Shown here: positions 1 through 64,000 of the stretch, one piece after another
How positions within the stretch are numbered: the first letter of the stretch is position 1
Layout: every line of letters begins with the position of its first letter
Assembly (NCBI RefSeq): GCF_037078405.1
Contig: NZ_JAYMGZ010000001.1
Coordinates: forward strand, 434,001-498,000
Length of the DNA: 64,000 bases
Direction: 5' to 3'
Source: Haloarcula sp. DT43
Lineage (GTDB): Archaea; Halobacteriota; Halobacteria; Halobacteriales; Haloarculaceae
Position numbers and translations under genes: made by a program
The notes under the pieces: generated by a model
What the model was told of the DNA's origin: nothing
Database searches by the model: none
Seen by the model: the letters and a program-made list of their open reading frames with translations, nothing else

Positions 1-378
1 GATTTCCGCCAGGGTGTGTGGCGGGTCGCTGGCGTAGTAGAACGCCTCCATCGAGAACACGTGGTCGATGCTGTCGGTCGCGAACGGCAGGGCGTCGAAG
101 TCGCCCCGGAGGAACCCGATGCCGTCGTCGTCGGTGTACTCGCGGGCGTTCCGGAGCATCTCCGGCGACCCGTCCAGCCCGTAGCAGGGGCCGGCGTCGT
201 TGGTGTCCCGCAGGGCCCGGAGCGCGTAGCCCGACCCCGTTCCCAGGTCCAGCACCGTCTCGCCCGGCTCGACCGGCATCCGGGCGAGGACGTGCTTGGC
301 GGTGTGCCAGTGGCGGTCCTCCATCCCTCTGTCCTTGCCGTCGGCCGCCCACTCGTCGAACTCCTCGCGAACGCTCAT
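1..378 (-). CDS. SAM-dependent methyltransferase, class I (3' part outside the window)
   Basis: Reading leftward from the ATG at 376-378, 126 codons are open to the window edge, so only the N-terminal half is visible. The glycine-rich SAM-binding motif I reads VLDLGTGSGYALRAL (about residues 43-57), followed by an acidic strand end YGLDGSPEML and the motif II/III region GDFDALPFATDSIDHVFSMEAFYY. This matches small haloarchaeal class I methyltransferases of the UbiE/COQ5 type. The substrate cannot be told from the sequence. The gene is transcribed divergently from the small membrane protein gene at 474. Confidence 0.85.
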   Translation of the reverse strand, partial: MSVREEFDEWAADGKDRGMEDRHWHTAKHVLARMPVEPGETVLDLGTGSGYALRALRDTNDAGPCYGLDGSPEMLRNAREYTDDDGIGFLRGDFDALPFATDSIDHVFSMEAFYYASDPPHTLAEI

Positions 379-473
379 ATCTCGTGTCAGTGCCGGGAGG
401 CTCAAAACCCTCGCTGTTCGGCGTCGCCGCCGGGAACGCAAACGCAAAGTAGGGTCGCGCTAACGTTCAGGTA

Positions 474-692
474 ATGCAAGGACTCCTGACGGAACTGCTT
501 CAAAGCGTCATCGAGATGCCCGGCTGGTTCCTCGACGTCGCACTGAACGACCCGCTGGCGGCGCTCATGCTCGCCGTCGGTGCCGTCATCACGACCGTCT
601 CGGTCGCCTTCTTCGGTTACCTCTCGCTGGGGGCCGTCCTGTCGCTTTTCAGCGGCTCCGGCGGTCGCGGACCGCCCCAAGCAAATCGATAG
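474..692 (+). CDS. small membrane protein, hypothetical
   Basis: A 72-residue protein with one or two hydrophobic stretches (about residues 10-30 and 30-58; motif ALMLAVGAVITTVSVAFFGY) and a short polar tail. It looks like the short conserved transmembrane proteins common in Halobacteria, but no function is known to me. Its last 44 bp overlap the end of the convergent mer-like gene, which is tolerated in this compact genome. High third-position GC and the hydrophobic pattern support translation. Start chosen at the ATG at 474. Confidence 0.65.
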   Translation: MQGLLTELLQSVIEMPGWFLDVALNDPLAALMLAVGAVITTVSVAFFGYLSLGAVLSLFSGSGGRGPPQANR

Positions 693-1626
693 CCGTCTCG
701 ACGTCCGGGCCCAGCGGGGACGCGAACACCACGCTGTCGGCGTGTTCTTCTAACGCCGCCGTCCGCTCGGCCACCGTCTCCGGCGTTCCGGCGATACAGA
801 ACGCGTCCAGCATCGCCTCGGTCACGCCCTCGAAGGCGGCCGAGAACTCGCCGGCCGCGATTGCCTGCCCGATGTCGTCGGCGGCGTCGTGGTCGATGCC
901 GTGGCGGTCAAGCACCGGCGGGGGTGACCCGGCGGCGACGAACGCGACCGGCGGCCGGGCGGCCTCACGCGCCTCGGCCGCGTCCTCGGCGACCGAGACG
1001 CTGGCGTAGGCCGCGAGGTCGAACGCGCCGTACTCGTCGGGCCGCTCGTCGGCCATCTCTTCGACTTGTTCGCGTGCCCACGCGAGGTCTTTCGGGTGCG
1101 CGCCGTTGTACAGCGCGCCGTCGGCGTGTTTCGCCGCCATCCGAGTCATGTGTGGCCCCTGCGCGCCGACGTACACCGGCACCTCGCCGACCTCGTAGTT
1201 CAGCCCGGCGTCGACCGCCTCGAAGGTGCCGTCGTGGTCGACGCGCTCGCCGTCCCAGAGCTTCCGGGCGGTCGTGAACGTCTCCAGCACGCGCCGGAGG
1301 GCATCCTCGTGATCGAAGCCGAGGTTGCTGAGCGTCGACCTGTCGCCCGGGCCGACGCCGAAGACGGCGCGCCCGTCGCTCAGTTCGTCCAGCGTCGCCG
1401 CCCGCGAGGCAAGCGTCACCGGATGGGTCTCGTAGGGGTTGGCGATGCCGGGGCCGAGCAGGACGTCGTCGGTCCGCTCGGCCATCGCGGTCAGCGCCAT
1501 GAACTGGTCGCGGTTGTTGTAGTGGTGGCTGACGAAGACGGCGTCGAGCGCGTTCGATTCGGCCCCGTCGGCGAACGAGGCGAGCTGGTCGACCGGGTGT
1601 TCCGGGGTGAGTTCAATCGCGTACAT
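649..1626 (-). CDS. mer: F420-dependent methylenetetrahydromethanopterin reductase-like protein
   Basis: A 325-residue protein of the bacterial luciferase-like/F420-dependent oxidoreductase fold (TIM barrel). It starts MYAIELTPEHPVDQLA and has family motifs such as SHHYNNRD, LGPGIANPYETHPV and GRAVFGVGPGDRSTLSNLG. Methanogen Mer reduces methylene-H4MPT with F420H2; haloarchaea carry homologues although they are not methanogens, so the natural substrate here (a folate-type C1 carrier or another F420 substrate) is an inference. The start overlaps the end of cofE by 14 bp, indicating co-transcription with an F420 biosynthesis gene, which supports F420 as cofactor. Confidence 0.85.
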   Translation of the reverse strand: MYAIELTPEHPVDQLASFADGAESNALDAVFVSHHYNNRDQFMALTAMAERTDDVLLGPGIANPYETHPVTLASRAATLDELSDGRAVFGVGPGDRSTLSNLGFDHEDALRRVLETFTTARKLWDGERVDHDGTFEAVDAGLNYEVGEVPVYVGAQGPHMTRMAAKHADGALYNGAHPKDLAWAREQVEEMADERPDEYGAFDLAAYASVSVAEDAAEAREAARPPVAFVAAGSPPPVLDRHGIDHDAADDIGQAIAAGEFSAAFEGVTEAMLDAFCIAGTPETVAERTAALEEHADSVVFASPLGPDVETAIDLLGAVRDRRSR

Positions 1627-2386
1627 GTGACCACTCTCTGAGTGCTTGTCTGACCACGTCGCTCTCCGGGTCGCGGAACAGCTGTTCGCTGCCCGCGTGG
1701 TCCCCGAACTCGAAGCCGCGGACGACTGCGGCGGGCGTCCCGCCGTCGCCCTCGCCGGTGACGAGGTTGGCCGCGGCGGCGAGTTCGTCGACGACGGCCT
1801 GGACCGTGGCTTCGAGTTCGCGGCCGTCGCGGTCGTGTTCGCCGCGCCAGTCCCGCGAGGCCGGGAGGCCGGCCCACCCCAGCGCGACGCCGCGCTGTCC
1901 GAGGCGGAACGGTCGGCCGGAGGTGTCGGTGACGATGACGGCCGGCGCGACGCCCGTCCGCTCGCGGATGCCGGCGCGGATGGTCTCTGCCTCGGCGGTC
2001 GGGTCCTCGGGGAGCAAGAGGAGGTCCGCGCCGGGCACGTTCGAGCGGTCGATGCCCGCGTTGACCGTGATGTGGCCGAACCGGGTCACGCCGAGGACGA
2101 ACGGCGCTTCGACCAGCACCTCCTCGCACTCCTCTAGAATCGCCTGTGCCATCCGCGGGTCCTTCTCCTCGCCGGCGATGTCCTCGATGGTCGCCGCGAT
2201 GCGCTTGGCGCGCTCGCTCGGCTCGTACGACGACAGCGACCGCCCGCGTCCGTTGGCCTTGGAGACGATGGTGCTGGCGACACAGACCACGTCGTCGTCC
2301 CGGAGGTCGGCCCGCCGGACGAGCAGCTCCGCCACGTCGTCGCCCGGACGGACCTCGGGCAGTCCCTCGACCGCGAAGACTTCCAT
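1613..2386 (-). CDS. cofE: coenzyme F420-0:L-glutamate ligase
   Basis: CofE adds glutamates through gamma-linkages to F420-0, using GTP and divalent metals, as the last step of F420 synthesis. The protein has 257 residues, the usual length for the archaeal enzyme. Family blocks visible are the N-terminal VASTIVSKANGR, the central TRFGHITVNAGIDRSN and VIVTDTSGRPFRLGQRGVA. The gene lies directly upstream of the mer-like reductase with a 14-bp overlap, so the two are almost certainly one transcript. Start is the ATG at 2384-2386; upstream lies a short GC-rich gap to the phosphoesterase gene. Confidence 0.95.
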   Translation of the reverse strand: MEVFAVEGLPEVRPGDDVAELLVRRADLRDDDVVCVASTIVSKANGRGRSLSSYEPSERAKRIAATIEDIAGEEKDPRMAQAILEECEEVLVEAPFVLGVTRFGHITVNAGIDRSNVPGADLLLLPEDPTAEAETIRAGIRERTGVAPAVIVTDTSGRPFRLGQRGVALGWAGLPASRDWRGEHDRDGRELEATVQAVVDELAAAANLVTGEGDGGTPAAVVRGFEFGDHAGSEQLFRDPESDVVRQALREWSHVRD

Positions 2387-2477
2387 ACCGCTCCTGCGGT
2401 CCCTGCGGGAAAAAGACCCGCGTTCGCTGCAAAGCCGGCCAACAGTGGCAACGGATGCCGGTACCCCGGCGGCCCCG

Positions 2478-2966
2478 TTACAGCTCGTGCCGGGTCACGT
2501 CGAGCGCCCCGTCCTCGACCGTCACCGTCAGCATGGTCGGCCGGTCGGCCGGCGACGCGCCCGTGACGCTGCCGGGGTTCAGCAGCCGCACGCTCTCGTA
2601 GACGGTGTCCGTCGGCTCGTGGGTGTGGCCGGCGACGCCGACGGCGCTGCCGTCGGCCGCCTCGTGGACCGCAGCGGCCACGCGGTCCGCCCACCCTCCG
2701 TGTGAGCCGGTGCCGTGTGTCACGACGAAGGTGACGCCGCCGAGTTCGACCGTCGCCCGGTCCGGCAGTCCGAGCCGCGGGTCGACGTTCCCCGAGACGG
2801 CCGTCAGTCCTGTCGCCATGTGGCGGATGTCAGCGAGCGCCCCCTCGCTGTCGAAGTCCCCGGCGTGGACGACGTGGTCGGCGACTTCGATGCGCTCCCG
2901 GAACGACGGCGGGATTTCGTGCTCCCGGGACGGGATGTGCGAATCGCTGATGAGAGCGACGTCCAT
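2478..2966 (-). CDS. YfcE/MJ0936-type metallophosphoesterase
   Basis: A 162-residue calcineurin-like phosphoesterase of the short YfcE class. All metal-binding blocks are present in order: DSH near residue 8, GDFD near 37, GNVD near 60, THG near 85 and GHTHEP near 115. Members of this class hydrolyse phosphodiesters such as bis-pNPP in a manganese-dependent way; the physiological substrate is unknown. A TATA-like CCTTTTCGAGG (reverse strand) lies about 25 bp upstream of the start. It is separated by about 90 bp from cofE, so it may be independently transcribed. Confidence 0.9.
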   Translation of the reverse strand: MDVALISDSHIPSREHEIPPSFRERIEVADHVVHAGDFDSEGALADIRHMATGLTAVSGNVDPRLGLPDRATVELGGVTFVVTHGTGSHGGWADRVAAAVHEAADGSAVGVAGHTHEPTDTVYESVRLLNPGSVTGASPADRPTMLTVTVEDGALDVTRHEL

Positions 2967-3029
2967 ACCGGCGTATCGCGTCGCCCCTCGAAAAGGGTTG
3001 GTACCACGGAAACGAGTGCCGACTGGTAG

Positions 3030-3332
3030 CTACTCCGCGGCCGAAAACACGTCCCGCAGCCCGTCCAGTTGCTCGACCAGGCGGTCGATGCCGTCGTTGA
3101 TAGCCGCGACCCGCTCCTCGATGTCGTCGACCGGCACCGCTCCCTGGGGCGTCGGCTCGACGAGGTCGTCGTCTTCCAGCATCCGCAGCGAGTACCGCAC
3201 CTTGTGTTTCGGGACCCCTGTCTCCTCGGCGAGCCGGACGATACCGATGGGCCCGCTCTCGATGACGGCCCTGAGGACAGACAGGTCCCGCCCCTCCTTC
3301 TCGACCTGGTTCTCCAGTCGGTCCATTCCCAT
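3030..3332 (-). CDS. winged-helix transcriptional regulator (haloarchaeal)
   Basis: A 100-residue protein starting MGMDRLENQVEKEG. Residues about 15-70 form a winged-helix unit (LSVLRAVIESGPIGIVRLAE then KHKVRYSLRMLEDDDLVEPT), followed by a C-terminal coiled-coil-like helix (VAAINDGIDRLVEQLDGL). The reading frame stays open upstream, but the ATG at 3330-3332 is preferred because a TATA-like stretch and an imperfect inverted repeat (3334-3356) lie directly before it. Likely a dimeric DNA-binding regulator, possibly autoregulated; target genes are unknown. Confidence 0.8.
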   Translation of the reverse strand: MGMDRLENQVEKEGRDLSVLRAVIESGPIGIVRLAEETGVPKHKVRYSLRMLEDDDLVEPTPQGAVPVDDIEERVAAINDGIDRLVEQLDGLRDVFSAAE

Positions 3333-3333
3333 A

Positions 3334-3356
3334 GTAAATCGTATCTGTGCGTTTAC
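3334..3356. promoter_or_regulatory. imperfect inverted repeat upstream of winged-helix regulator
   Basis: GTAAATCG (3334-3341) and GCGTTTAC (3349-3356) face each other with GTAAA/TTTAC as the exact core. The repeat abuts the start codon of the regulator at 3332, where the transcription start of a leaderless gene would lie. It may be an autoregulatory operator; this is inference. Confidence 0.4.
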
Positions 3357-3433
3357 GTCCGTGACACATAAACGCCCCAGGTACGGGGCTGTGGCTCGGC
3401 CGCTTCCGGGCACCTGTGGCGCTGTGCCGGCCG

Positions 3434-4087
3434 CTATTCGTCCGAAACCGGTGTCCGGCGAAGCTCGTCCAGTTGGTCCCGAAGCTTGCTCAGCTCCGTC
3501 TCCAGCTCTTCCCGGCGGTCGATGAGCGCGCTCAGCTCCTCCGTGTTGACCGAGTAGTCGTTGTCCATCGCCACGTCCAAGGCGTCGGTCGTCGCCCCCG
3601 TGAGGTCCGACGCGACCCGCAGCACTTCACTCGGCGTCCCGCGGGACTCGTACAGCTCCTGTTCGCCCGACAGCGGCCTGTAGGTCACCATCGGCGACTC
3701 GACGCCGCGGTGGTAGCTCACCGCGTAGCTCGTGTCTGTCACCGGGTTGAGGCGGTCCTCCGCCCGCTCCGTCCGGACGATGTTGAACGGCTCGGCCAGC
3801 GCGGGAAACGTGTCGGCGAGGTCCCGGAGCCGGTCGGCGGCGGTCACGTCCAGTTGCGCCTCCACGTCGCCGAAGAACTGCCGCGAGTTGGTGAGGCTGA
3901 AGGCCACGGTGTAGAACACCGACTCGTCGCTGTCGGCCAGGTTCCGAACCCGGTCGCGGACCTCCCCGTGGCGGCCCTCGATAGTGAGTTTCTCCAGTTC
4001 CTCGAGCAGCGCCCGGACCCCCTCCTCGCGTTCGAGGAACGCCTCGACGATTGCGCCGGGCATCTCCTCGCCATCCACGTCCTCCAT
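3434..4087 (-). CDS. conserved haloarchaeal protein with C-terminal coiled coil, unknown function
   Basis: A 217-residue acidic protein beginning MEDVDGEEMPG. The N-terminal part is helical (VEAFLEREEGVRALLEELEKL), the middle includes SVFYTVAFSLTNSRQFFGDV and a possible beta region around YAVSYHRGVESPMVTYRP, and the last 35 residues form a predicted coiled coil (LIDRREELETELSKLRDQL). The start at 4087 is chosen over an upstream in-frame start because a TATA-like element GTTTA (4111-4115, reverse strand) sits about 26 bp before it. I do not recognise a characterised family. Confidence 0.7.
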   Translation of the reverse strand: MEDVDGEEMPGAIVEAFLEREEGVRALLEELEKLTIEGRHGEVRDRVRNLADSDESVFYTVAFSLTNSRQFFGDVEAQLDVTAADRLRDLADTFPALAEPFNIVRTERAEDRLNPVTDTSYAVSYHRGVESPMVTYRPLSGEQELYESRGTPSEVLRVASDLTGATTDALDVAMDNDYSVNTEELSALIDRREELETELSKLRDQLDELRRTPVSDE

Positions 4088-4360
4088 GGCCCCCCTTTTG
4101 TGGGGCCTCGTAAACAGTTTGTCGCTGGCAGCCCGAATCGGCACGGCTTACACCCAACACAAAACATATGCTATCCCGCGTGAAGTGATAGCACGTCCGA
4201 CCCCGGTGGACGGACACTATGACAGGCCGAGGGGGACTTCCCCGACGTCTGCTGTTTACTGTGCCTGTGTGACCGCCCGCTCTGTCCTCTCGACCAGTCG
4301 TGTCGGTGCCGTTTTGTCGACCAGCAGTTACTGGTCGCTGCCGAGTCGAGCGCCGCGTCC

Positions 4361-4418
4361 GAAGCGGATTCGAACCGGAGGAAGACTCACTGCCGTTCGT
4401 CTTCCAGGGTTCAAATTC
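4361..4418. repeat. imperfect inverted repeat derived from a tRNA T-arm
   Basis: The left arm (4361-4384) reads AGCGGATTCGAACCGGAG and continues to GAAGAC; the right arm (4396-4418) starts GTCTTC and contains GGGTTCAAATTCGCT. The arms are near reverse complements around a loop of roughly 11 bases. Each arm resembles a tRNA T-stem/loop, so the unit looks like a decayed tRNA-derived duplication. Confidence 0.55.
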
Positions 4419-4458
4419 GCTCGTTACGTCTCTGCGACTCACCGTTTGTTCGTCGCAA

Positions 4459-4485
4459 AAGTACGCCCGGAGCGGGATTTGAACC
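4459..4485 (-). repeat. 27-bp exact direct copy of the tRNA-Asp 3' end
   Basis: These 27 bases are identical to 4668-4694, which cover the 3' acceptor strand and part of the T-arm of tRNA-Asp plus the five bases just beyond its 3' end. The copy is in the same orientation and lies downstream of the tRNA. This is the arrangement left by integrase-type recombination at a tRNA gene, so it may be an old attachment site. No integrase lies in between. Confidence 0.75.
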
Positions 4486-4572
4486 GGAGCCAGACGTGCT
4501 CGCTCACTGCTCACGGCTTCGCCGCTCGCGTCGCGGTTCTCGCGATCGCTTCGAACCGCGCTCTCGCTGTGC

Positions 4573-4606
4573 GCGACTGGCAGGGTTCAAATCCGCTTGT
4601 AACCGG
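4573..4606. repeat. second tRNA T-arm-like copy on the plus strand
   Basis: GGCAGGGTTCAAATCCGCTT repeats the pattern at 4402-4418 (CAGGGTTCAAATTCGCT) and is roughly the reverse complement of 4471-4495. With 4459-4485 it forms a longer version of the inverted unit at 4361-4418, suggesting tandem duplication of a tRNA-derived block. Confidence 0.5.
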
Positions 4607-4672
4607 ACTCATCGAACTCGCTGTCGCTCGGCGACGAGACACCTCGCTGAGGAGTTGAGTTCGACAGAAGTA

Positions 4673-4745
4673 CGCCCGGAGCGGGATTTGAACCCGCGTC
4701 ACGACCGTGACAGGGTCGTATGATGGGCCACTACACCATCCGGGC
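4673..4745 (-). tRNA. tRNA-Asp (anticodon GTC)
   Basis: Read on the reverse strand the gene starts GCCCGGATGGTGTAGTGGCC and ends with the acceptor strand TCCGGGC and discriminator G. The acceptor stem GCCCGGA pairs fully with TCCGGGC. The anticodon loop CTGTCAC gives GTC (aspartate). The T-arm GCGGGTTCGAATCCCGC is canonical. Length is 73 nt without CCA and there is no intron. A TATA-like GGTATTAAG (4777-4785, reverse strand) lies about 35 bp upstream. Confidence 0.97.
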
Positions 4746-4776
4746 ACCTTGCTGCACTTCTTCGTATCCCGGTGTT

Positions 4777-4785
4777 GGTATTAAG
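4777..4785 (-). promoter_or_regulatory. TATA-like box of tRNA-Asp
   Basis: CTTAATACC on the reverse strand, about 32-40 bp upstream of the mature tRNA 5' end, as expected for an archaeal tRNA promoter. The remaining intergenic sequence up to 4930 shows no gene. Confidence 0.5.
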
Positions 4786-4936
4786 ACTTTCCAAAGAACT
4801 GCGCCCTGGGATGAATGCACGTGACGGGACCCAAAGCTCTATGTCCGGTCTGCTTCATGTGGGTGATAGGAGCAAACACGCCCGCGACCCGCGAGGGTAG
4901 TGCGGGTCCGATAGCCACGGCAGAGCGACTTGGCAA

Positions 4937-4946
4937 GTGTTATATG
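4937..4946 (+). promoter_or_regulatory. TATA-like box of the RNA polymerase operon
   Basis: GTGTTATATG precedes rpoH by about 80 bp, preceded by the purine-rich TGGCAAG that could act as a BRE. A transcript from here would carry a leader of about 50 nt, unlike most genes in this window, which appear leaderless. Confidence 0.45.
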
Positions 4947-5023
4947 CACTCCGACAGTACGGCCCTGTAGTATCTCGTGACAGCCACCTTCTCCAGCAGC
5001 AGGCCAAACGCACACCCACACAC

Positions 5024-5251
5024 ATGGTAGATGTAAGTCAACACGACCTCGTCCCAGACCACAGTGTCGTCGACGAGGACGACCTCGAAGCAGTACTCAC
5101 GGAGTATGACATCAAGAAGACGGACCTTCCGAAGATCAAGCGCACCGACAAGGCGCTGCCGGACGACGCCGAAGTCGGTGACGTGGTTCGGATCGAACGC
5201 GACTCCCGGACGACCGACACCGCAGTTGTCTATCGACTGGTGGTAGAATAA
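5024..5251 (+). CDS. rpoH: DNA-directed RNA polymerase subunit H
   Basis: A 75-residue protein homologous to the C-terminal domain of eukaryotic Rpb5, the usual size of archaeal RpoH. It starts [20 protein letters not shown] and contains the conserved block [12 protein letters not shown] and [11 protein letters not shown] near the end. It stabilises the assembled polymerase near the downstream DNA. It is the first gene of rpoH-B''-B'-A'-A''-nusA-like; its stop TAA shares one base with the ATG of rpoB''. The start at 5024 matches the family length; upstream in-frame codons are leader. Confidence 0.97.
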
Positions 5252-6816
5252 TGGACACACAAGACCGCCGCGCTATATCGCGTGAATACTTCGCCAAGGA
5301 ACGGCTCGCCGAACACCACTTCCGCTCGTTCAACGCTTTCCTCGACCGGGGCATGCAGCAGGTCGTCGACGAGAAAGAGACCATCGAGACCGACATCGGC
5401 GACAAGGAGGGACAGGAACCGGTGTGGGTCGAATTGGGCGACGTCCGCGTCGTCACCCCGCGGGTCCGCGAGGCCGACGGCAGCGAGGAACTGCTGTACC
5501 CACAGGAGGCCCGGCTCCGCAACATCACCTACTCCGCGCCGGTGTTCATGGAGATGGCCATCGTCCGCGGTGGCGAGGAGGAACCGGAGGAAGTCGTCGA
5601 CCGGACCGAGACCAAAATCGGGCGCATGCCAATCATGGTCGGGTCGAACAAGTGCAACATCGCGGGCTTCAGCGACGAGGAGCTCATCGACATCGGCGAG
5701 GACCCCGCAGACCCCGGTGGCTACTTCTGTGTCAACGGCTCCGAGCGGGTGCTGATGACCAGCGAGGACCTCGCCCCGAACAAGATTCTGGCCGAGTACG
5801 ACACCAAGTACGGCGACGAGGTGCAGGTCGCCAAGACGTTCTCCCAGCGCCGCGGGTACCGCGCGCTGGTGCTGTGTGAGCGAACGCGGGACGGGCTGCT
5901 GGAAGTCTCGTTCCCCTCCGTCTCGGGCAGCATCGACTTCGTGACGCTGGTCCGTGCGCTGGGGCTGGAGTCGGACGAGGAGATCGTCCACCGCGTCAGC
6001 GAGGACCCGGAAATCGTGAAGTTCATGCTGGAGAACCTGGAGGAGGCCGAGGTCCAGACGACCGAGGAGGCCATCGAGACGCTGGGCAAGCGCGTCGCCT
6101 CCGGACAGGGCAAGAACTACCAGCTCAAGCGGGCCAACTACGTCATCGACCGCTATCTCCTGCCGCACCTCCACGAGGAGGGCGTCGACGAGGAGGAGGT
6201 CCGTATCAACAAGGCGTTCTACCTCTGCCGGATGGCCGAGGCGTGTTTCGAACTGGCGCTTGGCCGCCGGGAGTCCGACGACAAGGACCACTACGCGAAC
6301 AAGCGGCTGAAGGTCAGCGGCGACCTGATGACGGACCTGTTCCGGACGGCGCTGAACAAGCTCGCTCGGGACGTGAAATACCAGCTGGAACGGGCCAACA
6401 TGCGCAACCGTCAGCTGTCCGTCTCGACGGTCGTCCGCTCGGACGTGCTGACCGAGCGGCTCGAACACCCGATTGCGACGGGGAACTGGGTCGGCGGTCG
6501 CTCCGGCGTGAGCCAGCTGGTCGACCGGACCGACTTCATGGGGGTGCTCTCGCACCTCCGGCGGCTGCGCTCGCCGCTCAGCCGCTCCCAGCCCCACTTC
6601 GAGGCACGGGACCTGCACGCGACCCAGTGGGGTCGCATCTGTCCCTCCGAGACGCCGGAGGGCCCCAACTGTGGGCTGGTGAAGAACTTCGCCCAGGCGA
6701 TGGAGCTGTCACAGGACGTCGAGGACCCACAGGGCCTCAAACAGGAACTCGCGGAGATGGGGGTTCAGGGCATCCCCGGTATCGAGTCGATAGAACAGCA
6801 GCCCGCGGACGATTAA
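5251..6816 (+). CDS. rpoB2: DNA-directed RNA polymerase subunit B''
   Basis: The N-terminal part (521 residues) of the second-largest polymerase subunit, which is split into B'' and B' in Halobacteria and many Euryarchaeota. It carries the protrusion, lobe and start of the fork region: [44 protein letters not shown] and [12 protein letters not shown]. The gene overlaps rpoH by one base and is followed after one base by rpoB', as expected for a stoichiometric complex. The split falls after the TPEGPNCG block, the usual archaeal position. Confidence 0.98.
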
Positions 6817-6817
6817 C

Positions 6818-8644
6818 ATGAGTCAGGGACGCGAAGCCAAAGTATACGTCAACGGTAGTCTGGTCGGCACACACCCCGACCCGGAACAGCTCGCAGAACA
6901 GGTACGACAGGCGCGACGACGGGGAGACGTCTCCCAGATGGTCAACGTCTCGGTCAAGAACCGGACCGGGGAAGTCATCATCAACGCCGACGCCGGCCGC
7001 GCCCGACGCCCGCTGCTGGTCGTCGAGGACGGCGAGCCGCTGATGACCGACGAGGAGGTCGAGCAGGTCAAAAACGGCGAGCTCGAATTCGAGGAACTCG
7101 TCGAGCGCGGCCTCGTCGAGTTCATCGACGCCGAGGAGGAGGAAGACATCCTCGTCGGCGTCGACGAGGACGAACTCACCGAGAACCACACGCACCTGGA
7201 AGTCGACCCGCAGCTGATGTTCGGTATCGGTGCCGGGATGATTCCCTACCCCGAACACAACGCCTCGCCTCGGATTACGATGGGGTCGGGGATGATCAAG
7301 CAGTCGCTCGGCCTGCCGAGCGCGAACTACCGCATCCGGCCGGACACGCGCCAGCACCTGCTGCACTACCCGCAGCTCTCGATGGTCAAGACCCAGACCA
7401 CCGAACAGATCGGCTACGACGACCGCCCCGCGGCCCAGAACTTCGTCGTCGCCGTCATGAGCTACGAGGGGTTCAACATCGAGGACGCGCTCGTGATGAA
7501 CCAGGGGTCGGTCGACCGTGCGCTCGCCCGCTCGCACTTCTTCCGCACCTACGAGGGCGAGGAGCGGCGCTACCCCGGCGGTCAGGAGGACCGCTTCGAG
7601 ATTCCCGACGACGAGGTCCGCGGCGCGCGTGGCGAGGAAGCGTACACGCACCTCGACGACGACGGCCTGGTCAACCCCGAGACGAAGGTCGGCGAGAACG
7701 CCGTCCTGCTGGGCAAGACCAGCCCGCCGCGGTTCCTCGAAGAACCGGACGACATGGGCGGGCTCTCGCCCCAGAAGCGCCGGGAGACGAGCGTGACGAT
7801 GCGCTCGGGCGAATCCGGCGTCGTCGACACGGTCACGCTGATGGAGGGCGAGGACGGCTCGAAGCTCTCGAAGGTCTCCGTGCGTGACGAGCGCATCCCC
7901 GAACTCGGGGACAAGTTCGCCTCACGGCACGGCCAGAAGGGCGTCGTCGGCCACATCGCCCCACAGGAGGACATGCCCTTCACCGAGGAGGGCGTCGTCC
8001 CGGACCTCATCATCAATCCGCACGCGCTGCCGTCGCGGATGACTGTCGGCCACATTCTGGAGATGATCGGCGGAAAGGTCGGCGCGCTCGAAGGCCGCCG
8101 CGTCGACGGCACCGCCTTCACCGGCGAGGACGAGGAGGAACTCCGCGGCTCGCTCGAAGAGCACGGCTTCGACTCCAGCGGCAAGGAGACGATGTACTCC
8201 GGCGTCACCGGCGAGAAAATCGACGCGGAGATCTTCGTCGGCGACATTTTCTACCAGAAGCTCTACCACATGGTGTCGAACAAACTGCACGCCCGCTCGC
8301 GCGGGCCGGTGCAGGTGCTCACCCGCCAGCCCACCGAGGGGCGCGCCCGCGAGGGTGGCCTCCGTGTGGGTGAGATGGAGCGGGACGTGCTCATCGGGCA
8401 CGGCGCGGCGATGGCGCTCAAGGAGCGCCTGCTCGACGAGTCCGACCGCGAGTGGATAAACGTCTGCGGGCAGTGTGGGATGACCGCCGTCGAGAACGTC
8501 GAACAGCGGCGTATCTACTGTCCGAACTGCGAGGAGGAGACCGACATCCACGAGGTCGAGATGTCCTACGCGTTCAAGCTCCTGCTCGACGAGATGAAGG
8601 CGCTCGGAATCGCCCCGCGGATAGAACTGGAGGACGCAGTATGA
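6818..8644 (+). CDS. rpoB1: DNA-directed RNA polymerase subunit B'
   Basis: The C-terminal part (608 residues) of the second-largest subunit. It contains [17 protein letters not shown], the hybrid-binding and wall segments ([35 protein letters not shown]) and the RARGPVQ-type block [22 protein letters not shown] zinc ribbon lies near the C terminus (Cys550, Cys553, Cys568, Cys571). The stop overlaps the rpoA' start as ATGA (8641-8644), indicating translational coupling. Confidence 0.98.
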
Positions 8645-11550
8645 GTTCACAACAGACACCACAGGAAATCGGTCAGCTCAGTTTCGGGCTGATGGACCCG
8701 GAGGAGTACCGCGAGATGTCGGCCACGAAGGTCATCACGGCCGACACGTACGACGACGACGGCTTCCCCATCGACATGGGGCTGATGGACCCCCGCCTGG
8801 GCGTCATCGACCCCGGCCTCGAATGCAAGACCTGCGGGAAGCACAGCGGGTCGTGTAACGGCCACTTCGGCCACATCGAACTGGCCGCGCCGGTCATCCA
8901 CGTCGGCTTCGCGAAGCTCATCCGCCGGCTCCTGCGCGGGACCTGTCGGGAGTGCTCCCGGCTCTGTCTCGACGAGCACGAGCGCGACGAGTTCGCCGAC
9001 CGGCTGACGCGGACCCAGGACCTCGGCCGTGACCTCAACGACGTGACCAAGGCCGCCATCCGGCAGGCCCGCAAGAAGGACCGCTGTCCGTTCTGCGGCG
9101 AGAAGCAGTACGACATCAAACACGAGAAGCCGACCACCTACTACGAGGTCCAGGACGTGCTGGCCTCGGACTACCCCGAGCGAATCGCCGCCGCGATGGA
9201 GGAGGCCGAGGACCCCATCTCGCCCGTCGAGCTCTCCGAGGAGACCGGCATCGACAGCAGCCGCGTCCAGGAGATTCTCAGCGGCGAGTTCCGCCCGCGA
9301 CAGGAGGCCCGCCGCGCCCTGGAGAAGGCGCTGTCGGTCGACCTGACCGAGGAGGACATGAACAAGCTCATGCCCAGCGACATCCGGGACTGGTTCGAGG
9401 ACATCCCGGACGAAGACATCGAAGTGCTGGGGATGAAACCGGCCCGCTCCCGGCCGGAGTGGATGATTCTGACGGTGCTGCCGGTGCCGCCGGTCACCGC
9501 CCGCCCCTCGATTACGCTGGACAACGGCCAGCGCTCCGAGGACGACCTCACCCACAAGCTCGTGGACATCATCCGCATCAACCAGCGGTTCATGGAGAAC
9601 CGCGAGGCCGGTGCGCCACAGCTGATTATCGAGGACCTCTGGGAACTGCTGCAGTACCACGTCACCACCTTCATGGACAACGAGATTTCGGGCACGCCGC
9701 CGGCGCGTCACCGCTCCGGCCGCCCGCTCAAGACCCTCTCCCAGCGCCTGAAGGGCAAGGAGGGGCGTTTCCGTGGCTCGCTGTCCGGGAAGCGCGTGAA
9801 CTTCTCCGCTCGTACCGTCATCTCGCCGGACCCGACGCTCTCGCTCAACGAGGTCGGCGTCCCCGACCGGGTCGCAAAGGAGATGACACAGACCATGAAC
9901 GTCACCGAGCGCAACCTCAACGAGGCGCGACGGTACGTCTCCAACGGGCCTGAAGCCCACCCCGGCGCGAACTACGTCAAGCGGCCCGACGGCCGCCGGC
10001 TGAAGGTGACCGAGAAGAACTGCGAGGAACTGGCCGAGAAGGTCGAACCGGAGTGGGAAGTGTCCCGTCACCTGGTCGATGGCGACATCATCATCTTCAA
10101 CCGCCAGCCGTCGCTGCACCGCATGTCCATCATGGCCCACGAAGTCGTCGTGATGCCGTACAAGACGTTCCGGCTGAACACGACGGTTTGTCCGCCGTAC
10201 AACGCCGACTTCGACGGCGACGAGATGAACATGCACGCCCTGCAAAACGAGGAGGCCCGCGCGGAGGCGCGCGTCCTCATGCGCGTGCAGGAACAGATGC
10301 TCTCGCCGCGGTTCGGCGAGAACATCATCGGCGCGATTCAGGACCACATCAGCGGGACGTACCTGCTGACCCACACGAACCCGAAGTTCAACGAGACGCA
10401 GGCGCTCGACCTGCTGCGGGCGACCCGCATCGACGAGCTGCCCGAGCCGGACGGCGTCGACGAGGGCGGCGAGGAGTACTGGACCGGCCGCTCGCTGTTC
10501 TCGGAACTGCTGCCCGACGACCTGAACCTCGAGTTCACGTCCTCGGCCGGCGACACCGTCCGCGTCGAGGACGGCCAGATGACCGGCGGCACCATCGACG
10601 AGGACGCCGTCGGGGCCTTCGGCGGCGAAATCGTCGACACCATCGCCAAGGAGTACTCCCGGACCCGCGCCCGGATTCTCGTCAACGAGGTTTCGGCGCT
10701 GGCGATGCGCTCTATCATGCACTTCGGGTTCTCCATCAGCATCGACGACGAGTCCATCCCGCGGGAAGCGGAGGAGCAGATAAACGACGCCATCGACAGC
10801 GCCTACGACCGCGTCGAGGAACTCATCGAGACCTACGAACGGGGCGAACTCGAATCGCTGCCCGGCCGGACCGTCGACGAGACGCTGGAGATGAAAATCA
10901 TGCAGACGCTGGGCAAGGCCCGCGACTCCGCCGGTGACATCGCCGAGGACCACTTCGGCAGCGACAACCCGGCCGTCATCATGGCCGAGTCCGGTGCGCG
11001 TGGGTCGATGCTGAACCTGACCCAGATGGCCGGCTGTGTCGGCCAGCAGGCAGTCCGCGGCGAGCGTATCAACCGCGGGTACGAGAACCGCACGCTCAGC
11101 CACTTCGAGGAGAACGACCTGTCGGCGGACGCCCACGGCTTCGTGGAGGCCTCCTACCGCTCCGGGCTCGGCCCGAAGGAGTTCTTCTTCCACGCGATGG
11201 GCGGCCGCGAGGGGCTGGTCGACACGGCCGTCCGGACCTCCAAGTCCGGGTACCTCCAGCGCCGCCTCATCAACGCGCTCTCCGAACTGGAGACGCAGTA
11301 CGACGGGACCGTCCGGGACACCTCGGACACCATCGTCCAGTTCGAGTTCGGCGAGGACGGCACGTCGCCGGTCGACGTGTCCTCGAACCAGGAGGAGGCG
11401 GCCGTCGACGTGGAACAGATCGCCGACAGCGTCCTCAACGAGGAGTTCGAGAGCGAAAAGCAGAAAGAGAGCTTCCTCGGGACGCGCACCGAGCGGACCA
11501 ACCTCTCCGAGCACGCCGACGACTGGTGGATGGCGGAGGGTGACGACTAA
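8641..11550 (+). CDS. rpoA1: DNA-directed RNA polymerase subunit A'
   Basis: The large catalytic subunit (969 residues; N-terminal two thirds of Rpb1). The start [16 protein letters not shown] overlaps the rpoB' stop as ATGA; a longer upstream frame is only antiframe read-through of rpoB'. An N-terminal zinc site ([17 protein letters not shown]) and a second one ([10 protein letters not shown] with an earlier CRECSRLC) are present. The catalytic loop NADFDGD occupies residues 521-527, with Asp523, Asp525 and Asp527 holding the active-site magnesium. The trigger-loop region [20 protein letters not shown] is intact. No intein interrupts the gene. Confidence 0.98.
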
Positions 11551-11552
11551 CC

Positions 11553-12740
11553 ATGACAACACGAGACGTTTCAGCGGACATCGAGGCCGTCGTCGAGGAC
11601 ACCGAGCTGCCGCGACGGCTGAAAGACGAAGTGTACAGCACCATCGAGGAACGGGGCGTCGGCGTCGACGACGCCGACCGCATCGCCAAGGCCGTCGAGT
11701 CCCGCTATCTCGACACGCGCGTCGACCCGCTGGACCCGGTCGGGACCGTCTCGGCCCAGTCCATCGGCGAACCGGGCACGCAGATGACGATGAACACGTT
11801 CCACTACGCGGGGGTCGCCGAAATCGACGTGACCCAGGGGCTGCCCCGGCTCATCGAGCTGGTGGACGCCCGGAAGACGCCGGACACGCCGATGATGACG
11901 GTCCACCTGGACGAGGAGTACGCCGAGGACCGCGAGCGCGCCCACGAGGTCGTCTGGAAGATAGAGGCGACGCGCATCCTCGCGCTCGGTGACATCTCGA
12001 CGAACGTCGCGGACATGCTCGTCGAGATTGACCTCAACGAGGACACGCTGCTTGAGCGGTGGCCGACGGTCAACGACACCGACGCCATCGCCGAGGAAAT
12101 CGCCGAGACCATCGAGTCGAACCTCGGCGTCTCGACCCGGCAGGTCGGGACGGTCATCGAGTTCGGCCCGGAGGAACCCAGCTACCGCGACCTGCTGCAG
12201 CTGGTCGAGGAGCTGCGGGAAATCGTCTTCAAGGGTATCGAGGAGATTACCCGCGTCGTCATCCGCAAGGAGGAGACCGACAACGGCGAGGAGTTCGTCC
12301 TCTACACCGAGGGGTCGGACTTCGGCGAGGTGCTGGACATCGAGGGCGTCGACGCCTCCCGGACGACGTGTAACAACATCCACGAGATATACCGGGAACT
12401 CGGCGTCGAGGCCGCCCGCGAGACGCTCATCAACGAGACGATGAACACGCTCGAAGAGCAGGGGCTGGACGACGTGAACGTCCGGCACCTGATGCTCGTG
12501 GCCGACATCATGACCAACGAGGGGACCATCGAGTCCATCGGCCGCCACGGCATCTCCGGGTCGAAAGACTCCGTGCTCGCCCGCGCAGCGTTCGAGGTCA
12601 CCGTCAACCACCTGCTCGACGCCGCCATCCACGGCGAGGTCGACGAACTCGACGGCGTCACGGAGAACGTCATCGTCGGCAAGCCGATAAAGCTCGGCAC
12701 CGGCGACGTCAACCTCCGGATGGGTACGACCCAGGACTGA
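11553..12740 (+). CDS. rpoA2: DNA-directed RNA polymerase subunit A''
   Basis: The C-terminal third of the Rpb1 homologue (395 residues), encoded separately as is normal in archaea. It contains the bridge/trigger-associated block [20 protein letters not shown] and the jaw and clamp-foot segments ending [26 protein letters not shown]. It starts two bases after the rpoA' stop and its stop overlaps the start of the NusA-like gene by one base. No ribosomal protein L30e gene lies between A'' and nusA, unlike in several other archaea. Confidence 0.98.
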
Positions 12741-13165
12741 TGCGGGTCGAACTCTCGGACGAAGCCCGTCGACTGGTCGCCCTCTTCGAGGACGAGGCAG
12801 CCGTCACCGTCCGGGATTGCGTCGTCGACGAGGACCACGACCAGGTGGTGTACCTGGTCAAACGCGGCGAGATGGCCGACGCCATCGGCCCGGGCGGCCA
12901 GACGGTCGAGCGGGTCGAGGAGCAACTCGGCCGCGAGGTGAAACTCGTCGAGGCCGCCGAGACGGCCGAGGACTTCGTGGCCAACGCGCTCGCGCCGGCC
13001 GCGGTGTACAACGTCACCGTCTCCGAGAACGACGACACCGTCGCCTACGTCGAAGTGGCACAGGAAGACCGCGGGGCCGCAATCGGCCGCGAGGGGCGCA
13101 ACATCGACGCCGCCCGGCAACTGGCGAAGCGTCACTTCGACATCGACGGCATCGAACTGACCTGA
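12740..13165 (+). CDS. nusA: NusA-like transcription elongation/termination factor, archaeal
   Basis: A 141-residue protein containing two KH domains, each with its GxxG RNA-binding loop: IGPGGQTVERVE near residue 50 and IGREGRNIDAAR near residue 115. It lacks the N-terminal polymerase-binding and S1 domains of bacterial NusA, as is usual in archaea. It is the last gene of the polymerase operon and overlaps rpoA'' by one base. Its exact archaeal function is not settled. Confidence 0.95.
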   Translation: MRVELSDEARRLVALFEDEAAVTVRDCVVDEDHDQVVYLVKRGEMADAIGPGGQTVERVEEQLGREVKLVEAAETAEDFVANALAPAAVYNVTVSENDDTVAYVEVAQEDRGAAIGREGRNIDAARQLAKRHFDIDGIELT

Positions 13166-13213
13166 ACGGGTCGTCCGGTTCGCGTTTTCCGAGAAGTTCG
13201 CTTTCTCCCTCGC

Positions 13214-15640
13214 TCAGTCGTCGTCCGCAGAGGCGTCCGTCGGGTCGTGTTCGTACACGTCGGTGTCGCCGTGGACGTCCGCGTCGGTGTCACCGTGTGC
13301 GTCCACGTCGAACTGCGCCAGCAGGTCGCTGAGGTCGCCGGCCTGGGCCGAGAGCGACTCGATGCCGCCGGTGACCTCGTTTATGGTCGCAGTCTGTTCC
13401 TCCGCCGCGGCCGCGACGTCCTCCGCCTGGCTGGCGGACTCCTCGCTGATGGTGCCGACCTCGTCTATCATGGCGACGGTCTCCTCCGTCGTCGCGGCCT
13501 GCTCGTCGGTGGCGTCGCTGATTGACTGGATGCCGTCGTTGACCTCCTCGACGCGGTCGACGATGGCTTCCAGGGACTCGATTGCGTCGTCGACGGTGTC
13601 GATGCCGTCGGTGACCGAGTCGCCCATCTCCCTGATGTCGTCGACGGCCTCGCCGGTAGTGTCCTGGACGTCCTCGATGACGGTCGAGACCTCCTCGGTC
13701 GCCTCGGTGGTCTCCTGTGCGAGGCCCTTGATTTCGTCGGCGACCACGGCGAAGCCTTCGCCGGCCTCGCCGGCGCGGGCGGCCTCGATTGAGGCGTTCA
13801 GGGCGAGCATGTTGGTCTGTTCGGCGATGTCGTCGATGAGGTCGACGATGTCGCCTATCTGTTCCATCTCCGAATCCAGGGACTCGACGCGGTCGATGGT
13901 CTCGGTGGCCCGGGCCTCGATGTCGTTCATCACCTCGGCGGCTTCGGAGGCGTGTTCGCTGCCGGTTTCGCCGATTTCGGCGGCTTCGCTCGACGTGGAC
14001 GAGACCTCGTCGGCCTGGGCCGCGACCTCCTCGATTGTCGCCGAGAGGCTGGACATCTCGTCGGCGGTCTCCTCGATGTTCTCGTACTGCCGTTCGGCAC
14101 CGGTCGCGATTTCCTGGACGGACTCGCTGACCTCCTCGCTGGCGTCGCGGACCTCCGTGGCGCTGGCCGTAATCTGGTCGGCGGAGCCGTCGACGTCCTC
14201 GGCGAACTCGCGGATGTGGACGACCGTCTGGCCGAGTTCGGCGAGCATGTCGTTGAACGCGGCGGCGATGTCGGCCATCGCGTCGTTGTCCGCGTCGGTG
14301 TCGAGCCGCTGGGTGAGGTCGCCGTCGGCCGCCTCACGCATCACGGCCGAGAACTCCTCGGCCTGCCGTTCCAGCGAGTCGGCCAACTGTTCGGCCTCCT
14401 CCTGTGCCGCCTCGGCGTCGCGCCTGGCGGTCTCTACGTCGTCGATGAACTGCTGGAGGTCGCCCCGCATCGCGTCGAGGGACGCTCCCAACCGCCCCGG
14501 CACGTCCTCTTCGAGGACGGGGTCGTCGAAGGACTGTGTCGAGAGCGCGTCCGCCTGGCCGGCGACGGTGCTGAGGTAGCTCTGAATCTCGGTGAAGGCC
14601 GTCTGCACCCGTCCGATTTCGTCGAGGCGGTCGGTCTCTGTCGCCTCGGCGTCGAGGTTGCCCCGGGCGAGCGCCTCCGCGCGCTGGGCGACGGCCGTGA
14701 GCGAGTTGCGGATGTCACGGCCCACGAAGGCCCCGAACGCCAGAAAGCTGAGCAGCGCCAGGCCGATGAGCGCGAAGACGTTCGTCTGGACCGCATCGCG
14801 CAGGGCGTAGGCGCTCTCGACCGGCGCGCGCTTGACGACGACCCAGTTCATCGCCTCTATCTTGGCGTATCCCCACACTTCGCCGTCGGCCTGCAGGGTG
14901 CCGGTCGTCCTGTTGGCTCCATTGTTTACGACCTGCCGTTCGGTCTCGCCGTCGTAGCGGTCGAAGATTCGCGAGGTGTTGTCGGCGAAGATAACCTCGT
15001 TACCGCTGTTATCGTACTCGATGACGTGGGTCTCGCCCCCGTCGATGGAGTTTTCGAAGGACTGGGACCGCTGACTAACGTCGTAGACGAGCATCGTCCG
15101 GTAACTCGTCCGCGGGACGTTGCTGATAAACGCCATGTAATGCGTCCCGCCCTCTTCGAACACACGCGACTGCGAAACCGCGTCTTCGCCGCTCAGCAGC
15201 AGCGACCCGCTACCCGTCCGCCACTCGATGCCCAGGCCGTCGAGCGTCCGGCCCTGATACGACTCGTTCGTCGACCCCTCGATGGTCCCCGTGGAACTGT
15301 CCACGAGCGTAATCGTGTGGAGCGACCCGCCGATTCGAGTCTCGGACGTCTGAAACACTCGCATGGCCTGTGTCACCGACGCACTACCGACCTGATAGTG
15401 ATTCGACAGGTATCGGGTGGTCCGTCGTGACTGTTCGATCCAGCCTTCCATCGTGTTGGCCTCCTGCTGAGTCGTCGTCTCCAGTTCGTTCTGTCGCTGC
15501 TCGGTCAGGTCGCCACCGATAGCGTTCACTGCTACCAGCCCCGCACTGCTCACGACCAGGGCGATGACCACAACAGCGAGGCCGAACTTCCGGAGGTAGC
15601 TCTTCCGAAGGACCGCTGGGAGGACTGTATTGAGCTTCAT
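13214..15640 (-). CDS. methyl-accepting chemotaxis (Htr-type) transducer
   Basis: An 808-residue receptor. Two membrane helices (about 19-39 and 284-306) enclose an extracellular sensor of about 245 residues, likely a Cache-type fold, ligand unknown. HAMP units follow (about 307-360 and near 430-480), then a long coiled-coil signalling domain with the hairpin tip [20 protein letters not shown], where CheA/CheW bind. The start at 15640 is chosen because a longer frame would run antisense through rps12. The acidic C-terminal tail contains a short tandem repeat (HGDTD). The gene is inserted, on the opposite strand, between nusA-like and rps12. No che gene is nearby. Confidence 0.93.
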
Positions 15641-15670
15641 GTGTCGCTTGGAGTGTCTTGCCCCCGATTT

Positions 15671-15689
15671 CTTTACCGCCGCTGTAAAG
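15671..15689. repeat. short inverted repeat in the transducer/rps12 intergenic region
   Basis: CTTTAC (15671-15676) and GTAAAG (15684-15689) are exact reverse complements with a seven-base spacer, about 30-50 bp upstream of the transducer start. They may mark a promoter or operator for the transducer; support is only positional. Confidence 0.3.
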
Positions 15690-15790
15690 CCATCCCTCAC
15701 ATTATCAAAAGTAATTCTCGGCGACTCGGCCGGTCTGTGCCACAGAACGCCACACTCGGCGGCGCTACCGGCTGGGTACAAAAGAGGAGT

Positions 15791-15799
15791 CTTAAGTAC
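15791..15799 (+). promoter_or_regulatory. TATA-like box of rps12
   Basis: TCTTAAGTA lies 25-33 bp before the rps12 ATG at 15824, the expected distance for a leaderless haloarchaeal transcript. It shows that the ribosomal genes have their own promoter here, separated from the polymerase operon by the opposing transducer gene. Confidence 0.65.
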
Positions 15800-15823
15800 C
15801 TCCGAAAGGTACCAGTGCCTACT

Positions 15824-16252
15824 ATGGCGAACGGCAAGTACGCCGCGCGCAAGCTCAAGAAGGACCGCCAGAAGCACCGGTGGTCCGACACTGACTACGC
15901 GCGTCGCGAACGCGGCCTGGGCAAGAAGTCCGACCCGCTCGAGGGTGCGCCCCAGGGACGAGGTATCGTACTGGAGAAAGTCGGCATCGAGGCCAAACAG
16001 CCCAACTCCGCTATCCGGAAGTGTGTCCGGGTCCAGCTCATCAAGAACGGCAAGCAGGTCACCGCCTTCTGTCCCGGTGACGGTGCTATCTCTTTCATCG
16101 ACGAGCACGACGAGGTCACGATTGCGGGTATCGGCGGGGCGAAGGGCCGCGCGATGGGCGACCTCTCCGGCGTCAACTACAAGGTCGAGAAGGTCAACGG
16201 CGTCTCCCTCATCGAACTCGTTCGCGGGAACGCGGAGAAACCGGTCCGATAA
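15824..16252 (+). CDS. rps12: 30S ribosomal protein S12 (uS12)
   Basis: A 142-residue protein starting [20 protein letters not shown]. The decoding-centre loops are conserved: [19 protein letters not shown] and [18 protein letters not shown]. The start at 15824 fits the archaeal/eukaryotic (S23e) family length and the TATA box; the longer upstream frame is non-coding. It is followed after two bases by rps7, a conserved archaeal pair. Confidence 0.98.
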
Positions 16253-16254
16253 CC

Positions 16255-16869
16255 ATGAGTGCCGAAGATACACCCGAGGCTGACGCGGCTGAGGAAAGCG
16301 AGCCGGAGACGGCCCGCGCGAAACTGTTCGGCGAGTGGACGGTTACGGACATCGAGTACTCCGACCCTTCGACCGAGCGCTACATCACGGTGACGCCCAT
16401 CGCCCACACGATGGGTCGCCACGCCGACAAGCAGTTCAAGAAAAGCGAAATCAGCATCGTCGAGCGGCTCATCAACCGCCTGATGCAGACCGACGAGAAC
16501 ACCGGCAAGAAGCAACTCGCCACCTCCATCGTCACCGAGGCGTTCGACATCGTCCACGAGCGCACCGACGAGAACCCGATTCAGGTGCTCGTCCGCGCCG
16601 TCGAGAACAGCGCCCCCCGAGAGGAGACCGTCCGCCTGAAATACGGTGGCATCTCGGTCCCGAAGGCCGTCGACGTCGCGCCCCAGCGCCGCGTCGACCA
16701 GGCCCTGAAGTTCCTCGCCGAGGGCGTCTACGGTGGCTCGTTCAAGACCACCACGAGCGCCGCCGAGGCGCTCGCACAGCAGCTCATCGGCGCTGCCAAC
16801 GACGACGTCCAGACCTACGCGGTCAACCAGAAAGAAGAGAAAGAACGCGTCGCGGCCGCCGCTCGCTAA
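16255..16869 (+). CDS. rps7: 30S ribosomal protein S7 (uS7)
   Basis: A 204-residue head protein of the small subunit, homologous to eukaryotic S5e. The typical acidic haloarchaeal N-terminal extension (about 20 residues) precedes the conserved core [19 protein letters not shown], with the core blocks [17 protein letters not shown] and [18 protein letters not shown]. It begins two bases after rps12 stops. In many archaea EF-2 follows directly; here about 7.7 kb of other genes lie between. Confidence 0.98.
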
Positions 16870-16886
16870 CCCGGCTGTCTCCGACA

Positions 16887-16895
16887 TCTTTATTC
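16887..16895 (+). promoter_or_regulatory. TATA-like box of the sugar dehydrogenase gene
   Basis: TCTTTATTC lies 24-32 bp before the ATG at 16919, consistent with a separate leaderless transcript starting just after rps7. Confidence 0.55.
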
Positions 16896-16918
16896 TTCAC
16901 TCCTCGACAGAGGAATCT

Positions 16919-18295
16919 ATGCCAACACCGAGCCGGGGCGACCGGTCACGCCGACGATACCTCGCTGCCCTCGCCGGTCTCGGGGCCACGGGGCTGGCCG
17001 GCTGTCGCGGCGGCTCCGGGGACGGGGACACGCACACGACGACGGGGACACCGACCGCGACGCCGAGCCCCGTTCGGGCGCTGGACCGCTACGACGTGTC
17101 GCTCGACCACGAGCGAGCCCGGCCGGTCGACACCGCGTGGCAGGCCCCGACGACGTCGCCGGCTGAGACGCCCCTCGCCACCGAACCGCTCGTCGAGGAC
17201 CTCGAAATCCCGTGGGACCTCTCCTTTGCCGCCGACGGAACGCTGTTTCTCACGGAGCGGGTCGGGCGGGTCCTCTCGTTTGCGGACGGGACCGTCCGGA
17301 CGGTCGCCGAACCGGCCGCGGCCATCGACGCGGAATCGAGTGACGACGGCTGGTGGGTGACCGGTGGCGAGGGCGGCACGCTCGGCGTCGCCGCGCACCC
17401 GGCCTACCCCGACCCGCCGGTGGTGTACGTCTACTACACGACGACGGCCGACGACGAGCGATTCAATCGGGTCGTCGCCATGGACGTGTCGGCCGAAGAC
17501 CCCGCCGCCACCGAGTCGGTCGTCGTCGACGGGATTCCGGGGAGCAAGATACACAACGGCGGCCGGCTCACCTTCGGCCCCGAGAACTTCCTCTGGATTA
17601 CCACCGGGGACGCCGGCGTCGGCGACCTCGCGGCGGACGTCGACTCGCTCGGCGGGAAGGTCCTTCGCGTGACGCCCGCGGGCGACCCCGCGCCCGGCAA
17701 CCCGGACCTGGGCGGGGACCCGCGGGTGTTCACCTACGGGCACCGGAACCCGCAGGGGCTGGCCTGGCTGCCGGACGGGGCCGTCGTCGCCTCCGAACAC
17801 GGCCCGACCGGACGGGACGAACTCAACCGCCTCGAAGCCGGCGGCGACTACGGGTGGCCCGACATCCGCGAGCGCGGCGAGTACCTCGCCGCCGGCCCCG
17901 CGGTCCACCGCCCGCTCGTCAACACCGGCCGCTCCGGCGGCTGGGCACCCTCCGGGTCGCTGTTCTACACGGGGGACGCCGTCCCGTCGCTGCGGAACCG
18001 ACTGCTCACCGGCGGCCTCAACGGTCAGCGCCTCCTCGTGACGACGGTGACGCCGGCCGGCCAGCCCCTCCCGCCGGGAGACGACGCCGAGGTGTACGAC
18101 GCCGACTGGACCGACGACGCCTACACCGCGACGACCCACTCCCTGCTGGCCGACGAACTCGGCCGGATTCGCCACGTCGAGCAGGGGCCCGACGGCGGGC
18201 TGTACCTCGTCACGTCGAACCGCGACGGCCGCGCCGGAGCGGGATTCCCGCGGGAGCGCGACGACGTGCTCGTCCGCGTCACACCGGCCGAGTGA
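16919..18295 (+). CDS. PQQ-type glucose/sorbosone dehydrogenase, Tat lipoprotein
   Basis: A 458-residue secreted protein. The N terminus MPTPSRGDRSRRRYLAALAG with lipobox GLAGC near residue 30 points to twin-arginine export and lipid anchoring, followed by a Thr-rich linker. The rest is a six-bladed beta-propeller of the soluble glucose dehydrogenase type: IPWDLSFAADGTLFLTERVG, GLLGVA-like TLGVAAHPAYPD, YGHRNPQGLAWLPDGAVVAS and HGPTGRDELNRLEAGGDYGW. Such enzymes oxidise aldoses with PQQ, but haloarchaeal substrates and cofactor supply are not known. The frame is open upstream; the ATG at 16919 fits the signal peptide and TATA box. Confidence 0.88.
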   Translation: MPTPSRGDRSRRRYLAALAGLGATGLAGCRGGSGDGDTHTTTGTPTATPSPVRALDRYDVSLDHERARPVDTAWQAPTTSPAETPLATEPLVEDLEIPWDLSFAADGTLFLTERVGRVLSFADGTVRTVAEPAAAIDAESSDDGWWVTGGEGGTLGVAAHPAYPDPPVVYVYYTTTADDERFNRVVAMDVSAEDPAATESVVVDGIPGSKIHNGGRLTFGPENFLWITTGDAGVGDLAADVDSLGGKVLRVTPAGDPAPGNPDLGGDPRVFTYGHRNPQGLAWLPDGAVVASEHGPTGRDELNRLEAGGDYGWPDIRERGEYLAAGPAVHRPLVNTGRSGGWAPSGSLFYTGDAVPSLRNRLLTGGLNGQRLLVTTVTPAGQPLPPGDDAEVYDADWTDDAYTATTHSLLADELGRIRHVEQGPDGGLYLVTSNRDGRAGAGFPRERDDVLVRVTPAE

Positions 18296-18333
18296 GCGGA
18301 ACGCCGGCGGCCACGCGTTCCGTGAACCACTGG

Positions 18334-18340
18334 CTATATC
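18334..18340 (+). promoter_or_regulatory. TATA-like box of the biotin transporter operon
   Basis: CTATATC lies 25-31 bp before the bioY ATG at 18365, giving a leaderless start for the three-gene transporter operon. Confidence 0.55.
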
Positions 18341-18364
18341 TCGGTTGACGAGAGAGGGTGACCC

Positions 18365-18946
18365 ATGGCAACAGAGCAATCCGTGGACCTCGTCGACGAC
18401 GAGACCGTGGGCTGGTTCACCAAGGCGGTGCTTATCGCGGCGCTGACCGCGGCGCTCGCACAGATATCCATCCCGCTCCCGGGGACGCTGCCGCCGTTCT
18501 CGCTGCAGCCGTTCGGGATGTTCTTCGCCGGCCTGGTGCTGGGGCCGCTGTGGGGCGGCCTCGCCCTGCTGCTGTACCTGCTTGTCGGTATCGCCGGCGC
18601 ACCGGTGTTCTCGAACGCGAACGCGGGACTGGGCTACGTCATCGCCGGCCAGGGGACCGGCGGCTTCCTCGTGGGCTTCCTCGTCGGCGCGGTCGTCGCC
18701 GGAGCCATCGCCCACCGGGGCACGACGCCGCGGCCGGTCGCCGATCTCTCGGTCCCGGTGCAGGTCGTCGCGCTCGCCGCGGCAGTGGCCGTCGTCTACG
18801 CCATCGGCGTCCCGTGGCTGTCGATGGTGACCGGGCTGCCGCTGGCCCGCGCCGCGACCGTAATGGCCCCGTACGTGCCGCTCGACCTCCTGAAACTCGG
18901 TATCGCGGTCGCCGTCGTGCAGGGCGGGTACCTCGCCAGTCGATGA
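18365..18946 (+). CDS. bioY: biotin transporter substrate-binding subunit BioY
   Basis: A 193-residue integral membrane S-component of an energy-coupling-factor (ECF) transporter. Six membrane segments are recognisable, with the BioY signatures AALTAALAQISIPLPGTLPP (residues about 24-43) and YVIAGQGTGGFLVGF. The protein captures biotin and is energised by the ATPase and EcfT partners that follow. Its stop overlaps the ATPase start as ATGA. Confidence 0.93.
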   Translation: MATEQSVDLVDDETVGWFTKAVLIAALTAALAQISIPLPGTLPPFSLQPFGMFFAGLVLGPLWGGLALLLYLLVGIAGAPVFSNANAGLGYVIAGQGTGGFLVGFLVGAVVAGAIAHRGTTPRPVADLSVPVQVVALAAAVAVVYAIGVPWLSMVTGLPLARAATVMAPYVPLDLLKLGIAVAVVQGGYLASR

Positions 18947-19647
18947 TATCGGTCAGCGACCTGCGGTACCGCTACGGCGACGTTGCCGTCCTCGACGGGG
19001 TCACGCTGTCGATACCCGACGGCCAGTTCTGCCTGCTCGTCGGCCCGAACGGGAGCGGCAAGACGACGCTCGTCCGGCACTTCAACGCTCTGCTGACGCC
19101 GGAGTCCGGGACCGTCACCGTCGACGGGACCGACGTGACCGACGACCCCGTCGTCGCCCGGACCCGCATCGGGATGGTGTTCCAGCACCCCCGCGACCAG
19201 TTCGTCGCCGCGACCGTGGCCGCCGACGTGGCCTTCGGCCCGGAGAACCTCGGGCTCGACCGCGCCGAAATCGACCGCCGGGTCGACGCGGCGCTCGCGG
19301 CTGTCGACCTCGACGGGATCGGGGACAGGCGCATCGACGCCCTCTCGGGCGGCGAGCAGGCCCGCGTCGCCATCGCCGGGGCCCTCGCCATGGAGCCGGA
19401 CTACCTCGTGCTCGACGAACCGCTCGTCGGACTCGACTGGCCGGCCAGGGAGTCGGTGCTCGACCACCTCGACGCGCTGGCCGCCGACGGGACCGGCGTC
19501 GTCGTCGTCACTCACGACCTGCGGGACCTCCACGAGCGGGCCGACCGCGTCGTCGCCTTACACGAGGGGCGGGTCGCCCTCGACGAGTCGCCGGCGGACG
19601 CGCTCGACTCGTTGCCGGCCCTCGGCGTCCGGGACCCGCGATGCTGA
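18943..19647 (+). CDS. bioM: ECF transporter ATP-binding subunit (BioM/CbiO type)
   Basis: A 234-residue ABC ATPase starting MISVSDLRYRYGDVAVLDG. Walker A is GPNGSGKTTL (about residues 31-40), the Q-loop is in VFQHPRDQFVA, the signature is LSGGEQARVAIAGAL and Walker B is YLVLDEPLVGLDW. The start overlaps the bioY stop (ATGA) and the end overlaps the EcfT start by seven bases, so the three subunits are translationally coupled. A longer upstream frame is antiframe of bioY and is rejected. Confidence 0.94.
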   Translation: MISVSDLRYRYGDVAVLDGVTLSIPDGQFCLLVGPNGSGKTTLVRHFNALLTPESGTVTVDGTDVTDDPVVARTRIGMVFQHPRDQFVAATVAADVAFGPENLGLDRAEIDRRVDAALAAVDLDGIGDRRIDALSGGEQARVAIAGALAMEPDYLVLDEPLVGLDWPARESVLDHLDALAADGTGVVVVTHDLRDLHERADRVVALHEGRVALDESPADALDSLPALGVRDPRC

Positions 19648-20351
19648 GCTACCGGCCCGGCTCGACGTTCGCCCACCGGCTGGACCCGCGGTCGAAACTG
19701 CTGGTCCAGTTCGGGCTCGCCATCGCCGCGGTCGCCCACCCCACGCTGCCCTGGCTCGTTGGTACGACCGCCTTCGCACTGGGCGCGCTCGCGGCGGCCC
19801 GGCTCTCGCCGCTCGCGGTCCTGCGCTCCTACCGGGTCGTCCTCGCCGTGCTGGCGCTGGCCCCGGTCGTCGCCGGCGTGGCGCTCGGTCCGCCGTGGTT
19901 CCGAGTCGAGCCGGCGCTGCGCTCGGCCCTGTACGTCGGCCGCATCCTCCCGGTGTTGCTGGTCAGCGCCGCCTACCTCACGTCGACGCCGGTCCGGGAC
20001 ACGCGGGCGGCGGTCCAGCGCCTCGTGCCCGGCAAGCCCGGCCGGATTCTCGGGGCCGGGATGGCGCTGGTCGTCCGGCTGTTCCCGCTCGTGCTCGCGG
20101 ACGTCCGGGAGGTGCGCGACGCGATTCACGCTCGCGGCGGCGAGGCGCGCCCGCTGTGGGACCGTGCCCGGTTGCTCGCCGTCCGGGCCTTAGAGCGCAC
20201 GCTCGACCGCTCGGACCGCCTTGCGGTCGCCCTCCGGGCCCGCTGTTTCGCGTGGAACCCGACGCTCCCGCCGCTTGCCTTCGAGAGGCGGGACTACCCG
20301 GTGCTCGCCGTCGGCATCGCGCTGGCGCTGTCGCCGCTGGTGCCGACGTAG
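19641..20351 (+). CDS. bioN: ECF transporter transmembrane coupling subunit (BioN/CbiQ type)
   Basis: A 236-residue EcfT-family membrane protein. It begins MLSYRPGSTFAHRLDPRSKLL, the usual cytoplasmic start before the first helix, and has several hydrophobic segments. The coupling helices contain the EcfT A-R-G-type motifs, seen here in DAIHARGGEARPLW. It links BioY to the ATPase. It is the last gene of the operon and ends 15 bp before the convergent sensor kinase. Confidence 0.92.
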   Translation: MLSYRPGSTFAHRLDPRSKLLVQFGLAIAAVAHPTLPWLVGTTAFALGALAAARLSPLAVLRSYRVVLAVLALAPVVAGVALGPPWFRVEPALRSALYVGRILPVLLVSAAYLTSTPVRDTRAAVQRLVPGKPGRILGAGMALVVRLFPLVLADVREVRDAIHARGGEARPLWDRARLLAVRALERTLDRSDRLAVALRARCFAWNPTLPPLAFERRDYPVLAVGIALALSPLVPT

Positions 20352-20365
20352 CGGCCGGCCCCGCG

Positions 20366-23300
20366 TTACCGCTCCACGACGTCGACGCCGGTGACCTCGA
20401 ACCGCGCACCGCCGTCGCGCCCCTCCTCGGCGGTCACGGTCCAGCCGTGGGCGTCGGCGATTTCCGCGACAATCCAGAGCCCGAACCCGGTGCCGTCGTC
20501 GGACGTGGAGTAGCCGGTCTCGAACACGCGCGAGCGGTCCGCCTCGTCGATGCCGTCGCCGTCGTCTTCGACGTAGAACCCGTCGTCGAAGTCACCGACG
20601 GTCACGGTCACGCCGTCGCCGCCGTGTTCCACGGCGTTGCTGAACAGGTTTTCGAGCAGCCGCTCCACCCGGATTCTGTCGGCGCGAACGACGGCGTCGG
20701 TCTCGACGACGAGGTCGGCGGTCTCGGCCCCGACGTTGTGCCAGCACCGGTCGGCCGTGTCGCCGAGCGGGACGACACCGGCGTCGACCGCCGACTGGCT
20801 CTCACGTGCGCCCGCCAGCAGGTCGTCGATGAGCGTCCGCATCCGTTCGAGCGCGTCGCTGGCGCTGTCGAGGTGCTCGCTGGCCCGCTCCTGTCGGGCC
20901 AGTTCGATTCGCCCCTCGGCGACGGACAGGGGGTTCCGGAGGTCGTGGCTGACGATGCTCGTGAACTCCTCTAAGCGCTCGTTCGTGGCTTCGAGCTCCC
21001 GCTCACGGCGCTTGCGCTCGGTGATGTCGCGGTCGATGCCGACGGCCCGGGCCGGCGACCCGTCGCCGCCGGACTCGACGCGGCCTTTCGCCACCATCCA
21101 GCGGACCTCGCCGTCACGGACGATTCGGAACTCCGCCTCGTAGGTCCCGGTCTCGACCGCCGACTCGATTCGGGCCGTCACCTCCGACTGGTCTTCGGAG
21201 TGGACGAGGGGCAAAAACTCGTCCAGCGTCTCGATGTCGGTGCCGTACAGCGTCTCGGAGCTGGGGTAGTACGACAGCTCGCCGGACTCGAACTCACGGT
21301 CCCAGACGACCGCGTTGGTGGTCTCGAGCGCCATCTCCATCCGCTCGCGCGTCTCCTCCAGTTCCCGCTCCCGGAGCTTCCGGTCGGTGATGTCCTGGAT
21401 AGAGCCCCGGAGCGCGACCACCTCGCCGCCCTCGGTGATTGGCTCACACAGCGCCCGGACCCACCGACAGTCGTCGTCGTCGCCGATGCGCACCTCCATG
21501 TCGTAGCCCTCGGCCGTCGCTATCGCCCGCTGGAACTCCGTCGTGACCGTCTCCCTGTCGTCGGGGTGGTACAGGTCGACGATGGACTCGACGCTCAGCT
21601 CCGCCCCCGGCGGCAGGTCGTGTATCCGGTAGAACTCGCATGTCGCGGTTAGCTCCGGGGGCTCGACCGTCACGTCGACCTCCCAGCCGCCGACGTTCGC
21701 GGTCCGCTGGGCCTGGTCGAGGAGTTCCTTCGTCCGCGTCAGTTCCTGCTCGCGGCGCTTGCGTTCGGTGATGTCCCGCCCGATGCCGGCGAGCATCGGG
21801 TTTCCGTCGGGGTCTTCGACGCGGGTCGCCGTGAACTCGTGGGGGAGCCGCTCCCCCGACTTCGTGATGAACGGCGCTTCCACCCGGGCGGTGCCGTCCT
21901 CGAACACCGATTCGATGGCGGCCGCGATGCGGTCCTGGTAGTCCGCGGGGAAGAACTCGCTCCCGTGGGTCCCGGCCACCTCCGCGGCCGAGTAGCCGGT
22001 CACGTCCAGGAGGCTCTCGTTCCAGCGCCGGAAACAGCCGTCGCTGTCGAGGACGTAGAACACGTCGTCGATTGCGTCCAGCATGTCGTCGGTGTACTGC
22101 TTGTACCGTTCGAGGCGCTGCTCGCGTTGCTGGCGTTCGAGTTCGTAGCCCACCCACTGTGCCGCGAGGTGGACGAACGTCTTCTCGTCCTCGGTGAAGG
22201 GGGCCTCGCGGGGCGACCGGTCGACGAAACAGAGCGTGCCCGCGTGACCGCCACGGACCCGGACCTCGCCACTGATGTACGTCTCGTACTCCCAGCGCTC
22301 GTATGCCGGGTCGCCCTCCCACCCCTCTTCGGACGCGTTCGCGACCGCCATGACGGCCCCCGTGTCGACGTTCTTCCGGCAGTACGACTCCGACAGCGGC
22401 GTGACGGTCCCCGGCTCGAGCCGGTCGTCGGCTCCGCTGGCGTGACGGATGACGAACTCGTCGCGTTCGATATCGTTCGCCGACAGGAACGCGGCGGCGG
22501 TCCCCAGCCGTTCCCGCCCCAGGTCCAGAACGGCCTGGACCTTCTCCTCGAAGGACGCGTCGGCGTCGGCGCTAATCTCGTAGAGGGTCCGGAGCGTCTG
22601 GTTGTGCTCCGCGAGCTGGTCCTTGGTGGCTTCGAGTTCGCGCTGGCGCTTCCGCCGCTCGGTCACGTCGCGGGCGAACCCGGCCATGCGGACCATCTCG
22701 CCATCGTCGTTCGTGACGGGTTCGCCCTGTATCCACACCCAGCGCTGGTACTCCTCCTCGGCGTTGACGCGACACTCGACGTCGGCCGACTCGCCGCGCA
22801 TGAGCCGCCGCAGCGCGTCTTTTATCATCTCTCGGTCCTCGGGGTGGACGCCGTGCAGGAAGTCACAGGGGTCCTCCCGGAGGTCGGCCACCGACCGCCC
22901 CCAGATGTCCTCGTAGGCGGAGTTGATGACGAGCAGTTCGTTCAGGTCCGCCGTGAATTCCCAGAGGATGTCGTTGGTCGCCTCCGTGAGTTCGCGGACG
23001 CGGCGCTCGGACTCGGCGGCCTGTCGCCGCGCGCGGTACTCCGAGACCGCGTTCTCGATGCGATTCGCCAGGAGTTCGTACACCTCGGCCCCGAAGGACT
23101 TCTGCAGGTAGTCGGTCACCCCCATCGAGATGGCCTCGCTGGCTACCTCCTCGCTGCCCTTGCCGGTGAACAGGATGAACGGCAGGTCCGGGTTCGTCTC
23201 CCGAATCGCGCCGAGCAGTTCGACGCCGGTCATCCTCGGCATGTCGTAGTCCGAGACCACGGCGTCGAACTCCGCCTCGTCGAGCCTGTCGAGCCCGCGG

Positions 23301-23467
23301 CGCGCGCTGGTTGCGGTTTCGACGGTGATGCGGTCGTCCGCGGCCTCCAGGGAGTCCGCCGCGACGGCCACGAAGTCCGGGTCGTCGTCGACGTGTAACA
23401 CCCGAATCCGGTCGCCGACGGCGGCCGTCTCGGTGTCGAGATGTCGACCGCGAAGGGCCTCGCTCAT
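20366..23467 (-). CDS. hybrid sensor: receiver, multiple PAS, GAF and histidine kinase
   Basis: A 1033-residue cytoplasmic protein with no membrane segment. Order: receiver domain (about 20-135; phospho-acceptor Asp73 in VSDYDMP), PAS near 150-280, GAF near 310-455 (DLGRERLGTAAAFLSANDIE), three further PAS units, each ending in an R-D-I-T-E-R-K type linker, then a HisKA helix with phospho-accepting His841 (SIVSHDLRNPLSV) and a HATPase with GTGFGLWIVAEIADAHGW. The start is the ATG at 23467; an upstream GTG (23482) is in frame but unnecessary. It probably integrates redox or light-type cytoplasmic signals. No cognate output regulator is nearby. Confidence 0.92.
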   Translation of the reverse strand: MSEALRGRHLDTETAAVGDRIRVLHVDDDPDFVAVAADSLEAADDRITVETATSARRGLDRLDEAEFDAVVSDYDMPRMTGVELLGAIRETNPDLPFILFTGKGSEEVASEAISMGVTDYLQKSFGAEVYELLANRIENAVSEYRARRQAAESERRVRELTEATNDILWEFTADLNELLVINSAYEDIWGRSVADLREDPCDFLHGVHPEDREMIKDALRRLMRGESADVECRVNAEEEYQRWVWIQGEPVTNDDGEMVRMAGFARDVTERRKRQRELEATKDQLAEHNQTLRTLYEISADADASFEEKVQAVLDLGRERLGTAAAFLSANDIERDEFVIRHASGADDRLEPGTVTPLSESYCRKNVDTGAVMAVANASEEGWEGDPAYERWEYETYISGEVRVRGGHAGTLCFVDRSPREAPFTEDEKTFVHLAAQWVGYELERQQREQRLERYKQYTDDMLDAIDDVFYVLDSDGCFRRWNESLLDVTGYSAAEVAGTHGSEFFPADYQDRIAAAIESVFEDGTARVEAPFITKSGERLPHEFTATRVEDPDGNPMLAGIGRDITERKRREQELTRTKELLDQAQRTANVGGWEVDVTVEPPELTATCEFYRIHDLPPGAELSVESIVDLYHPDDRETVTTEFQRAIATAEGYDMEVRIGDDDDCRWVRALCEPITEGGEVVALRGSIQDITDRKLRERELEETRERMEMALETTNAVVWDREFESGELSYYPSSETLYGTDIETLDEFLPLVHSEDQSEVTARIESAVETGTYEAEFRIVRDGEVRWMVAKGRVESGGDGSPARAVGIDRDITERKRRERELEATNERLEEFTSIVSHDLRNPLSVAEGRIELARQERASEHLDSASDALERMRTLIDDLLAGARESQSAVDAGVVPLGDTADRCWHNVGAETADLVVETDAVVRADRIRVERLLENLFSNAVEHGGDGVTVTVGDFDDGFYVEDDGDGIDEADRSRVFETGYSTSDDGTGFGLWIVAEIADAHGWTVTAEEGRDGGARFEVTGVDVVER

Positions 23468-23545
23468 AGTCACTCGGTTCACAAGTCACTGCAAAAACAC
23501 TTCTGTTGGTGACGCGTCGCCACGAGCGAGCCGGCGGTCGAGGTG

Positions 23546-24340
23546 TCAGTCTGCCGCCCGGCCGCCGCCCCCGGCGTACGCGCGGGTCACGTCCACCAGC
23601 GCCTTCCGGAACTCGGACTCGTCCGGCTCGGGCGACAGCGAGGCGAAGTGGCGCTTGAACTCCGCGAGGTCGACCGACTCCGCGTCCTGGGCCGCCGCGT
23701 GGGCGAGGTCGTACAGCCGGTGGTCCGGCCCGACCAGGTCGTGGCGCTCACACAGCGCCAGCGCGAACGCCGCGTTGACGGCCGTGATGTCGGGGTCCGC
23801 AGCGGGCGTCAGCCGTGCGGGGGGCTTGCCGGGCCGCCGCGTCCGCGTCGGCGAGTCGGCCCGGTCTATCGAGGGCGGGTCGCCGGGCCGGTCCGCGACG
23901 GCGGCCGCGAGGCTGGCCTCCAGGAACGGCACCAGTTTGTCGCCGGGCACCACCGGCATCCAGATGTCGTCGGCGTAGACGTCTTTCATGTGGTTCGCTA
24001 TCTGGTAGCAGTGCGTGAGCTTCCGCTGTTCGACCGAGTGGCCCGCCAGCGCGAGGTAGATGGCCTCCCGCGTCGACTGGGTGTGTGAGGGGTGCTCGCG
24101 CTCGTGGTGGTGCATGTGCGCGTACTCGTGGAGGGCCAGTTCGCGGGCCATCGCGCTCGTGGCGGCCTGCCGGGAGATTGTCAGCCGGTGGGCGTCGTCG
24201 CTGTGGCTGACCCGCGTCCGCTCGTCGGGGTCTTCGCGGACCCGGACGGTCACCGGTCGCTCTAGGTCGTGTTCCGTCGAGAAGAGGTCCCTCGCTCCGA
24301 GAAACGGTTCGGCCGGTCCACCCTGCACGTGCACGTCCAT
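23546..24340 (-). CDS. DUF5781-type protein with a zincin-like HEYAH motif
   Basis: A 264-residue soluble protein that I match to the haloarchaeal DUF5781 family from memory. Residues 71-75 read HEYAH, an HExxH zinc-protease-like motif, inside ARELALHEYAHMHHHEREHP, and a downstream helix is YLALAGHSVEQRKLTHCYQI. The middle (about 150-175) is a variable proline/arginine-rich linker; the C-terminal part is helical (DITAVNAAFALALCERHD). Function unknown. The start MDVHVQGGPAEPF at 24340 is preferred; ATGs at 24355 and 24364 are also in frame. Confidence 0.8.
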   Translation of the reverse strand: MDVHVQGGPAEPFLGARDLFSTEHDLERPVTVRVREDPDERTRVSHSDDAHRLTISRQAATSAMARELALHEYAHMHHHEREHPSHTQSTREAIYLALAGHSVEQRKLTHCYQIANHMKDVYADDIWMPVVPGDKLVPFLEASLAAAVADRPGDPPSIDRADSPTRTRRPGKPPARLTPAADPDITAVNAAFALALCERHDLVGPDHRLYDLAHAAAQDAESVDLAEFKRHFASLSPEPDESEFRKALVDVTRAYAGGGGRAAD

Positions 24341-24510
24341 GTGTCTCGTTATCATGGGGTGCATGGCTATTAATCCACGGTTCGGGGCAGTGTTGTCTCG
24401 GGGGCCGAATCCGCCGGCGGGCGCTCGGGGCCTCCGCTCGTGCTGATTGCGAGACTATCCCACGCGAACCGCCGGATTTCGAGCGGTCGCGGCCGTAGTG
24501 AAACACTATC

Positions 24511-24517
24511 CTTTTGA
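24511..24517 (+). promoter_or_regulatory. TATA-like box of the EF-2 gene
   Basis: CTTTTGA lies 27-33 bp before the EF-2 ATG at 24544. The spacing fits a leaderless transcript, but the box is a weak match. Confidence 0.4.
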
Positions 24518-24543
24518 CCCTGCTGTTGATAGAAAGCTGTATA

Positions 24544-26730
24544 ATGGGCCGACGTAAGAAAATCGTCCAGGAATGTGAGACACTGATGGACGACCCGGAG
24601 CACATCCGGAACATCGCCATCGCTGCTCACGTCGATCACGGAAAGACGACACTGACGGACAATCTGCTGGCCGGTGCCGGCATGATTTCCGACGACACCG
24701 CCGGCGAACAGCTGGCGATGGACACCGAGGAAGACGAACAGGAACGCGGTATCACCATCGACGCGGCCAACGTCTCGATGACCCACGAGTACGAGGACCA
24801 GAACCACCTCATCAACCTCATCGACACCCCCGGCCACGTCGACTTCGGTGGCGACGTGACCCGCGCGATGCGTGCCGTCGACGGCGCGCTGGTGGTCGTC
24901 GACGCCGTCGAGGGCGCGATGCCCCAGACCGAGACGGTGCTCCGGCAGGCCCTGCGCGAGGGCGTCAAGCCGACGCTGTTCATCAACAAGGTCGACCGCC
25001 TCATCTCCGAGCTCCAGGAGGGGCCCGAGGAGATGCAGGAGCGCCTGCTCGCGGTCATCCAGGACGTCAACGACCTCATCCGCGGCATGACCGAAGAGAT
25101 GGACGACATCGAGGACTGGACGGTCTCCGTCGAGGAAGGGACCGTCGGCTTCGGCTCCGCGCTGTACAAGTGGGGCGTCTCGATGCCGTCGATGCAGCGG
25201 ACCGGCATGGACTTCGGCGAAATCATGGAGCTCGAACGCAACGACAAGCGCCAGGAACTCCACGAGCGCACGCCGCTGTCCGACGTGGTTCTGGACATGG
25301 TGTGTGAACACTTCCCGAACCCCGTCGACGCTCAGCCCCGCCGTGTCCCGCGTATCTGGCGTGGCGACGCCGAGTCCGAACTCGCAGAGGACATGCGGCT
25401 GGTCAACGAGGACGGCGAAGTCGTCCTGATGGTCACCGACATCGGCGTTGACCCCCACGCCGGCGAGATCGCCGCCGGCCGTGTCTTCTCCGGCACGCTG
25501 GAGAAGGGTCAGGAGCTGTACGTCTCCGGGACCGCTGGCAAGAACCGCATCCAGAGCGTCGGCATCTACATGGGTGGCGAGCGCGAGGAAGTCGACCGCG
25601 TCCCCGCCGGCAACATCGCCGCCGTCACGGGCCTCAAGGACGCCATCGCCGGCTCTACCGTTTCCAGCGTCGAGATGACTCCCTTCGAGTCCATCGAGCA
25701 CATCTCGGAGCCGGTCATCACGAAGTCCGTCGAGGCACAGAACATGGACGACCTGCCGAAGCTCATCGAGACGCTCCAGCAGGTCGCCAAGGAAGACCCG
25801 ACCATCCAGGTCGAAATCAACGAGGACACCGGCGAGCACCTCATCTCCGGCCAGGGCGAACTGCACCTGGAAGTCATCGGCCAGCGCATCGAGCGCAACC
25901 AGGGCATCCCGATAAACACCGGTGAGCCCATCGTCGTCTACCGCGAGGCCCCACAGAGCGAGAGCCGCGAGGTCGAGGGCATCTCGCCGAACCGCCACAA
26001 CCGCTTCTACATCTCCGTCGAGCCGCTTGGCGACGACATCGTCGAGACCATCAAGATGGGCGAGGCGTCGATGGACATGCCCGAACTGGAGCGCCGTGAA
26101 GCGCTGCAGGAGGCCGGCATGGACAAGGACGACTCCCAGAACATCGAGCACATCCACGGGACCAACATCCTCCTCGACGAGACGAAGGGGATTCAGCACC
26201 TCAACGAGACGATGGAGCTCGTCATCGAGGGCCTCGAAGAGGCGCTTGACGACGGGCCGCTCGCCTCCGAGCCGGTCCAGGGCTCCCTGCTGCGCCTCCA
26301 CGACGCCCGTCTCCACGAGGACGCCATCCACCGCGGTCCGGCTCAGGTCATCCCCGCGGTGCGTGAGGCCGTCCACAACGCGCTCATCGACGCACGCATC
26401 AAGCTCCTGGAGCCGATTCAGGAGGTCCGCATCGACGTGCCCAACGACCACATGGGTGCCGCGAGCGGCGAGATTCAGGGCCGCCGTGGCCGCGTCGACG
26501 ACATGTACCAGGAAGGCGACCTGATGGTCGTCGAGGGCGTCGCGCCCGTCGACGAGATGATCGGCTTCTCCTCCGACATCCGCTCGGCCACCGAGGGCCG
26601 CGCCTCCTGGAACACCGAGAACGCCGGCTTCCAGGTTCTCGCCGACAACCTCCAGCCCGACAAGATCAGCGAGATTCGCGAGCGTAAGGGCATGAAGCAG
26701 GAACTCAACCCGGCCATCGACTACTTCTAG
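24544..26730 (+). CDS. fusA: translation elongation factor 2 (aEF-2)
   Basis: The 728-residue translocase GTPase. G1 is AHVDHGKTT (residues 28-36), G3 is DTPGHVDF and G4 is NKVD. Domain IV contains [13 protein letters not shown], in which His596 is the residue converted to diphthamide in archaea and eukaryotes. The C terminus ends [17 protein letters not shown], typical of archaeal EF-2. The start [20 protein letters not shown] fits the family. The gene normally sits next to rps7; here it has its own promoter and is followed by a run of hairpins. Confidence 0.98.
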
Positions 26731-26749
26731 ACCACCTTTTTCCGGTTCG

Positions 26750-26770
26750 GGTGAGCGCACAGCGCTCACC
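26750..26770. terminator. perfect hairpin with three-base loop after EF-2
   Basis: GGTGAGCGC (26750-26758) and GCGCTCACC (26762-26770) pair fully around the loop ACA, 20 bp after the EF-2 stop. It lies between two convergent genes, so it may act in 3'-end formation or mRNA protection. A T-rich run (CCTTTTT) precedes it. Confidence 0.5.
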
Positions 26771-26799
26771 ACTCACCGCAAAAACGTGGGCGAAAAAGG

Positions 26800-26822
26800 C
26801 GCGAATCGCGAGGCGATTCGCG
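26800..26822. repeat. perfect hairpin with three-base loop
   Basis: CGCGAATCGC (26800-26809) and GCGATTCGCG (26813-26822) pair perfectly over ten bases around the loop GAG. It is the second of three hairpins in 100 bp between EF-2 and the convergent M48-like gene. Confidence 0.55.
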
Positions 26823-26827
26823 GGAAA

Positions 26828-26848
26828 CCGCGCGCCGGCGGCGCGCGG
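26828..26848. repeat. perfect GC hairpin with three-base loop
   Basis: CCGCGCGCC (26828-26836) and GGCGCGCGG (26840-26848) pair perfectly around the loop GGC. It is the third hairpin of the run and the one nearest the 3' end of the M48-like gene on the other strand. Confidence 0.55.
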
Positions 26849-26894
26849 TACGCTCGTCGTCCCGTTCTGCTCTCGTTCCGCTACAGCAACGGTT

Positions 26895-27998
26895 TTACTC
26901 CGCCGCTTGCTCCCGCAATCGGTCGATTCGGTTCCCCAGCGGCGGCGACTTCGAGAACGGGTTGGCGAACCGTCGCCGGGACGGCTCCATGTCGTGGACG
27001 GCGGCGTACCGTTCGAGTGCGTCGGCGACGGCATCCGGGCCGACGCGGTCGGCCGCGTGGTCGTCGGCCGCGCGGACGCCCCGTCGGGCGACCCACAGGC
27101 TTCCCACGACGAGGCCGAGGCTCACGCCGACGAGGGGCCACAGCGGGCCGACATCGGCCAGTGCCACGAACAGCGGGACCAGCGTGAGGAGCAGGCCCCC
27201 GACGACCCGGGCGAGCACCCGGGCGTCCTGGCGGCCGGCCTGGACCGCGAGCAGGGCCGTCGCCGTCTCGTCGTCGAACGCGTCGAGGAACGTGCTCGTC
27301 ACGAACAGACGACGGTAGCCCGGGACCCCGCGGACGGTCGTGTCCGCCATCTCCTCCCGGTCGGTGTCGAGAATCCGAACGTCCCGGACCGTCAGTCCCG
27401 CCCGCTCCCGGAGGCGATTCAGCGTCGCTCCGGTCGACTCGTCCGGTCTCCGCACGGACCGAACGACCGGGATAATCCAGGGGGCCGCGGCCTGCACGGC
27501 GACGACGAGCACGGCGACGGCGGCCAGCAGGACGACCGACGGCAGTCCGGTTTCGAGCGGTGCGATGACGACCGTCGCGAAAACCGATAGCCCGAGGACG
27601 TACCGCCCCATCCGGGCGAGCGCCCGGCCGGTCGAGAGCTCGATGTCCCGGACGCTGCGGACGCCCCGAACCGTCGGCGCGTACGCAGCCAGTCCGACAG
27701 CGCCCGCGACGAGCAGTTCGATGAACGTCGCCAGCAGCGTGCCGACCGTTCCTGTCCCTCCGCCGGCCACTGCGTAGCCGAACCCGAGCAGTCGAAAGAC
27801 GGCGTACGACAGCAGGGCGAACGGGAGCAGGACCCCGAGGTACAGCTGCCGATACCTGGCGACGGGGTTCGAGAGTCGCTGTACGATTGCGCTGCCGAGC
27901 GCGCCGAGGGAGAGGCCGATGACGGCGAGGACGACGACGAGGAACACTGCCGTACCGACCGCTATCGGAGGGGACTGGAGGGCGTACACGCATGACAT
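26895..27998 (-). CDS. M48-peptidase-like membrane protein lacking the catalytic motif
   Basis: A 367-residue protein starting MSCVYALQSPPIAVGTAVFL. Five or so membrane helices fill the first 190 residues, then a soluble domain resembling the CAAX-prenyl protease/HtpX (M48) fold: LRERAGLTVRDVRILD, GVPGYRRLFVTSTFLDAFDD and the closing SPPLGNRIDRLREQ. Where active M48 enzymes have HExxH directly after a TSTFLDAFDD-like helix, this protein reads TATALLAVQAGRQD, and the third zinc ligand region is RAADDHAADR. So it is probably a non-catalytic homologue. Two more membrane helices follow. Function unknown. Confidence 0.75.
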   Translation of the reverse strand: MSCVYALQSPPIAVGTAVFLVVVLAVIGLSLGALGSAIVQRLSNPVARYRQLYLGVLLPFALLSYAVFRLLGFGYAVAGGGTGTVGTLLATFIELLVAGAVGLAAYAPTVRGVRSVRDIELSTGRALARMGRYVLGLSVFATVVIAPLETGLPSVVLLAAVAVLVVAVQAAAPWIIPVVRSVRRPDESTGATLNRLRERAGLTVRDVRILDTDREEMADTTVRGVPGYRRLFVTSTFLDAFDDETATALLAVQAGRQDARVLARVVGGLLLTLVPLFVALADVGPLWPLVGVSLGLVVGSLWVARRGVRAADDHAADRVGPDAVADALERYAAVHDMEPSRRRFANPFSKSPPLGNRIDRLREQAAE

Positions 27999-28093
27999 GC
28001 TTCGCCGTTGCGCAAAAAACGTAGCGCTCCGCCGGCAGTCCCTGTCACGTCGGGACCCCACGCTTAGGTCGCCCGGCACCGAACGGGCAGGGT

Positions 28094-28315
28094 ATGAGCG
28101 ACCGCTTGCATCAGATTGTGGACCTCCTCGTGGCCGCCGTCATCGCCGGCACGTCGACGTTCATCTGGAGTTTCGTCCTGCCGACGGGGCTGGCGCTGAC
28201 GCTCGCGGGGATGTTCGCGGCGATGTACTACTTCTCGCGCAACCCCTGGGGGTCGACCCGCGGCGAGGCGTACAACGAGTGGATCGACGACCTGTACGAC
28301 CGCTTTCTGCCATAG
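28094..28315 (+). CDS. small membrane protein, conserved in Halobacteria
   Basis: A 73-residue protein with two hydrophobic helices (about residues 8-27 and 29-47: VAAVIAGTSTFIWSFVLP, LALTLAGMFAAMYYF) and a charged C-terminal tail with NPWGSTRGEAYNEWIDDLYD. The gene stands alone between the divergent M48-like gene and the ACT-hom operon. Function unknown; good codon character supports it as real. Confidence 0.75.
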   Translation: MSDRLHQIVDLLVAAVIAGTSTFIWSFVLPTGLALTLAGMFAAMYYFSRNPWGSTRGEAYNEWIDDLYDRFLP

Positions 28316-28334
28316 ACGCGACCAAACGGACGGT

Positions 28335-28343
28335 TTCTTATAG
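28335..28343 (+). promoter_or_regulatory. TATA-like box of the ACT-hom operon
   Basis: TTCTTATAG lies 24-32 bp before the ATG of an 11-codon ORF (28367) and 56 bp or more before the ACT gene. The spacing predicts a transcript that starts at the short ORF rather than at the ACT gene. Confidence 0.55.
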
Positions 28344-28366
28344 GTGCCCCTGCTGAGTCACCCACA

Positions 28367-28402
28367 ATGAGCCGAGATACCCAGGAGGTGAGCGGGCGAT
28401 GA
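28367..28402 (+). CDS. possible 11-residue leader ORF ahead of the ACT-hom operon
   Basis: ATG to TGA encodes MSRDTQEVSGR. The TATA box at 28335-28343 is at leaderless distance from this ATG, and the stop overlaps the start of the ACT gene as ATGA (28399-28402). Inside it, GGAGGTGA (28384-28391) could serve as a Shine-Dalgarno site for the ACT gene, eight bases or so before its start. It may couple translation rather than make a functional peptide. It holds only one Thr and no Met run, so a classical attenuator is not evident. Confidence 0.4.
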   Translation: MSRDTQEVSGR

Positions 28403-28932
28403 GCGACTCGACCGACGAGGTACGGTCCTACACAGTTCGGCTGGAACTGGTCGACGAACCGGGCGAACTGCTGCGGGCGCTCGAACCCATCGCCGACAAC
28501 GGCGGGAACCTCCTCTCTATCTTCCACGAGCGGGGGAACGTGACCCCGCGGGGCCACATCCCCGTGGAGGTCGACCTGGAGGCGACCCCCGAGCGGTTCG
28601 ACGGCATCGTCGACGCACTCCGGGACGCCGGCATCAACGTCATCCAGGCCGGGGCCGAGCAGTACAGCGAGGCGCTGACGGTCATCCTCACCGGCCACCT
28701 CGTCAACACTGACCTCTCCGATACGCTCTCGCGGATTCACGAGTCCACTGACGCCACCGTGACCGACCTCTCGCTGTCGGCACCGGCGGGGACCGACGAC
28801 ACCTCCAGCGCACGTATCCGACTGGCGACCGAGGAGGGCGCGGTCGACGAGACGATGCGTTCGGTCCGCACCGTCGCCGACGAGAAGTCGCTACAGGTCA
28901 TCGAGCCACTCGCTGCTGGGGGTGAGGCATGA
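28399..28932 (+). CDS. ACT-domain regulatory protein of the homoserine pathway
   Basis: A 177-residue protein with two ACT-like modules: one near residues 8-85 (YTVRLELVDEPGELLRALEPIADNGG, then GHIPVEVDLEATPERFDGIV) and one near 90-165. ACT domains bind amino acids and control metabolic enzymes. Its stop overlaps the homoserine dehydrogenase start as ATGA, so it is probably an allosteric partner that senses threonine or a related amino acid; the ligand is inferred from context. Confidence 0.85.
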   Translation: MSDSTDEVRSYTVRLELVDEPGELLRALEPIADNGGNLLSIFHERGNVTPRGHIPVEVDLEATPERFDGIVDALRDAGINVIQAGAEQYSEALTVILTGHLVNTDLSDTLSRIHESTDATVTDLSLSAPAGTDDTSSARIRLATEEGAVDETMRSVRTVADEKSLQVIEPLAAGGEA

Positions 28933-29873
28933 GACTCGCTGTCGTCGGGGCCGGCGCGGTCGGGTCCAGCGTCGTCGAACTCGCGGGCGACCACGGCCAC
29001 TCGGTCACCGCGTTCGCCGACTCCAGCAGCGCCGTCGTCGACGCCGACGGCATCGACGCCGCCGAGGCGCTCGACCGGAAGCGGACCGACGGCGTCGTCG
29101 GCAGCGGCGCGCCCGAGGACGCGCTGGCCGCCGAGTACGACGTCCTCGTCGAGGCGACGCCGACGACGCTGGGTGACGCCGAACCCGGCTTCGGCCACGT
29201 CCGGGCCGCGCTCGAACGGGACCGCCACGCCGTGCTGGCGAACAAGGGCCCGGTCGCCGAACGCTACGCCGACGTTCGGGCGCTGGAGCGGGACAGCGAG
29301 GGGACCGTGCTGTTCGAGGCCACCGTCGGCGGCGCGATGCCGGTGCTCTCGACTATCGCCGACTTCGACCCGAGCCACATCACCGCCGTCCGTGGGGTGC
29401 TCAACGGCACCGCGAACTTCATCCTCTCGCGGATGGCGACCGAGGGGCTCGACTACGAGCACGTCCTCGCGGAGGCCCAGGACCTCGGGGTCGCCGAGGC
29501 CGACCCGACGTTCGACGTGGACGGCACCGACGCCGCGCTGAAAGGCGTCATCATCGCGAACGTCCTGTCCGACGACGGGACGGAGTACACCCTCGACGAC
29601 GCCGAGGTCGAGGGGATTCAGGAGATATCCGGCAGCGCCCTCGAACTCGCGCGGGCCGACGGCCGGACCGTCCGGCTCATCGCCGAAGTGGTCGGCGGGT
29701 CGGTCCGCGTCGGCCCCCGGCTCGTCCCGGACAACGCGCCGCTGGCCGTCTCCGGGACCCGGAACATCGCCCAGCTGGAGACCGAACACGCCGGCCAGCT
29801 CAACATCTCCGGGCGCGGCGCGGGCGGCCCGGAGACGGCAAGCGCAGTCCTCGCCGACGTCGGCCGGCTGTAA
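28929..29873 (+). CDS. hom: homoserine dehydrogenase
   Basis: A 314-residue NAD(P)-dependent enzyme that reduces aspartate semialdehyde to homoserine, the branch to Thr and Met. The N-terminal Rossmann fold reads RLAVVGAGAVGSSVVELAG, and the catalytic domain has ANKGPVA, TVGGAMPVL, GVLNGTANFILSRM and EAQDLGVAEADPTFDVDGTDAA, with the expected Lys and Glu/Asp residues. It lacks the C-terminal ACT domain of longer versions, which is supplied by the coupled upstream gene. Confidence 0.95.
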   Translation: MRLAVVGAGAVGSSVVELAGDHGHSVTAFADSSSAVVDADGIDAAEALDRKRTDGVVGSGAPEDALAAEYDVLVEATPTTLGDAEPGFGHVRAALERDRHAVLANKGPVAERYADVRALERDSEGTVLFEATVGGAMPVLSTIADFDPSHITAVRGVLNGTANFILSRMATEGLDYEHVLAEAQDLGVAEADPTFDVDGTDAALKGVIIANVLSDDGTEYTLDDAEVEGIQEISGSALELARADGRTVRLIAEVVGGSVRVGPRLVPDNAPLAVSGTRNIAQLETEHAGQLNISGRGAGGPETASAVLADVGRL

Positions 29874-30036
29874 CGGGTCGCGCCCGGCGCACCGCTCTTT
29901 TTCCGCACTCGCCTCGGCAGTTTGGGCCCCTACAGCGTGAGTGCCAGACACCACGCTATCCGGTACCATATTACCATGGCATGGAGTGCCGAATCGCAAG
30001 AAAGCGACGGCCTGACGCTTACACGCTTTCGAAATC

Positions 30037-30061
30037 GTTTTATGAACCACCAGCTAATAAA
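30037..30061 (+). promoter_or_regulatory. TATA-like region of the aEF-1A/rps10 operon
   Basis: Two AT-rich candidates, GTTTTATG (30037-30044) and CTAATAAA (30054-30061), lie 35-59 bp before the aEF-1A ATG at 30096. Either predicts a short leader. The 220-bp gap back to hom contains no other feature that I can support apart from a T-rich run after hom (CTCTTTTTCC). Confidence 0.45.
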
Positions 30062-30095
30062 CCCGATACAGCGCCTCTGCGCGTGAGAGATAACA

Positions 30096-31361
30096 ATGAG
30101 CGACGAACAACACCAGAACCTGGCCATCATCGGCCACGTCGACCACGGGAAGAGCACGCTCGTCGGCCGACTCCTGTACGAGACAGGGTCGGTACCGGAG
30201 CACGTCATCGAACAGCACAAGGAAGAAGCCGAGGAGAAGGGCAAGGGCGGCTTCGAGTTCGCCTACGTCATGGACAACCTCGCCGAAGAGCGTGAGCGCG
30301 GTGTCACCATCGACATCGCCCACCAGGAGTTCAGCACCGACGCCTACGACTTCACCATCGTGGACTGTCCTGGTCACCGCGACTTCGTGAAGAACATGAT
30401 TACCGGCGCGTCCCAGGCTGACAACGCCGTCCTAGTCGTCGCCGCCGACGACGGCGTCCAGCCGCAGACCCAGGAGCACGTGTTCCTGGCCCGCACCCTG
30501 GGCATCGGTGAACTCATCGTCGCCGTCAACAAGATGGACCTCGTCGACTACGGCGAGTCCGAGTACAAGCAGGTCGTCGAAGAGGTCAAGGACCTCCTCA
30601 CGCAGGTCCGCTTCGACTCCGAGAACGCGAAGTTCATCCCCGTCTCCGCCTTCGAGGGCGACAACATCGCCGAAGAGTCCGAGCACACGGGCTGGTACGA
30701 CGGCGAAATCCTGCTCGAAGCGCTCAACGAACTGCCGGCTCCGGAGCCGCCGACGGACGCGCCGCTCCGACTGCCGATTCAGGACGTCTACACCATCTCC
30801 GGCATCGGGACGGTCCCGGTCGGCCGCGTCGAGACCGGTGTCCTCAACACGGGCGACAACGTCAGCTTCCAGCCCTCGGACGTCTCCGGCGAAGTCAAGA
30901 CCGTCGAGATGCACCACGAGGAAGTCCCGAAGGCCGAGCCCGGTGACAACGTCGGGTTCAACGTCCGCGGCGTCGGCAAGGACGACATCCGACGCGGCGA
31001 CGTCTGTGGTCCGGCCGACGACCCGCCGTCCGTCGCCGAGACCTTCCAGGCCCAGATCGTCGTGATGCAGCACCCGTCCGTCATCACGGAAGGGTACACC
31101 CCGGTCTTCCACGCTCACACGGCACAGGTCGCCTGTACCGTCGAGTCCATCGACAAGAAGATCGACCCGTCCTCCGGCGAGGTCGCCGAGGAGAACCCCG
31201 ACTTCATCCAGAACGGGGACGCCGCCGTCGTCACGGTCCGACCCCAGAAGCCGCTCAGCATCGAGCCGTCCTCCGAGATTCCGGAGCTGGGCTCGTTCGC
31301 TATCCGCGACATGGGTCAGACCATCGCCGCCGGCAAAGTCCTCAGCGTCAACGAGCGATAA
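30096..31361 (+). CDS. tuf: translation elongation factor 1-alpha (aEF-1A)
   Basis: The 421-residue GTPase that delivers aminoacyl-tRNA to the ribosome. G1 is [10 protein letters not shown] (residues 13-22), the effector region is [13 protein letters not shown]3 is DCPGHRDF, G4 is NKMD and G5 lies in VSAFEG. The C-terminal beta-barrels end with [18 protein letters not shown]. It is followed after three bases by rps10, a pairing conserved across archaea. Confidence 0.98.
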
Positions 31362-31364
31362 CGT

Positions 31365-31676
31365 ATGTCCCAGCAGGCACGCGTTCGGCTCGCGGGCACA
31401 AGCCCCGAGGACCTCGACGACATCTGCGCCGACGTGCGGGAGATCGCGAACAAGACCGGCGTCGAACTCTCCGGTCCGGTTCCGCTCCCCACCAAGACGC
31501 TGGAGGTTCCCACCCGCAAGTCCCCCGACGGTGAGGGGACCGCGACGTGGGAACACTGGGAGATGCGCGTCCACAAGCGGCTCATCGATATCGACGCCGA
31601 CGAACGGGCACTGCGCCAGCTGATGCGCATCCAGGTTCCCAACGACGTCTCCATCGAGATCGTCCTCGAGGACTGA
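31365..31676 (+). CDS. rps10: 30S ribosomal protein S10 (uS10)
   Basis: A 103-residue protein starting [20 protein letters not shown]. The conserved elements are [20 protein letters not shown] and the helix-strand [19 protein letters not shown]. The last gene of the aEF-1A transcript; two triloop hairpins follow its stop directly. Length agrees with the archaeal family. Confidence 0.97.
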
Positions 31677-31706
31677 CCCCTCCGGGGGCTGTCGCTTCGC
31701 GACAGC
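31677..31706 (+). terminator. paired hairpins after rps10
   Basis: CCCC-TCC-GGGG (31677-31687) is followed by GCTGTCGC (31688-31695), loop TTC, GCGACAGC (31699-31706), an eight-base perfect stem. The first begins at the base after the rps10 stop. They resemble the three-base-loop hairpins after EF-2. Confidence 0.5.
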
Positions 31707-31780
31707 GTCGGTGTGTCACCCGTCCGAACCGCTGGCCGGGACAGTGTGAATCGCTATCGAAGGCCGCTCTCACGCGCAGG

Positions 31781-31790
31781 GTTTTTATAA
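31781..31790 (+). promoter_or_regulatory. TATA-like box of tRNA-Ala
   Basis: GTTTTTATAA lies 27-36 bp before the tRNA 5' end at 31817, a strong box for this genome. Confidence 0.65.
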
Positions 31791-31816
31791 CTCCGCGTTC
31801 GAGTGGCAGACCACGC

Positions 31817-31888
31817 GGGCTCGTAGATCAGTGGCAGATCGCTTCCTTCGCAAGGAAGAGGCCCCGGGTTCAAATCCCGGCGAGTCCA
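31817..31888 (+). tRNA. tRNA-Ala (anticodon CGC)
   Basis: The acceptor stem GGGCTCG pairs with CGAGTCC and includes the G3:U70 wobble pair that is the alanine identity element. The anticodon arm CTTCC-TTCGCAA-GGAAG gives CGC. The T-arm CCGGGTTCAAATCCCGG is canonical and the discriminator is A. No intron and no encoded CCA. Confidence 0.97.
31872..31887 (+). repeat. tRNA-Ala 3'-end block, possible attachment site (left)
   Basis: These 16 bases end at the 3' acceptor strand of the tRNA. They match 33496-33511 at 14 of 16 positions, including the last ten bases CGGCGAGTCC exactly. The two copies bracket the lower-GC islet. Confidence 0.4.
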
Positions 31889-32423
31889 TCTGAAATTACC
31901 CTTCTTTCGAGGGTCTACGGTTTTCCTGTCTCTCACTCTGAGACGGTAAAGTTCGACTCGCCAGCCCCGGAACTATCACCTCGTCTGTCGAGAGTCCATG
32001 ACCGTTCGGGAGCCGCCCGCTCACCGTCTGGCAAATCGCGGAATGACCCGGATTCGGTTCCAGTCCGGGATGCTGGCACTGGCTCATGAGACGCTCATCG
32101 GCCGACTTGACGGCAACCGCGATTTCGGGGTTGACCCGCATCGGGACCCACTCGAAGCACAGTTTCGGAGCGTTTCGAGTGAAGCCCGGCACTCCAGATG
32201 ACCATAACAAAGAGAGAACAGTCGGAGTCGGGGTGCTGACGAACGAAGGATGGCCGACAAGGATTCCACAGTTCCCAGTCAGGTAAATTGAACAAATCGA
32301 GCACAACCGAATGACCAATAGCCGGCTCAGTCAAGGATCCCAAGGCCACCGTACGCGACATGGTTCGTGGCAGTGACTAATCTGGTAACAATCTATTTCT
32401 AGACATGCGCTCCAACTCGTCAT
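31889..32423. other. 535-bp non-coding, lower-GC stretch after tRNA-Ala
   Basis: No convincing gene. Short open frames on both strands lack coding character and have no promoter. An inverted repeat CCCGGA (32047-32052) / TCCGGG (32064-32069) encloses TTCGGTTCCAG and resembles a tRNA T-arm. Base composition drops toward 32400 compared with the genes on either side. It may be the non-coding part of an integrated element. Confidence 0.5.
32392..32399 (+). promoter_or_regulatory. TATA-like box of the 309-residue unknown protein
   Basis: CTATTTCT lies 25-32 bp before the ATG at 32424, within an AT-rich stretch, so the gene probably has its own leaderless promoter. Confidence 0.45.
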
Positions 32424-33353
32424 ATGTGGCTTGGTACCAGAGAACACATTGACGACCGTGCACCACTACGCACCTTGGATAAGACGTTCCCTGACTCATC
32501 GGCCTTTCAGAAAGCAGAGCCCCTTACGGTCAAAGTTCGGGGGGTCATGGCGAAGGAAAAACTCGACTTACTGTCTGACAACGACCTGATGGTCGCAACG
32601 AAGACGCAGTTCGGTAATGAACCGCCAGTCCAGCGTCTCCACTACTTCGCCCACAACGTCGAACCAGGTTGGGAAGGAGAGTTTTTCCACAGGACGATGC
32701 TGTCGGTCCGGGACCTCACCGACTCGTTACTGTCCCTCCGCGTACAGGTGTACGATATCGACGGCATCGACCCGAAGTACATCAAAACTGTCGGGGAACT
32801 TGCCCCCAAAGCCGCCGTGATGTTTCCGATCATCTCTCCGTACGCCGCATTGGCTGGACTCGCCGGCCCTCCGCTTGCTGCGCTCGTCAATAACATCGAC
32901 AATCACGAACCGATCGTCGACGAACGTGTCAACCTTGAGATGGCCGAATCGGGGACCGCCCGGAATCTGTTGCAGCCGGGCTACTTCGTCTGTTTCGACG
33001 GTCAGTCGCCGGCCAACCCGCACCTCAGATCCGATCTTCGGGTAACAGACGGGAATGGCGACGTCGTCGACCGGAACTACGCAGTTCTGGAAGTCAGTCG
33101 GAACCATCAGCAACGGCGCGAGTTCGAGATCAACTACAAGATCGCCAAACTCCTGGGGGAATTAGGTGGAAAGGGACAGACCACTCGTGATCCGATCCAC
33201 TACCTCGGTCCGACTCTCGAGGGGTACGACGCCTTCCGGAAACTACAGCGCGTGCAGGAACTGGAGGCGAAAGATGACCTGACAGACGCCGAGGCAAACC
33301 TGCTGACCGAACTGAAAGAGATCGAATCGATCAAGCCGTTCCTCACTGACTGA
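32424..33353 (+). CDS. unknown protein in a tRNA-Ala islet
   Basis: A 309-residue protein that I do not recognise. Residues 31-115 look like a beta-rich domain (AEPLTVKVRGV, EGEFFHRTMLSVRDLTDSLL, LRVQVYDID). Residues 129-156 form a hydrophobic, glycine/alanine-rich segment (KAAVMFPIISPYAALAG) that could be buried, amphipathic or membrane-active. A second beta-rich part has NLLQPGYFVCFDGQ and YAVLEVSRNHQQRREFEINY; the last 45 residues are helical and charged. No signal peptide. Codon use is less GC-biased than in neighbouring genes, suggesting transfer. It stands alone between tRNA-Ala and engB. Confidence 0.75.
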   Translation: MWLGTREHIDDRAPLRTLDKTFPDSSAFQKAEPLTVKVRGVMAKEKLDLLSDNDLMVATKTQFGNEPPVQRLHYFAHNVEPGWEGEFFHRTMLSVRDLTDSLLSLRVQVYDIDGIDPKYIKTVGELAPKAAVMFPIISPYAALAGLAGPPLAALVNNIDNHEPIVDERVNLEMAESGTARNLLQPGYFVCFDGQSPANPHLRSDLRVTDGNGDVVDRNYAVLEVSRNHQQRREFEINYKIAKLLGELGGKGQTTRDPIHYLGPTLEGYDAFRKLQRVQELEAKDDLTDAEANLLTELKEIESIKPFLTD

Positions 33354-33495
33354 CGAGGACATCCCGACGACGGTGAGGCGTTCACTCCTCTCGACGCGTC
33401 GCCCTCGTAGACACGCACCACGAAGCCGTGCAAAGGAACTTAGAAACACACCTCAAACCGTCGGAGGCGACGAGTACGGCGAGTCAGACAGTCAG

Positions 33496-33511
33496 AACTC
33501 TCGGCGAGTCC
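33496..33511 (+). repeat. copy of the tRNA-Ala 3' end, possible attachment site (right)
   Basis: Matches the tRNA-Ala end (31872-31887) at 14 of 16 bases, same orientation, with CGGCGAGTCC exact at 33502-33511. A shorter copy, CGGCGAGTC, lies at 33477-33485. Together with the tRNA it would bound an element of about 1.6 kb. Confidence 0.4.
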
Positions 33512-33539
33512 TTCGCAACACGCACGCTCTCTTGCCGTC

Positions 33540-33550
33540 TGTTTTTAAGG
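33540..33550 (+). promoter_or_regulatory. orphan TATA-like box
   Basis: TGTTTTTAAGG on the plus strand is as good as the boxes used by real genes here, but no plus-strand gene follows: engB is antisense. It may drive a short RNA, be a remnant, or be chance. Confidence 0.25.
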
Positions 33551-33605
33551 GCACACTCTCTCGGAGAAGCGGTAGTGAGTCGGCTGTCTCCGACCAGGGT
33601 CGTGG

Positions 33606-34223
33606 TCAGAAGAACTGGAACAGGTCGTCGCGCTCGGCCTCGTGGAGGTGGTGCCGAACGGCCTCGTTCAGTGGCTCGATGGAGCCGCGTTTCGCGCTGA
33701 TGGGGGCGATGGTCTCCTGCCACTGCTGCCACGGCGGGTGCAGTCCGAGCCGGTCACAGAGGTCGTTCAGGCGCTCGTCCCTGTCGTCGACCTTGTCCAT
33801 CTTGTTGACGGCGACGACCGGTTCGACGCCGACCTCACGGAGAAAGTGGAACATCTCGACGTCGTGTGGAATCTCGTCCGGGCCGGAGTGGCGGTCGATG
33901 ATGTCGATGACGGACTTGCCGTCGACGACGAGGATGCCGACGAGAATCTTGTCGGCGTTGGCCTCGACGTACTGGACCACGTCGGTCTTGATTTCCTCGC
34001 GGACGTCCTCGGGAACGCCTTTCATGAACCCGAAGCCGGGGAGGTCACTGATGACGAAGTCGGCGCTGGCCCAGTCGAAGTGGTTGGGCGAGCGGGTGAC
34101 GCCGGGTCGCTGGCCCGTATCGAAGGTGTGGCCCGTTATCTCGCGCATCAACGTCGACTTCCCGACGTTGGACCGGCCGACGAGCACCACCTCGGCGTCC
34201 CGGTCCGGTCGTGACTCGAACAT
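33606..34223 (-). CDS. engB: GTP-binding protein EngB (YihA/YsxC family)
   Basis: A 205-residue TRAFAC GTPase. G1 is [11 protein letters not shown] (about residues 16-26), G2 includes RPGVTRSP, G3 is DLPGFGFM, G4 is NKMD and G5 lies near APISAKRG. In bacteria the family helps assemble the large ribosomal subunit; the archaeal role is presumed similar. The start [13 protein letters not shown] at 34223 fits the family. It is divergent from the DUF389 gene, with hairpins in the gap. Confidence 0.93.
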
Positions 34224-34280
34224 ATCCCCCGTACTCCGCCGCCGGGGAAAAGCGCGTCTGTTTCGCGGGACAGTCCGGCG

Positions 34281-34310
34281 GAGCGGCTTCGCCGCTCGGC
34301 CCTCGGGGCC
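34281..34310. repeat. two adjacent triloop hairpins between engB and DUF389 genes
   Basis: GAGCGGC-TTC-GCCGCTC (34281-34297) and GGCCC-TCG-GGGCC (34298-34310) abut without a gap; both are perfect stems with three-base loops. They lie in a divergent promoter region rather than after genes, so a pure terminator role does not explain them. Confidence 0.5.
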
Positions 34311-34323
34311 CGCCGACTAGCCG

Positions 34324-34333
34324 CTTTTTTATC
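34324..34333 (+). promoter_or_regulatory. TATA-like box of the DUF389 gene
   Basis: CTTTTTTATC lies 23-32 bp before the GTG start at 34356, supporting that unusual start codon and a leaderless transcript. Confidence 0.6.
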
Positions 34334-34355
34334 GCCGCGGGCCCCACCCGGAGCC

Positions 34356-35636
34356 GTGCGGCTGGTACAGCTACTGATTCCGACCGGGAAGCGCGACGCC
34401 GTCCTGGGCGTGTTGGCCGACGAGGGCATCGACTACGTGCTCACGGACGAGACGAGCGGGCGGGAGTACACCGCCGTCGTTACCTTCCCGGTTCCGACGA
34501 ACGCGCTCGAACCAGTCCTCGAGGAGCTGCGGAGCGTCGGCATCGACGACGACGGCTACACCGTCGTCGTGGACGCGAACACCGTCATCTCCAGCCAGTT
34601 CGACGAACTGGAGGAGACCTACGCCGAGGAGGAAGACGAGGACCGCATCGCGCGGGAGGAACTCACCTCGAAGGCGAAGGACCTCGCCCCGTCACTGTCG
34701 AACTACGCGCTGATGACCGTCATCAGCGCGATTATCGCGACCGCGGGGCTCCTGCTCGACTCCCCGGCGGTCGTCGTCGGCTCGATGGTCATCGCCCCGC
34801 TCATCGGGCCGGCGATGACTGCCAACGTCGGGACCGTCGTCGACGACCACGAGATGTTCGTCCGCGGCGTCAAACTCCAGGCCGTCGGGCTCGGACTCGC
34901 CGTCACGAGCGCGACGGCGTTCGCCCTGCTCGTCCGGTACGCCAACGTCATCCCGCCGCTCGCCGACGTGACCGCGGTCGGGCAGATACGCGAGCGGGTC
35001 GCCCCCGACTTCCTCTCGCTGGTCGTCGCGCTCGGTGCCGGCGCGGCCGGCGTCGTCAGCCTCACGAGCGGCGTCTCGACGGCGCTGGTCGGCGTCATGA
35101 TCGCCGTCGCGCTCATCCCGCCGGCGGCGACGGTCGGCATCGGCATCGCCTGGGGCCAGCCGCTCGTCAGCCTCGGCTCCGCCGTGCTCCTGCTCGTGAA
35201 CGTGCTCTCTATCAACCTCGCGGTGCTGGTCGGGCTCTGGTACCAGGGCTACCGCCCGGAACACTGGTTCCGGGAGAGCGACGCCCGGTCGGCGACGGTC
35301 AAACGCATCGGCGTCCTCGCCCTGTCGATACTCGTCCTCTCGGCGTTCCTCGGTGGGGTGACCTTGGACTCCTACCAGCGAGCGGCGACGGAGTCCGACA
35401 TCCGGGAGGGCATCGAGGGGAACGTCGACCCGCCGGCCCGCGTGTTGTCGGTGGAGGTCGAATCGACGAACACCGCGATTTTCCAGCAGCCCCGCCGCGT
35501 CGTCGTCACCGTCGGCCTGCCGCCGGACGCACAGCGGCCGCCGCTGGTCGACCGACTCGACGCCGTGGCCGACGAGGCCGCCGGCCGCGACGTCGTGACC
35601 GAGGTCCACTACGTCACCGTCGAACGGAGCGGCTGA
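34356..35636 (+). CDS. DUF389 (TIGR00341-type) membrane protein
   Basis: A 426-residue protein with GTG start (TATA box at the right distance). Residues 1-110 are a soluble domain (RLVQLLIPTGKRDAVLGVLA), followed by a charged linker and about six membrane helices carrying family motifs ALMTVISAIIATAGLLLDSP, VGSMVIAPLIGPAMTANVG, GVMIAVALIPPAATVGIGIA and LLLVNVLSINLAVL. The C-terminal 90 residues are again soluble. The family is widespread in archaea and bacteria; function unknown. Confidence 0.9.
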   Translation: MRLVQLLIPTGKRDAVLGVLADEGIDYVLTDETSGREYTAVVTFPVPTNALEPVLEELRSVGIDDDGYTVVVDANTVISSQFDELEETYAEEEDEDRIAREELTSKAKDLAPSLSNYALMTVISAIIATAGLLLDSPAVVVGSMVIAPLIGPAMTANVGTVVDDHEMFVRGVKLQAVGLGLAVTSATAFALLVRYANVIPPLADVTAVGQIRERVAPDFLSLVVALGAGAAGVVSLTSGVSTALVGVMIAVALIPPAATVGIGIAWGQPLVSLGSAVLLLVNVLSINLAVLVGLWYQGYRPEHWFRESDARSATVKRIGVLALSILVLSAFLGGVTLDSYQRAATESDIREGIEGNVDPPARVLSVEVESTNTAIFQQPRRVVVTVGLPPDAQRPPLVDRLDAVADEAAGRDVVTEVHYVTVERSG

Positions 35637-35666
35637 CGTTCAAAACCGGCTTTGACCCTCCGACGA

Positions 35667-35676
35667 GCTAAATACC
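35667..35676 (+). promoter_or_regulatory. TATA-like box of the SIMPL gene
   Basis: GCTAAATACC lies 22-31 bp before the ATG at 35698, consistent with leaderless transcription. Confidence 0.5.
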
Positions 35677-35697
35677 GCCGGGTGCGTTCCGGACGAT

Positions 35698-36408
35698 ATG
35701 GCATCACGACCACTCGCAATCGCTGGCGTACTGGCACTGCTCGTCGCCGGCGGCGTCGGGTTCGCACTCGCGGACACCGGAGCCGTCGCCCCGTCGACGA
35801 ACTCGACCGTGAGCGTCAACGCCGACGCGACCGTCGAACGCGCGCCCGACCGTGCGACCGTCACCGTGGCCGCCGTCGGCCGCGGAGAGACGGCCGAGGC
35901 GGCGCGTAACAACCTCAGCGGCGACGCAGACGCCATCACGTCCGCGCTGGAAGACGAGGGCGCGAGCGTGACCTCCTCGCGGTTCCAGATACGCCCCGAG
36001 TACGAGACGAATCGCGAGGGCCGCGAACAGGTCGGCTACGTGGCGATTCACACCGTCGAGGCCGAGACGAGCGACGTCACGACCGCCGGGGCGCTCATCG
36101 ACGCCGCGGTCGACGCCGGCGCGGACCGCGTCGAGGGCGTGCGCTACTCGCTGAGCGAGGACACGAGACAGGACGCCCGCGAGGAAGCGCTGACGACCGC
36201 CATGGACAACGCCCGGACGGACGCTGAAGTCGTCGCCGCTGCCGAGGGACGGTCCGTGGGCGACGCCGTCACGATTCAGACCAGCAACCACGGCCGCCCC
36301 GTCGTGTACGCGGAAGCGATGGCCGCCGACGCCGGCGGGCGGACGACCATCGAACCCGGACAGGTCACCGTCGACGCCTCCGTCAGCGTCACCTACGAGC
36401 TAGAGTAG
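35698..36408 (+). CDS. SIMPL (DUF541) domain protein, exported or membrane-anchored
   Basis: A 236-residue protein. An N-terminal hydrophobic helix (PLAIAGVLALLVAGGVGFAL, about residues 5-24) serves as signal or anchor. The rest is the SIMPL/YggE-type repeat fold: TVSVNADATVERAPDRATVTV, then RNNLSGDADAITSALEDEG, VGYVAIHTVEAETSDVTTAG and DARTDAEVVAAAEGRSVGDA-like helix near 175-195, and a final strand VTVDASVSVTYELE. Family members act in envelope stress in bacteria; role here unknown. Confidence 0.9.
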   Translation: MASRPLAIAGVLALLVAGGVGFALADTGAVAPSTNSTVSVNADATVERAPDRATVTVAAVGRGETAEAARNNLSGDADAITSALEDEGASVTSSRFQIRPEYETNREGREQVGYVAIHTVEAETSDVTTAGALIDAAVDAGADRVEGVRYSLSEDTRQDAREEALTTAMDNARTDAEVVAAAEGRSVGDAVTIQTSNHGRPVVYAEAMAADAGGRTTIEPGQVTVDASVSVTYELE

Positions 36409-36419
36409 GCCGTTCTTGC

Positions 36420-36535
36420 TTGCCGCTTCGCTCCCCGTTCGCCGTTTTCAAAACGTTGCCCGTCGGTGACTGCAGTCCTCGCGGGTCGCTACGCTTCCCG
36501 CTCGGAGTCTTCGAGACGCCTCCCGCTGGTCGGCG
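36420..36535. repeat. degenerate direct repeat between convergent genes
   Basis: Two related units of about 45 bp follow the SIMPL gene, the first around 36425-36470 and the second around 36491-36535; both contain a CTTCSCTCCCCG-like start, a small palindrome (CGTTTTCAAAACG; GTCTTCGAGAC) and a CCCGYYGGT-like end. GACGCC/GGCGTC near 36510-36535 can pair. It lies between stops and may act as a bidirectional 3'-end region. Confidence 0.35.
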
Positions 36536-36540
36536 TCTCG

Positions 36541-37536
36541 CTACTCGTCGAACGGCAGTTCGAGTTCGTAGTCCACGGCGTCGATGGCGGCCTGCAACAC
36601 GCCGTCGACGTTGTCGTCCTCGGTGACGCTCATGTAGTGGTCGGCCTCCACGTCCGTCGAGAGGTCGCTCTTGTTGGCGATGGTCAGCACCGGCACGTCG
36701 AAACGCGCCTCGATGTCGTTGCGCAGTTCCAGCTGGTCCGCCAGCGGATAGCCACACTCGCCGGAGGGGTCGACGAACACGAGCACGGCGTCGGCGAGGT
36801 GTTCGAGCGCGCTCACGGCCTGTGACTCGATTTCGTTGCGGTCCTCCGGCGGGCGGTCGAGCAGACCGGGGGTGTCCACGAGCTGATAGCGGATGCGCTG
36901 GTCCTCGAAGTGCCCGACCCGAATCTGGGTCGTCGTGAACGGGTACGACGCGATTTCGTTGTCGGCCCGCGTGACGCGGTTGACGAACGACGACTTGCCG
37001 ACGTTGGGGTAGCCGGCGACGACGATGGCCGGCTCGTCCGGGCGGATGTCGGGGATGCCTTTCAGGGCGTTGTGGGCGGTCGAAACGGCGGCGAGGTCGT
37101 CCTCGACCTCCTCGACCACGTCGGCGATGCGGGCGAAGGCCTGCTTGCGGAGCTTCCGGGCGGTGTCGATGTCGCCGCGAGCGACGCGGCTCTCGTACTC
37201 CTGGCGTATCTCGGTGACCTTGCTCGCGGCCCACGAAATCTCTGAGAGGTGCTGTTTCAGCGCGTCGATACCGGGGTCGTCGTCCGCGGGATAGGCCTCG
37301 CCGACGATTGCGTCTGCGAGTTCGACGTAGAACGGGTCGAGGTCGTCGATGGTCGGCCACGCGGTCACCACGTTCTCGAGGTTGTCGGAGGCGATGTTCG
37401 ACGCCGTCATCAGCATCGACTGCTGGGCTTCGTTCCCGTCTTTGGCCCCGCCGGCGCGCGACGCCCGCGAGAAGGCTTTGTCCACGAGCTCCTCGGCGGT
37501 GGGCGTCGTCGGCAGACCCTCGAAGGGATGGCTCAT
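36541..37536 (-). CDS. Nog1-family GTPase (OBG/Nog1 type)
   Basis: A 331-residue GTP-binding protein. The N-terminal 150 residues are a helical domain typical of Nog1 (LKQHLSEISWAASKVTEIRQ), followed by the G domain: G1 GYPNVGKSSFV, G2 with SYPFTTTQIRVG, G3 DTPGLLDRP, G4 NKSD. Eukaryotic Nog1 functions in 60S subunit assembly, and the archaeal protein probably assists large-subunit biogenesis. Start MSHPFEGLPTTPTAEEL fits the family. Confidence 0.92.
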   Translation of the reverse strand: MSHPFEGLPTTPTAEELVDKAFSRASRAGGAKDGNEAQQSMLMTASNIASDNLENVVTAWPTIDDLDPFYVELADAIVGEAYPADDDPGIDALKQHLSEISWAASKVTEIRQEYESRVARGDIDTARKLRKQAFARIADVVEEVEDDLAAVSTAHNALKGIPDIRPDEPAIVVAGYPNVGKSSFVNRVTRADNEIASYPFTTTQIRVGHFEDQRIRYQLVDTPGLLDRPPEDRNEIESQAVSALEHLADAVLVFVDPSGECGYPLADQLELRNDIEARFDVPVLTIANKSDLSTDVEADHYMSVTEDDNVDGVLQAAIDAVDYELELPFDE

Positions 37537-37629
37537 AGGTCACGTTGACGGCCGGAGCGTAAAAGCGCGTTCAATCGCGCCCAAACTGTTGCGAGTCACG
37601 TTTTTGAGCGTCCCGACCACAGGTCCGGT

Positions 37630-37947
37630 ATGGCTCACATCGACGCCGGCGAGATTCTCCCCAACGACCACGTCCAGCAGATGGCCGCCGAGGGACGGGT
37701 CACGCAGATGCACCGCGGCCACCAGTACGCCGACGAGGGCGACACCTTCGAGATAGACGGGACGGAGTTCGAAGTGACCGACGTGACCCGCCGGACGCTG
37801 GGCGACATGACCGACGAGGACGCACAGCGCGAGGGGTCGGAAGACCTCGACGCGTACAAGGAGCGGATGCGACGGGTCCACGGGAGCTTTGAGTGGGACG
37901 ACGACAGCGAGGTCGTCCGGCACCGTTTCGCCCCCGTCGAGGAGTAG
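37630..37947 (+). CDS. ASCH-domain protein
   Basis: A 105-residue single-domain protein of the ASCH (PUA-like) type: a beta-barrel with the N-terminal helix ILPNDHVQQMAAEGRVTQMH, a central GDTFEIDGTEFEVTDVTRRT and an acidic C terminus DSEVVRHRFAPVEE. ASCH domains are proposed to bind RNA, and some bacterial members hydrolyse N4-acetylcytidine. I have not identified catalytic residues of that activity here. It is divergent from the Nog1-type gene. Confidence 0.85.
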   Translation: MAHIDAGEILPNDHVQQMAAEGRVTQMHRGHQYADEGDTFEIDGTEFEVTDVTRRTLGDMTDEDAQREGSEDLDAYKERMRRVHGSFEWDDDSEVVRHRFAPVEE

Positions 37948-38007
37948 CGGCCGCGACGCCCGATGCAGAGGGCGGCCCGCGAGCGCGCTGTCACCGCGTC
38001 GCAGACA

Positions 38008-38017
38008 ACCCTTATCC
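38008..38017 (+). promoter_or_regulatory. TATA-like box of the 43-residue protein
   Basis: ACCCTTATCC lies 25-34 bp before the ATG at 38042. It supports transcription of this very small gene. Confidence 0.55.
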
Positions 38018-38041
38018 TCTCGGGTAACCAGTAGTAACTAC

Positions 38042-38173
38042 ATGACAGAGTCGCTGACAACGTCGAAAGCGGACGACCCGGAACGAGCCCACCTCGCGGA
38101 CGTCGAGGACGGCTGTGGCTGTACCGAAATCTGGGAGCACCTGAGCGACGGCCGCGACGAAGACGACGACTGA
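38042..38173 (+). CDS. 43-residue acidic protein with a CxC motif
   Basis: A very short protein (MTESLTTSKADD...) whose core is HLADVEDGCGCTEIWEHLSD, with the two cysteines three positions apart as C-G-C and a conserved-looking Trp. It resembles haloarchaeal micro-proteins that often carry CxC or CxxC metal-binding pairs. Own TATA box. Its stop abuts the stop of the convergent sensor kinase (38174). Function unknown; zinc binding by two such chains or with a partner is possible. Confidence 0.65.
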   Translation: MTESLTTSKADDPERAHLADVEDGCGCTEIWEHLSDGRDEDDD

Positions 38174-40093
38174 TTACCGCACGTCGACGCCGGTGAACTC
38201 GAAGCGCGCGCCGCCGTGCTCGCTTTCCGTGAGCGTGACCGTCCACCCGTGAGCGTCGGCAATCTGTGAGACGATTGTGAGCCCGAACCCGGTGCCGTCG
38301 ACCGTCGTCGAGTGACCGCTCTCGAACACTTTCTCCCGGTCGGCCTCGGGGATTCCCGGCCCGTCGTCCGAGACGGCGAACCCGCCGGGGACGTCGCTAA
38401 TCGTCACCGTCACGTCGGAACCGCCGCGGTCGGCGTCGCCACGCGTTGCGTTCGTCGAACCGTGTTCGACGGCGTTCCGAATCAGGTTCTCCAGCAGTTG
38501 CTTGAGTCGGGTCACGTCCGCCCGGATTCTGCGGTCGGTGTCGACCACCAGCGACGCGTCGCCGGTGTCGACGACCGCCCAGCAGTCCTCGACTGCCGTC
38601 GCCAGCGCCACCGTCTCCGTCTCCGTGATGCCGTCGCCGGTCCGGGCCAGCAACAGCAGGTCGTCTATCAGCGCCTGCATCCGGTCGAGGGCCTGCTCCA
38701 CCGCGTCGACGTTGTCGTCGCCACCGCCCTGTTTCAGCGCCTCCAGCCGGCCGATGGCGACGTTCAGCGGATTGCGGAGGTCGTGGCTGACGACCGTGGC
38801 GAACTGCTCCAGTCGGTCGTTTTGCGCCGACAGCTCCCGCTCGCGGTCACGGAGCTGCTCGTCTCGCTCGACCGCCGCCAGGGCGGCCTCCATGTTCGCC
38901 GCGAGGACCCGCCCGGCGACGATGTCCGCGTCGTCGAACGCGCCGACGGTCGTCGATGCGGCGATGAGGATGCCGTACTCCCCCAGCGGGAGGTACAGCT
39001 CGCTGCGGATGGGTGTCTCGGGGTTCTGGACGTCCGCCTCCTGTCGCACGTCGGGAACGGCCGTCACCTCGCCGTGCTCGTACACCCGCCAGGCGATGCT
39101 GTCGCCCGGCTCGAACGTCGGGATGTCGTCGACGAGTTCCCTGAGCGACGCGGTCGCGGCGACGGGCTCCAGCCGCCCGTCGTCGTCGAGGAGGTGGACG
39201 GCGTTCGCGTCGAGGCCGATGATGTCCGCGGCGGCGTTGACGCCGATGCCGGCGACCTTGTTGCGGACTTGCGCGGCCATCAGCTGCCGGGTGGCCTCGT
39301 GGAGCGCTTCGAGCCGTCGCCCGCGTTCGTCGGGACGGTCGCGGGTGCTGATGACCGAGACCGTCCCCTCGTCCCCGTCCCAGGTGACGGCACACGCCGT
39401 GATGCTGACCTGGATACGCTCGTCTTTGAGCGTCCGGATGATACAGCTGACCTGTGCGGCGGGTCGGTCGTTCTCGACGACGGCCCGGACGGGCGCTGTC
39501 TCGTGTGTGACCGACGGCTCGACGAGGTCGGTCAGGACGCGGTCACGCAGGTCGCGGCCGTCGTCCGTCCCGAACAGCGCCGCCGCCGCGGGGTTCGCGT
39601 ACGCGACGGTGCCGCCGACGCTGATGAGGACCCCGTCGCTCGCCGCGTCGAGAATCCGTTTCGTCTGTTCCTCTGCGGCCCCGGCCGCCGCTTTCGCCCT
39701 GACCTGCTCGACCGCGTTCCGGACTCGCCGTGCGAGCACGGCGTACTGGTGGGTTCCGTGGACCTTCTGGATGTAGTCGGTGACGCCGGCGGAGATGGCG
39801 TCGCTCGCGAGCGCCTCGCTCCCCTGGCTGGTGAACAGGATGAACGGCAGGTCCGGGGCTCTGGCCCGGACCGCCTCCAGGAACTCCAGCCCGTCGGTGC
39901 CGGGCATGTCGTAGTCGCTGACGATACAGTCCACGTCGTGTTCGTCCAGGTGCGACAGCCCCTCCGTGGCGCTCGTGACGCCGGTGGCCTCGATGCCCTC
40001 GTCGTGGCGTTCGAGGTGGGTCGCGATGAGGTCTGCCAGCGACGGTTCGTCATCGACACAGAGGACTGTAACGCCCGACGCCACGTGGCCCAT
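38174..40093 (-). CDS. receiver-PAS-GAF-histidine kinase
   Basis: A 639-residue cytoplasmic protein: receiver (about 8-125, phospho-acceptor Asp60 in VSDYDMP), PAS (about 150-260), GAF (about 270-420: AADIIGLDANAVHLLDDDG), HisKA with His437 (TVVSHDLRNPLNVAIGR) and HATPase ending GTGFGLTIVSQIADAHGW and GARFEFTGVDVR. The end is closely similar to the kinase at 20366-23467, so the two are paralogues with different sensor modules. Start at the ATG at 40093; an in-frame TTG lies ten codons upstream. Output partner unknown. Confidence 0.92.
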   Translation of the reverse strand: MGHVASGVTVLCVDDEPSLADLIATHLERHDEGIEATGVTSATEGLSHLDEHDVDCIVSDYDMPGTDGLEFLEAVRARAPDLPFILFTSQGSEALASDAISAGVTDYIQKVHGTHQYAVLARRVRNAVEQVRAKAAAGAAEEQTKRILDAASDGVLISVGGTVAYANPAAAALFGTDDGRDLRDRVLTDLVEPSVTHETAPVRAVVENDRPAAQVSCIIRTLKDERIQVSITACAVTWDGDEGTVSVISTRDRPDERGRRLEALHEATRQLMAAQVRNKVAGIGVNAAADIIGLDANAVHLLDDDGRLEPVAATASLRELVDDIPTFEPGDSIAWRVYEHGEVTAVPDVRQEADVQNPETPIRSELYLPLGEYGILIAASTTVGAFDDADIVAGRVLAANMEAALAAVERDEQLRDRERELSAQNDRLEQFATVVSHDLRNPLNVAIGRLEALKQGGGDDNVDAVEQALDRMQALIDDLLLLARTGDGITETETVALATAVEDCWAVVDTGDASLVVDTDRRIRADVTRLKQLLENLIRNAVEHGSTNATRGDADRGGSDVTVTISDVPGGFAVSDDGPGIPEADREKVFESGHSTTVDGTGFGLTIVSQIADAHGWTVTLTESEHGGARFEFTGVDVR

Positions 40094-40155
40094 GCCCGCC
40101 CGTTTGTGCTGTGGCTGTGTCAATCTATCGCAAACATCCGGGACGGCAGGCCGAC

Positions 40156-40452
40156 CTACCGCCGCTCGGCCAGTTCCGCCCGCAGGTCGTCGACGTCCAT
40201 GTCCTTCATCGCCAGCAGGACGAGCAGGTGATAGACGATGTCGGCCGACTCGTGGGCCAGTTCCTCGCGGTCGTCGTCTTTCGCCGCCAGAATCAGCTCC
40301 GTCGTCTCCTCGCCGAGCTTCTCCAGGACGGCGTTCTCGCCTTTCTCGTGGGTGAACAGCGACGCCGTGTAGGAATCCTCCGGGAGGTTCGCCTTGCGGT
40401 CCTCGATGACAGCGAACAGTTCGTCGATGACGTCGCCGGTGTCGTCGCTCAT
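40156..40452 (-). CDS. hisE: phosphoribosyl-ATP pyrophosphatase
   Basis: A 98-residue MazG-like enzyme that converts phosphoribosyl-ATP to phosphoribosyl-AMP in the second step of histidine synthesis. It has the expected ENAVLEKLGEETTELILAAK helix (metal-binding glutamates) and ELAHESADIVYHLLVLLAMK. It stands alone as in other haloarchaea, where his genes are scattered. The gene to the right (pdxT) is on the same strand 36 bp upstream, so co-transcription is possible. Confidence 0.93.
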   Translation of the reverse strand: MSDDTGDVIDELFAVIEDRKANLPEDSYTASLFTHEKGENAVLEKLGEETTELILAAKDDDREELAHESADIVYHLLVLLAMKDMDVDDLRAELAERR

Positions 40453-40488
40453 AGCCGCCGTTCGGTCAGCGGGGCCTTCAGGCCGTCG

Positions 40489-41082
40489 CTACGACTCCAC
40501 GGAGTCGAAAAACGCCAGGTCGTGGATGCGGGGGTCCTCGGTCAGTTCAGGGTGGAAGGACGTGCCCACGACGGGCCCGTCCCGGACCGCGACCGGGCGG
40601 TCCTCCCACGTCGCGAGCACGTCCACGTCCTCGCCGACGTAGTCGATGACGGGCGCGCGGATGAACACCGCGGGGAACGGCTCGTCGAGGCCGTTCACGT
40701 CGAGCGGGGCCTCGAAACTGTCCTTCTGTCGGCCGAAGGCGTTGCGCTCGATAGCGACGTCGACGAGATTCAGCGTGTCGACGCGGTCGTCCTGTGCGTC
40801 GGTCGCGCTGACGATGAGCCCGGCACACGTCGCCAGCACGGGCTTGCCGGCCGCGACGTGGGCCTCGATTTCGTCGGCGATGCCCTCCCGGTGGACGAGC
40901 CGGGAAATCGTGGTGGACTCTCCGCCCGGGAGCAGCAGTACGTCGCAGTCGGGGACCAGCCCCGACTCGCGTATTTCGACGACCTCCGCCGTCCGGTCGT
41001 GGGCCGCCCCCGCCCGTCTGATTGCGGTTCCGTGTTCAGAGACGTCGCCCTGAACCGCGAGAACACCCGCGCGTAGCGTCAT
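40489..41082 (-). CDS. pdxT: pyridoxal 5'-phosphate synthase, glutaminase subunit
   Basis: A 197-residue class I glutamine amidotransferase that releases ammonia for PdxS in vitamin B6 synthesis. Catalytic elements: GGEST, the nucleophile Cys in ATCAGLIVS and the His-Glu pair in GTSFHPELTEDPRIH. N terminus MTLRAGVLAVQGDVSEH is typical. pdxS is not in the window. The gene is directly upstream of hisE on the same strand. Confidence 0.94.
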   Translation of the reverse strand: MTLRAGVLAVQGDVSEHGTAIRRAGAAHDRTAEVVEIRESGLVPDCDVLLLPGGESTTISRLVHREGIADEIEAHVAAGKPVLATCAGLIVSATDAQDDRVDTLNLVDVAIERNAFGRQKDSFEAPLDVNGLDEPFPAVFIRAPVIDYVGEDVDVLATWEDRPVAVRDGPVVGTSFHPELTEDPRIHDLAFFDSVES

Positions 41083-41201
41083 ACGACCCTGTTGGTGTGC
41101 CCGTGCGAAAAGCCTCTCGTCTCCTGCAAGCTTCCCGCGGTGCCGGCTCGCCCGATGTCCTGAACCAAACGGTTAGGTGAGACGGGCTGTAGACGTGGAA
41201 C

Positions 41202-42236
41202 ATGGGAAAGCGACGGCAGGACCCGGTCGAGGTAAACGCGGACGGGTCGGCGGACCTCTACGAGATATCGACCTGGGAACGCCGGTCGGCGCTGGACCGG
41301 TTCGCCCACTGGCTCTACCACGTCGGGCTCCGAACGCTGCGGTACCTGGTCATCCTCGCGGCCGTCGCGATTCTCCTCCTCCAGGTGGCGTTCGGGAGCC
41401 TCGGCGCGGTCGGCGACCAGCCGCTGTTTGCCGGGATGGCGATTCTCTCGGCCGTGCCGGCGCTCGGGCTCGCGGTCTACATCTACTACGCCGACGTGAC
41501 CACACAGGAGCCGCTGACGCTCCTGGTGGGGACGTTCCTGCTGGGCGTGCTGTTTGCCGGCTTCGCGGGCATCCTCAACGGGGTCTTCGGCGCGCCGGTC
41601 CAGGCTATCGGCTCCGGGTTCGGCCTGGTGCCGTTTCTCGGCCAGGTGTTCTTCTTCTTCCTCATCGTCGGCCCCGTCGAAGAGACGGTGAAGTTGCTGG
41701 CGGTCCGCCTGTACGCCTTTCGGGATACCCGCTTCGACACCGTCGTCGACGGCGCGGTGTACGGGGCCGTCGCCGGACTGGGCTTTGCGACAATCGAGAA
41801 CGCGCTGTACATCACCCAGAACACGCAGATGGTCGGGGGGACGGTCCAACTGCTCGCCGCAGGCAGCGACATCACCGCCGTCCGCGCGCTCGCCGGACCG
41901 GGCCACGTCATCTACTCGGCGTTCGCCGGCTACTACCTCGGCCTGGCGAAGTTCAACCCCGAGGACGCCGGCCCCATCGTCCTGAAGGGGCTGCTCATCG
42001 CCTCGGTCATCCACGCCGTCTACAACACGCTGTCCAGCCCGGTCACCGCTATCCTGGCCAGCCTCTACAACGTCGACTTCCTCGTCGCCTTCTTCGGGTT
42101 CGTCATCGTGTACGACTCGGTCTTCGGGCTGCTGTTGCTGAAGAAGATAGACGCCTACCGGCAGGCCTACCACCGCGCCCACGCCGACGAGGACGAGACC
42201 GCGCTCCACTCCGAGCGGACCGAGTTCGACCCCTAG
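41202..42236 (+). CDS. PrsW-family intramembrane metalloprotease
   Basis: A 344-residue membrane protein with a cytoplasmic N terminus and about eight helices. The family motifs are all present: VEETVKLLAVR (EExxK), GFATIENALYIT, GPGHVIYSAFAGYYLG and ASVIHAVYNTL, which together should bind the catalytic metal. Bacillus PrsW cleaves an anti-sigma factor; substrates in archaea, which lack these sigma factors, are unknown. The last four bases overlap the end of the convergent riboflavin synthase gene. Confidence 0.92.
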   Translation: MGKRRQDPVEVNADGSADLYEISTWERRSALDRFAHWLYHVGLRTLRYLVILAAVAILLLQVAFGSLGAVGDQPLFAGMAILSAVPALGLAVYIYYADVTTQEPLTLLVGTFLLGVLFAGFAGILNGVFGAPVQAIGSGFGLVPFLGQVFFFFLIVGPVEETVKLLAVRLYAFRDTRFDTVVDGAVYGAVAGLGFATIENALYITQNTQMVGGTVQLLAAGSDITAVRALAGPGHVIYSAFAGYYLGLAKFNPEDAGPIVLKGLLIASVIHAVYNTLSSPVTAILASLYNVDFLVAFFGFVIVYDSVFGLLLLKKIDAYRQAYHRAHADEDETALHSERTEFDP

Positions 42237-42811
42237 ACCAGCTGTTCGACGTACTTCGCCACCACGTCGACCTCCAGATGGACCGGGTCGCCGACCGATT
42301 TCTCCGACAGCGTCGTCTCGGCGTAGGTCGTCGGGATGATAGCCACGTCGAAGGCGTCCTCGCGGCGGTCCGCGACGGTCAGGCTGATGCCGTCGACAGT
42401 TATCGACCCCTTCTCGACCAGGTAGTCCCGGTGGGCCTCGGGCAGCGAGAACGTGAACGTCCAGTCCTCGCCCTCCTGTTCGATGCCGACGACTTCGGCC
42501 GTCGTGTCTACGTGGCCCTGCACGATGTGGCCGTCGAAGCGCCCGTCGGCCGGCATCGCCCGCTCCAGGTTCACCCGGTCGCCGCCGTCGAGGTCGTCGA
42601 AGAACGTCCGGGCGAGGGTCTCCCGTGCGAGAAACACCTCGAACCACTCGCCGTCGACCGACTTCTCGACGGTGAGACAGACGCCGCTGACGCTGATAGA
42701 CTGGCCGTGACTGAGCCCCTCGAACGGCGCACCGATGCGCATCCGCCGCCCGCCCTCGTCGTCAATAACCGCCTGCACCTCGCCGGTGGTCTCGACGATT
42801 CCGGTGAACAT
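42233..42811 (-). CDS. ribE: riboflavin synthase, bacterial-type alpha chain
   Basis: A 192-residue enzyme that disproportionates two 6,7-dimethyl-8-ribityllumazine molecules. The two lumazine-binding repeats start with MFTGIVETTGEV and GHIVQGHVDTTAEVVG. This is the bacterial/eukaryotic type, which Halobacteria have in place of the archaeal RibC type found in methanogens, so an ancient transfer is likely. Other rib genes are not in the window. Confidence 0.94.
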   Translation of the reverse strand: MFTGIVETTGEVQAVIDDEGGRRMRIGAPFEGLSHGQSISVSGVCLTVEKSVDGEWFEVFLARETLARTFFDDLDGGDRVNLERAMPADGRFDGHIVQGHVDTTAEVVGIEQEGEDWTFTFSLPEAHRDYLVEKGSITVDGISLTVADRREDAFDVAIIPTTYAETTLSEKSVGDPVHLEVDVVAKYVEQLV

Positions 42812-42911
42812 ACCGCGGATTCGGGCCGGCCGGCGGAAAGCACTTCGCTTCCCGGCGGCTCAGGATAGACTCGAAACCGAGTAATTATTTTTGACCGCTC
42901 GTCAGAAGGAA

Positions 42912-42917
42912 TTTATT
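42912..42917 (+). promoter_or_regulatory. TATA-like box of the 47-residue protein
   Basis: TTTATT lies 23-28 bp before the ATG at 42940, in an otherwise GC-rich stretch, the normal position for a leaderless gene. Confidence 0.45.
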
Positions 42918-42939
42918 CTCGCCGGCAGTACCGCCGTGT

Positions 42940-43083
42940 ATGGCAGTCACGCCCGACGCTGACCACGACTGGACTGCCCGTCACGCTCGGACGGGACCGA
43001 CCGAAACGCGCCGTCTCGTCGACGTGCCCGACGACCGCCCGGACTGGGACCTGCGACACGCCGAGACGAAGGGTCGCAGTTAG
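42940..43083 (+). CDS. 47-residue hypothetical protein
   Basis: A short polar protein (MAVTPDADHDWTARHARTGP..., then LVDVPDDRPDWDLRHAE) with two Trp residues and many Asp/Arg/His. It has a TATA-like box at leaderless distance and high third-position GC, both of which favour a real gene. Its stop overlaps the pgk stop by four bases (convergent). No family recognised. Confidence 0.5.
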   Translation: MAVTPDADHDWTARHARTGPTETRRLVDVPDDRPDWDLRHAETKGRS

Positions 43084-44285
43084 CGCTGCAGGACCTCGAC
43101 GCCGATCAGTTCCGCTCCGGTGAGCGCCCTGATGTACGCGCCGCCGGCGATGGAGACGTGCCCGAACTCGTCTTCTTCCATCCCGTACATCTCGATGGCT
43201 CGCGAGGTGTCACCGCCGCCGACGACGGAGAAGCAGTCGGTCTCGGCGATGGCTTCGAGGACGCCGGCGGTCCCGACCGAGAAGCGCTCGTCTTCGAACA
43301 TGCCGAGCGCTCCCTTCACGAAGACGGCCTCGGAGTTCCGGATGACCGGCGAGTACTCCATGACCGTCTCGCTGCCCACGTCGAGGTAGGAGACGGTCTT
43401 CTCCTCGATGTCGTCGACGGCCTGCTCCGCGCGGCCCCCGTCTTCGTCCTCGTAGGCCAGGTCGACCGCGAGCGTGATCTGATCGCGGTGATCGTCGAGC
43501 ATGGACTCGATCTTCTCGCTGTTTGTCTCCCACTGCTCGTCGTAGAGGTTTGCGTCGTCGATGTCGTAGCCGACGGGGTGGCTCGCGGCCCGCAGGAACA
43601 GTTCGCCCGCGATGCCGCCAAGCAGGAAGTCGTCGACCTTCTCGTCCAGGTGGGTCATCACGTCGATGACGTCGGTCGCTTTCGTCCCGCCGACGACCAT
43701 CGTCACCTGCCCGTCGAACTCCTTCTCGGCGATGGCGGTGTTCGCCTCGTACTCGGTCTCCATCACGCGACCGGCGTAGGCGTCCATCACCAGCGGGAAG
43801 CCGACCAGGGAGGCGTGCGAGCGGTGGGCCGCCGAGTACGCGTCGTTGATGTAGGCGTCGAACTCGTCTTTGAGCGTCTGGACGAACTCCGTCTGGGCCT
43901 TCACTTCGGGGTCTTCCTCGGGGAGTTCGTCGTCGCACATCCGCGTGTTTTCGAGGACGAGCACGTCGCCGGACTCCAGGTCGGCGATGTCGTGAATCGC
44001 CTGTGGCCCGTAGGTCTCGTCGACGAACCCGACCGGGTGGTCGATGTGCTCGGCGAGGATGTCGGCGTGCTGGGCAAGCGAGACGAAGTCGTCCCGGCCC
44101 GGGCGGCCCTGGTGGGCCATGACCGCGATTTCGAACCCGCGGTCGACGAGTTCGTCGATGGTCTCGGCGTGGCGTTCGAACCGCCGGTTGTCCTGTACTT
44201 CGCCGTCCTCGACCGGGGAATTGAGGTCGAGGCGGACGAGGACGCGCTGTCCGTCGTCGAGGTCGTCGAGCGTCTGGAAAGTCAT
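43080..44285 (-). CDS. pgk: phosphoglycerate kinase
   Basis: A 401-residue glycolytic/gluconeogenic enzyme (1,3-bisphosphoglycerate + ADP to 3-phosphoglycerate + ATP). Conserved: RLDLNSPVEDGEVQDNRRFE, MAHQGRPGR, LENTRM, a DAYSAAHRSHASLVGFP loop and the nucleotide-binding VVGGGDTSRA. The ATG at 44285 is preferred to a GTG one codon upstream. A TATA-like box and a perfect 15-base palindrome lie directly upstream. It follows gap on the same strand at 290 bp, so it is probably a separate transcript. Confidence 0.96.
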   Translation of the reverse strand: MTFQTLDDLDDGQRVLVRLDLNSPVEDGEVQDNRRFERHAETIDELVDRGFEIAVMAHQGRPGRDDFVSLAQHADILAEHIDHPVGFVDETYGPQAIHDIADLESGDVLVLENTRMCDDELPEEDPEVKAQTEFVQTLKDEFDAYINDAYSAAHRSHASLVGFPLVMDAYAGRVMETEYEANTAIAEKEFDGQVTMVVGGTKATDVIDVMTHLDEKVDDFLLGGIAGELFLRAASHPVGYDIDDANLYDEQWETNSEKIESMLDDHRDQITLAVDLAYEDEDGGRAEQAVDDIEEKTVSYLDVGSETVMEYSPVIRNSEAVFVKGALGMFEDERFSVGTAGVLEAIAETDCFSVVGGGDTSRAIEMYGMEEDEFGHVSIAGGAYIRALTGAELIGVEVLQR

Positions 44286-44290
44286 CACTC

Positions 44291-44305
44291 GGCAGGTGAC
44301 CTGCC
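44291..44305. promoter_or_regulatory. palindromic operator candidate before pgk
   Basis: GGCAGGTGACCTGCC has perfect seven-base arms around a central G, starting six bases upstream of the pgk ATG. It would cover the transcription start of a leaderless mRNA, a typical repressor position. Confidence 0.45.
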
Positions 44306-44310
44306 GACCG

Positions 44311-44317
44311 CTTAACG
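44311..44317 (-). promoter_or_regulatory. TATA-like box of pgk
   Basis: CGTTAAG (reverse strand) lies 26-32 bp before the pgk ATG at 44285, just beyond the palindrome. Confidence 0.45.
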
Positions 44318-44389
44318 GTTTCCGAGTCCGAACAGTCGGACGTCTCGCGTCACGGTGCCGTCCACGTCCGTCGACTCGGGAAAGGGAGC

Positions 44390-44536
44390 GAAAGTGGGTG
44401 TGGGTGGGGTGGTCGTTCTACGGGGGGTGGGGAACGCGAACCCGACTCTGCCGACACACAGAGCGAGCCAGCCGCGACGGACTGTTCGCACTGCGTGTGC
44501 TAGTCCCTAGCGAATAATAATTATAAATTTGTTTCG
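44390..44536. other. G-rich then AT-rich intergenic segment between gap and pgk
   Basis: The plus strand at 44397-44437 has several runs of three or more G (GGGTGTGGGTGGGGTGG, then GGGGGGTGGGG), which could fold into a quadruplex. At 44513-44536 follows an AT-rich block (AATAATAATTATAAATTT), rare in this genome, preceded by CTAGTCCCTAG. The AT block may be a promoter or the 3' region of gap. No gene is supported here. Confidence 0.35.
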
Positions 44537-44575
44537 CCACCGCGAGCAGTCCCCACGCAAAACGGCGGTCGGCGG

Positions 44576-45580
44576 TTACTCGGTGATGTACTCGGCCACG
44601 TCGAGCATCCGGTTCGAGAAGCCGTACTCGTTGTCGTACCAGGTGAGTATCTTCGTCATCCCGCTGACGACGTTCGTCGACTGCAGGTCGACCTGCGTGG
44701 AGTAGGGGTCCCCGAGGATGTCAGAGGAGACGAGGTCGTCGCTCGTGACGCCCAGCACGCCTTCGAGTTCGCCGGCGGCGGCCTCCTCGAAGGCCGCGTT
44801 GACGTCGCTCTCGGTCACGTCGTCGTCGAGGTCGACGACGAACTCGGTGATGGAGCCGTTGGGCACCGGGACGCGGATGGCCATCCCGTCGAGCTTCCCT
44901 TCGAGTTCCGGCAGGACCTCGGTGGCCGCCTGCGCGGCACCGGTCGAGGTCGGGATGATGTTCTCGGCGGCGGCGCGGCGGCGACGGGGCTTGCCGTTCG
45001 GGCCGTCCATCAGGTTCTGGGAGCCGGTGTAGGCGTGGACCGTGGTCAGCTGGCCGGCCTCGATGCCGAACTCCTCGTCCAGCACCTTCGCCACCGGCGT
45101 GATAGAGTTGGTCGTACAGGAGGCGTTCGAGACGACCTTCTCGCCGTCGTACTCGTCGTGGTTGACGCCGTAGACGAGCTGTTTGACCGGCTCCTCGCCC
45201 TTCGGCGGCGCGGAGATGAGGACCTTGTCAGCACCCGCATCGAGGTGCTGGCTCGCGTCCTCCTTGGTGCGGAAGATGCCGGTCGCCTCGAAGGCCACGT
45301 CCACGTCGAGGTCCTCCCACGGGAGCTGTGTGGGGTCGGTCTCGTGGAAGACGCCCGCCTCGAAGTCGGTGCCCTCGACCGTGAGGACGCCGTCGTCGAC
45401 GCTCGCCCCTTCGAGTTCGCCCATGACGGTGTCGTACTGGGCGAAGTAGTCTATCTCCGAGTCGTCCATCACGTCGTTGATACCGACGATTTCGACGTCG
45501 TCGTTCGCAAGCGATGCGCGGAATACGTTGCGGCCGATGCGGCCGAAGCCGTTGAGGCCGACACGGACTGGCTCACTCAT
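44576..45580 (-). CDS. gap: glyceraldehyde-3-phosphate dehydrogenase, bacterial-type
   Basis: A 334-residue tetrameric dehydrogenase. The Rossmann start is RVGLNGFGRIGRNVFRASL; the catalytic Cys is in VVSNASCTTNSITP and the partner His in TVHAYTGSQNLMDGP. The C-terminal WYDNEYGFSNRMLDVAEYI is typical. This is the class I (bacterial/eukaryotic-like) enzyme. Haloarchaea can have glycolytic and gluconeogenic isoforms; the direction of this one cannot be told from sequence. A TATA-like box and a 12-base palindrome lie directly upstream. Confidence 0.96.
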   Translation of the reverse strand: MSEPVRVGLNGFGRIGRNVFRASLANDDVEIVGINDVMDDSEIDYFAQYDTVMGELEGASVDDGVLTVEGTDFEAGVFHETDPTQLPWEDLDVDVAFEATGIFRTKEDASQHLDAGADKVLISAPPKGEEPVKQLVYGVNHDEYDGEKVVSNASCTTNSITPVAKVLDEEFGIEAGQLTTVHAYTGSQNLMDGPNGKPRRRRAAAENIIPTSTGAAQAATEVLPELEGKLDGMAIRVPVPNGSITEFVVDLDDDVTESDVNAAFEEAAAGELEGVLGVTSDDLVSSDILGDPYSTQVDLQSTNVVSGMTKILTWYDNEYGFSNRMLDVAEYITE

Positions 45581-45582
45581 TG

Positions 45583-45594
45583 CTGTCTAGACAG
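45583..45594. promoter_or_regulatory. palindromic operator candidate before gap
   Basis: CTGTCTAGACAG is a perfect 12-base palindrome two bases upstream of the gap ATG, between the TATA box and the start, so a bound protein would block initiation. Confidence 0.45.
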
Positions 45595-45605
45595 GCTGTC
45601 GGTCA

Positions 45606-45615
45606 GTGTAAAATG
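45606..45615 (-). promoter_or_regulatory. TATA-like box of gap
   Basis: CATTTTACAC (reverse strand) lies 26-35 bp before the gap ATG at 45580, matching a leaderless transcript. Confidence 0.55.
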
Positions 45616-45721
45616 TTTTCGGATCTGTTGTAAATTTGTGTTTGTTTATGCGTGTTCGAGCACGAATGATTAATCGTGACAGTGTCCGGTCGACCGGGGC
45701 AGGTACTGGGGCCGTCCGAAG

Positions 45722-45731
45722 GCTTTTGAAA
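45722..45731 (+). promoter_or_regulatory. TATA-like box of the Hsp20 gene
   Basis: GCTTTTGAAA lies 26-35 bp before the ATG at 45757. No separate heat-shock operator is evident. Confidence 0.5.
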
Positions 45732-45756
45732 CGGACCGACGTATTGCCCGGTAGGA

Positions 45757-46143
45757 ATGAGACGCGATGACAGTGACGACCCGTTCGACGAGTTTTTCCG
45801 GGAAATAGAGCGGATGATGGACGAGATGATGGGTGCCGAGGGCGACGTCCACATCGACCGTGACGCCGGTGGCGGCGGGGCCGACCTCCACGTCGACGTC
45901 CACGAGACCGACGACGAAATCCGTGTCGTCGCCGACGTTCCGGGCGTCGACAAGGACGCAATCGACCTCAAGTGCGACGGCACCGTCCTCACTATCAACG
46001 CGGAGAGCGCCGAGCGCGAGTACCACGAACGGCTGACACTGCCGACCCGCGTCGACGAACACTCCGCCGCCGCGACGTACAACAACGGCATCCTCGAAGT
46101 CACCTTCGACCCCGAAGAGGACTCCGCCGACATCGAACTGTAG
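45757..46143 (+). CDS. Hsp20/alpha-crystallin small heat-shock protein
   Basis: A 128-residue chaperone. The N-terminal arm holds FDEFFREIERMMDEMMG, typical of archaeal members; the alpha-crystallin domain spans about 40-120 with DLHVDVHETDDEIRVVADVP, VDKDAIDLKCDGTVLTI and the end strand NNGILEVTF. No I-x-I motif is obvious in the short acidic tail (DSADIEL). It binds unfolding proteins to prevent aggregation. Confidence 0.93.
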   Translation: MRRDDSDDPFDEFFREIERMMDEMMGAEGDVHIDRDAGGGGADLHVDVHETDDEIRVVADVPGVDKDAIDLKCDGTVLTINAESAEREYHERLTLPTRVDEHSAAATYNNGILEVTFDPEEDSADIEL

Positions 46144-46179
46144 TTCGCTTTCGCCGGGTTTTCTGCGCTGTCGGTTCCG

Positions 46180-47043
46180 TCACCGCGTCGCCGTTCGCCG
46201 TATCAACGCCGCCAAGTCGTCCCAGAAGCCGTCCTGGTACTTCGTCGCCGAGTCGATTGTCGGCCGGGCGTTCGTCTCGTTGACCACCGCGCGCCCGTCG
46301 GTCACCAGCAGGTCGACGCCGAGGTACGGAATCCCCAGTTCGTCGGCCGCCGCTTCCGCCAGCGCCCGTAGCTCCGCCGGCAGCTCCCGCCCCTCGGCCT
46401 CGGCCCCGCGGTGGACGTTGTGCTTCCAGCGGCCCCGTTCGCGGCTCGCCTCGGGGAGTCGGCGCTCGACCGCGCCCACGTACTCGCCGTCGACGACCAT
46501 CACGCGGTAGTCGGCGGCGTCGGCCAGGTACTCCTGGACGAGAAACGACCGGTCGCCGACCGCGCGGTAGTCGTGGACCAGGTCCAGGTAGTCGACGACG
46601 CCGAGAAACGAGTCCAGGTCGTGAGCCTTGGCCACGCCGACGCCGCGGGTCGTCGAGTTCGGCTTCACGACCACTGGCGGGTCGAACCGCTCGAACGCCG
46701 CCGTCAGTTCGGCCTCGCTGGCCGGGTTCGACACGACGACGGTCTCGGGGACGGGAACGCCCGCCCGGCCGAGTCGCGCCAGCACGTCGGCCTTGTTCCG
46801 TGAGCGGAGGATGGCCTCGCGGTCGTTGACCCACGGGACGTCCAGCATGGCGTCGGCGACGGCCCCTTCCATGATTCGGGACGGATAGACGAAGCCCACG
46901 TCGTACGTGTCGAAGGGACGCTCGTCGAGCGCCAGCGTCCGCTCGGCCGTCTCGACGTGGCCCACCTCGATGTCCCGGGCCGCCAACGGCTCCGCCATCC
47001 GTTCGAAGGTCTCGGCCTTCGTCGTGACGGCCAGCCTGTGCAT
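46180..47043 (-). CDS. RimK-like ATP-grasp ligase
   Basis: A 287-residue protein starting MHRLAVTTKAETFERM. It has an N-terminal pre-ATP-grasp domain and an ATP-grasp fold: VVVKPNSTTRGVGVAKAHDL (P-loop region), SFLVQEYLADAADYRVMVVD, an arginine-rich GRWKHNVHRGAEAE loop and the metal-binding VDLLVTDGRAVVNETNARP. RimK-type enzymes add glutamate or other amino acids to proteins or small molecules; the acceptor here is unknown. A TATA-like GTTTTATCC lies 20-28 bp upstream (47063-47071, reverse strand), which fixes the start. Confidence 0.88.
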   Translation of the reverse strand: MHRLAVTTKAETFERMAEPLAARDIEVGHVETAERTLALDERPFDTYDVGFVYPSRIMEGAVADAMLDVPWVNDREAILRSRNKADVLARLGRAGVPVPETVVVSNPASEAELTAAFERFDPPVVVKPNSTTRGVGVAKAHDLDSFLGVVDYLDLVHDYRAVGDRSFLVQEYLADAADYRVMVVDGEYVGAVERRLPEASRERGRWKHNVHRGAEAEGRELPAELRALAEAAADELGIPYLGVDLLVTDGRAVVNETNARPTIDSATKYQDGFWDDLAALIRRTATR

Positions 47044-47181
47044 GCCTTCCAGTTGGTGTGGAGGGATAAAACACGCTCGCAGCCACGCCGTCGCTCCCCG
47101 CGGCGTATCGACCGTCCCAACCACAGAATAGTGGGTATACTGAATGAATACGCAACTATCGATGTAATTATCAGACAAACA

Positions 47182-47191
47182 CTATGTATAG
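47182..47191 (+). promoter_or_regulatory. TATA-like box of the UspA gene, inside a small inverted repeat
   Basis: CTATGTATAG lies 21-30 bp before the GTG start at 47212. It sits inside ACTAT-GT-ATAGT (47181-47192), so the box itself is nearly palindromic. Confidence 0.5.
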
Positions 47192-47211
47192 TGGGAGTAA
47201 ATAGACCACAC

Positions 47212-47643
47212 GTGTACGACGATATTCTCTTTCCGACGGACGGGAGCGACGGCGCAAACGAGGCGCTCGCACACGCGCTGGAACTGGCGGAGACGCACGA
47301 CTCGACGATTCACGTGCTCTCCGTCGTCGACTCGACGTACCTCGGGAGCGCCGGGGCGGAAGCGACGACCATCGAATCGTTGCAGGAACGGACCGAGCAG
47401 GTCATCGACGAGACGGTCGACGACATCGCCGACCACGGCGCGGCCGTCGTCTCTGCGCACCGCATGGGCGACCCCTACGAGGAAATCATCGACTACGCCA
47501 GGACCGAAGACATCGACATGATAGTCATGGGCACGCACGGCCGGAGCGGGCTGGACCGGTTCCTGCTGGGTAGCGTCGCCGAGAAGGTCGTCCGGACGGC
47601 GGACGCGCCGGTGTTGACGGTCCGACTGTCCGGGGCGACCTAA
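47212..47643 (+). CDS. UspA-family universal stress protein
   Basis: A 143-residue single-domain protein with GTG start (VYDDILFPTDGSDG...). The ATP-binding type motif near the C terminus is GTHGRSGLDRFLLGSVAEKVV, matching G-x2-G-x9-G-[ST], followed by a final strand APVLTVRL. The GTG is chosen because a TATA-like box precedes it at leaderless distance and it matches the usual family start. Haloarchaea have many paralogues; specific role unknown. Confidence 0.92.
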   Translation: MYDDILFPTDGSDGANEALAHALELAETHDSTIHVLSVVDSTYLGSAGAEATTIESLQERTEQVIDETVDDIADHGAAVVSAHRMGDPYEEIIDYARTEDIDMIVMGTHGRSGLDRFLLGSVAEKVVRTADAPVLTVRLSGAT

Positions 47644-47679
47644 CGCCGCTGGCAGCGCCGGGACGCGTGGGGCGGTCGG

Positions 47680-47877
47680 TCAGTCCCCGCCGCGACCGCG
47701 CCGGAGCGCCCACAGCACGAGGAACACGCCCTCGACGCGGGCGGCGCTGTACACCCACGGGCGCAGGTCTATCTCGTCGCCGTTCGTCGCCGCGAGCCCC
47801 ATCCAGAAGTCGACGACCGTCCGCGGGCGGAGCAGTTCGAGGACGCCGAACGCCAGGAGGACGAATCTGAGTACCAT
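47680..47877 (-). CDS. small membrane protein, hypothetical
   Basis: A 65-residue protein starting MVLRFVLLAFGVLELLRP with one helix at the N terminus and a second hydrophobic stretch near residues 46-58 (VEGVFLVLWAL). A TATA-like CGTTATTGC (reverse strand, 47904-47912) lies 27-35 bp before the ATG at 47877, which fixes the start over an upstream in-frame codon. The sequence RPRTVVDFWMGLAA looks conserved-type, but no function is known to me. Confidence 0.7.
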   Translation of the reverse strand: MVLRFVLLAFGVLELLRPRTVVDFWMGLAATNGDEIDLRPWVYSAARVEGVFLVLWALRRGRGGD

Positions 47878-48002
47878 GCTAGGTAGTACGCGGGACTGGT
47901 GCAATAACGTTGCGGGGCGGTAGCATACGACAAGTCGGCGTTCCAGAGTGCCCGTGACGACAGACGTGACTCCTCGTCGGAGCGGCGCGGAGAAACGAGG
48001 TC

Positions 48003-48018
48003 GGGGCGGCGACGCCCC
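48003..48018. terminator. GC hairpin after rpl10e
   Basis: GGGGCG (48003-48008) and CGCCCC (48013-48018) pair perfectly around GCGA, about 40 bp beyond the rpl10e stop (reverse strand). It could mark the 3' end of that transcript. The rest of the 180-bp gap holds nothing clear. Confidence 0.4.
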
Positions 48019-48057
48019 TCGCGTGCCACGAACGGTGAGTGGACGCTGTTGCGTGAG

Positions 48058-48591
48058 TTACGCTATCAGCAGCTCTTCGCCGCGTTCGACCTTGATGCGA
48101 CACGAGGGCGTTATCTTGTTGTAGGCGCGGCGGAACGCCTCCTTGACGTGTTCGGCGTCCTCGACGTTGCAGTACGCGGTGAACAGTTGCTCGCCGGCCT
48201 GGACGCGGGCGGCGGTGCCGACTATCTTCCCGAAGGCGGCGCGCATCCCGTCGGAGACACGGTCGGCCCCGGCACCGGTCGCCTGCTTGTTCTCGCGCAG
48301 GACCTGGTGGGGGAACTTCCGCAGCGTCATCTTGTAGTCGCCCTCTTCGCCGAGTTCCTTTATCATGTGGCGGTTGGCCGACAGCCGGGAGGCCTCGAGG
48401 GAGCCGTGGCGGAGCTGGACGGTCTCCTCGACGATGAGGCTTATCTGGACGGGGTAGTCGTCGGCGTCCTTCTGCTTGCGGCCCATCTTGTGCTGTGCGA
48501 TCTTCGAACCGGGGATGCCCGTGATGTATTCGCGTCGGGTGTACGCGGGCTTGTCGATGTCCCGGTACATTGAGGCGGGTTTGTCCGACAT
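48058..48591 (-). CDS. rpl10e: 50S ribosomal protein L10e (uL16)
   Basis: A 177-residue large-subunit protein starting [21 protein letters not shown]. Family blocks: [39 protein letters not shown] and [20 protein letters not shown]. It binds near the peptidyl-transferase centre. The ATG at 48591 fits the family length. It is a stand-alone ribosomal gene, as in other archaea, with a possible TATA element CCCTTATTGG (reverse strand, 48622-48631). Confidence 0.97.
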
Positions 48592-48766
48592 AGGTACTCT
48601 TGGAGAATACGTCGCCGAGCGGCCCAATAAGGGCTTCGAACCCGCCCGGCGGCATGCCGTGGTGTCTCACACGGCGGCCCGGGACCCCGTATCGACCGCC
48701 ACCGTGGCCGGGCTCTCACGCCTCGGTCCGGCGTGACCTGTCGCCGGTAACACCGCTGTCACCGCG

Positions 48767-48777
48767 CTCTTTTACCC
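48767..48777 (+). promoter_or_regulatory. TATA-like box of the GST-family gene
   Basis: CTCTTTTACCC lies 24-34 bp before the ATG at 48801, supporting that start and leaderless transcription. Confidence 0.55.
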
Positions 48778-48800
48778 CTCGCACGCGTATCCGGAGTATC

Positions 48801-49799
48801 ATGAACATGCTCGTCGACGGCGAGTGGCGGACCGACGCGTACGAAACCACGAACGAGGACGGGGCCTTCGACCGGCAGGACACCACCTTCCGCGACCGAA
48901 TCGAGGACGACCCCGACGCGCGGTTCCAGCCCGAGGCGGGGCGGTATCACCTGTACGCCTGCCGCGCCTGCCCGTGGGCCCACCGCGTTCTGGTCGCCCG
49001 GAAGCTCCTGGGGCTGGAAGACGCCATCACCGTCGACTACGTCGACCCGTTCCGCGCCGAAGACGGCTGGCAGTTCACGCCCGAGAAGGAGGGGTGTACG
49101 CCGGATACGGTCAACGGCGCGGACTACCTCCGCGAGATTTACGTCGAGGCCGACCCCGACGCGACCTGTCGCGTGACGGTCCCGGTGCTGTGGGACAAAC
49201 AGGAGGAGACCATCGTCAACAACGAGTCCGAGGAGATTCTCCGGATGCTGGACACCGAGTTCGACGACGTGGCCGAGAACGACGTAGACCTCTACCCCGA
49301 GGGCTATCAGGACGAGGTCGACCGCATCATCGACGACATCTACGAGCCGATCAACAACGGCGTCTACCGCTGTGGCTTCGCCGACAGCCAGTCGGCCTAC
49401 GACGAGGCCGTCGAGGAGCTGTTCGACGCGCTCGACCACTGGGACGACGTGCTCGAAGACCAGCGGTTCCTCGCCGGCGACCGCCTGACCGAGGCGGACG
49501 TCTGCATGTTCACGACGCTGGTGCGCTTCGACGAGGTGTACCACACCCACTTCATGTGCAACCACAAGCTCATCCGCGAGTACGACAACCTCTGGCCGTA
49601 CCTGCGTGACCTCTACCAGCTCCCCGGCGTCGCCGAGACGGTGAACATGGACCACATCACGGAGCACTACTACACCACTCACCCCGACGTGAGCCCGAAG
49701 CGCATCGTCCCGATGGGGCCCGACCCCGACTTCGCCGCCGGCCACGACCGCGACGCGCTGCCGGGCGACCTCCCCGACGCGCTCTTCCCCACGGTGTAA
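48801..49799 (+). CDS. glutathionyl-hydroquinone reductase-like protein (GST Xi class)
   Basis: A 332-residue protein of the YqjG/ECM4 family. The thioredoxin-like N-terminal domain has the catalytic Cys in CRACPWAHRVLVARK (around residues 51-65), followed by RVTVPVLWDKQEETIVNNES (glutathione-site Val-Pro and E-S). The helical C-terminal domain includes EDQRFLAGDRLTEADVCMFT and FDEVYHTHF. The bacterial enzymes reduce glutathionyl-hydroquinones; haloarchaea use gamma-glutamylcysteine instead of glutathione, so the thiol substrate probably differs. Confidence 0.92.
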   Translation: MNMLVDGEWRTDAYETTNEDGAFDRQDTTFRDRIEDDPDARFQPEAGRYHLYACRACPWAHRVLVARKLLGLEDAITVDYVDPFRAEDGWQFTPEKEGCTPDTVNGADYLREIYVEADPDATCRVTVPVLWDKQEETIVNNESEEILRMLDTEFDDVAENDVDLYPEGYQDEVDRIIDDIYEPINNGVYRCGFADSQSAYDEAVEELFDALDHWDDVLEDQRFLAGDRLTEADVCMFTTLVRFDEVYHTHFMCNHKLIREYDNLWPYLRDLYQLPGVAETVNMDHITEHYYTTHPDVSPKRIVPMGPDPDFAAGHDRDALPGDLPDALFPTV

Positions 49800-49839
49800 G
49801 GACGGCATCGGATATCGAGGGGTGAGTCGACGCTGTGTC

Positions 49840-49847
49840 TTTTATCC
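49840..49847 (+). promoter_or_regulatory. TATA-like box of the pilin gene
   Basis: TTTTATCC lies 23-30 bp before the ATG at 49870, confirming the start just ahead of the prepilin signal. Confidence 0.5.
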
Positions 49848-49869
49848 GTCTGGGCCTCACGTGCGCCCA

Positions 49870-50373
49870 ATGAATCGGGTGTGGGAGCGACGCCGGGGTG
49901 TCAGCCCGGTCATCGGCATCGTCTTGCTGGTCGGCATCGCCGCGATTCTCGCCGCGACCGTCGGCGCGTTCGCGCTGGGGTTCAGCGACCAGCGCCCCGC
50001 GCAGGCCCCACAGGTCGCTATCGTGGCCGACTACAGCGAGCGGACGACCGGCAACGGGGAGTACCTGAACCTCACCTTCCGGAGCGGCGACACTGTCTCT
50101 CGGGACAATCTTTCCGTCGCCGTCTCCGGGGCCGAGAGTTCCGACGGCAGCGACGTGGCCATGGCCGCCGACCCGATACAGGCACAGGTGCCGGCGCGGA
50201 TTACCTCGGGGACCCAGGTCACGATACACCGCGGACAGTTCACCGGTGTCGGCGGCGGGGAGCATCTGGACCTGAGCGACGCGACGGTCCGTCTCGTCTG
50301 GAACCCCGCGGACGAGCCGACGTCCGAGAGCTACGTCGTCTACCGCTGGCCGGACCCGAGCCGGCGCAACTGA
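49870..50373 (+). CDS. type IV pilin-like protein (Pilin_N domain)
   Basis: A 167-residue protein starting MNRVWERRRGVSPVIGIVLL. RRGVSPVIG is the haloarchaeal prepilin peptidase (PibD) processing site followed by a hydrophobic assembly helix (residues about 13-37). The rest is a beta-rich head with acidic and Ser/Thr-rich stretches. Such proteins form adhesive pili or related surface fibres; no assembly ATPase is nearby. The frame is open upstream but the ATG at 49870 gives the standard signal. Confidence 0.9.
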   Translation: MNRVWERRRGVSPVIGIVLLVGIAAILAATVGAFALGFSDQRPAQAPQVAIVADYSERTTGNGEYLNLTFRSGDTVSRDNLSVAVSGAESSDGSDVAMAADPIQAQVPARITSGTQVTIHRGQFTGVGGGEHLDLSDATVRLVWNPADEPTSESYVVYRWPDPSRRN

Positions 50374-50383
50374 CCCCGGCCGC

Positions 50384-51436
50384 TCACTCGGCCAGCGAGA
50401 GCGTGACCGCGTCCGTCTCGTAGTCCTCGATGAACGATCCGGAGCCGCCGAGGGATACGGTGCGGTCGCCGACGTCGACGACCAGCGTGTGCTCGATGGG
50501 GTAGGAGTTGGTCTGTGGCTCGGCGACCCCCTGTTTCGTCTCGACGACGGTCCCCTCGATGGTGGTGGTGTCGTCGTCGGCCTGGACCGCCCGGACCTCC
50601 GCGGAGACCTGCACGGCGTGGCCGGCGCGCAGGTGCAGCGTCGCCTGGAGGACGGCGTGGCGGAAGTCGTGGTAGGTGGCCGGCAACGGGGCCGGGTCGG
50701 CGACGGTCACCTCGGTGGCCATCAGCCAGTAGTTCCCGAGGAACGACCCCGACAGCACCGGGACGAGCTGTTGCTGGACGAAGGCGATGGCCCGCTGGTC
50801 GGAGTTGGTGCGTGTCACCATCTCCGCCGGGGAGACGAGGCCGAACTGGGCGTCGACGGTGAGCATTATCGGCATTGGCTGGTCCCAGGAGCGGGCGACG
50901 GAGGCCAGCCCGCTCACGTCCTCGGGGGCCAGGCCGTCGGCGCTGCTGACGACCAGCATCACGAGGACGCCGCGGTCGACGGCCGCGGCCAACTCCTCCG
51001 ATATCTCGGGCAGGTACTGCTGGGGCACCGACAGCATAATCTCGCGCTCCGCGTTCCTGATGTACTCCGTGAGTCGCTTGATGACCGTCACCCGCGACTT
51101 GATGACGTCGAACTGCTGGGGCTCCCGCGCACTCGCGGAGTACCGGGAGTCGAGCGCCCCGCCCATCTCCTCGAGGCGGTCGGTCAGCGCGTCGATGACC
51201 TCCTCGGGCGGCCGGGCGCGTATCGTCGTCGGCACGACGTGGTCGTTGACCTCGACGAACCCGCGGTCCTCGAGCGACTCGCTGATGCTGTAGACGTACC
51301 GTTTGGAGACGCCGGTGTCGTCGGCGATTTCGCTGGCCGTGGCCTCGCCGCTGCCGAGAATCGACAGGTACGTGTCGACTTCCTTCTCCGACAGACCCAG
51401 TTGTCCCAGCCTGTCCCTGAGAGTCGAATCGTCCAT
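50384..51436 (-). CDS. trmB: TrmB-family sugar-responsive transcriptional regulator
   Basis: A 350-residue regulator starting MDDSTLRDRLGQLGLSEKEV. The N-terminal winged helix (about 8-80) has EATASEIADDTGVSKRYVYS; a middle coiled-coil helix precedes a phospholipase-D-like core (REIMLSVPQQYLPEISEELA) and a C-terminal beta-rich sugar-binding TrmB domain. In other archaea TrmB proteins bind maltose, trehalose or glucose and control transport or central metabolism. The adjacent mal genes make malto-oligosaccharide control likely. A TATA-like AGTTATCC lies at 51461-51468 (reverse strand). Confidence 0.9.
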   Translation of the reverse strand: MDDSTLRDRLGQLGLSEKEVDTYLSILGSGEATASEIADDTGVSKRYVYSISESLEDRGFVEVNDHVVPTTIRARPPEEVIDALTDRLEEMGGALDSRYSASAREPQQFDVIKSRVTVIKRLTEYIRNAEREIMLSVPQQYLPEISEELAAAVDRGVLVMLVVSSADGLAPEDVSGLASVARSWDQPMPIMLTVDAQFGLVSPAEMVTRTNSDQRAIAFVQQQLVPVLSGSFLGNYWLMATEVTVADPAPLPATYHDFRHAVLQATLHLRAGHAVQVSAEVRAVQADDDTTTIEGTVVETKQGVAEPQTNSYPIEHTLVVDVGDRTVSLGGSGSFIEDYETDAVTLSLAE

Positions 51437-51545
51437 CTGTTCACATCTGGTACCGGCGGCGGATAACTGTGTTTCGGTGCCCTGTAACCTCCGACGCCCC
51501 CGTCGCGGGGTCGCGCCGTCGCCCCGCCTCTCGCCGCCACAAGAA

Positions 51546-51559
51546 TGAAAAATTATTAC
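51546..51559 (+). promoter_or_regulatory. AT-rich element shared with the amylase promoter
   Basis: TGAAAAATTATTAC differs from TGAAAATATATTAC at 57085-57098 in only two central bases. Both lie in mal-locus promoters: here upstream of the GH15 TATA box, there at the amylase TATA region on the other strand. It could be a regulator site, or chance similarity of AT-rich promoter DNA. Confidence 0.3.
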
Positions 51560-51587
51560 ACCACATTTTATATTCCCTGCAGTGGTG
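51559..51587. promoter_or_regulatory. inverted repeat around the GH15 TATA box
   Basis: CACCAC (51559-51564) and GTGGTG (51582-51587) are exact reverse complements, 17 bases apart, enclosing the TATA-like TTTTATATT (51566-51574), which lies 24-32 bp before the ATG at 51598. The layout suits a repressor that blocks TBP/TFB. Confidence 0.45.
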
Positions 51588-51597
51588 CCACTCTCCA

Positions 51598-53613
51598 ATG
51601 ACGCTCCGGACGGCACTCAACGACTTCAAGCGGACGCGGGACCGCCGCCACCAGTTCCCGGGTGAGCTCCGCTCTACGACGGGCATCTTCTCCGGGTTCG
51701 ACAGCCGGCTGGTCCACGTTGACGGCGACGGCTCGCTGCGGGACTACTCCTACCCGCTGTGTGGGCTCACGGGCATCGACCGCTCGCGGTTCGGCGTCGA
51801 GACGGACTCGACGACGTGGTTCGGGGCCGACGCCGAGCAGCGATACCGCGGCGACGGTGGCGTCGTCGAGACGGTCCACGACTGTGGCGACTGGGCCGTC
51901 GTCCAGACGGACTGTACCATCGAGCGGGCCCACATCACCCGGTTCGAACTCCGCGGCGACGCGCCCGCGAACGTGTCGCTGCGGGCCTTCCTCGATTTCG
52001 CACCGGACGGGCGGGACGGCCGGCAGAGCCTCCTGGTGCACGGGAACGCTGTCGAGGCCTACCACCGCTCCGAGCACGACTTCGCTGGCGTCTCCAGCGA
52101 ACTCGACACCATCCGGGGGCAGATTCCCGAACGGTTCCCCGAACTCGTCGACGGCGACCCCGTCTCGTTCCCCCGGGCCACCGGGGCGCGGCGGTACGAG
52201 GACACGACGCTGACCGGCGGCGTCCTGCTGACCGCGCCGTTCGTCGACGGCGGCGTCACGCTGGCGACGCTGCTTACCGACACGGCCGACACCGACCGCG
52301 ACGCGGCGCTGTCGACCGTCGACCGGCTGGTCAGCGACCACGATACTGCGGAGACGCTGGTCGAAGTCGACGAGACACAGCGCCCAGGCGTGCCCGCGGA
52401 CACGCCGAGCCGCGACAGCGTCGTGGCCGACCTCCGGGTCCTCTCGCTGCTCTCGGCCGCCAACGGGGCCAGAATGGCCGCTCCTGACTTCGACCCGTAC
52501 TACGTCACCTCCGGCGGCTACGGCTACACGTGGTTCCGGGACGACGCCGAGATAGCGGCGTTCCTGCTCGAAGCCGACGAGACGTTCGACCTCGGGCTGT
52601 CGGCGTGGCACCGGCGCTCCGCCGAATTCTACTGTCGCACACAGCGACCGGACGGGAGCTGGCCCCACCGCGTCTGGCCGGGCGACGAAACGCTCGCGCC
52701 GGGCTGGGCGAACGCCCGGCTCGAAAGCGGTTCGGACGCGGACTATCAGGCCGACCAGACCGCGAGCGTCACCACCTTCCTCGCGACGTACCTCCGGACC
52801 GGCGAGCCAGCCGACCCGGAGCGAATCGAAGCCACGCTCGGGCGCGCCGTCGAGAGCATCGACGACACGCTGGCCGACGACGGTCTCCCCATCGCTTGCC
52901 AGAACGCCTGGGAGAACATGCAGGGCCGGTTCACGCACACCGCTGCGACCTTCGTGCACGCCTACGCGGCCGTCGCCCGCGCGCCCGTCTCGGCCACGCT
53001 CCGGGACCACGCCCGGTCGCAGGCCGAGACGGTGCTGTCGGCGCTGGACGCGCTCTGGACCGGCGACCGCTACGCCCTCCGCGAACACGACGGTGCCCTC
53101 GACGACCGGCTTGACTCGGCGACGCTGGCCCTCCCCGCGGCCTGTCGCGCCGCCGCCGAGACGGTCGACCTGCCGGCCGCGACCCGCGAGCGGCTCCGGA
53201 CCCACGTCGAGACGACGCTCGACGGGCTGGAACGGGACACCGGCGACGTCCGCGGGCTCGTCCGCTTCGAGGGCGACGACTGGCGGCGCGGCTCACAAGA
53301 CCGCGAGAAGGTCTGGACCGTCTCGACGGCCTGGGGGGCAAACGGAGCCGCGCAGCTGGGGTCGCTCCTGCGCGACGCCGGCGACGGCCGGGCGTCGGCG
53401 GCCTACGCCCGGTCCCGGGACCTGCTTCGGGAACTCCGCCCCGGCGGGTCGCTCGTCCAGTCCGGCGGCTACCTCCCCGAGCAACTGTTCGACGACGGCA
53501 CGGCGGACTGCGGGACGCCGCTCGGCTGGCCCCACGCGCTCCGGCTGGCGACGGTCGCCCACCTCGCTGCCGCCGGGGAACTCACCGCCGAGCCGGCGAG
53601 CGTCGGCGAGTGA
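51598..53613 (+). CDS. GH15 glucoamylase/glucodextranase-like hydrolase
   Basis: A 671-residue cytoplasmic enzyme (no signal peptide). The N-terminal super-beta-sandwich (about 1-270) is followed by an (alpha/alpha)6 barrel with YGYTWFRDDAEIAAFLLE, RTQRPDGSWPHRVWPGDE, YQADQTASVTTFLATYL and CQNAWENMQGRFTHTAATFV, which carry substrate-binding and candidate catalytic acids. GH15 enzymes release glucose from the non-reducing end of alpha-glucans. Its promoter faces the TrmB-type gene. The start fits the TATA box at 51566-51574. Confidence 0.9.
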   Translation: MTLRTALNDFKRTRDRRHQFPGELRSTTGIFSGFDSRLVHVDGDGSLRDYSYPLCGLTGIDRSRFGVETDSTTWFGADAEQRYRGDGGVVETVHDCGDWAVVQTDCTIERAHITRFELRGDAPANVSLRAFLDFAPDGRDGRQSLLVHGNAVEAYHRSEHDFAGVSSELDTIRGQIPERFPELVDGDPVSFPRATGARRYEDTTLTGGVLLTAPFVDGGVTLATLLTDTADTDRDAALSTVDRLVSDHDTAETLVEVDETQRPGVPADTPSRDSVVADLRVLSLLSAANGARMAAPDFDPYYVTSGGYGYTWFRDDAEIAAFLLEADETFDLGLSAWHRRSAEFYCRTQRPDGSWPHRVWPGDETLAPGWANARLESGSDADYQADQTASVTTFLATYLRTGEPADPERIEATLGRAVESIDDTLADDGLPIACQNAWENMQGRFTHTAATFVHAYAAVARAPVSATLRDHARSQAETVLSALDALWTGDRYALREHDGALDDRLDSATLALPAACRAAAETVDLPAATRERLRTHVETTLDGLERDTGDVRGLVRFEGDDWRRGSQDREKVWTVSTAWGANGAAQLGSLLRDAGDGRASAAYARSRDLLRELRPGGSLVQSGGYLPEQLFDDGTADCGTPLGWPHALRLATVAHLAAAGELTAEPASVGE

Positions 53614-53674
53614 CGCGGGGATTCCGGTCGGAACTCTGCCGCGTAGGGACTGTATAACGGGTCGAAAAGGGCGG

Positions 53675-54841
53675 CTACTGTGGCGTCGCGACGGGCGCGT
53701 CCTCGCCGGCCGTGACCGCCTCACCGGTCTCCGGGTCGAACAGGTGGACCGCCGACTCGTCGAACGACACCCGGACGCGGTCGCCGACGGCCGGTTCCAC
53801 GTCGGTGCTCACCCTGGCGACGAACGCCGGGACGCCGTCGCCCTCGAACCCGGGCCGTGCCTCGCCCAGGTCGAGATAGAGGTAGTTGTCGCTGCCGACG
53901 GGTTCGAGCACGTCGACCGTCGCCGGGACGGCGTTCTGGTCGCCGCCGTCGCTGACGGAGACGTGTTCCGGCCGGACTCCCAGCACGTACGCGCCACCCC
54001 GACCGTCGCCCAGGGACCCGATACGGCCGCCCGTGAGGTCGTACTCGAACTCCTCGCTCGCGCCGGTGAGGCGCACGCCGTCGCCGACCGACTCCGCGGT
54101 CACGTCGAGGAAGTTCATCGACGGCGAGCCGACGAAGCCGCCGACGAACCGGTTGCTCGGGTTCTCGTACACCGTCTTCGGCCGGCCGGTCTGCTGGAGC
54201 CGCCCGTCGTCGAGGATGACGATGCGGTCGCCCATCGTCATGGCCTCCTCCTGGTCGTGGGTGACGTAGACGGCCGTGATACCCAGTTCCTCCTGCAGCC
54301 GCTGGATTTCGGTCCGCATCGTCGTCCGGAGCTTCGCGTCGAGGTTGCTGAGCGGCTCGTCGAAGAGGAACACGTCGGGTTCGCGGACGATGGCCCGGCC
54401 CAGCGCGACCCGCTGTTTCTGGCCGCCCGAGAGCTGGTCCGGCGTGTCGTCCAGCAGGTCGTCGATGCCCATCATCTCGGCCGTCTCGGTGACCCGCTCC
54501 TCGCGTTCGGCCTTCGAGAGGTCGGTGCTCATCCGCAGGCCGAAGGCCATGTTCTGCCGGATGGACTTGTGCGGGTACAGCGCGTAGTTCTGGAACACCA
54601 TCGCCACGTCGCGCTTGCGGGCGTGGACGTCCGTCACGTCCTCGTCGCCGATGCGGATGCGCCCGCTCGTCGGCCGTTCGAGGCCGGCAATCATCCGCAG
54701 CGTCGTCGACTTCCCACACCCCGACGGGCCGACGACCGTTACGAACTCCCCGTCGTCGATAGTCAGGTCGATGTCCTCGACCGCGACGATGGAGCCGCCA
54801 TCGAACTCCTTCCGGAGACCGTCTAGTTCGAGACTCGCCAT
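53675..54841 (-). CDS. malK: sugar ABC transporter ATP-binding protein (MalK/MsmX/UgpC type)
   Basis: A 388-residue ATPase. Walker [19 protein letters not shown] (about 37-54), Q-loop [14 protein letters not shown], signature [17 protein letters not shown], Walker [18 protein letters not shown] and H-loop [12 protein letters not shown] are intact. A C-terminal OB-fold regulatory domain (about 240-388: [11 protein letters not shown]) is present, as in MalK. It powers the importer encoded at 57.2-60.6 kb and lies directly downstream of the amylase gene. A TATA-like TTATTATC lies at 54864-54871 (reverse strand). Confidence 0.93.
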
Positions 54842-54941
54842 TGTCCTGGGTCACACACCGCTCGATAATAAGTTTGATGGGATTTTTCATAGAAGTTTCC
54901 AACGACTCCAGGGCCCCGCCGAGTCCGCGGACGCGGCCGGT

Positions 54942-57032
54942 TCAGCCGTCCGCCGCCGGCACGACGACGACATCTTCGACCGAAACCGTCCCGTCGCTAC
55001 TGACCAGATTGCCACTGAGAAGGTCGGTGTCCCCGACCGGGGTATCCAGTGAGACCGACGCCGCCCCGTCGCCGAAGTGCAGGACGACGACCAGCGTCTC
55101 GTCGTCGTCGGTGCGCTCGTAGGCGACGACGCGGTCCCCGTCGCCGGTGTCGACGGCGTGCGAAACCGATGTCATTCCTGGTGCGCGCAGGGCGGCGTGG
55201 TCGTCCCGCAGCGCCACCAGCCGTCGGTGGAACTCCGTGAGGTCGGCGTCGCCGTCGTGCCAGCGCATCGTCCCGCGCTGGCGCTCGACGCCGCGCTCCT
55301 GGCCGGCGTATATCATCGGCGTCCCGGGGAGCGTGAACACTGCTCCGACGGCCGCCCGCAGCGGCGCGGCCCCACACTCCTCGAGGTAACGGTCCTCGTC
55401 GTGGTTGTCGACGTAGCGCATGTGGCCGGTGCGGTCGGGGTAGCCCCGCTCGACCGATTCGTCGAGGGCGCCGAACAGCGCCGACACCGGCTCGTCGCCC
55501 CGGCCCACGTCGCGGAGCGAGTCGAACAGGTCCGTGTCGTAGTGGAGGTCGAACTCGTTTTCCGCGAAGGCGGCGTCGCGCGGGACCGTCTCGTCGAGCA
55601 GCAGGAACTCGGGGTCGTCGGCTTTCACCCGCTCGCGGACCTCCTTCCAGAACCCGTGTGGGACGCCCCAGGCCACGTCACAGCGGAAGCCGTCGACCAC
55701 GTCGCGCCACTCCTCGACCACGTCGAGCATCCAGCGGCGGACGGCCGGCGAGTCGTAGTTGAGGTTCGGGATGTGCGTCCAGTTGAAGTAGTACCCCGGG
55801 GCGTCCTCGCCGGCCCAGTCGACGCCGGAGAGGTCGCGCTCGGCCGGGACGCGCTCGTAGTAATCGGCGTACTCTGGGACGCCCGCCCGGTGGAGCTGGA
55901 AGGCCGGGTGGTCCCGCGAGCTGTGGTTGATGACCAGGTCGAAGACGACCCGGATTCCCGCGTCGTGGAGCCGGTCGACCAGCGACTCGAACTCCCGGCG
56001 CGTCCCCAGGTCCGCGGCGGTGTCGAAGAAGTCCGTGATGTGGTAGCCGTGCCGGGTCGGACTCGCCTGGACGGGCGTGAGCCACACCACGTCGACCCCC
56101 AGCGACTCGATGTAGGGGACCCGCCGCTCGATGGCCTCGAAAGTGGTGGCGACGGTCTCGCCCGCGAACGACCGGACGAATATCTCGTAGATGGTGGCGT
56201 CGCCGGTCCAGGCCGGCGGGTCGGCCGGCCGTGAGACGGCCAGTGTGTCGCCTGCGCTCGTCTCCCCGCCCCCGGTCCTGCCGTCGCGCTCCACGACCAG
56301 CGTGTCAGAGACGCTGTGGCGCTCGGCGACGGCGACCGCGTGAATCCGGGCCGTCTCGGGAAGGGCCTCGCGTGGGACCCGGAGTTCGTCGCCGTCGACG
56401 GTCACGGCTGACTCCGCCAGCGTGTCTCGGCCGTCGAGATGGAACTCCACCGCCGGCTCGCTTCCCGACGGGGCCGCGCGGACGTGCGCAGAGACGACGA
56501 GGTCCCCGTCGACGCGGTCGCCGGCGAGTTCGACCCCCGGCCGACCGGGTCCCTCGACGGTGACTTCGTCGGTCGCAGTCGCCTCGAAGGAGCCGTCGAA
56601 ACTGAAGATAGCGTGGTGGGTCCCCGGCGGCAGGTCGGCCTCGACGACCCACTCGTCGCCGTCGCGTTCGGCCCAGTGTGTCCCCATCGTGAAGTCGTTG
56701 AACTTCCCGATGACGACGGCGCGGTCGGCGACGGCGAGGTCCTCGGCCCCGAAGTCGTCTTCGGTAACGCTGAACCGGACGGTCTCGGTGACGGCCGGGA
56801 ACGCCCGCACGACCTGCTCGTGCGTCTCGCCGGCGATAGACACCGCCGCCCGGTACACGCCCGGAACGTCGGGGTTGAGGTGACAGACCGGACCGTCACC
56901 GAGCGTCGCCGTACTCCCCGCTGGCCGCTCGACCAGCTCCCACTCGGCGGCCACGTCGGGGTCGGGCCGGCGCGGCGCCAGTTCGACCGGGTCGCCGACG
57001 GCGGCGAACCGCGGCGGGCCTGGATGGTGCAT
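54942..57032 (-). CDS. GH13 alpha-amylase/cyclomaltodextrinase-like hydrolase
   Basis: A 696-residue enzyme starting MHHPGPPRFAAVGDPVELAP, without a signal peptide. Residues about 1-260 contain beta-sandwich modules, including a possible CBM48-like unit (FNDFTMGTHWAERDGDEWVV). The GH13 barrel begins near 285 (WTGDATIYEIFVRSFAG) and shows region I VVFDLVINHSSRDHP, region II DGFRCDVAWGVP with the nucleophile Asp, region III FLLLDETVP with the acid Glu and region IV YVDNHDED. It probably opens imported oligo- or cyclodextrins in the cytoplasm. The ATG at 57032 is preferred over upstream in-frame codons in the promoter region. Confidence 0.91.
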   Translation of the reverse strand: MHHPGPPRFAAVGDPVELAPRRPDPDVAAEWELVERPAGSTATLGDGPVCHLNPDVPGVYRAAVSIAGETHEQVVRAFPAVTETVRFSVTEDDFGAEDLAVADRAVVIGKFNDFTMGTHWAERDGDEWVVEADLPPGTHHAIFSFDGSFEATATDEVTVEGPGRPGVELAGDRVDGDLVVSAHVRAAPSGSEPAVEFHLDGRDTLAESAVTVDGDELRVPREALPETARIHAVAVAERHSVSDTLVVERDGRTGGGETSAGDTLAVSRPADPPAWTGDATIYEIFVRSFAGETVATTFEAIERRVPYIESLGVDVVWLTPVQASPTRHGYHITDFFDTAADLGTRREFESLVDRLHDAGIRVVFDLVINHSSRDHPAFQLHRAGVPEYADYYERVPAERDLSGVDWAGEDAPGYYFNWTHIPNLNYDSPAVRRWMLDVVEEWRDVVDGFRCDVAWGVPHGFWKEVRERVKADDPEFLLLDETVPRDAAFAENEFDLHYDTDLFDSLRDVGRGDEPVSALFGALDESVERGYPDRTGHMRYVDNHDEDRYLEECGAAPLRAAVGAVFTLPGTPMIYAGQERGVERQRGTMRWHDGDADLTEFHRRLVALRDDHAALRAPGMTSVSHAVDTGDGDRVVAYERTDDDETLVVVLHFGDGAASVSLDTPVGDTDLLSGNLVSSDGTVSVEDVVVVPAADG

Positions 57033-57242
57033 GTCCCTACGGTGCGCGGTCGGTACTGTGAGTGTTACGCTTCCGAAAAACGTCTGAAAATATATTACCT
57101 CAATTCTAATCACGGTCCGCAGTCGGCGAAACCGCCACACTGCGGGGCGGTTCCCCGGCACGGTCTGGAATCTATCATCATTGTCCCCTCTCATTTCCGA
57201 ATGATTTAAGTTGTGAACGACTATTTCATCGCATATCTATCC
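57033..57242. promoter_or_regulatory. divergent promoter region of amylase and malE
   Basis: The TATA-like block TAATATATTTT (57089-57099, reverse strand) serves the amylase with a leader of about 30 nt. For malE the best candidate is ATTTAAGT (57204-57211). An inverted repeat ATCATT (57177-57182) / AATGAT (57200-57205) overlaps the malE box. TGAAAATATATTAC (57085-57098) is shared with the GH15 promoter. A TrmB-type or other regulator may bind here; not proven by sequence. Confidence 0.45.
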
Positions 57243-58517
57243 ATGACGATGGAACGACGGACGATACTCAAGCGAATCGGCGGCGTCGGGGCGACTGCGG
57301 CCGTAGCCGGCTGCAGCGTCCGAGAGCAGGGCGGCGACGGGTCGGGCGGGGGAGCGGCGTCCGGCGACGGCGCGGCCGACGACGAAAGCGGCGCGAGCCA
57401 GGGCGGGACCGCGACGGCGTGGTACCAGCTCCAAGACTCGGAGATTCCCGCGCGGGAGGCCGCGATGGAGACGTTCACCAGCGAGACGGAGTTCGCCGTC
57501 GACGGGTCGGACATCTCCGACATGGAGAAAAAGACCACGAGCGCGATTCCGGCCGGGCAGGGGCCGGAGATATTCGAGTGGGCGCACGACTGGGTCGGCG
57601 ACTACTACCAGCGGGAGTTCGTCGTCGACCAGTTCGAGGCCCTCTCCGTGAGCCTAGACCAGTTCACGGACGCCGCGGCCTCCGCCGTCCAGTTCGACGA
57701 CGCCGTCGTCGGCCTCCCGCACTCGGCGGAGACGGTGACGCTCATCTACAACGCGGACATCGTCGACGAGGCTCCCGAGACGGTCGAGGACATGGTGGCG
57801 GCGATGGAGGACTACCACGACCCGAGCAGCAGCCAGTACGGCCTCGCCGCGCCGTTCAATCCGTACTTCACGAGCGGCTGGATTCAGGCCTTCGGGGGCT
57901 ACTACTTCGACCCGGACCAGGACCCGGCGCTCGGGCTCGACGCCGCCGAAGCCGTCGAGGGACTCCAGTTCGCCCTCGACACGCTCCGGCCGTACATGCC
58001 CGACGACCCGAACTACGAACCGCAGGCCGCGACCTTCTCGGAGGGCAACGCCGCCTTCGCGGTCAACGGGCCGTGGTACCTGGCGACGCTGAACCAGAAC
58101 GACGTGAACTACGAGGTGGCGACGTTCCCCGACATCGACGGCGGCGAGGTGACGCCCTACACCGGCATCTCGATGTGGTACTTCGCGGACGCGATGAGCG
58201 AGGGCGGGGCCGACGCGACGGCTGCGCGGAACTTCGTCGAGTGGTTCGCCACAAACGAGGACCACGCAACGCGACTCGCCGAGGAGCAGGGCGCGATTCC
58301 GGTCCTCGACAGCCTCGTCGGCAGTGACGAACTCCCCGCCCACGTCCGGACGTACTCCCAGACGGTCAGCCAGGGGGTTCCGATGCCGACCGACCCCCGC
58401 ATGAACAAGGTCTGGGCCCCGCTCGAGAACGCCCTCATCGAGGCGTTCAACGGCGACGCGAGCGCCGAAGACGCACTGACGACCGCCGCCGAGGAAATCC
58501 GCAGCAACTGGGAGTGA
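57243..58517 (+). CDS. malE: ABC transporter substrate-binding lipoprotein (malto-oligosaccharide type)
   Basis: A 424-residue exported protein. The N terminus MTMERRTILKRIGGVG contains a twin-arginine signal and ends in lipobox AAVAGC, so it is Tat-exported and lipid-anchored. A Gly/Asp-rich linker precedes a family 1 solute-binding fold: AMETFTSETEFAV, GQGPEIFEWAHDWVGDY, GLPHSAETVTLIYN, YGLAAPFNPYFTSGWIQAFG and FAVNGPWYLATL. The malto-oligosaccharide ligand is inferred from neighbours (amylase, GH15, MalK). It begins the malE-F-G operon. Confidence 0.92.
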   Translation: MTMERRTILKRIGGVGATAAVAGCSVREQGGDGSGGGAASGDGAADDESGASQGGTATAWYQLQDSEIPAREAAMETFTSETEFAVDGSDISDMEKKTTSAIPAGQGPEIFEWAHDWVGDYYQREFVVDQFEALSVSLDQFTDAAASAVQFDDAVVGLPHSAETVTLIYNADIVDEAPETVEDMVAAMEDYHDPSSSQYGLAAPFNPYFTSGWIQAFGGYYFDPDQDPALGLDAAEAVEGLQFALDTLRPYMPDDPNYEPQAATFSEGNAAFAVNGPWYLATLNQNDVNYEVATFPDIDGGEVTPYTGISMWYFADAMSEGGADATAARNFVEWFATNEDHATRLAEEQGAIPVLDSLVGSDELPAHVRTYSQTVSQGVPMPTDPRMNKVWAPLENALIEAFNGDASAEDALTTAAEEIRSNWE

Positions 58518-58527
58518 CACGCGACGC

Positions 58528-59490
58528 ATGAGTACGGTCTCACGAGCGGCGGACCGCATCGAATCGGTCCCGTTTCTGACGCGGGACGACGCGTCGTTAC
58601 TGCTAGTGCTGCCGGGGCTGTTCGTCTTCTCGGCGTTCATGCTGTTCCCGGTCCTCTACCTGCTCGGCATCTCCTTTACCAACGCCGAGCCGGCGAACCT
58701 CTTCGCCGGCGAGGGTGTCGTCGCCGTACTCACGTTCGGCGACGCGCTGTTCGTCGGCCTGTCGAACTACGTCGACGTACTGACCGACCCGCAGTTCTGG
58801 AACTCCTTCGGCGTCACCTGGCTGTTCGTCGCCACGAGCGTCACGCTCAAAATCGGAGCGAGCCTGGCTATCGCGCTCGTCGTCACGAGCGACCTCGTCC
58901 GGGGCAAGCGCGTCCTGCGCTCGCTCATCATCTTCCCGATGGGGCTGCCGCCGATTTTCACCATCACCGTGTGGCGCGGCATCTTCAGCTCCGCCGAGTT
59001 CGGGCTGATGAACCAGTTGCTGACCGCGTTCGGGGCGAGTTCGGTCGCGTGGCTGTCGGGCCGCTGGACCGCCTTCGTCGCGTACAACGTCACGGAGGCG
59101 TGGCTGGCGTACCCGTTCATGGTCATCATCACCGTCAGCGCGCTCCAAGACGTGCCCGAGGAGCTCCACGAGGCCGCGGTCGTCGACGGCGCGGGCTTTC
59201 TCGCCCGCTTTGCCCACATCACGCTGCCGTCCATCAAGCGGCCCGTCCTGTTCGCGTCGATTCTCACGTCGGCCGCGTCGTTCCAGCAGTTTCTCATCCC
59301 GTTCGTGTTCAATCAGGGCGGGCCGGCCCGGGCCAACGAACTCATCGTCGTCTACGGGTACCGCGAAGCGCTGTCGTTCCAGCAGTACGGTCGCGGCGCG
59401 GCCATCAGCATCATCGCGCTCGTCTTCATCGGCGCGTTCATGTGGCTCAACGTCAAGAAGGGCAAGCTCGCCGACGGGGTGAACGACTGA
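58528..59490 (+). CDS. malF: ABC transporter permease, MalF-like
   Basis: A 320-residue inner-membrane permease with six helices. The EAA loop that contacts the ATPase reads ELHEAAVVDGAGFLARFAHI. Preceding ATWLxYPF-like WLAYPFMVIITVSALQ and the first helix LLLVLPGLFVFSAFMLFPVL fit MalF/UgpA-type permeases. It starts ten bases after malE and shares one base with the next gene. Short form without the large periplasmic loop of E. coli MalF. Confidence 0.93.
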   Translation: MSTVSRAADRIESVPFLTRDDASLLLVLPGLFVFSAFMLFPVLYLLGISFTNAEPANLFAGEGVVAVLTFGDALFVGLSNYVDVLTDPQFWNSFGVTWLFVATSVTLKIGASLAIALVVTSDLVRGKRVLRSLIIFPMGLPPIFTITVWRGIFSSAEFGLMNQLLTAFGASSVAWLSGRWTAFVAYNVTEAWLAYPFMVIITVSALQDVPEELHEAAVVDGAGFLARFAHITLPSIKRPVLFASILTSAASFQQFLIPFVFNQGGPARANELIVVYGYREALSFQQYGRGAAISIIALVFIGAFMWLNVKKGKLADGVND

Positions 59491-60569
59491 TGTTGCTGGG
59501 CGCAGTCGCCCGGAAGCTCGGCGACGACATCAAGACGTTCGCGACGATGCCCGCGCGGACGGTCCGCAAGTGGTCCTACACCGTCCAGGCGGTCCGCCAC
59601 GGCGAACTGCCCGCCTCGGACGTCCTGAAAGTCGTGTTCTCGACCATCGGCGCGACGCTGGTGGTGCTGGCGCTCCTCTTTCCCATCTACTGGATTCTGA
59701 TGGCGGCCCTCTCCGGCTCCGGAAGCTCGCTGTACACCTCCGAGAGCTTCTCGCTCGTCCCCTCCGACCCGACGCTGCGGCCGTTCATCTGGGTCGTCGG
59801 CGACCTCATCGTGCCGGCGTACTCGGTCTCGGTCGGGGTTCCGTTCACCGACCTCGCCGTCGTATTCCAGACGCCGGGGCTCGAAATGCTGGACGCCTCC
59901 GACTACGGCGTCGACCGCCCGTCGGAGTTCAAGCGCTTCCTCTGGAACAGCCTCACGGTGGCGATTCCGACCGTGCTCATCGCCATGTCGCTCATCGTCC
60001 CGGCGGCGTATGCCCTCTCACGCCGCGAGTTCCTCTTCCGCCGGAAGGTCCTGTTCCTCTATGTCCTGATGACCCAAATCGGCGGCGGCCTGGGGGTCGC
60101 CCTGCTCATCGGGATGTACGCGCTGTACGTCCAGTTCGGCATCAACGACAGCAAACTCGCGCTCGCGGTGTACTACGCGGCGACCGCCGTCCCGTTCAAC
60201 ACGTGGCTGCTGAAGACGTACATGGACGGCATTCCGGTCTCCTACGAGGAGGCGGCCGTCGTCGACGGCGCGCCGCCGTGGCGCGTGGTGACGGAGGTCA
60301 TCATCCCGATGTCGACCGCCGGGCTGGCGACGGTGTTCATCTTCGTCTTCCTCACCGGCTGGACCGAGTTCGTCGTCGCCCAGACCCTGCTGGGGACGGA
60401 GAACTACACCCTGCCGGTCGGCCTGTACGCGATGGTCGACGAGTACTCCATCCCGTGGGCGCGCTTCTCGGCGTTCGCGCTCACCTTTGCCTCGCCGATT
60501 ATGCTCGCGTACCTGTTCGCCCAGCGCTACATCGAGGGCGGCCTCTCCTTCAGCGGGATGGAGGGGTAG
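59490..60569 (+). CDS. malG: ABC transporter permease, MalG-like
   Basis: A 359-residue partner permease starting MLLGAVARKLGDDIKTFATM, with one-base overlap (TGATG) with malF. Six helices, of which the first is VVLALLFPIYWILMAALSG; an extended loop of roughly 100 residues follows it. The EAA loop is SYEEAAVVDGAPPWRVVTEV. Its 3' end overlaps the convergent DUF4864 lipoprotein gene by 20 bp. Confidence 0.93.
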   Translation: MLLGAVARKLGDDIKTFATMPARTVRKWSYTVQAVRHGELPASDVLKVVFSTIGATLVVLALLFPIYWILMAALSGSGSSLYTSESFSLVPSDPTLRPFIWVVGDLIVPAYSVSVGVPFTDLAVVFQTPGLEMLDASDYGVDRPSEFKRFLWNSLTVAIPTVLIAMSLIVPAAYALSRREFLFRRKVLFLYVLMTQIGGGLGVALLIGMYALYVQFGINDSKLALAVYYAATAVPFNTWLLKTYMDGIPVSYEEAAVVDGAPPWRVVTEVIIPMSTAGLATVFIFVFLTGWTEFVVAQTLLGTENYTLPVGLYAMVDEYSIPWARFSAFALTFASPIMLAYLFAQRYIEGGLSFSGMEG

Positions 60570-61173
60570 CGGCCACGCCGGTCGTCATCCAACATCCCTC
60601 GTAGCGCGGGCCGGTCTGGCGTTCGAGGTACCACGTGTAGGCCGTCGCCGTCCCGGTCGCGTCCACGACCGTCACCGGCTGTGACGCCGTGTCCTCCCTC
60701 CGGTCGAGGGGCCCGTACCGGACCGCGGTCGCGTTCAGCAGCGGCCGGAACCCCCGCCGTATCGTCTCGACGAAGTCGGCGTACGAGCCCGCGACCGCCC
60801 GGTTCGACGGCGCGGCGAAGTGCCAGGTCGTGTTGATGCCCTCGTTCGTCGCCGGGTCGTTGTTCTGCAGCGCCAGGACCTGGATGTGGACGACCAGCCC
60901 CGGCGGGCGCTCGCAGTTCGGCCGCAGGCCGAGCACCCGCGGCTGTGTCACGGCCGATGTGTTCGCGGCAGTGACGTTCCCCCAGTACCCCCGCTCGCCA
61001 CCCTGCGGGGCCGCCGCCTCGGCGCCCCCGGCCGGCGTCTCGTCGGTCGGAACGGCCGCGGGCGTCACCGTCGGGTCGGCCGATGACGGTCCGCCGCCGA
61101 ACAGCGCCCCGCAGCCGGCCAAGAGCGCGACGACGCAGACTGCTCCCAGTCGGACGGCGCTGGCCCGTGTCAT
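60550..61173 (-). CDS. lipoprotein with DUF4864-like domain
   Basis: A 207-residue exported protein. The signal VRLGAVCVVALLAGCGALFG has lipobox LLAGC near residue 21. A Pro/Ala-rich linker is followed by a domain that I match to DUF4864: HIQVLALQNNDPATNEGINT, ADFVETIRRGFRPLLNATAV, SQPVTVVDATGTATAYTWYL and RYEGCWMTTGVA. Function unknown; probably a surface protein. It is convergent with malG and divergent from the exchanger gene. Confidence 0.82.
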   Translation of the reverse strand: MTRASAVRLGAVCVVALLAGCGALFGGGPSSADPTVTPAAVPTDETPAGGAEAAAPQGGERGYWGNVTAANTSAVTQPRVLGLRPNCERPPGLVVHIQVLALQNNDPATNEGINTTWHFAAPSNRAVAGSYADFVETIRRGFRPLLNATAVRYGPLDRREDTASQPVTVVDATGTATAYTWYLERQTGPRYEGCWMTTGVAATPPSR

Positions 61174-61283
61174 ACGGGACCATATGACTGCACGGCCTTC
61201 GCTGTTCGGTCTCTCACACGGCGACGCCGCTCGTCGTCCCCGAGGTCAACGTTTTTGAATCCCGAGATTATCACTCGAACTAC

Positions 61284-62204
61284 ATGACGGTTCTCGACGC
61301 CGCGGGCTTTCTGGCCGGGCTGGGGCTCCTCCTCGTCGGCGCGGACAGGACGGTGCGGTCGGCGGCCGAACTCGCCCTCTACTACGGCGTCTCCACCTTC
61401 TTCGTCGGCGTCACCGTCGTCTCCATCGGCACGTCGGTCCCGGAGATGACCACCTCGGTGTACGCCGCGACCTACGGGGCCGGCGACCTGCTCGTGGGGA
61501 ACATCGTCGGCTCCGAGACGGCACAGATAACGCTGGCCATCGGTATCGTGGCGCTCATCTCCCCCATCACCGCGGAGCGGCGGAACGTCCTGGTCTACGG
61601 CGGCGCGATGGTGCTCGCCATGGTCATCATGATTCTCACGCTGGAGGACGGCATCACCCGCTCGGAGGGGCTGTTGATGATGCTCGCCTACCTCATGTTC
61701 ATCCACGACCTCTACTCCACCGAAGGCGGCGAGGAGATAACCGAGGAGGTCATCGAGGACGAGGAGCCGCCGGCGCGGGCGCTGCCATGGATTGCGCTCG
61801 GTATCGGACTCGTGGTCGTCGGCGGTCACCTGCTGGTGACCAACGGCGTCGCCATCGCGACCGCCGCGGGCATCCCCGAGTACCTCGTCGGCGTCCTGAC
61901 CGGCCTGGGCACGACGGCTCCGGAAATCGCCGTCGCCGGCATCGCCGCCCACGAGGGCCGCGAGGGTATCTCCGTCGGGTCGCTGCTCGGGAGCAACATC
62001 ACCGACCCGGTGTTCTCCCTCGGCGTCGGCGCGCTGGTCGCGGACGTCACGCTGGCCGACCCGGACGCCGTCGCCGCGTCCGTGACCTACATGCTGGTCG
62101 TCTCGCTCGCCGTCCTCGGACTGCTGTACTGGCGGCGCGGCATCGACCGCCGGAGCGCGCTCGCCTGTGTGCTCCTGTATCTCCCGTCGCTCGCGCTGTT
62201 CTGA
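61284..62204 (+). CDS. sodium/calcium exchanger family protein (CaCA)
   Basis: A 306-residue membrane antiporter with two inverted repeats of five helices. The alpha-1 repeat reads VVSIGTSVPEMTTSVYAA and GNIVGSETAQITLAIG; the alpha-2 repeat reads GLGTTAPEIAVAGIAA and GSLLGSNITDPVFSLG, including the ion-binding Glu residues. The halves are joined by an acidic cytoplasmic loop (TEGGEEITEEVIEDEE). It probably exchanges Na+ or H+ for Ca2+. The ATG at 61284 begins the first helix. Confidence 0.93.
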   Translation: MTVLDAAGFLAGLGLLLVGADRTVRSAAELALYYGVSTFFVGVTVVSIGTSVPEMTTSVYAATYGAGDLLVGNIVGSETAQITLAIGIVALISPITAERRNVLVYGGAMVLAMVIMILTLEDGITRSEGLLMMLAYLMFIHDLYSTEGGEEITEEVIEDEEPPARALPWIALGIGLVVVGGHLLVTNGVAIATAAGIPEYLVGVLTGLGTTAPEIAVAGIAAHEGREGISVGSLLGSNITDPVFSLGVGALVADVTLADPDAVAASVTYMLVVSLAVLGLLYWRRGIDRRSALACVLLYLPSLALF

Positions 62205-62205
62205 C

Positions 62206-62913
62206 TCAGTCCAGCCGTCGCTCGACCGCGGCCACGTCGCCCGGTTCGTTGACGTTGTGACACCAGCCGTCCAGCTCGACCGCTTCGACGCGGTGGCCGG
62301 CGCTCAACAACAGGTCGATTGCGTCGGGGAGTTCGTACTCCCCGCGCTCGGAGGGCCGCGTCAGCGCGCAGGCGTGGCCGATGGCCGGGTCGAAGACGAA
62401 AAAGCCACGCGTGACCAGCGTCGACGGCGGGTCCGCCGGTTTCTCGACGAGGCCGGTCACCCGTCCCTCGCCGTCCGTCGTGACGACGCCGGTGGACCTG
62501 GCCTCGGCCCGCGACACGTCCTCGACCAGTAGCGTGGCGCTGGCGTCGGTCGCACGGTGGCGGTCGAGCGCCTCGCCGACGTTCGCCCGGCAGACGTTGT
62601 CGCCGTTCAGTACGACGAAGGTCCCGTCGACGGCGGTCCGGGCCTGTTCGAGCGCGTGAGCCAGCCCCAGCCGTTCGTCCTGTCGGACGTACGCTATCGG
62701 CGTGCCCCGGTACTGGTCGCCGTAGCGGGCGACGATGTCGTCGCCGCGGTAGCCCACGACGACGACTAGGTGGTCGACGCCGACCGACAGCAGCGTCTCG
62801 AAGCAGTGGGTCACCAGCGGCCGTCCGGCCACCTCGACCAGTCCCTTCGGTTTGTCGGCGGTGAGCGGTCGCATCCGCGTCCCCTCGCCGGCGGCGAGTA
62901 CGACACCGTCCAT
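62206..62913 (-). CDS. sugar-1-phosphate nucleotidyltransferase (RmlA/AglF type)
   Basis: A 235-residue enzyme starting MDGVVLAAGEGTRMRPLTAD, the nucleotide-binding signature, followed by KPKGLVEVAGRPLV, an FVVLNGDNVCR metal-binding block and GLVEKPADPPST. It transfers UMP or dTMP to a hexose 1-phosphate for glycan synthesis (AglF in Haloferax N-glycosylation is a relative). Only the catalytic domain is present, without the C-terminal acetyltransferase-type repeat of GlmU. No other glycosylation gene is nearby. The stop lies one base after that of the convergent exchanger. Confidence 0.9.
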   Translation of the reverse strand: MDGVVLAAGEGTRMRPLTADKPKGLVEVAGRPLVTHCFETLLSVGVDHLVVVVGYRGDDIVARYGDQYRGTPIAYVRQDERLGLAHALEQARTAVDGTFVVLNGDNVCRANVGEALDRHRATDASATLLVEDVSRAEARSTGVVTTDGEGRVTGLVEKPADPPSTLVTRGFFVFDPAIGHACALTRPSERGEYELPDAIDLLLSAGHRVEAVELDGWCHNVNEPGDVAAVERRLD

Positions 62914-63038
62914 GGCCGCCCCCACGCTCGCGCCGGCTAAATGCCTGTGGGCGAGCGGGCTCTGGCCCGCCACCTCCGGCGCATGGCCGAGGAGTAGCGG
63001 GGAAAGAGACAGGTGGCTCCGGAGTGAGATGTCGTCAC

Positions 63039-63224
63039 ATGGAAGCCGAAGCGTGGCGGTCGGTCGACATCATCCGGGATACCGACGGCGTGCCCCACGT
63101 CCTCCAGCAGAAGGTCCAGGTGTTCACGAGCGGCGTCTCCGAGGAGTCCGCCGGGTACACGAAGCCAGCCATGGAACATCGGCTGGTCCCGCTGCAGGAC
63201 CTCACGACGTTCGGGCGGTCGTGA
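63039..63224 (+). CDS. 61-residue hypothetical protein
   Basis: A short protein starting MEAEAWRSVDIIRDTDGVPH with QQKVQVFTSGVSEE and a final HRLVPLQDLTTFGRS. Third codon positions are almost all G or C, as in true genes here. No TATA box is obvious, so it could be a fragment of a larger, lost gene. The frame is open up to 63024. No family recognised. Confidence 0.5.
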   Translation: MEAEAWRSVDIIRDTDGVPHVLQQKVQVFTSGVSEESAGYTKPAMEHRLVPLQDLTTFGRS

Positions 63225-63280
63225 CGCCCTGCGCTCGGGTGCCCGAAGCCCGGACCGGTTGGGCGAGAGACACCTCGGGA

Positions 63281-63290
63281 TACACTTTTG
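63281..63290 (+). promoter_or_regulatory. TATA-like box of the DUF429 gene
   Basis: TACACTTTTG lies 25-34 bp before the ATG at 63315, the position for a leaderless transcript. Confidence 0.45.
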
Positions 63291-63314
63291 CGCCCGTCCG
63301 AACGAGTACCGGTA

Positions 63315-64000
63315 ATGGCTGAACCGCTGTACGTCGGCGTCGACCAAAGCGACGGGTCCTGGGTCGCCGTTGCCTTCGTCGGCGACGGCTTCGACCACGC
63401 GTCGGTGTTCGGCAGCATCGGCGAGTGCTGGTCGGCCTACGAGGAGCGCGCCCGTCGGGTGCTGGTCGGCGTCCCGGTCGGACTCGTCGAGTCCGGCGAC
63501 CCGGATCGCCGGTGTGACGAACTCGCCCGGTCAGTGCTCGGCGAGCGCGGCGCGGCGATACGCACGCCGCCGGTCCGGGAGGCGACCCGGAAACAGCGGT
63601 ACTCGACGGCCAACCGCGTCCACAGGCGCAAGACCGGGCACGAACTCTCGGAGCAGGCGTTCGCGCGCAGCGACGCGCTCGCCCGGGTCGACGAACTCCT
63701 CCAGGAACTGCCCGAGGCCGCCGCGGTTATCCGGGAGTCACACCCGGAGGTCTGTTTCCGGGCCTTCGCCGGCGAGCCGCTCAGTTACCCGAAACACACC
63801 GCCGGGGGGTACGCCGAGCGGATGCGGATTCTCGCCCATCACGACCGCGACGCTGCCCCGACAGTCCAGAAGGCCGCCGCGGCGATGGGTGGCGCGTCAG
63901 TCGCCGTCGACGACGTGCTGGACGCCGTCGCGCTCGCGTACACGGCCCAGCCCGGCGACGGGGAACTGTACACGCTGCCGCCCGAGCCGCCCCGGGACGC
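63315..64000 (+). CDS. DUF429-family protein (3' end outside the window)
   Basis: 228 codons are open from the ATG at 63315 to the window end. The product starts MAEPLYVGVDQSDGSWVAVA, an RNase-H-like first strand with an Asp, and has IRTPPVREATRKQRYSTANR, ESHPEVCFRAFAGEPLSYPK and VDDVLDAVALAYTA, all features of DUF429. These proteins are predicted to have an actin/RNase H-type fold; function unknown. Only a few terminal residues are likely to be missing. Confidence 0.88.
   Translation, partial: MAEPLYVGVDQSDGSWVAVAFVGDGFDHASVFGSIGECWSAYEERARRVLVGVPVGLVESGDPDRRCDELARSVLGERGAAIRTPPVREATRKQRYSTANRVHRRKTGHELSEQAFARSDALARVDELLQELPEAAAVIRESHPEVCFRAFAGEPLSYPKHTAGGYAERMRILAHHDRDAAPTVQKAAAAMGGASVAVDDVLDAVALAYTAQPGDGELYTLPPEPPRD

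Follow-up and report, generated by a model that had tools for sequence, protein, structure and literature searches.

The three hairpins behind the EF-2 gene of Haloarcula sp. DT43 are parts of a single folded unit of 118 bases (26732-26849 of the window, the whole stretch of 64,000 nucleotides analysed), and this element is a member of a dispersed, structure-conserved, presence/absence-variable gene-end family in haloarchaea. From the layout of its tracts and stems we think it fairly probable that this copy of a dispersed, recombining gene-end element acts as a bidirectional transcription terminator. The original prediction had dealt with the hairpins of this gap; their membership in a dispersed family whose T5 and A5 tracts are conserved goes beyond it.

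Anatomy of the element behind EF-2

The EF-2 gene, whose domains were recognised by Pfam, ends on the plus strand with the stop codon TAG (26728-26730), one base ahead of an element whose layout reads CCACC-T5-variable hairpin 1-A5-CGTGG-GCGAAAAAGG-hairpin 2-hairpin 3. The outer arm CCAC (26732-26735, plus strand) has its partner in the GTGG at 26786-26789. On the EF-2 sense strand follows a T5C tract (26737-26742, plus strand), a T-rich tract of the kind expected of an archaeal intrinsic terminator, located 6 nt 3' of the stop codon and proposed as the EF-2 terminator. Hairpin 1 (26750-26770; 9 bp, loop ACA), the sequence of which varies among species and copies, is enclosed by a 4-bp stem, CGGT/ACCG (26743-26746 with 26775-26778), across an internal loop TCG/ACTC. 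Then come A5-C-GTGG (26780-26789), with the minus-strand reading CCACGTTTTT, and GCGAAAAAGG (26790-26799), whose minus-strand reading, CCTTTTTCGC, provides a T5C immediately 3' of hairpin 2. Hairpin 2 (26800-26822, loop GAG) and hairpin 3 (26827-26849, loop GGC) have 10 bp each. The minus strand carries two T5 tracts between hairpins 2 and 1, and the plus strand has a T5C directly ahead of hairpin 1. When 26731-26850 was folded, both strands gave z = -6.13, and none of 200 shuffles folded as well.

The placement of the hairpins between convergent genes was correctly predicted, EF-2 ending at 26730 (plus) and the next ORF at 26895 (minus). This convergent ORF (26895-28079, minus strand) had no Pfam match, and its transcript would enter hairpin 3, hairpin 2, the T5C and the T5 in that order. 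The perfect stems and the loops ACA, GAG and GGC were found as described, except that hairpin 3 has 10 bp and not 9, the lengths having been given as 9, 10 and 9 bp. The idea that the arrangement exceeds a simple U-tract terminator also holds. Across the family, the layout is CCACC-TTTTT, a 4-bp stem with an internal loop TCG/RCTC and the variable hairpin 1, then AAAAA-CGTGG-GCGAAAAAGG and hairpin 2; in many copies hairpin 2 is followed by (TGAAACC)-hairpin 3-GGTATGC.

A dispersed family with covarying stems

The window contains ten triloop stems with 8 or more perfect base pairs, and three of these fall in the EF-2 gap inside 100 bp. Such stems were also counted in a 464-kb sample of the genome, made up of the window plus 20 pieces, each 20 kb long, that were set at round coordinates across three contigs; none of these pieces contains any other of the 18 element copies of this genome. 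Genes were assigned by our own codon-usage caller, trained only on the Haloarcula sp. DT43 genome and applied to other genera too. Coding DNA of the sample held 26 such stems, with no excess over the 17-35 of five dinucleotide shuffles. The 59 convergent gaps held three, all in the EF-2 gap, against a mean of 0.2 and a maximum of 2 in 20 shuffles, while tandem gaps held three (shuffled 0.8, maximum 3) and divergent gaps none (shuffled 0.4). A genome-wide habit of triloop hairpins is thus rejected. The proposed refuting comparison has a mixed outcome: the stems are at chance in coding DNA and, of the sampled convergent gaps, confined to this one, yet they are retained in many related genomes. 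At 34706-34730 of the window there is an 11-bp perfect triloop stem that exceeds all three stems of the EF-2 gap, and the T5/A5 frame was not found there. A consensus terminator scan of the region returned three hits, one of them hairpin 2, against 2.2 in shuffles, with no regional excess.

Searching the genome with 26600-27000 revealed ten further places of 75-88% identity, in which the similarity falls within 26720-26860 and lies outside both genes save for the last EF-2 bases. A structural model was built from 24 ungapped cores, two of them derived from EF-2 gaps; the E-values of this model (R1) are rough. Its 24 matches in the own genome represent 18 distinct loci, six being read on both strands. 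Across the genus Haloarcula 31 of 32 genomes match, and across the order at least 251 of the 293 sampled, with 19 candidates scored in each genome such that element counts per genome are lower bounds. In a phylum-wide sample 42 of 294 genomes match, all of them in Halobacteriales and none outside the order. In one genome (G289, contig C1) the same tandem array stands at 56511-58030 and at 3341575-3343095, near both contig ends; it is probably the untrimmed overlap of a circular assembly, so that the copy counts of G289 are likely inflated.

Known families were searched as well. With Rfam 15, only two tRNAs reached the gathering threshold in the whole window, and the best score in 26690-26900 was Xoo5 (E 0.76, 15 bits vs a threshold of 50), so that a known RNA family is rejected. 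ARAGORN also called a tRNA-Pro at 19109-19199 of the window that is absent from the results of the Rfam tRNA model and is probably false. A scan of viral contigs with the core pattern gave two matches, in loci of about 41% GC whose DNA resembles a different, AT-rich hairpin, and a viral origin is rejected as far as this single scan shows. A plasmid search gave four haloarchaeal records that match about half of the element, and in the open-licence literature we recognised nothing as the 118-base hairpin element.

Among the 24 cores, 92.5% of the cells pair, against 82.2% when shuffled, and 46 cells are changed on both sides, against 15.0. The covariation score is 0.237 (shuffled mean 0.075, 0/500 as high; 0.012-0.087 when slid); further pair types are not raised (13 vs 13.6 shuffled). 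At the orthologous EF-2 gap of Haloarcula species, hairpins 2 and 3 are kept together with the T5/A5 frame, and the sequence of hairpin 1 is different. In 508 kb covering 80 named haloarchaeal EF-2 loci, the model matches the gap directly behind EF-2 in 26, a number that leaves aside divergent arms visible by eye and overlooked by the model (for example at L077, L080, L082, L086 and L087), and elsewhere in just three places. Read by eye, the outer arm covaries as well, its forms in the EF-2 gaps listed including CCAC/GTGG, CGAC/GTCG, CCAT/ATGG, GAAC/GTTC and GTA/TAC, and the gaps without the element among those listed include Halomicroarcula rubra and Haloarcula pellucida. Stem sequences vary almost freely, with pairing retained, among copies as well as at the orthologous EF-2 gap. 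The suggestion that structure rather than sequence is selected, or kept by a process, is supported by the covariation among copies and by an EF-2 gap whose anatomy is kept with other stems; the compensatory changes looked for in related species are seen as stems and arms that differ between species within a conserved anatomy.

Gene ends, duplications and empty sites

We collected 137 elements by pattern and similarity, a non-random set whose members all had to fold on the plus strand with at least the stability of -10 kcal/mol. Among the 82 without a duplication, 63 have a plus-strand gene on the left; the distance from its stop codon to CCACC has a median of 1 bp and quartiles of 1-4, and the EF-2 copy belongs to this class with an adjacent stop codon. 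On the right, the end of a minus-strand gene lies at a median of 129 bp 3' of GTGG in the duplication-free class (n = 54); in the duplication class the stop of the right-hand gene lies at a median of 40 bp 3' of GTGG (n = 52), past hairpins 2 and 3. Five of the eight duplication-free copies of the own genome start -1 to +2 bp from a called stop codon, and C4:291, beside a contig end, starts at a stop codon too by eye. The remaining two are C1:369297 and a copy near the RNase P RNA, C2:65412 (L002:1543-2093), which ends about 40 bases 5' of that RNA (RF00373, L002:1643-2093, plus strand). The copy C2:715622 precedes the start of a GFO/IDH/MocA-type gene, which makes three neighbours identified, together with EF-2 and hisF. 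In L006:1430-1640 (GFO/IDH/MocA oxidoreductase) and in L073, from two species, the duplicate is the 5' end of the gene and the element lies between the displaced and the real start.

Direct duplicates of the adjacent gene's end flank 29 of the first 59 elements, 55 of the 137 and 10 of the 18 own copies. In 54 of the 55, the distance between the end of the left duplicate and CCACC is 0-9 bp. The aligned length is 32-236 bp (quartiles 56/80/95), 51 duplicates having 129 bp or less and four 132-236. Where the right-hand stop could be placed (43/55), the similarity starts at most 7 bases from the stop in 25 and extends 10-37 bases past it in 18; in the examples read, the latter arises because the left copy also holds hairpin-2-like DNA. 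In the flank score list, 29 of 59 elements score 29 or more and the remaining 30 score 14 or less. A control that aligned the left flank of one element with the right flank of another (3422 pairs) gave scores of up to 106, with 15 and 41 as the 95th and 99th percentiles; this high tail is due to orthologous loci in the set, so our evidence is the break between the two groups of scores, together with the empty sites.

Such sites were found at two genes, counting lax-pattern matches without a duplicate (11 of the 30 hisF loci, and L255) as lacking the duplicate. The first gene was identified as hisF by Pfam His_biosynth and by its sequence. Of its 30 loci, those of the own genome (G000) and G302 are filled, that of G298 is decayed, and the other 27 are without the duplicate. 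In G230, where the gene is 97% identical, the same downstream DNA is joined straight to the gene with neither element nor duplicate. At the second gene, the duplicate is present in 14 of 30 orthologous loci and missing from 16, the same junction being found in the filled G157 and G218 and in the empty G201. Within a genome, the identity of the two copies is 0.61-1.00 in the 14 loci (10 of them at 0.89 or more), compared with averages of 0.77-0.82 between genomes, and being closer within than between genomes the duplicates have been either homogenised or newly made. Besides G298, a decayed copy exists in G238, and L252, scored as empty (score 18), looks decayed by eye. Filled and empty sites would fit either gain or precise loss by recombination between the duplicates.

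Further loci bear on the process. The breakpoints in what seems to be one gene differ between L041 and L074, suggesting separate events. What seems to be a single gene end is duplicated at an identical breakpoint in the Haloarcula loci L182 and L188 and in L218, from a different genus of the family, and this points to an old event or a hot spot. In tandem arrays n elements are accompanied by n+1 duplicates (L065). A search of the open-licence literature found no recombination process duplicating gene ends in haloarchaea.

The dispersed copies, the sharp CCACC boundary set by the left duplicate, the clean empty sites at hisF and the second gene, and the decayed copies would all be expected of a miniature mobile repeat (MITE, SMR or REP-like) that is selfish and does nothing for its host, whose bias toward gene ends reflects the loss of other insertions and whose duplications are target-site duplications restoring the gene. 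The outer arms of the element are inverted repeats. However, the short target duplication of fixed length by which MITEs are defined was not found: 55 of 137 elements have duplicates and these align over 32-236 bp, and so greatly exceed, both in length and in variability, the 5, 8 and 10 bp reported to be most common for Halobacterium transposons (PMC3119063). No transposase or autonomous partner appeared in one viral-contig scan and one plasmid search, and the stem covariation and the retention at EF-2 across genera suggest constraint. We regard a purely selfish repeat as unlikely.

Several known repeats resemble the element in part. Bacterial REPs have a conserved sequence and are tied to RAYT transposases. 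The element shares with them its many dispersed extragenic palindromes (18 loci in the own genome), whereas its stem sequence is free and its T5/A5 tracts are fixed. The roles proposed for REPs, which are likewise small extragenic palindromes, are termination and mRNA stabilisation (PMC3733652). The SMR-A repeats of Haloquadratum walsbyi, of which a genome can have as many as 54 copies, are reported to have no transposase of their own and to make no target duplications, their targets being near-terminal palindromes of IS605/PATE elements. SMR-A is similar in its size of about 110 bp, its inverted repeats, its haloarchaeal host, its many copies and its lack of a transposase, and differs from the EF-2-type element with its place at gene ends and its long duplications in 10/18 own copies (PMC3119063). 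PATEs, the IS605-derived repeats, likewise share palindromes near the termini and the lack of a transposase gene, but they are listed there without target duplications, unlike the EF-2-type element (PMC3119063).

Proposed role in termination and alternatives

In Haloferax volcanii, an inserted T5C is reported to terminate 95% and a hairpin motif 59% in a reporter, 503 of 1,543 termination sites have a hairpin on their upstream side, and the termination sites as a whole give no clear accessibility signal (PMC7237163). With a T5C offered to the EF-2 side and the series hairpin, hairpin, T5C, T5 to the convergent gene, we read the element as a bidirectional terminator. RNA polymerase leaving EF-2 would stop six bases past the stop codon, at the T5C, whereas polymerase arriving from the convergent gene would traverse hairpins 3 and 2 and stop at the T5C/T5, and hairpin 1 would hold the two tracts face to face and block read-through in both directions. 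Recombination, whether of one copy with another or of one flanking duplicate with the other, may spread and renew the copies, as suggested by the wholesale swapping of hairpin 1 between species at the same site.

T tracts were counted in the sampled genes and in the family. On the sense strand of 433 genes, TTTTT is concentrated just behind stop codons, with 15 occurrences in the first 20 nt (0-19) and 8 in the next 20 (20-39), against 4 in the final 200 nt of the genes, and AAAAA occurs 1 and 4 times in the same first two 20-nt bins. In the 137 elements, a C follows the left T tract in 99 and a minus-strand T5C is present in 115. TTTTTC within 100 nt of the stop was found for 11 of the 433 genes only, so that the genome has no general need for such a device. 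The terminator reading accounts neither for the long duplications nor for their boundaries. It is also at odds with the own copies C2:715622, ahead of a gene start, and C2:65412, near the 5' end of RNase P RNA, and with the absence of a regional excess in the consensus terminator scan.

An RNA working from one strand should favour one mismatch over its mirror, so the mismatches in the stems were counted. Hairpin 1 stems (n = 116) have 904 Watson-Crick cells, 10 G-T, 9 A-C and 2 other (925 in total), and hairpin 2 stems (n = 72) have 693, 5, 7 and 1 (706 in total). A control of six tRNAs only, taken from the sampled loci, had 123 Watson-Crick, 11 G-T and 0 A-C in 134 pairs; ARAGORN itself permits only G-U among mismatches. 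The stem finder penalises mismatches and their low number is partly built in, so that only the equality of G-T and A-C is evidence. G-T and A-C equally rare are as expected if the RNAs of both strands need pairing, and the absence of a G-U bias fits a DNA-level role equally well.

Such a role would be that of palindromes extruded as cruciforms or recognised by a nuclease, a recombinase or a nucleoid protein, with pairing kept by hairpin-templated repair and not by RNA function. Scored stems that are about 98% Watson-Crick with no preference for G-T over A-C, where the tRNAs have 11 and 0, and duplications and tandem arrays that imply recombination at the element are consistent with a device of this kind. 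Nevertheless, a cruciform needs neither T5 on both strands nor placement 1 bp after stop codons, and we consider this explanation quite improbable. A 3'-UTR element of RNA stability or processing, or a small RNA, read from one strand, has the strong fold of both strands in its favour but is very improbable: the mismatches have no strand bias, no Rfam family matches, and the T5C at the EF-2-side entry would end the RNA ahead of hairpin 1. Chance hairpins in GC-rich DNA, the level at which coding DNA holds such stems, are refuted by the three stems of a single gap, where shuffling predicts 0.2 for the 59 convergent gaps combined, by the dispersed homologous copies and by the covariation, and retain practically no probability.

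For the bidirectional terminator that we favour, the closest known relatives are the T-stretch terminators and the SMR-A repeats of Haloquadratum. The former, as mapped in Haloferax volcanii, are alike in the T5C shortly after a stop codon and in hairpins upstream of termination sites; the element differs from them by T tracts on both strands bracketing a covarying hairpin, by forming a dispersed repeat family and by its gene-end duplications (PMC7237163). More tentatively, we raise the possibility of order-wide mobile bidirectional terminators in Halobacteriales, in which a module with fixed T5/A5 and exchangeable stems would install itself at stop-codon ends, often duplicating the last 30-130 bp such that the gene is restored with a new terminator, and would be removable by recombination between the duplicates. 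As each genome offers many natural copies of constant anatomy, and close relatives offer empty sites, the roles of T tracts and hairpins can be tested one by one. To our knowledge, the origin of archaeal terminators and the insulation of convergent genes in compact genomes seem little studied. The duplications, with their ends at stop codons or close by, hint that haloarchaea have a recombination process of this kind, and if the order-wide proposal is true, there would be a DNA-rearrangement route for gaining, losing and swapping terminators.

What the first reader, a model, noticed from the sequence alone, without database searches (positions are those of the whole stretch)
32424..33353. Unrecognised 309-residue protein with beta-rich domains and a hydrophobic Gly/Ala-rich segment
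The protein has a beta-rich N-terminal half, a 28-residue hydrophobic stretch (129-156) rich in Gly, Ala and Pro, a second beta-rich part (NLLQPGYFVCFDGQ) and a charged helical tail. It has no export signal, sits alone in a tRNA-bounded islet and has atypical codon use. A cytoplasmic protein with a potential membrane-inserting segment on a mobile islet could be a toxin or defence effector, but this is speculation.
Basis: inference. Interest (0 to 1): 0.6.

Follow-up and report, generated by a model that had tools for sequence, protein, structure and literature searches.

The report
Mobile archaeal C2-like membrane-binding protein
A salt-loving archaeon carries, on a small inserted DNA islet beside a tRNA gene, a protein with the predicted shape and calcium-binding residues of a C2 domain (the calcium-triggered membrane clamp typical of animals and plants); its family is rare, has no name, and turns up sporadically in unrelated archaea and bacteria.

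Summary
The 309-aa ORF (32424-33353) is a real gene of an unnamed family: no Pfam, NCBIfam, PADLOC or PHROG match, but full-length relatives (37-45% identity, dN/dS 0.11-0.22 between close pairs) in about 1-2% of haloarchaea, some Archaeoglobi, Desulfotomaculum-like Firmicutes and one Anaerolineae. Two AlphaFold models (window protein; bacterial relative) match almost only C2 domains in the PDB; a Hokovirus protein matches over its full length. Five acidic residues at the canonical C2 calcium-ligand positions (48, 54, 111, 113, 162) are kept in 18-19 of 19 relatives. A conserved helical tail follows. The gene sits on an AT-richer islet between tRNA-Ala and engB, closed by a degenerate copy of the tRNA 3' end; the site is empty or differently filled in relatives. 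Most likely a calcium-responsive peripheral membrane protein. Toxin or defence roles lack support: no conserved partner, one context near McrBC. In one genome it lies just downstream of a patatin phospholipase, like a split cPLA2. Function is inferred; no C2 sequence profile detects it.

The parts
31817..31888 (+). tRNA-Ala(CGC), left boundary and presumed integration target of the islet
31890..33514 (.). inserted islet, 56.8% GC against 67% for the window; absent from two congeners where engB follows the tRNA directly
32424..33353 (+). gene of the 309-aa C2-like protein P0001
32523..33098 (+). C2-like beta-sandwich, residues 34-225 (insertion included)
   Evidence: AlphaFold2 and Foldseek; relative
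32556..32585 (+). calcium-binding loop 1, residues 45-54 (E45, D48, N53, D54 conserved)
32754..32921 (+). calcium-binding loop 3 with insertion, residues 111-166 (D111, D113 ... H161, D/E162, D166)
32808..32891 (+). hydrophobic segment, residues 129-156, inside the loop-3 insertion; FPxLxPYA-like core, P135 invariant
33117..33317 (+). conserved C-terminal helices, residues 232-298 (K242, G249, K250, T264, Y268, R276, E279 invariant)
33496..33514 (+). imperfect (16/19) copy of the tRNA-Ala 3' end, presumed degenerate attachment site closing the islet

Best explanation
A peripheral membrane protein built on a C2-like domain. Shown here: the predicted fold, the conserved acidic pattern, the position of the insertion, the lone-gene spread and the mobile islet. 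Inferred: two loops at one end of the beta-sandwich (residues 45-54 and 111-166) hold Ca2+ through D48, D54, D111, D113 and D/E162; Ca2+ bridges the domain to anionic lipid headgroups; the enlarged, hydrophobic loop 3 (FPxLxPYA) then dips into the bilayer, as loop tips do in synaptotagmin and cPLA2 C2 domains; the conserved C-terminal helices bind a partner or oligomerise, so that the protein brings something to the membrane in response to calcium. It is an accessory gene that moves as a single unit.
For: Two independent models (pTM 0.80 and 0.74) retrieve C2 domains for 50/50 and 49/50 of the listed PDB matches, best E 3.5e-5, TM 0.56-0.61 to isolated E-Syt1 C2A. Acidic residues at 48, 54, 111, 113 and 162 are kept in 18, 18, 19, 19 and 18 (E in P0001) of 19 relatives and lie in the two loops that bind Ca2+ in C2 domains. 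VYDxD...HDxI resembles synaptotagmin VYDFDRFSKHDIIGE. The insertion lies in loop 3 and is poorly ordered in the model (pLDDT below 50), as expected of a flexible or membrane-contacting loop. Purifying selection. A lipase gene next to it in one genome.
Against: No sequence-level match to C2 profiles: nothing in Pfam, hhalign probability 1-2% against synaptotagmin/PKC C2 alignments, even with the insertion removed. Models rest on 14 sequences. Ligand geometry was not checked in coordinates. The hydrophobicity of the insertion is not constant in the family. No functional data.
Confidence: 0.6

Rival explanations
1. C2-like fold used for protein-protein contacts, without calcium or membrane binding: the loop-3 insertion is a helical cap that packs on the sandwich, and the conserved acids are structural.
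For: Many C2 domains are Ca2+-independent (own knowledge; PMC8507603). Part of the insertion is modelled as helix and several relatives have it only mildly hydrophobic. The strongest conservation after the loops is in the C-terminal helices.
Against: All five ligand positions keep an acid in 18-19 of 19 sequences across two domains of life, more than a purely structural role would need.
Confidence: 0.22
2. Anti-virus or abortive-infection effector (or toxin) that damages the membrane through its hydrophobic loop.
For: Patchy, horizontally spread lone gene in an integration hotspot; one relative 0.8 kb from an McrBC pair; the adjacent patatin in L019 matches PADLOC phospholipase effectors weakly.
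Against: No PADLOC match; most contexts are housekeeping genes; no conserved partner, sensor or antitoxin; stably inherited as single copy with conserved sequence.
Confidence: 0.08
3. Accessory (targeting) subunit of a lipid-hydrolysing enzyme: a split version of cPLA2, with the patatin lipase encoded next to it or elsewhere.
For: In L019 the gene lies 122 bp downstream of a patatin gene with intact GTSTG and DGG motifs; C2 plus patatin-like lipase is the cPLA2 architecture (own knowledge); an alpha/beta hydrolase lies beside the gene in L022, on the other strand.
Against: Only one genome shows the pair; no patatin was seen beside the other members.
Confidence: 0.1

Closest known systems
C2 domain superfamily (E-Syt C2A, PLC-delta1, PI3K, CAR4)
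   Same: predicted beta-sandwich with best matches to C2 domains in both models; acids at the canonical Ca2+ positions in loops 1 and 3
   Different: about 45-residue insertion in loop 3; conserved C-terminal helices; N-terminal W-containing extension; no sequence-profile similarity to PF00168 or synaptotagmin/PKC; prokaryotic hosts
Hokovirus HKV1 uncharacterised protein A0A1V0SF49 (323 aa)
   Same: full-length structural match, E 2.4e-11, TM about 0.6, similar length
   Different: 12% identity; function unknown; from a giant virus of protists; only predicted structures compared
Cytosolic phospholipase A2 (C2 domain plus patatin-like lipase)
   Same: C2-like domain; patatin lipase gene adjacent in one Anaerolineae genome; GIVD cPLA2 (5ixc) is among the fold matches
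   Different: two separate genes, seen once only

Membership tests
C2 domain (fold superfamily) | eight-stranded C2-type beta-sandwich | tested here: met
   two predicted models, Foldseek E 3.5e-5 and 3.7e-4, prob 1.00, TM 0.56-0.61 by target to isolated C2; prediction, not a solved structure
C2 domain (Pfam PF00168) | sequence match to the family profile | tested here: not met
   no match in any of 14 members at E up to 10; none in the genome; hhalign 1-2%. Hence not filed as a PF00168 member
Ca2+-binding C2 domain | five acidic ligands in loops 1 and 3 | tested here: met
   positions 48, 54, 111, 113, 162 acidic in 18-19 of 19; loops by DSSP of the model; 3D geometry not checked
Ca2+-binding C2 domain | binds Ca2+ and anionic lipid | not testable with these tools
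   needs protein
Toxin-antitoxin system | conserved adjacent antitoxin | tested here: not met
   no conserved neighbour in about ten independent contexts
Known anti-phage defence system | match to a known defence family or consistent defence-island context | tested here: not met
   PADLOC none; McrBC near one copy only
tRNA-integrated mobile islet | empty site in relatives and repeat of the tRNA 3' end at the far boundary | tested here: met
   no integrase is left, so the islet is probably a remnant

The most novel reading that the evidence does not exclude
A prokaryotic family of calcium-triggered C2 proteins with a membrane-inserting loop, exchanged between Archaea, Bacteria and giant viruses; it would be a calcium-responsive membrane-recruitment system in cells not thought to use one, and a candidate link to the origin or spread of C2 domains.
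Probability: 0.25. Interest if true: 0.8.

Novelty: new variant of a known kind. Interest (0 to 1): 0.5.

Why it matters
C2 domains are regarded as a hallmark of eukaryotic calcium and membrane signalling (own knowledge). A stand-alone, horizontally moving prokaryotic C2-like family with all calcium-ligand positions acidic and a hydrophobic loop-3 insertion would be an unexpected calcium-to-membrane switch in archaea and bacteria, easy to test with purified protein. It would also give a meaning to genes that no current profile library names.

Tried and rejected
Profile libraries for P0001 (Pfam, NCBIfam, PADLOC, PHROGs): nothing. PDB by sequence: only weak myoglobin helix matches of E 0.08 or worse, judged chance. 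hhalign to C2 domains with and without the insertion: not significant. G291/L009, a 34% match over 68 residues with E 5.6e-4: a different protein, judged chance. Viral contigs (three scans), phages and plasmids: no relatives. The PKD-repeat protein downstream of the G283 copy as a general partner: absent from 16 other carriers. Transmembrane toxin reading: hydropathy not conserved. Literature searches for archaeal or prokaryotic C2 domains gave nothing on this family; the C2 classification by Zhang and Aravind 2010 is not held.

Full report
What was checked. The ORF at 32424-33353 encodes 309 aa. The window comes from a haloarchaeon (EF-2, EF-1A, rpsJ and engB genes around it; acidic proteins, 67% GC; relatives in named Halobacteria). 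The gene is real: full-length relatives occur in 1-2% of sampled haloarchaea (2 of 146 in the family; 7 of 391 in the class, one of them the chance match L009; 5 of 392 in the order; each count includes this genome). They also occur in Archaeoglobi (4 of 59), in Firmicutes around Desulfotomaculum/Peptococcaceae (6 of 113), in one Anaerolineae genome (1 of 301 in its phylum) and in an archaeon MAG of unstated class (L010). Several of these are metagenome bins, so single assignments may be wrong, but the Firmicutes and Archaeoglobi groups each rest on several genomes. Close pairs show dN/dS 0.11-0.22. None was found among phages, plasmids or viral contigs. The copy in MAG QS_4_69_31 (L002/L023) has no ATG at the usual start and is frameshifted.

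What it is. No profile library knows it. AlphaFold2 on a 14-sequence alignment gave pTM 0.80. Foldseek against the PDB listed C2 domains or C2-containing proteins for all 50 top ranks: plant E-Syt1 C2A (E 3.5e-5, TM 0.56 by target), PLC-delta1, PI3K, CAR4, cPLA2. A second model with the bacterial relative L014 as target (pTM 0.74) gave the same, with TM 0.61 to E-Syt1 C2A and one non-C2 entry among the 50. In the viral library a 323-aa Hokovirus protein matches over its full length (E 2.4e-11, TM about 0.6, 335 alignment columns), so its helical tail is probably shared too.

Calcium site. In a family alignment of 19, D48 (18), D54 (18), D111 (19), D113 (19) and residue 162 (D in 18, E in P0001) are kept. 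They lie in the loop between strands 34-43 and 53-63 and in the loop between strands 102-111 and 163-172. These are the places of the ligand aspartates of synaptotagmin C2A (loop 1 LDMGGTSDPYV; loop 3 VYDFDRFSKHDIIGE; sequence checked, ligand roles from own knowledge). The family motif reads VYDxDG-[insertion]-HDxIxDE. Sequence-profile comparison does not support common descent with PF00168, so the claim is a C2-like fold and layout, not PF00168 membership.

The hydrophobic segment. Residues 129-156 are the middle of an insertion of about 45 residues in loop 3. Residues 128-148 are modelled at pLDDT below 50. The insertion has a conserved FPxLxPYA-like core and is borderline hydrophobic in P0001 (best 19-residue window 1.59), 0.70-1.73 across the family. 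A membrane-dipping loop is more likely than a spanning helix; this is inference.

Context. tRNA-Ala(CGC) is followed by engB at 168-192 bp in two congeners (empty site: L051, L045). In others the gap is filled by proviral-type genes (L081-L083, L086; PHROG matches for L081 and L082 proteins) or by other genes (L084, L085). Some congeners carry 35-37 bp near-exact copies of the tRNA 3' end 11-15 kb away (G018, G027), as expected for integrated elements. Integration of pleolipoviruses at tRNA-Ala is described in haloarchaea (PMC7911831). In the window a 16/19 copy of the tRNA 3' end at 33496-33514 closes a 1.6-kb islet (0 of 5000 shuffles). No integrase is left. Elsewhere the gene is not near tRNAs (0 of 11 family loci scanned) and has no conserved neighbour. 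Noteworthy single contexts: a patatin phospholipase upstream in L019, and in G283 a 1902-aa PKD-repeat protein 25 bp downstream plus McrBC upstream.

Tree. Halobacteria (support 90/91), Archaeoglobi (100/100) and a Firmicutes + Anaerolineae + L010 group (85/85) separate. With the patchy presence this fits a few old transfers between domains followed by local spread and loss; the direction is not resolved, and several branches are long.

How it most likely works. Shown: fold prediction, acidic pattern, position of the insertion, lone-gene spread, mobile islet. Inferred: Ca2+ binding at loops 1 and 3, docking on anionic lipids, insertion of the hydrophobic loop-3 element, and recruitment of a partner by the C-terminal helices. 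The main rivals are a Ca2+-independent protein-binding C2-like domain, a subunit of a lipase as in cPLA2, and a defence effector; the last two rest on single contexts.

Verdict. A C2-like, probably Ca2+-dependent peripheral membrane protein (confidence 0.6) on a mobile islet; toxin or defence roles are not supported beyond plausibility.

Noticed in passing
window 32086-32250 (islet upstream of the gene): Fragment 72-76% identical to DNA in other genomes of the family; in L090 it overlaps the end of a 106-aa ORF (TAISGLTRVGNHSKYGFGELRVKP) downstream of a 133-aa ORF that looks PIN-like. Here it looks like a decayed remnant, so the islet has held other genes.
   Followed up: partly
tRNA-Ala(CGC)/engB gap in congeners: L081-L086: Integration hotspot: pleolipovirus-type or other elements with PHROG matches in several congeners, empty in two.
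   Followed up: partly
L079:8960-14668 (-): 1902-aa protein with many PKD domains, no obvious signal peptide and an unknown N-terminal domain, 25 bp downstream of the G283 C2-like gene; not found in 16 other carriers.
   Followed up: partly
L019:2034-3779 (+): Patatin phospholipase with GTSTG and DGG motifs and a long extra C-terminal part, directly upstream of the Anaerolineae C2-like gene.
   Followed up: partly
L016:8429-9670 (-): An OrfB/TnpB (IS605) gene lies next to the C2-like gene in Halorubrum salsamenti, a possible vehicle.
   Followed up: no
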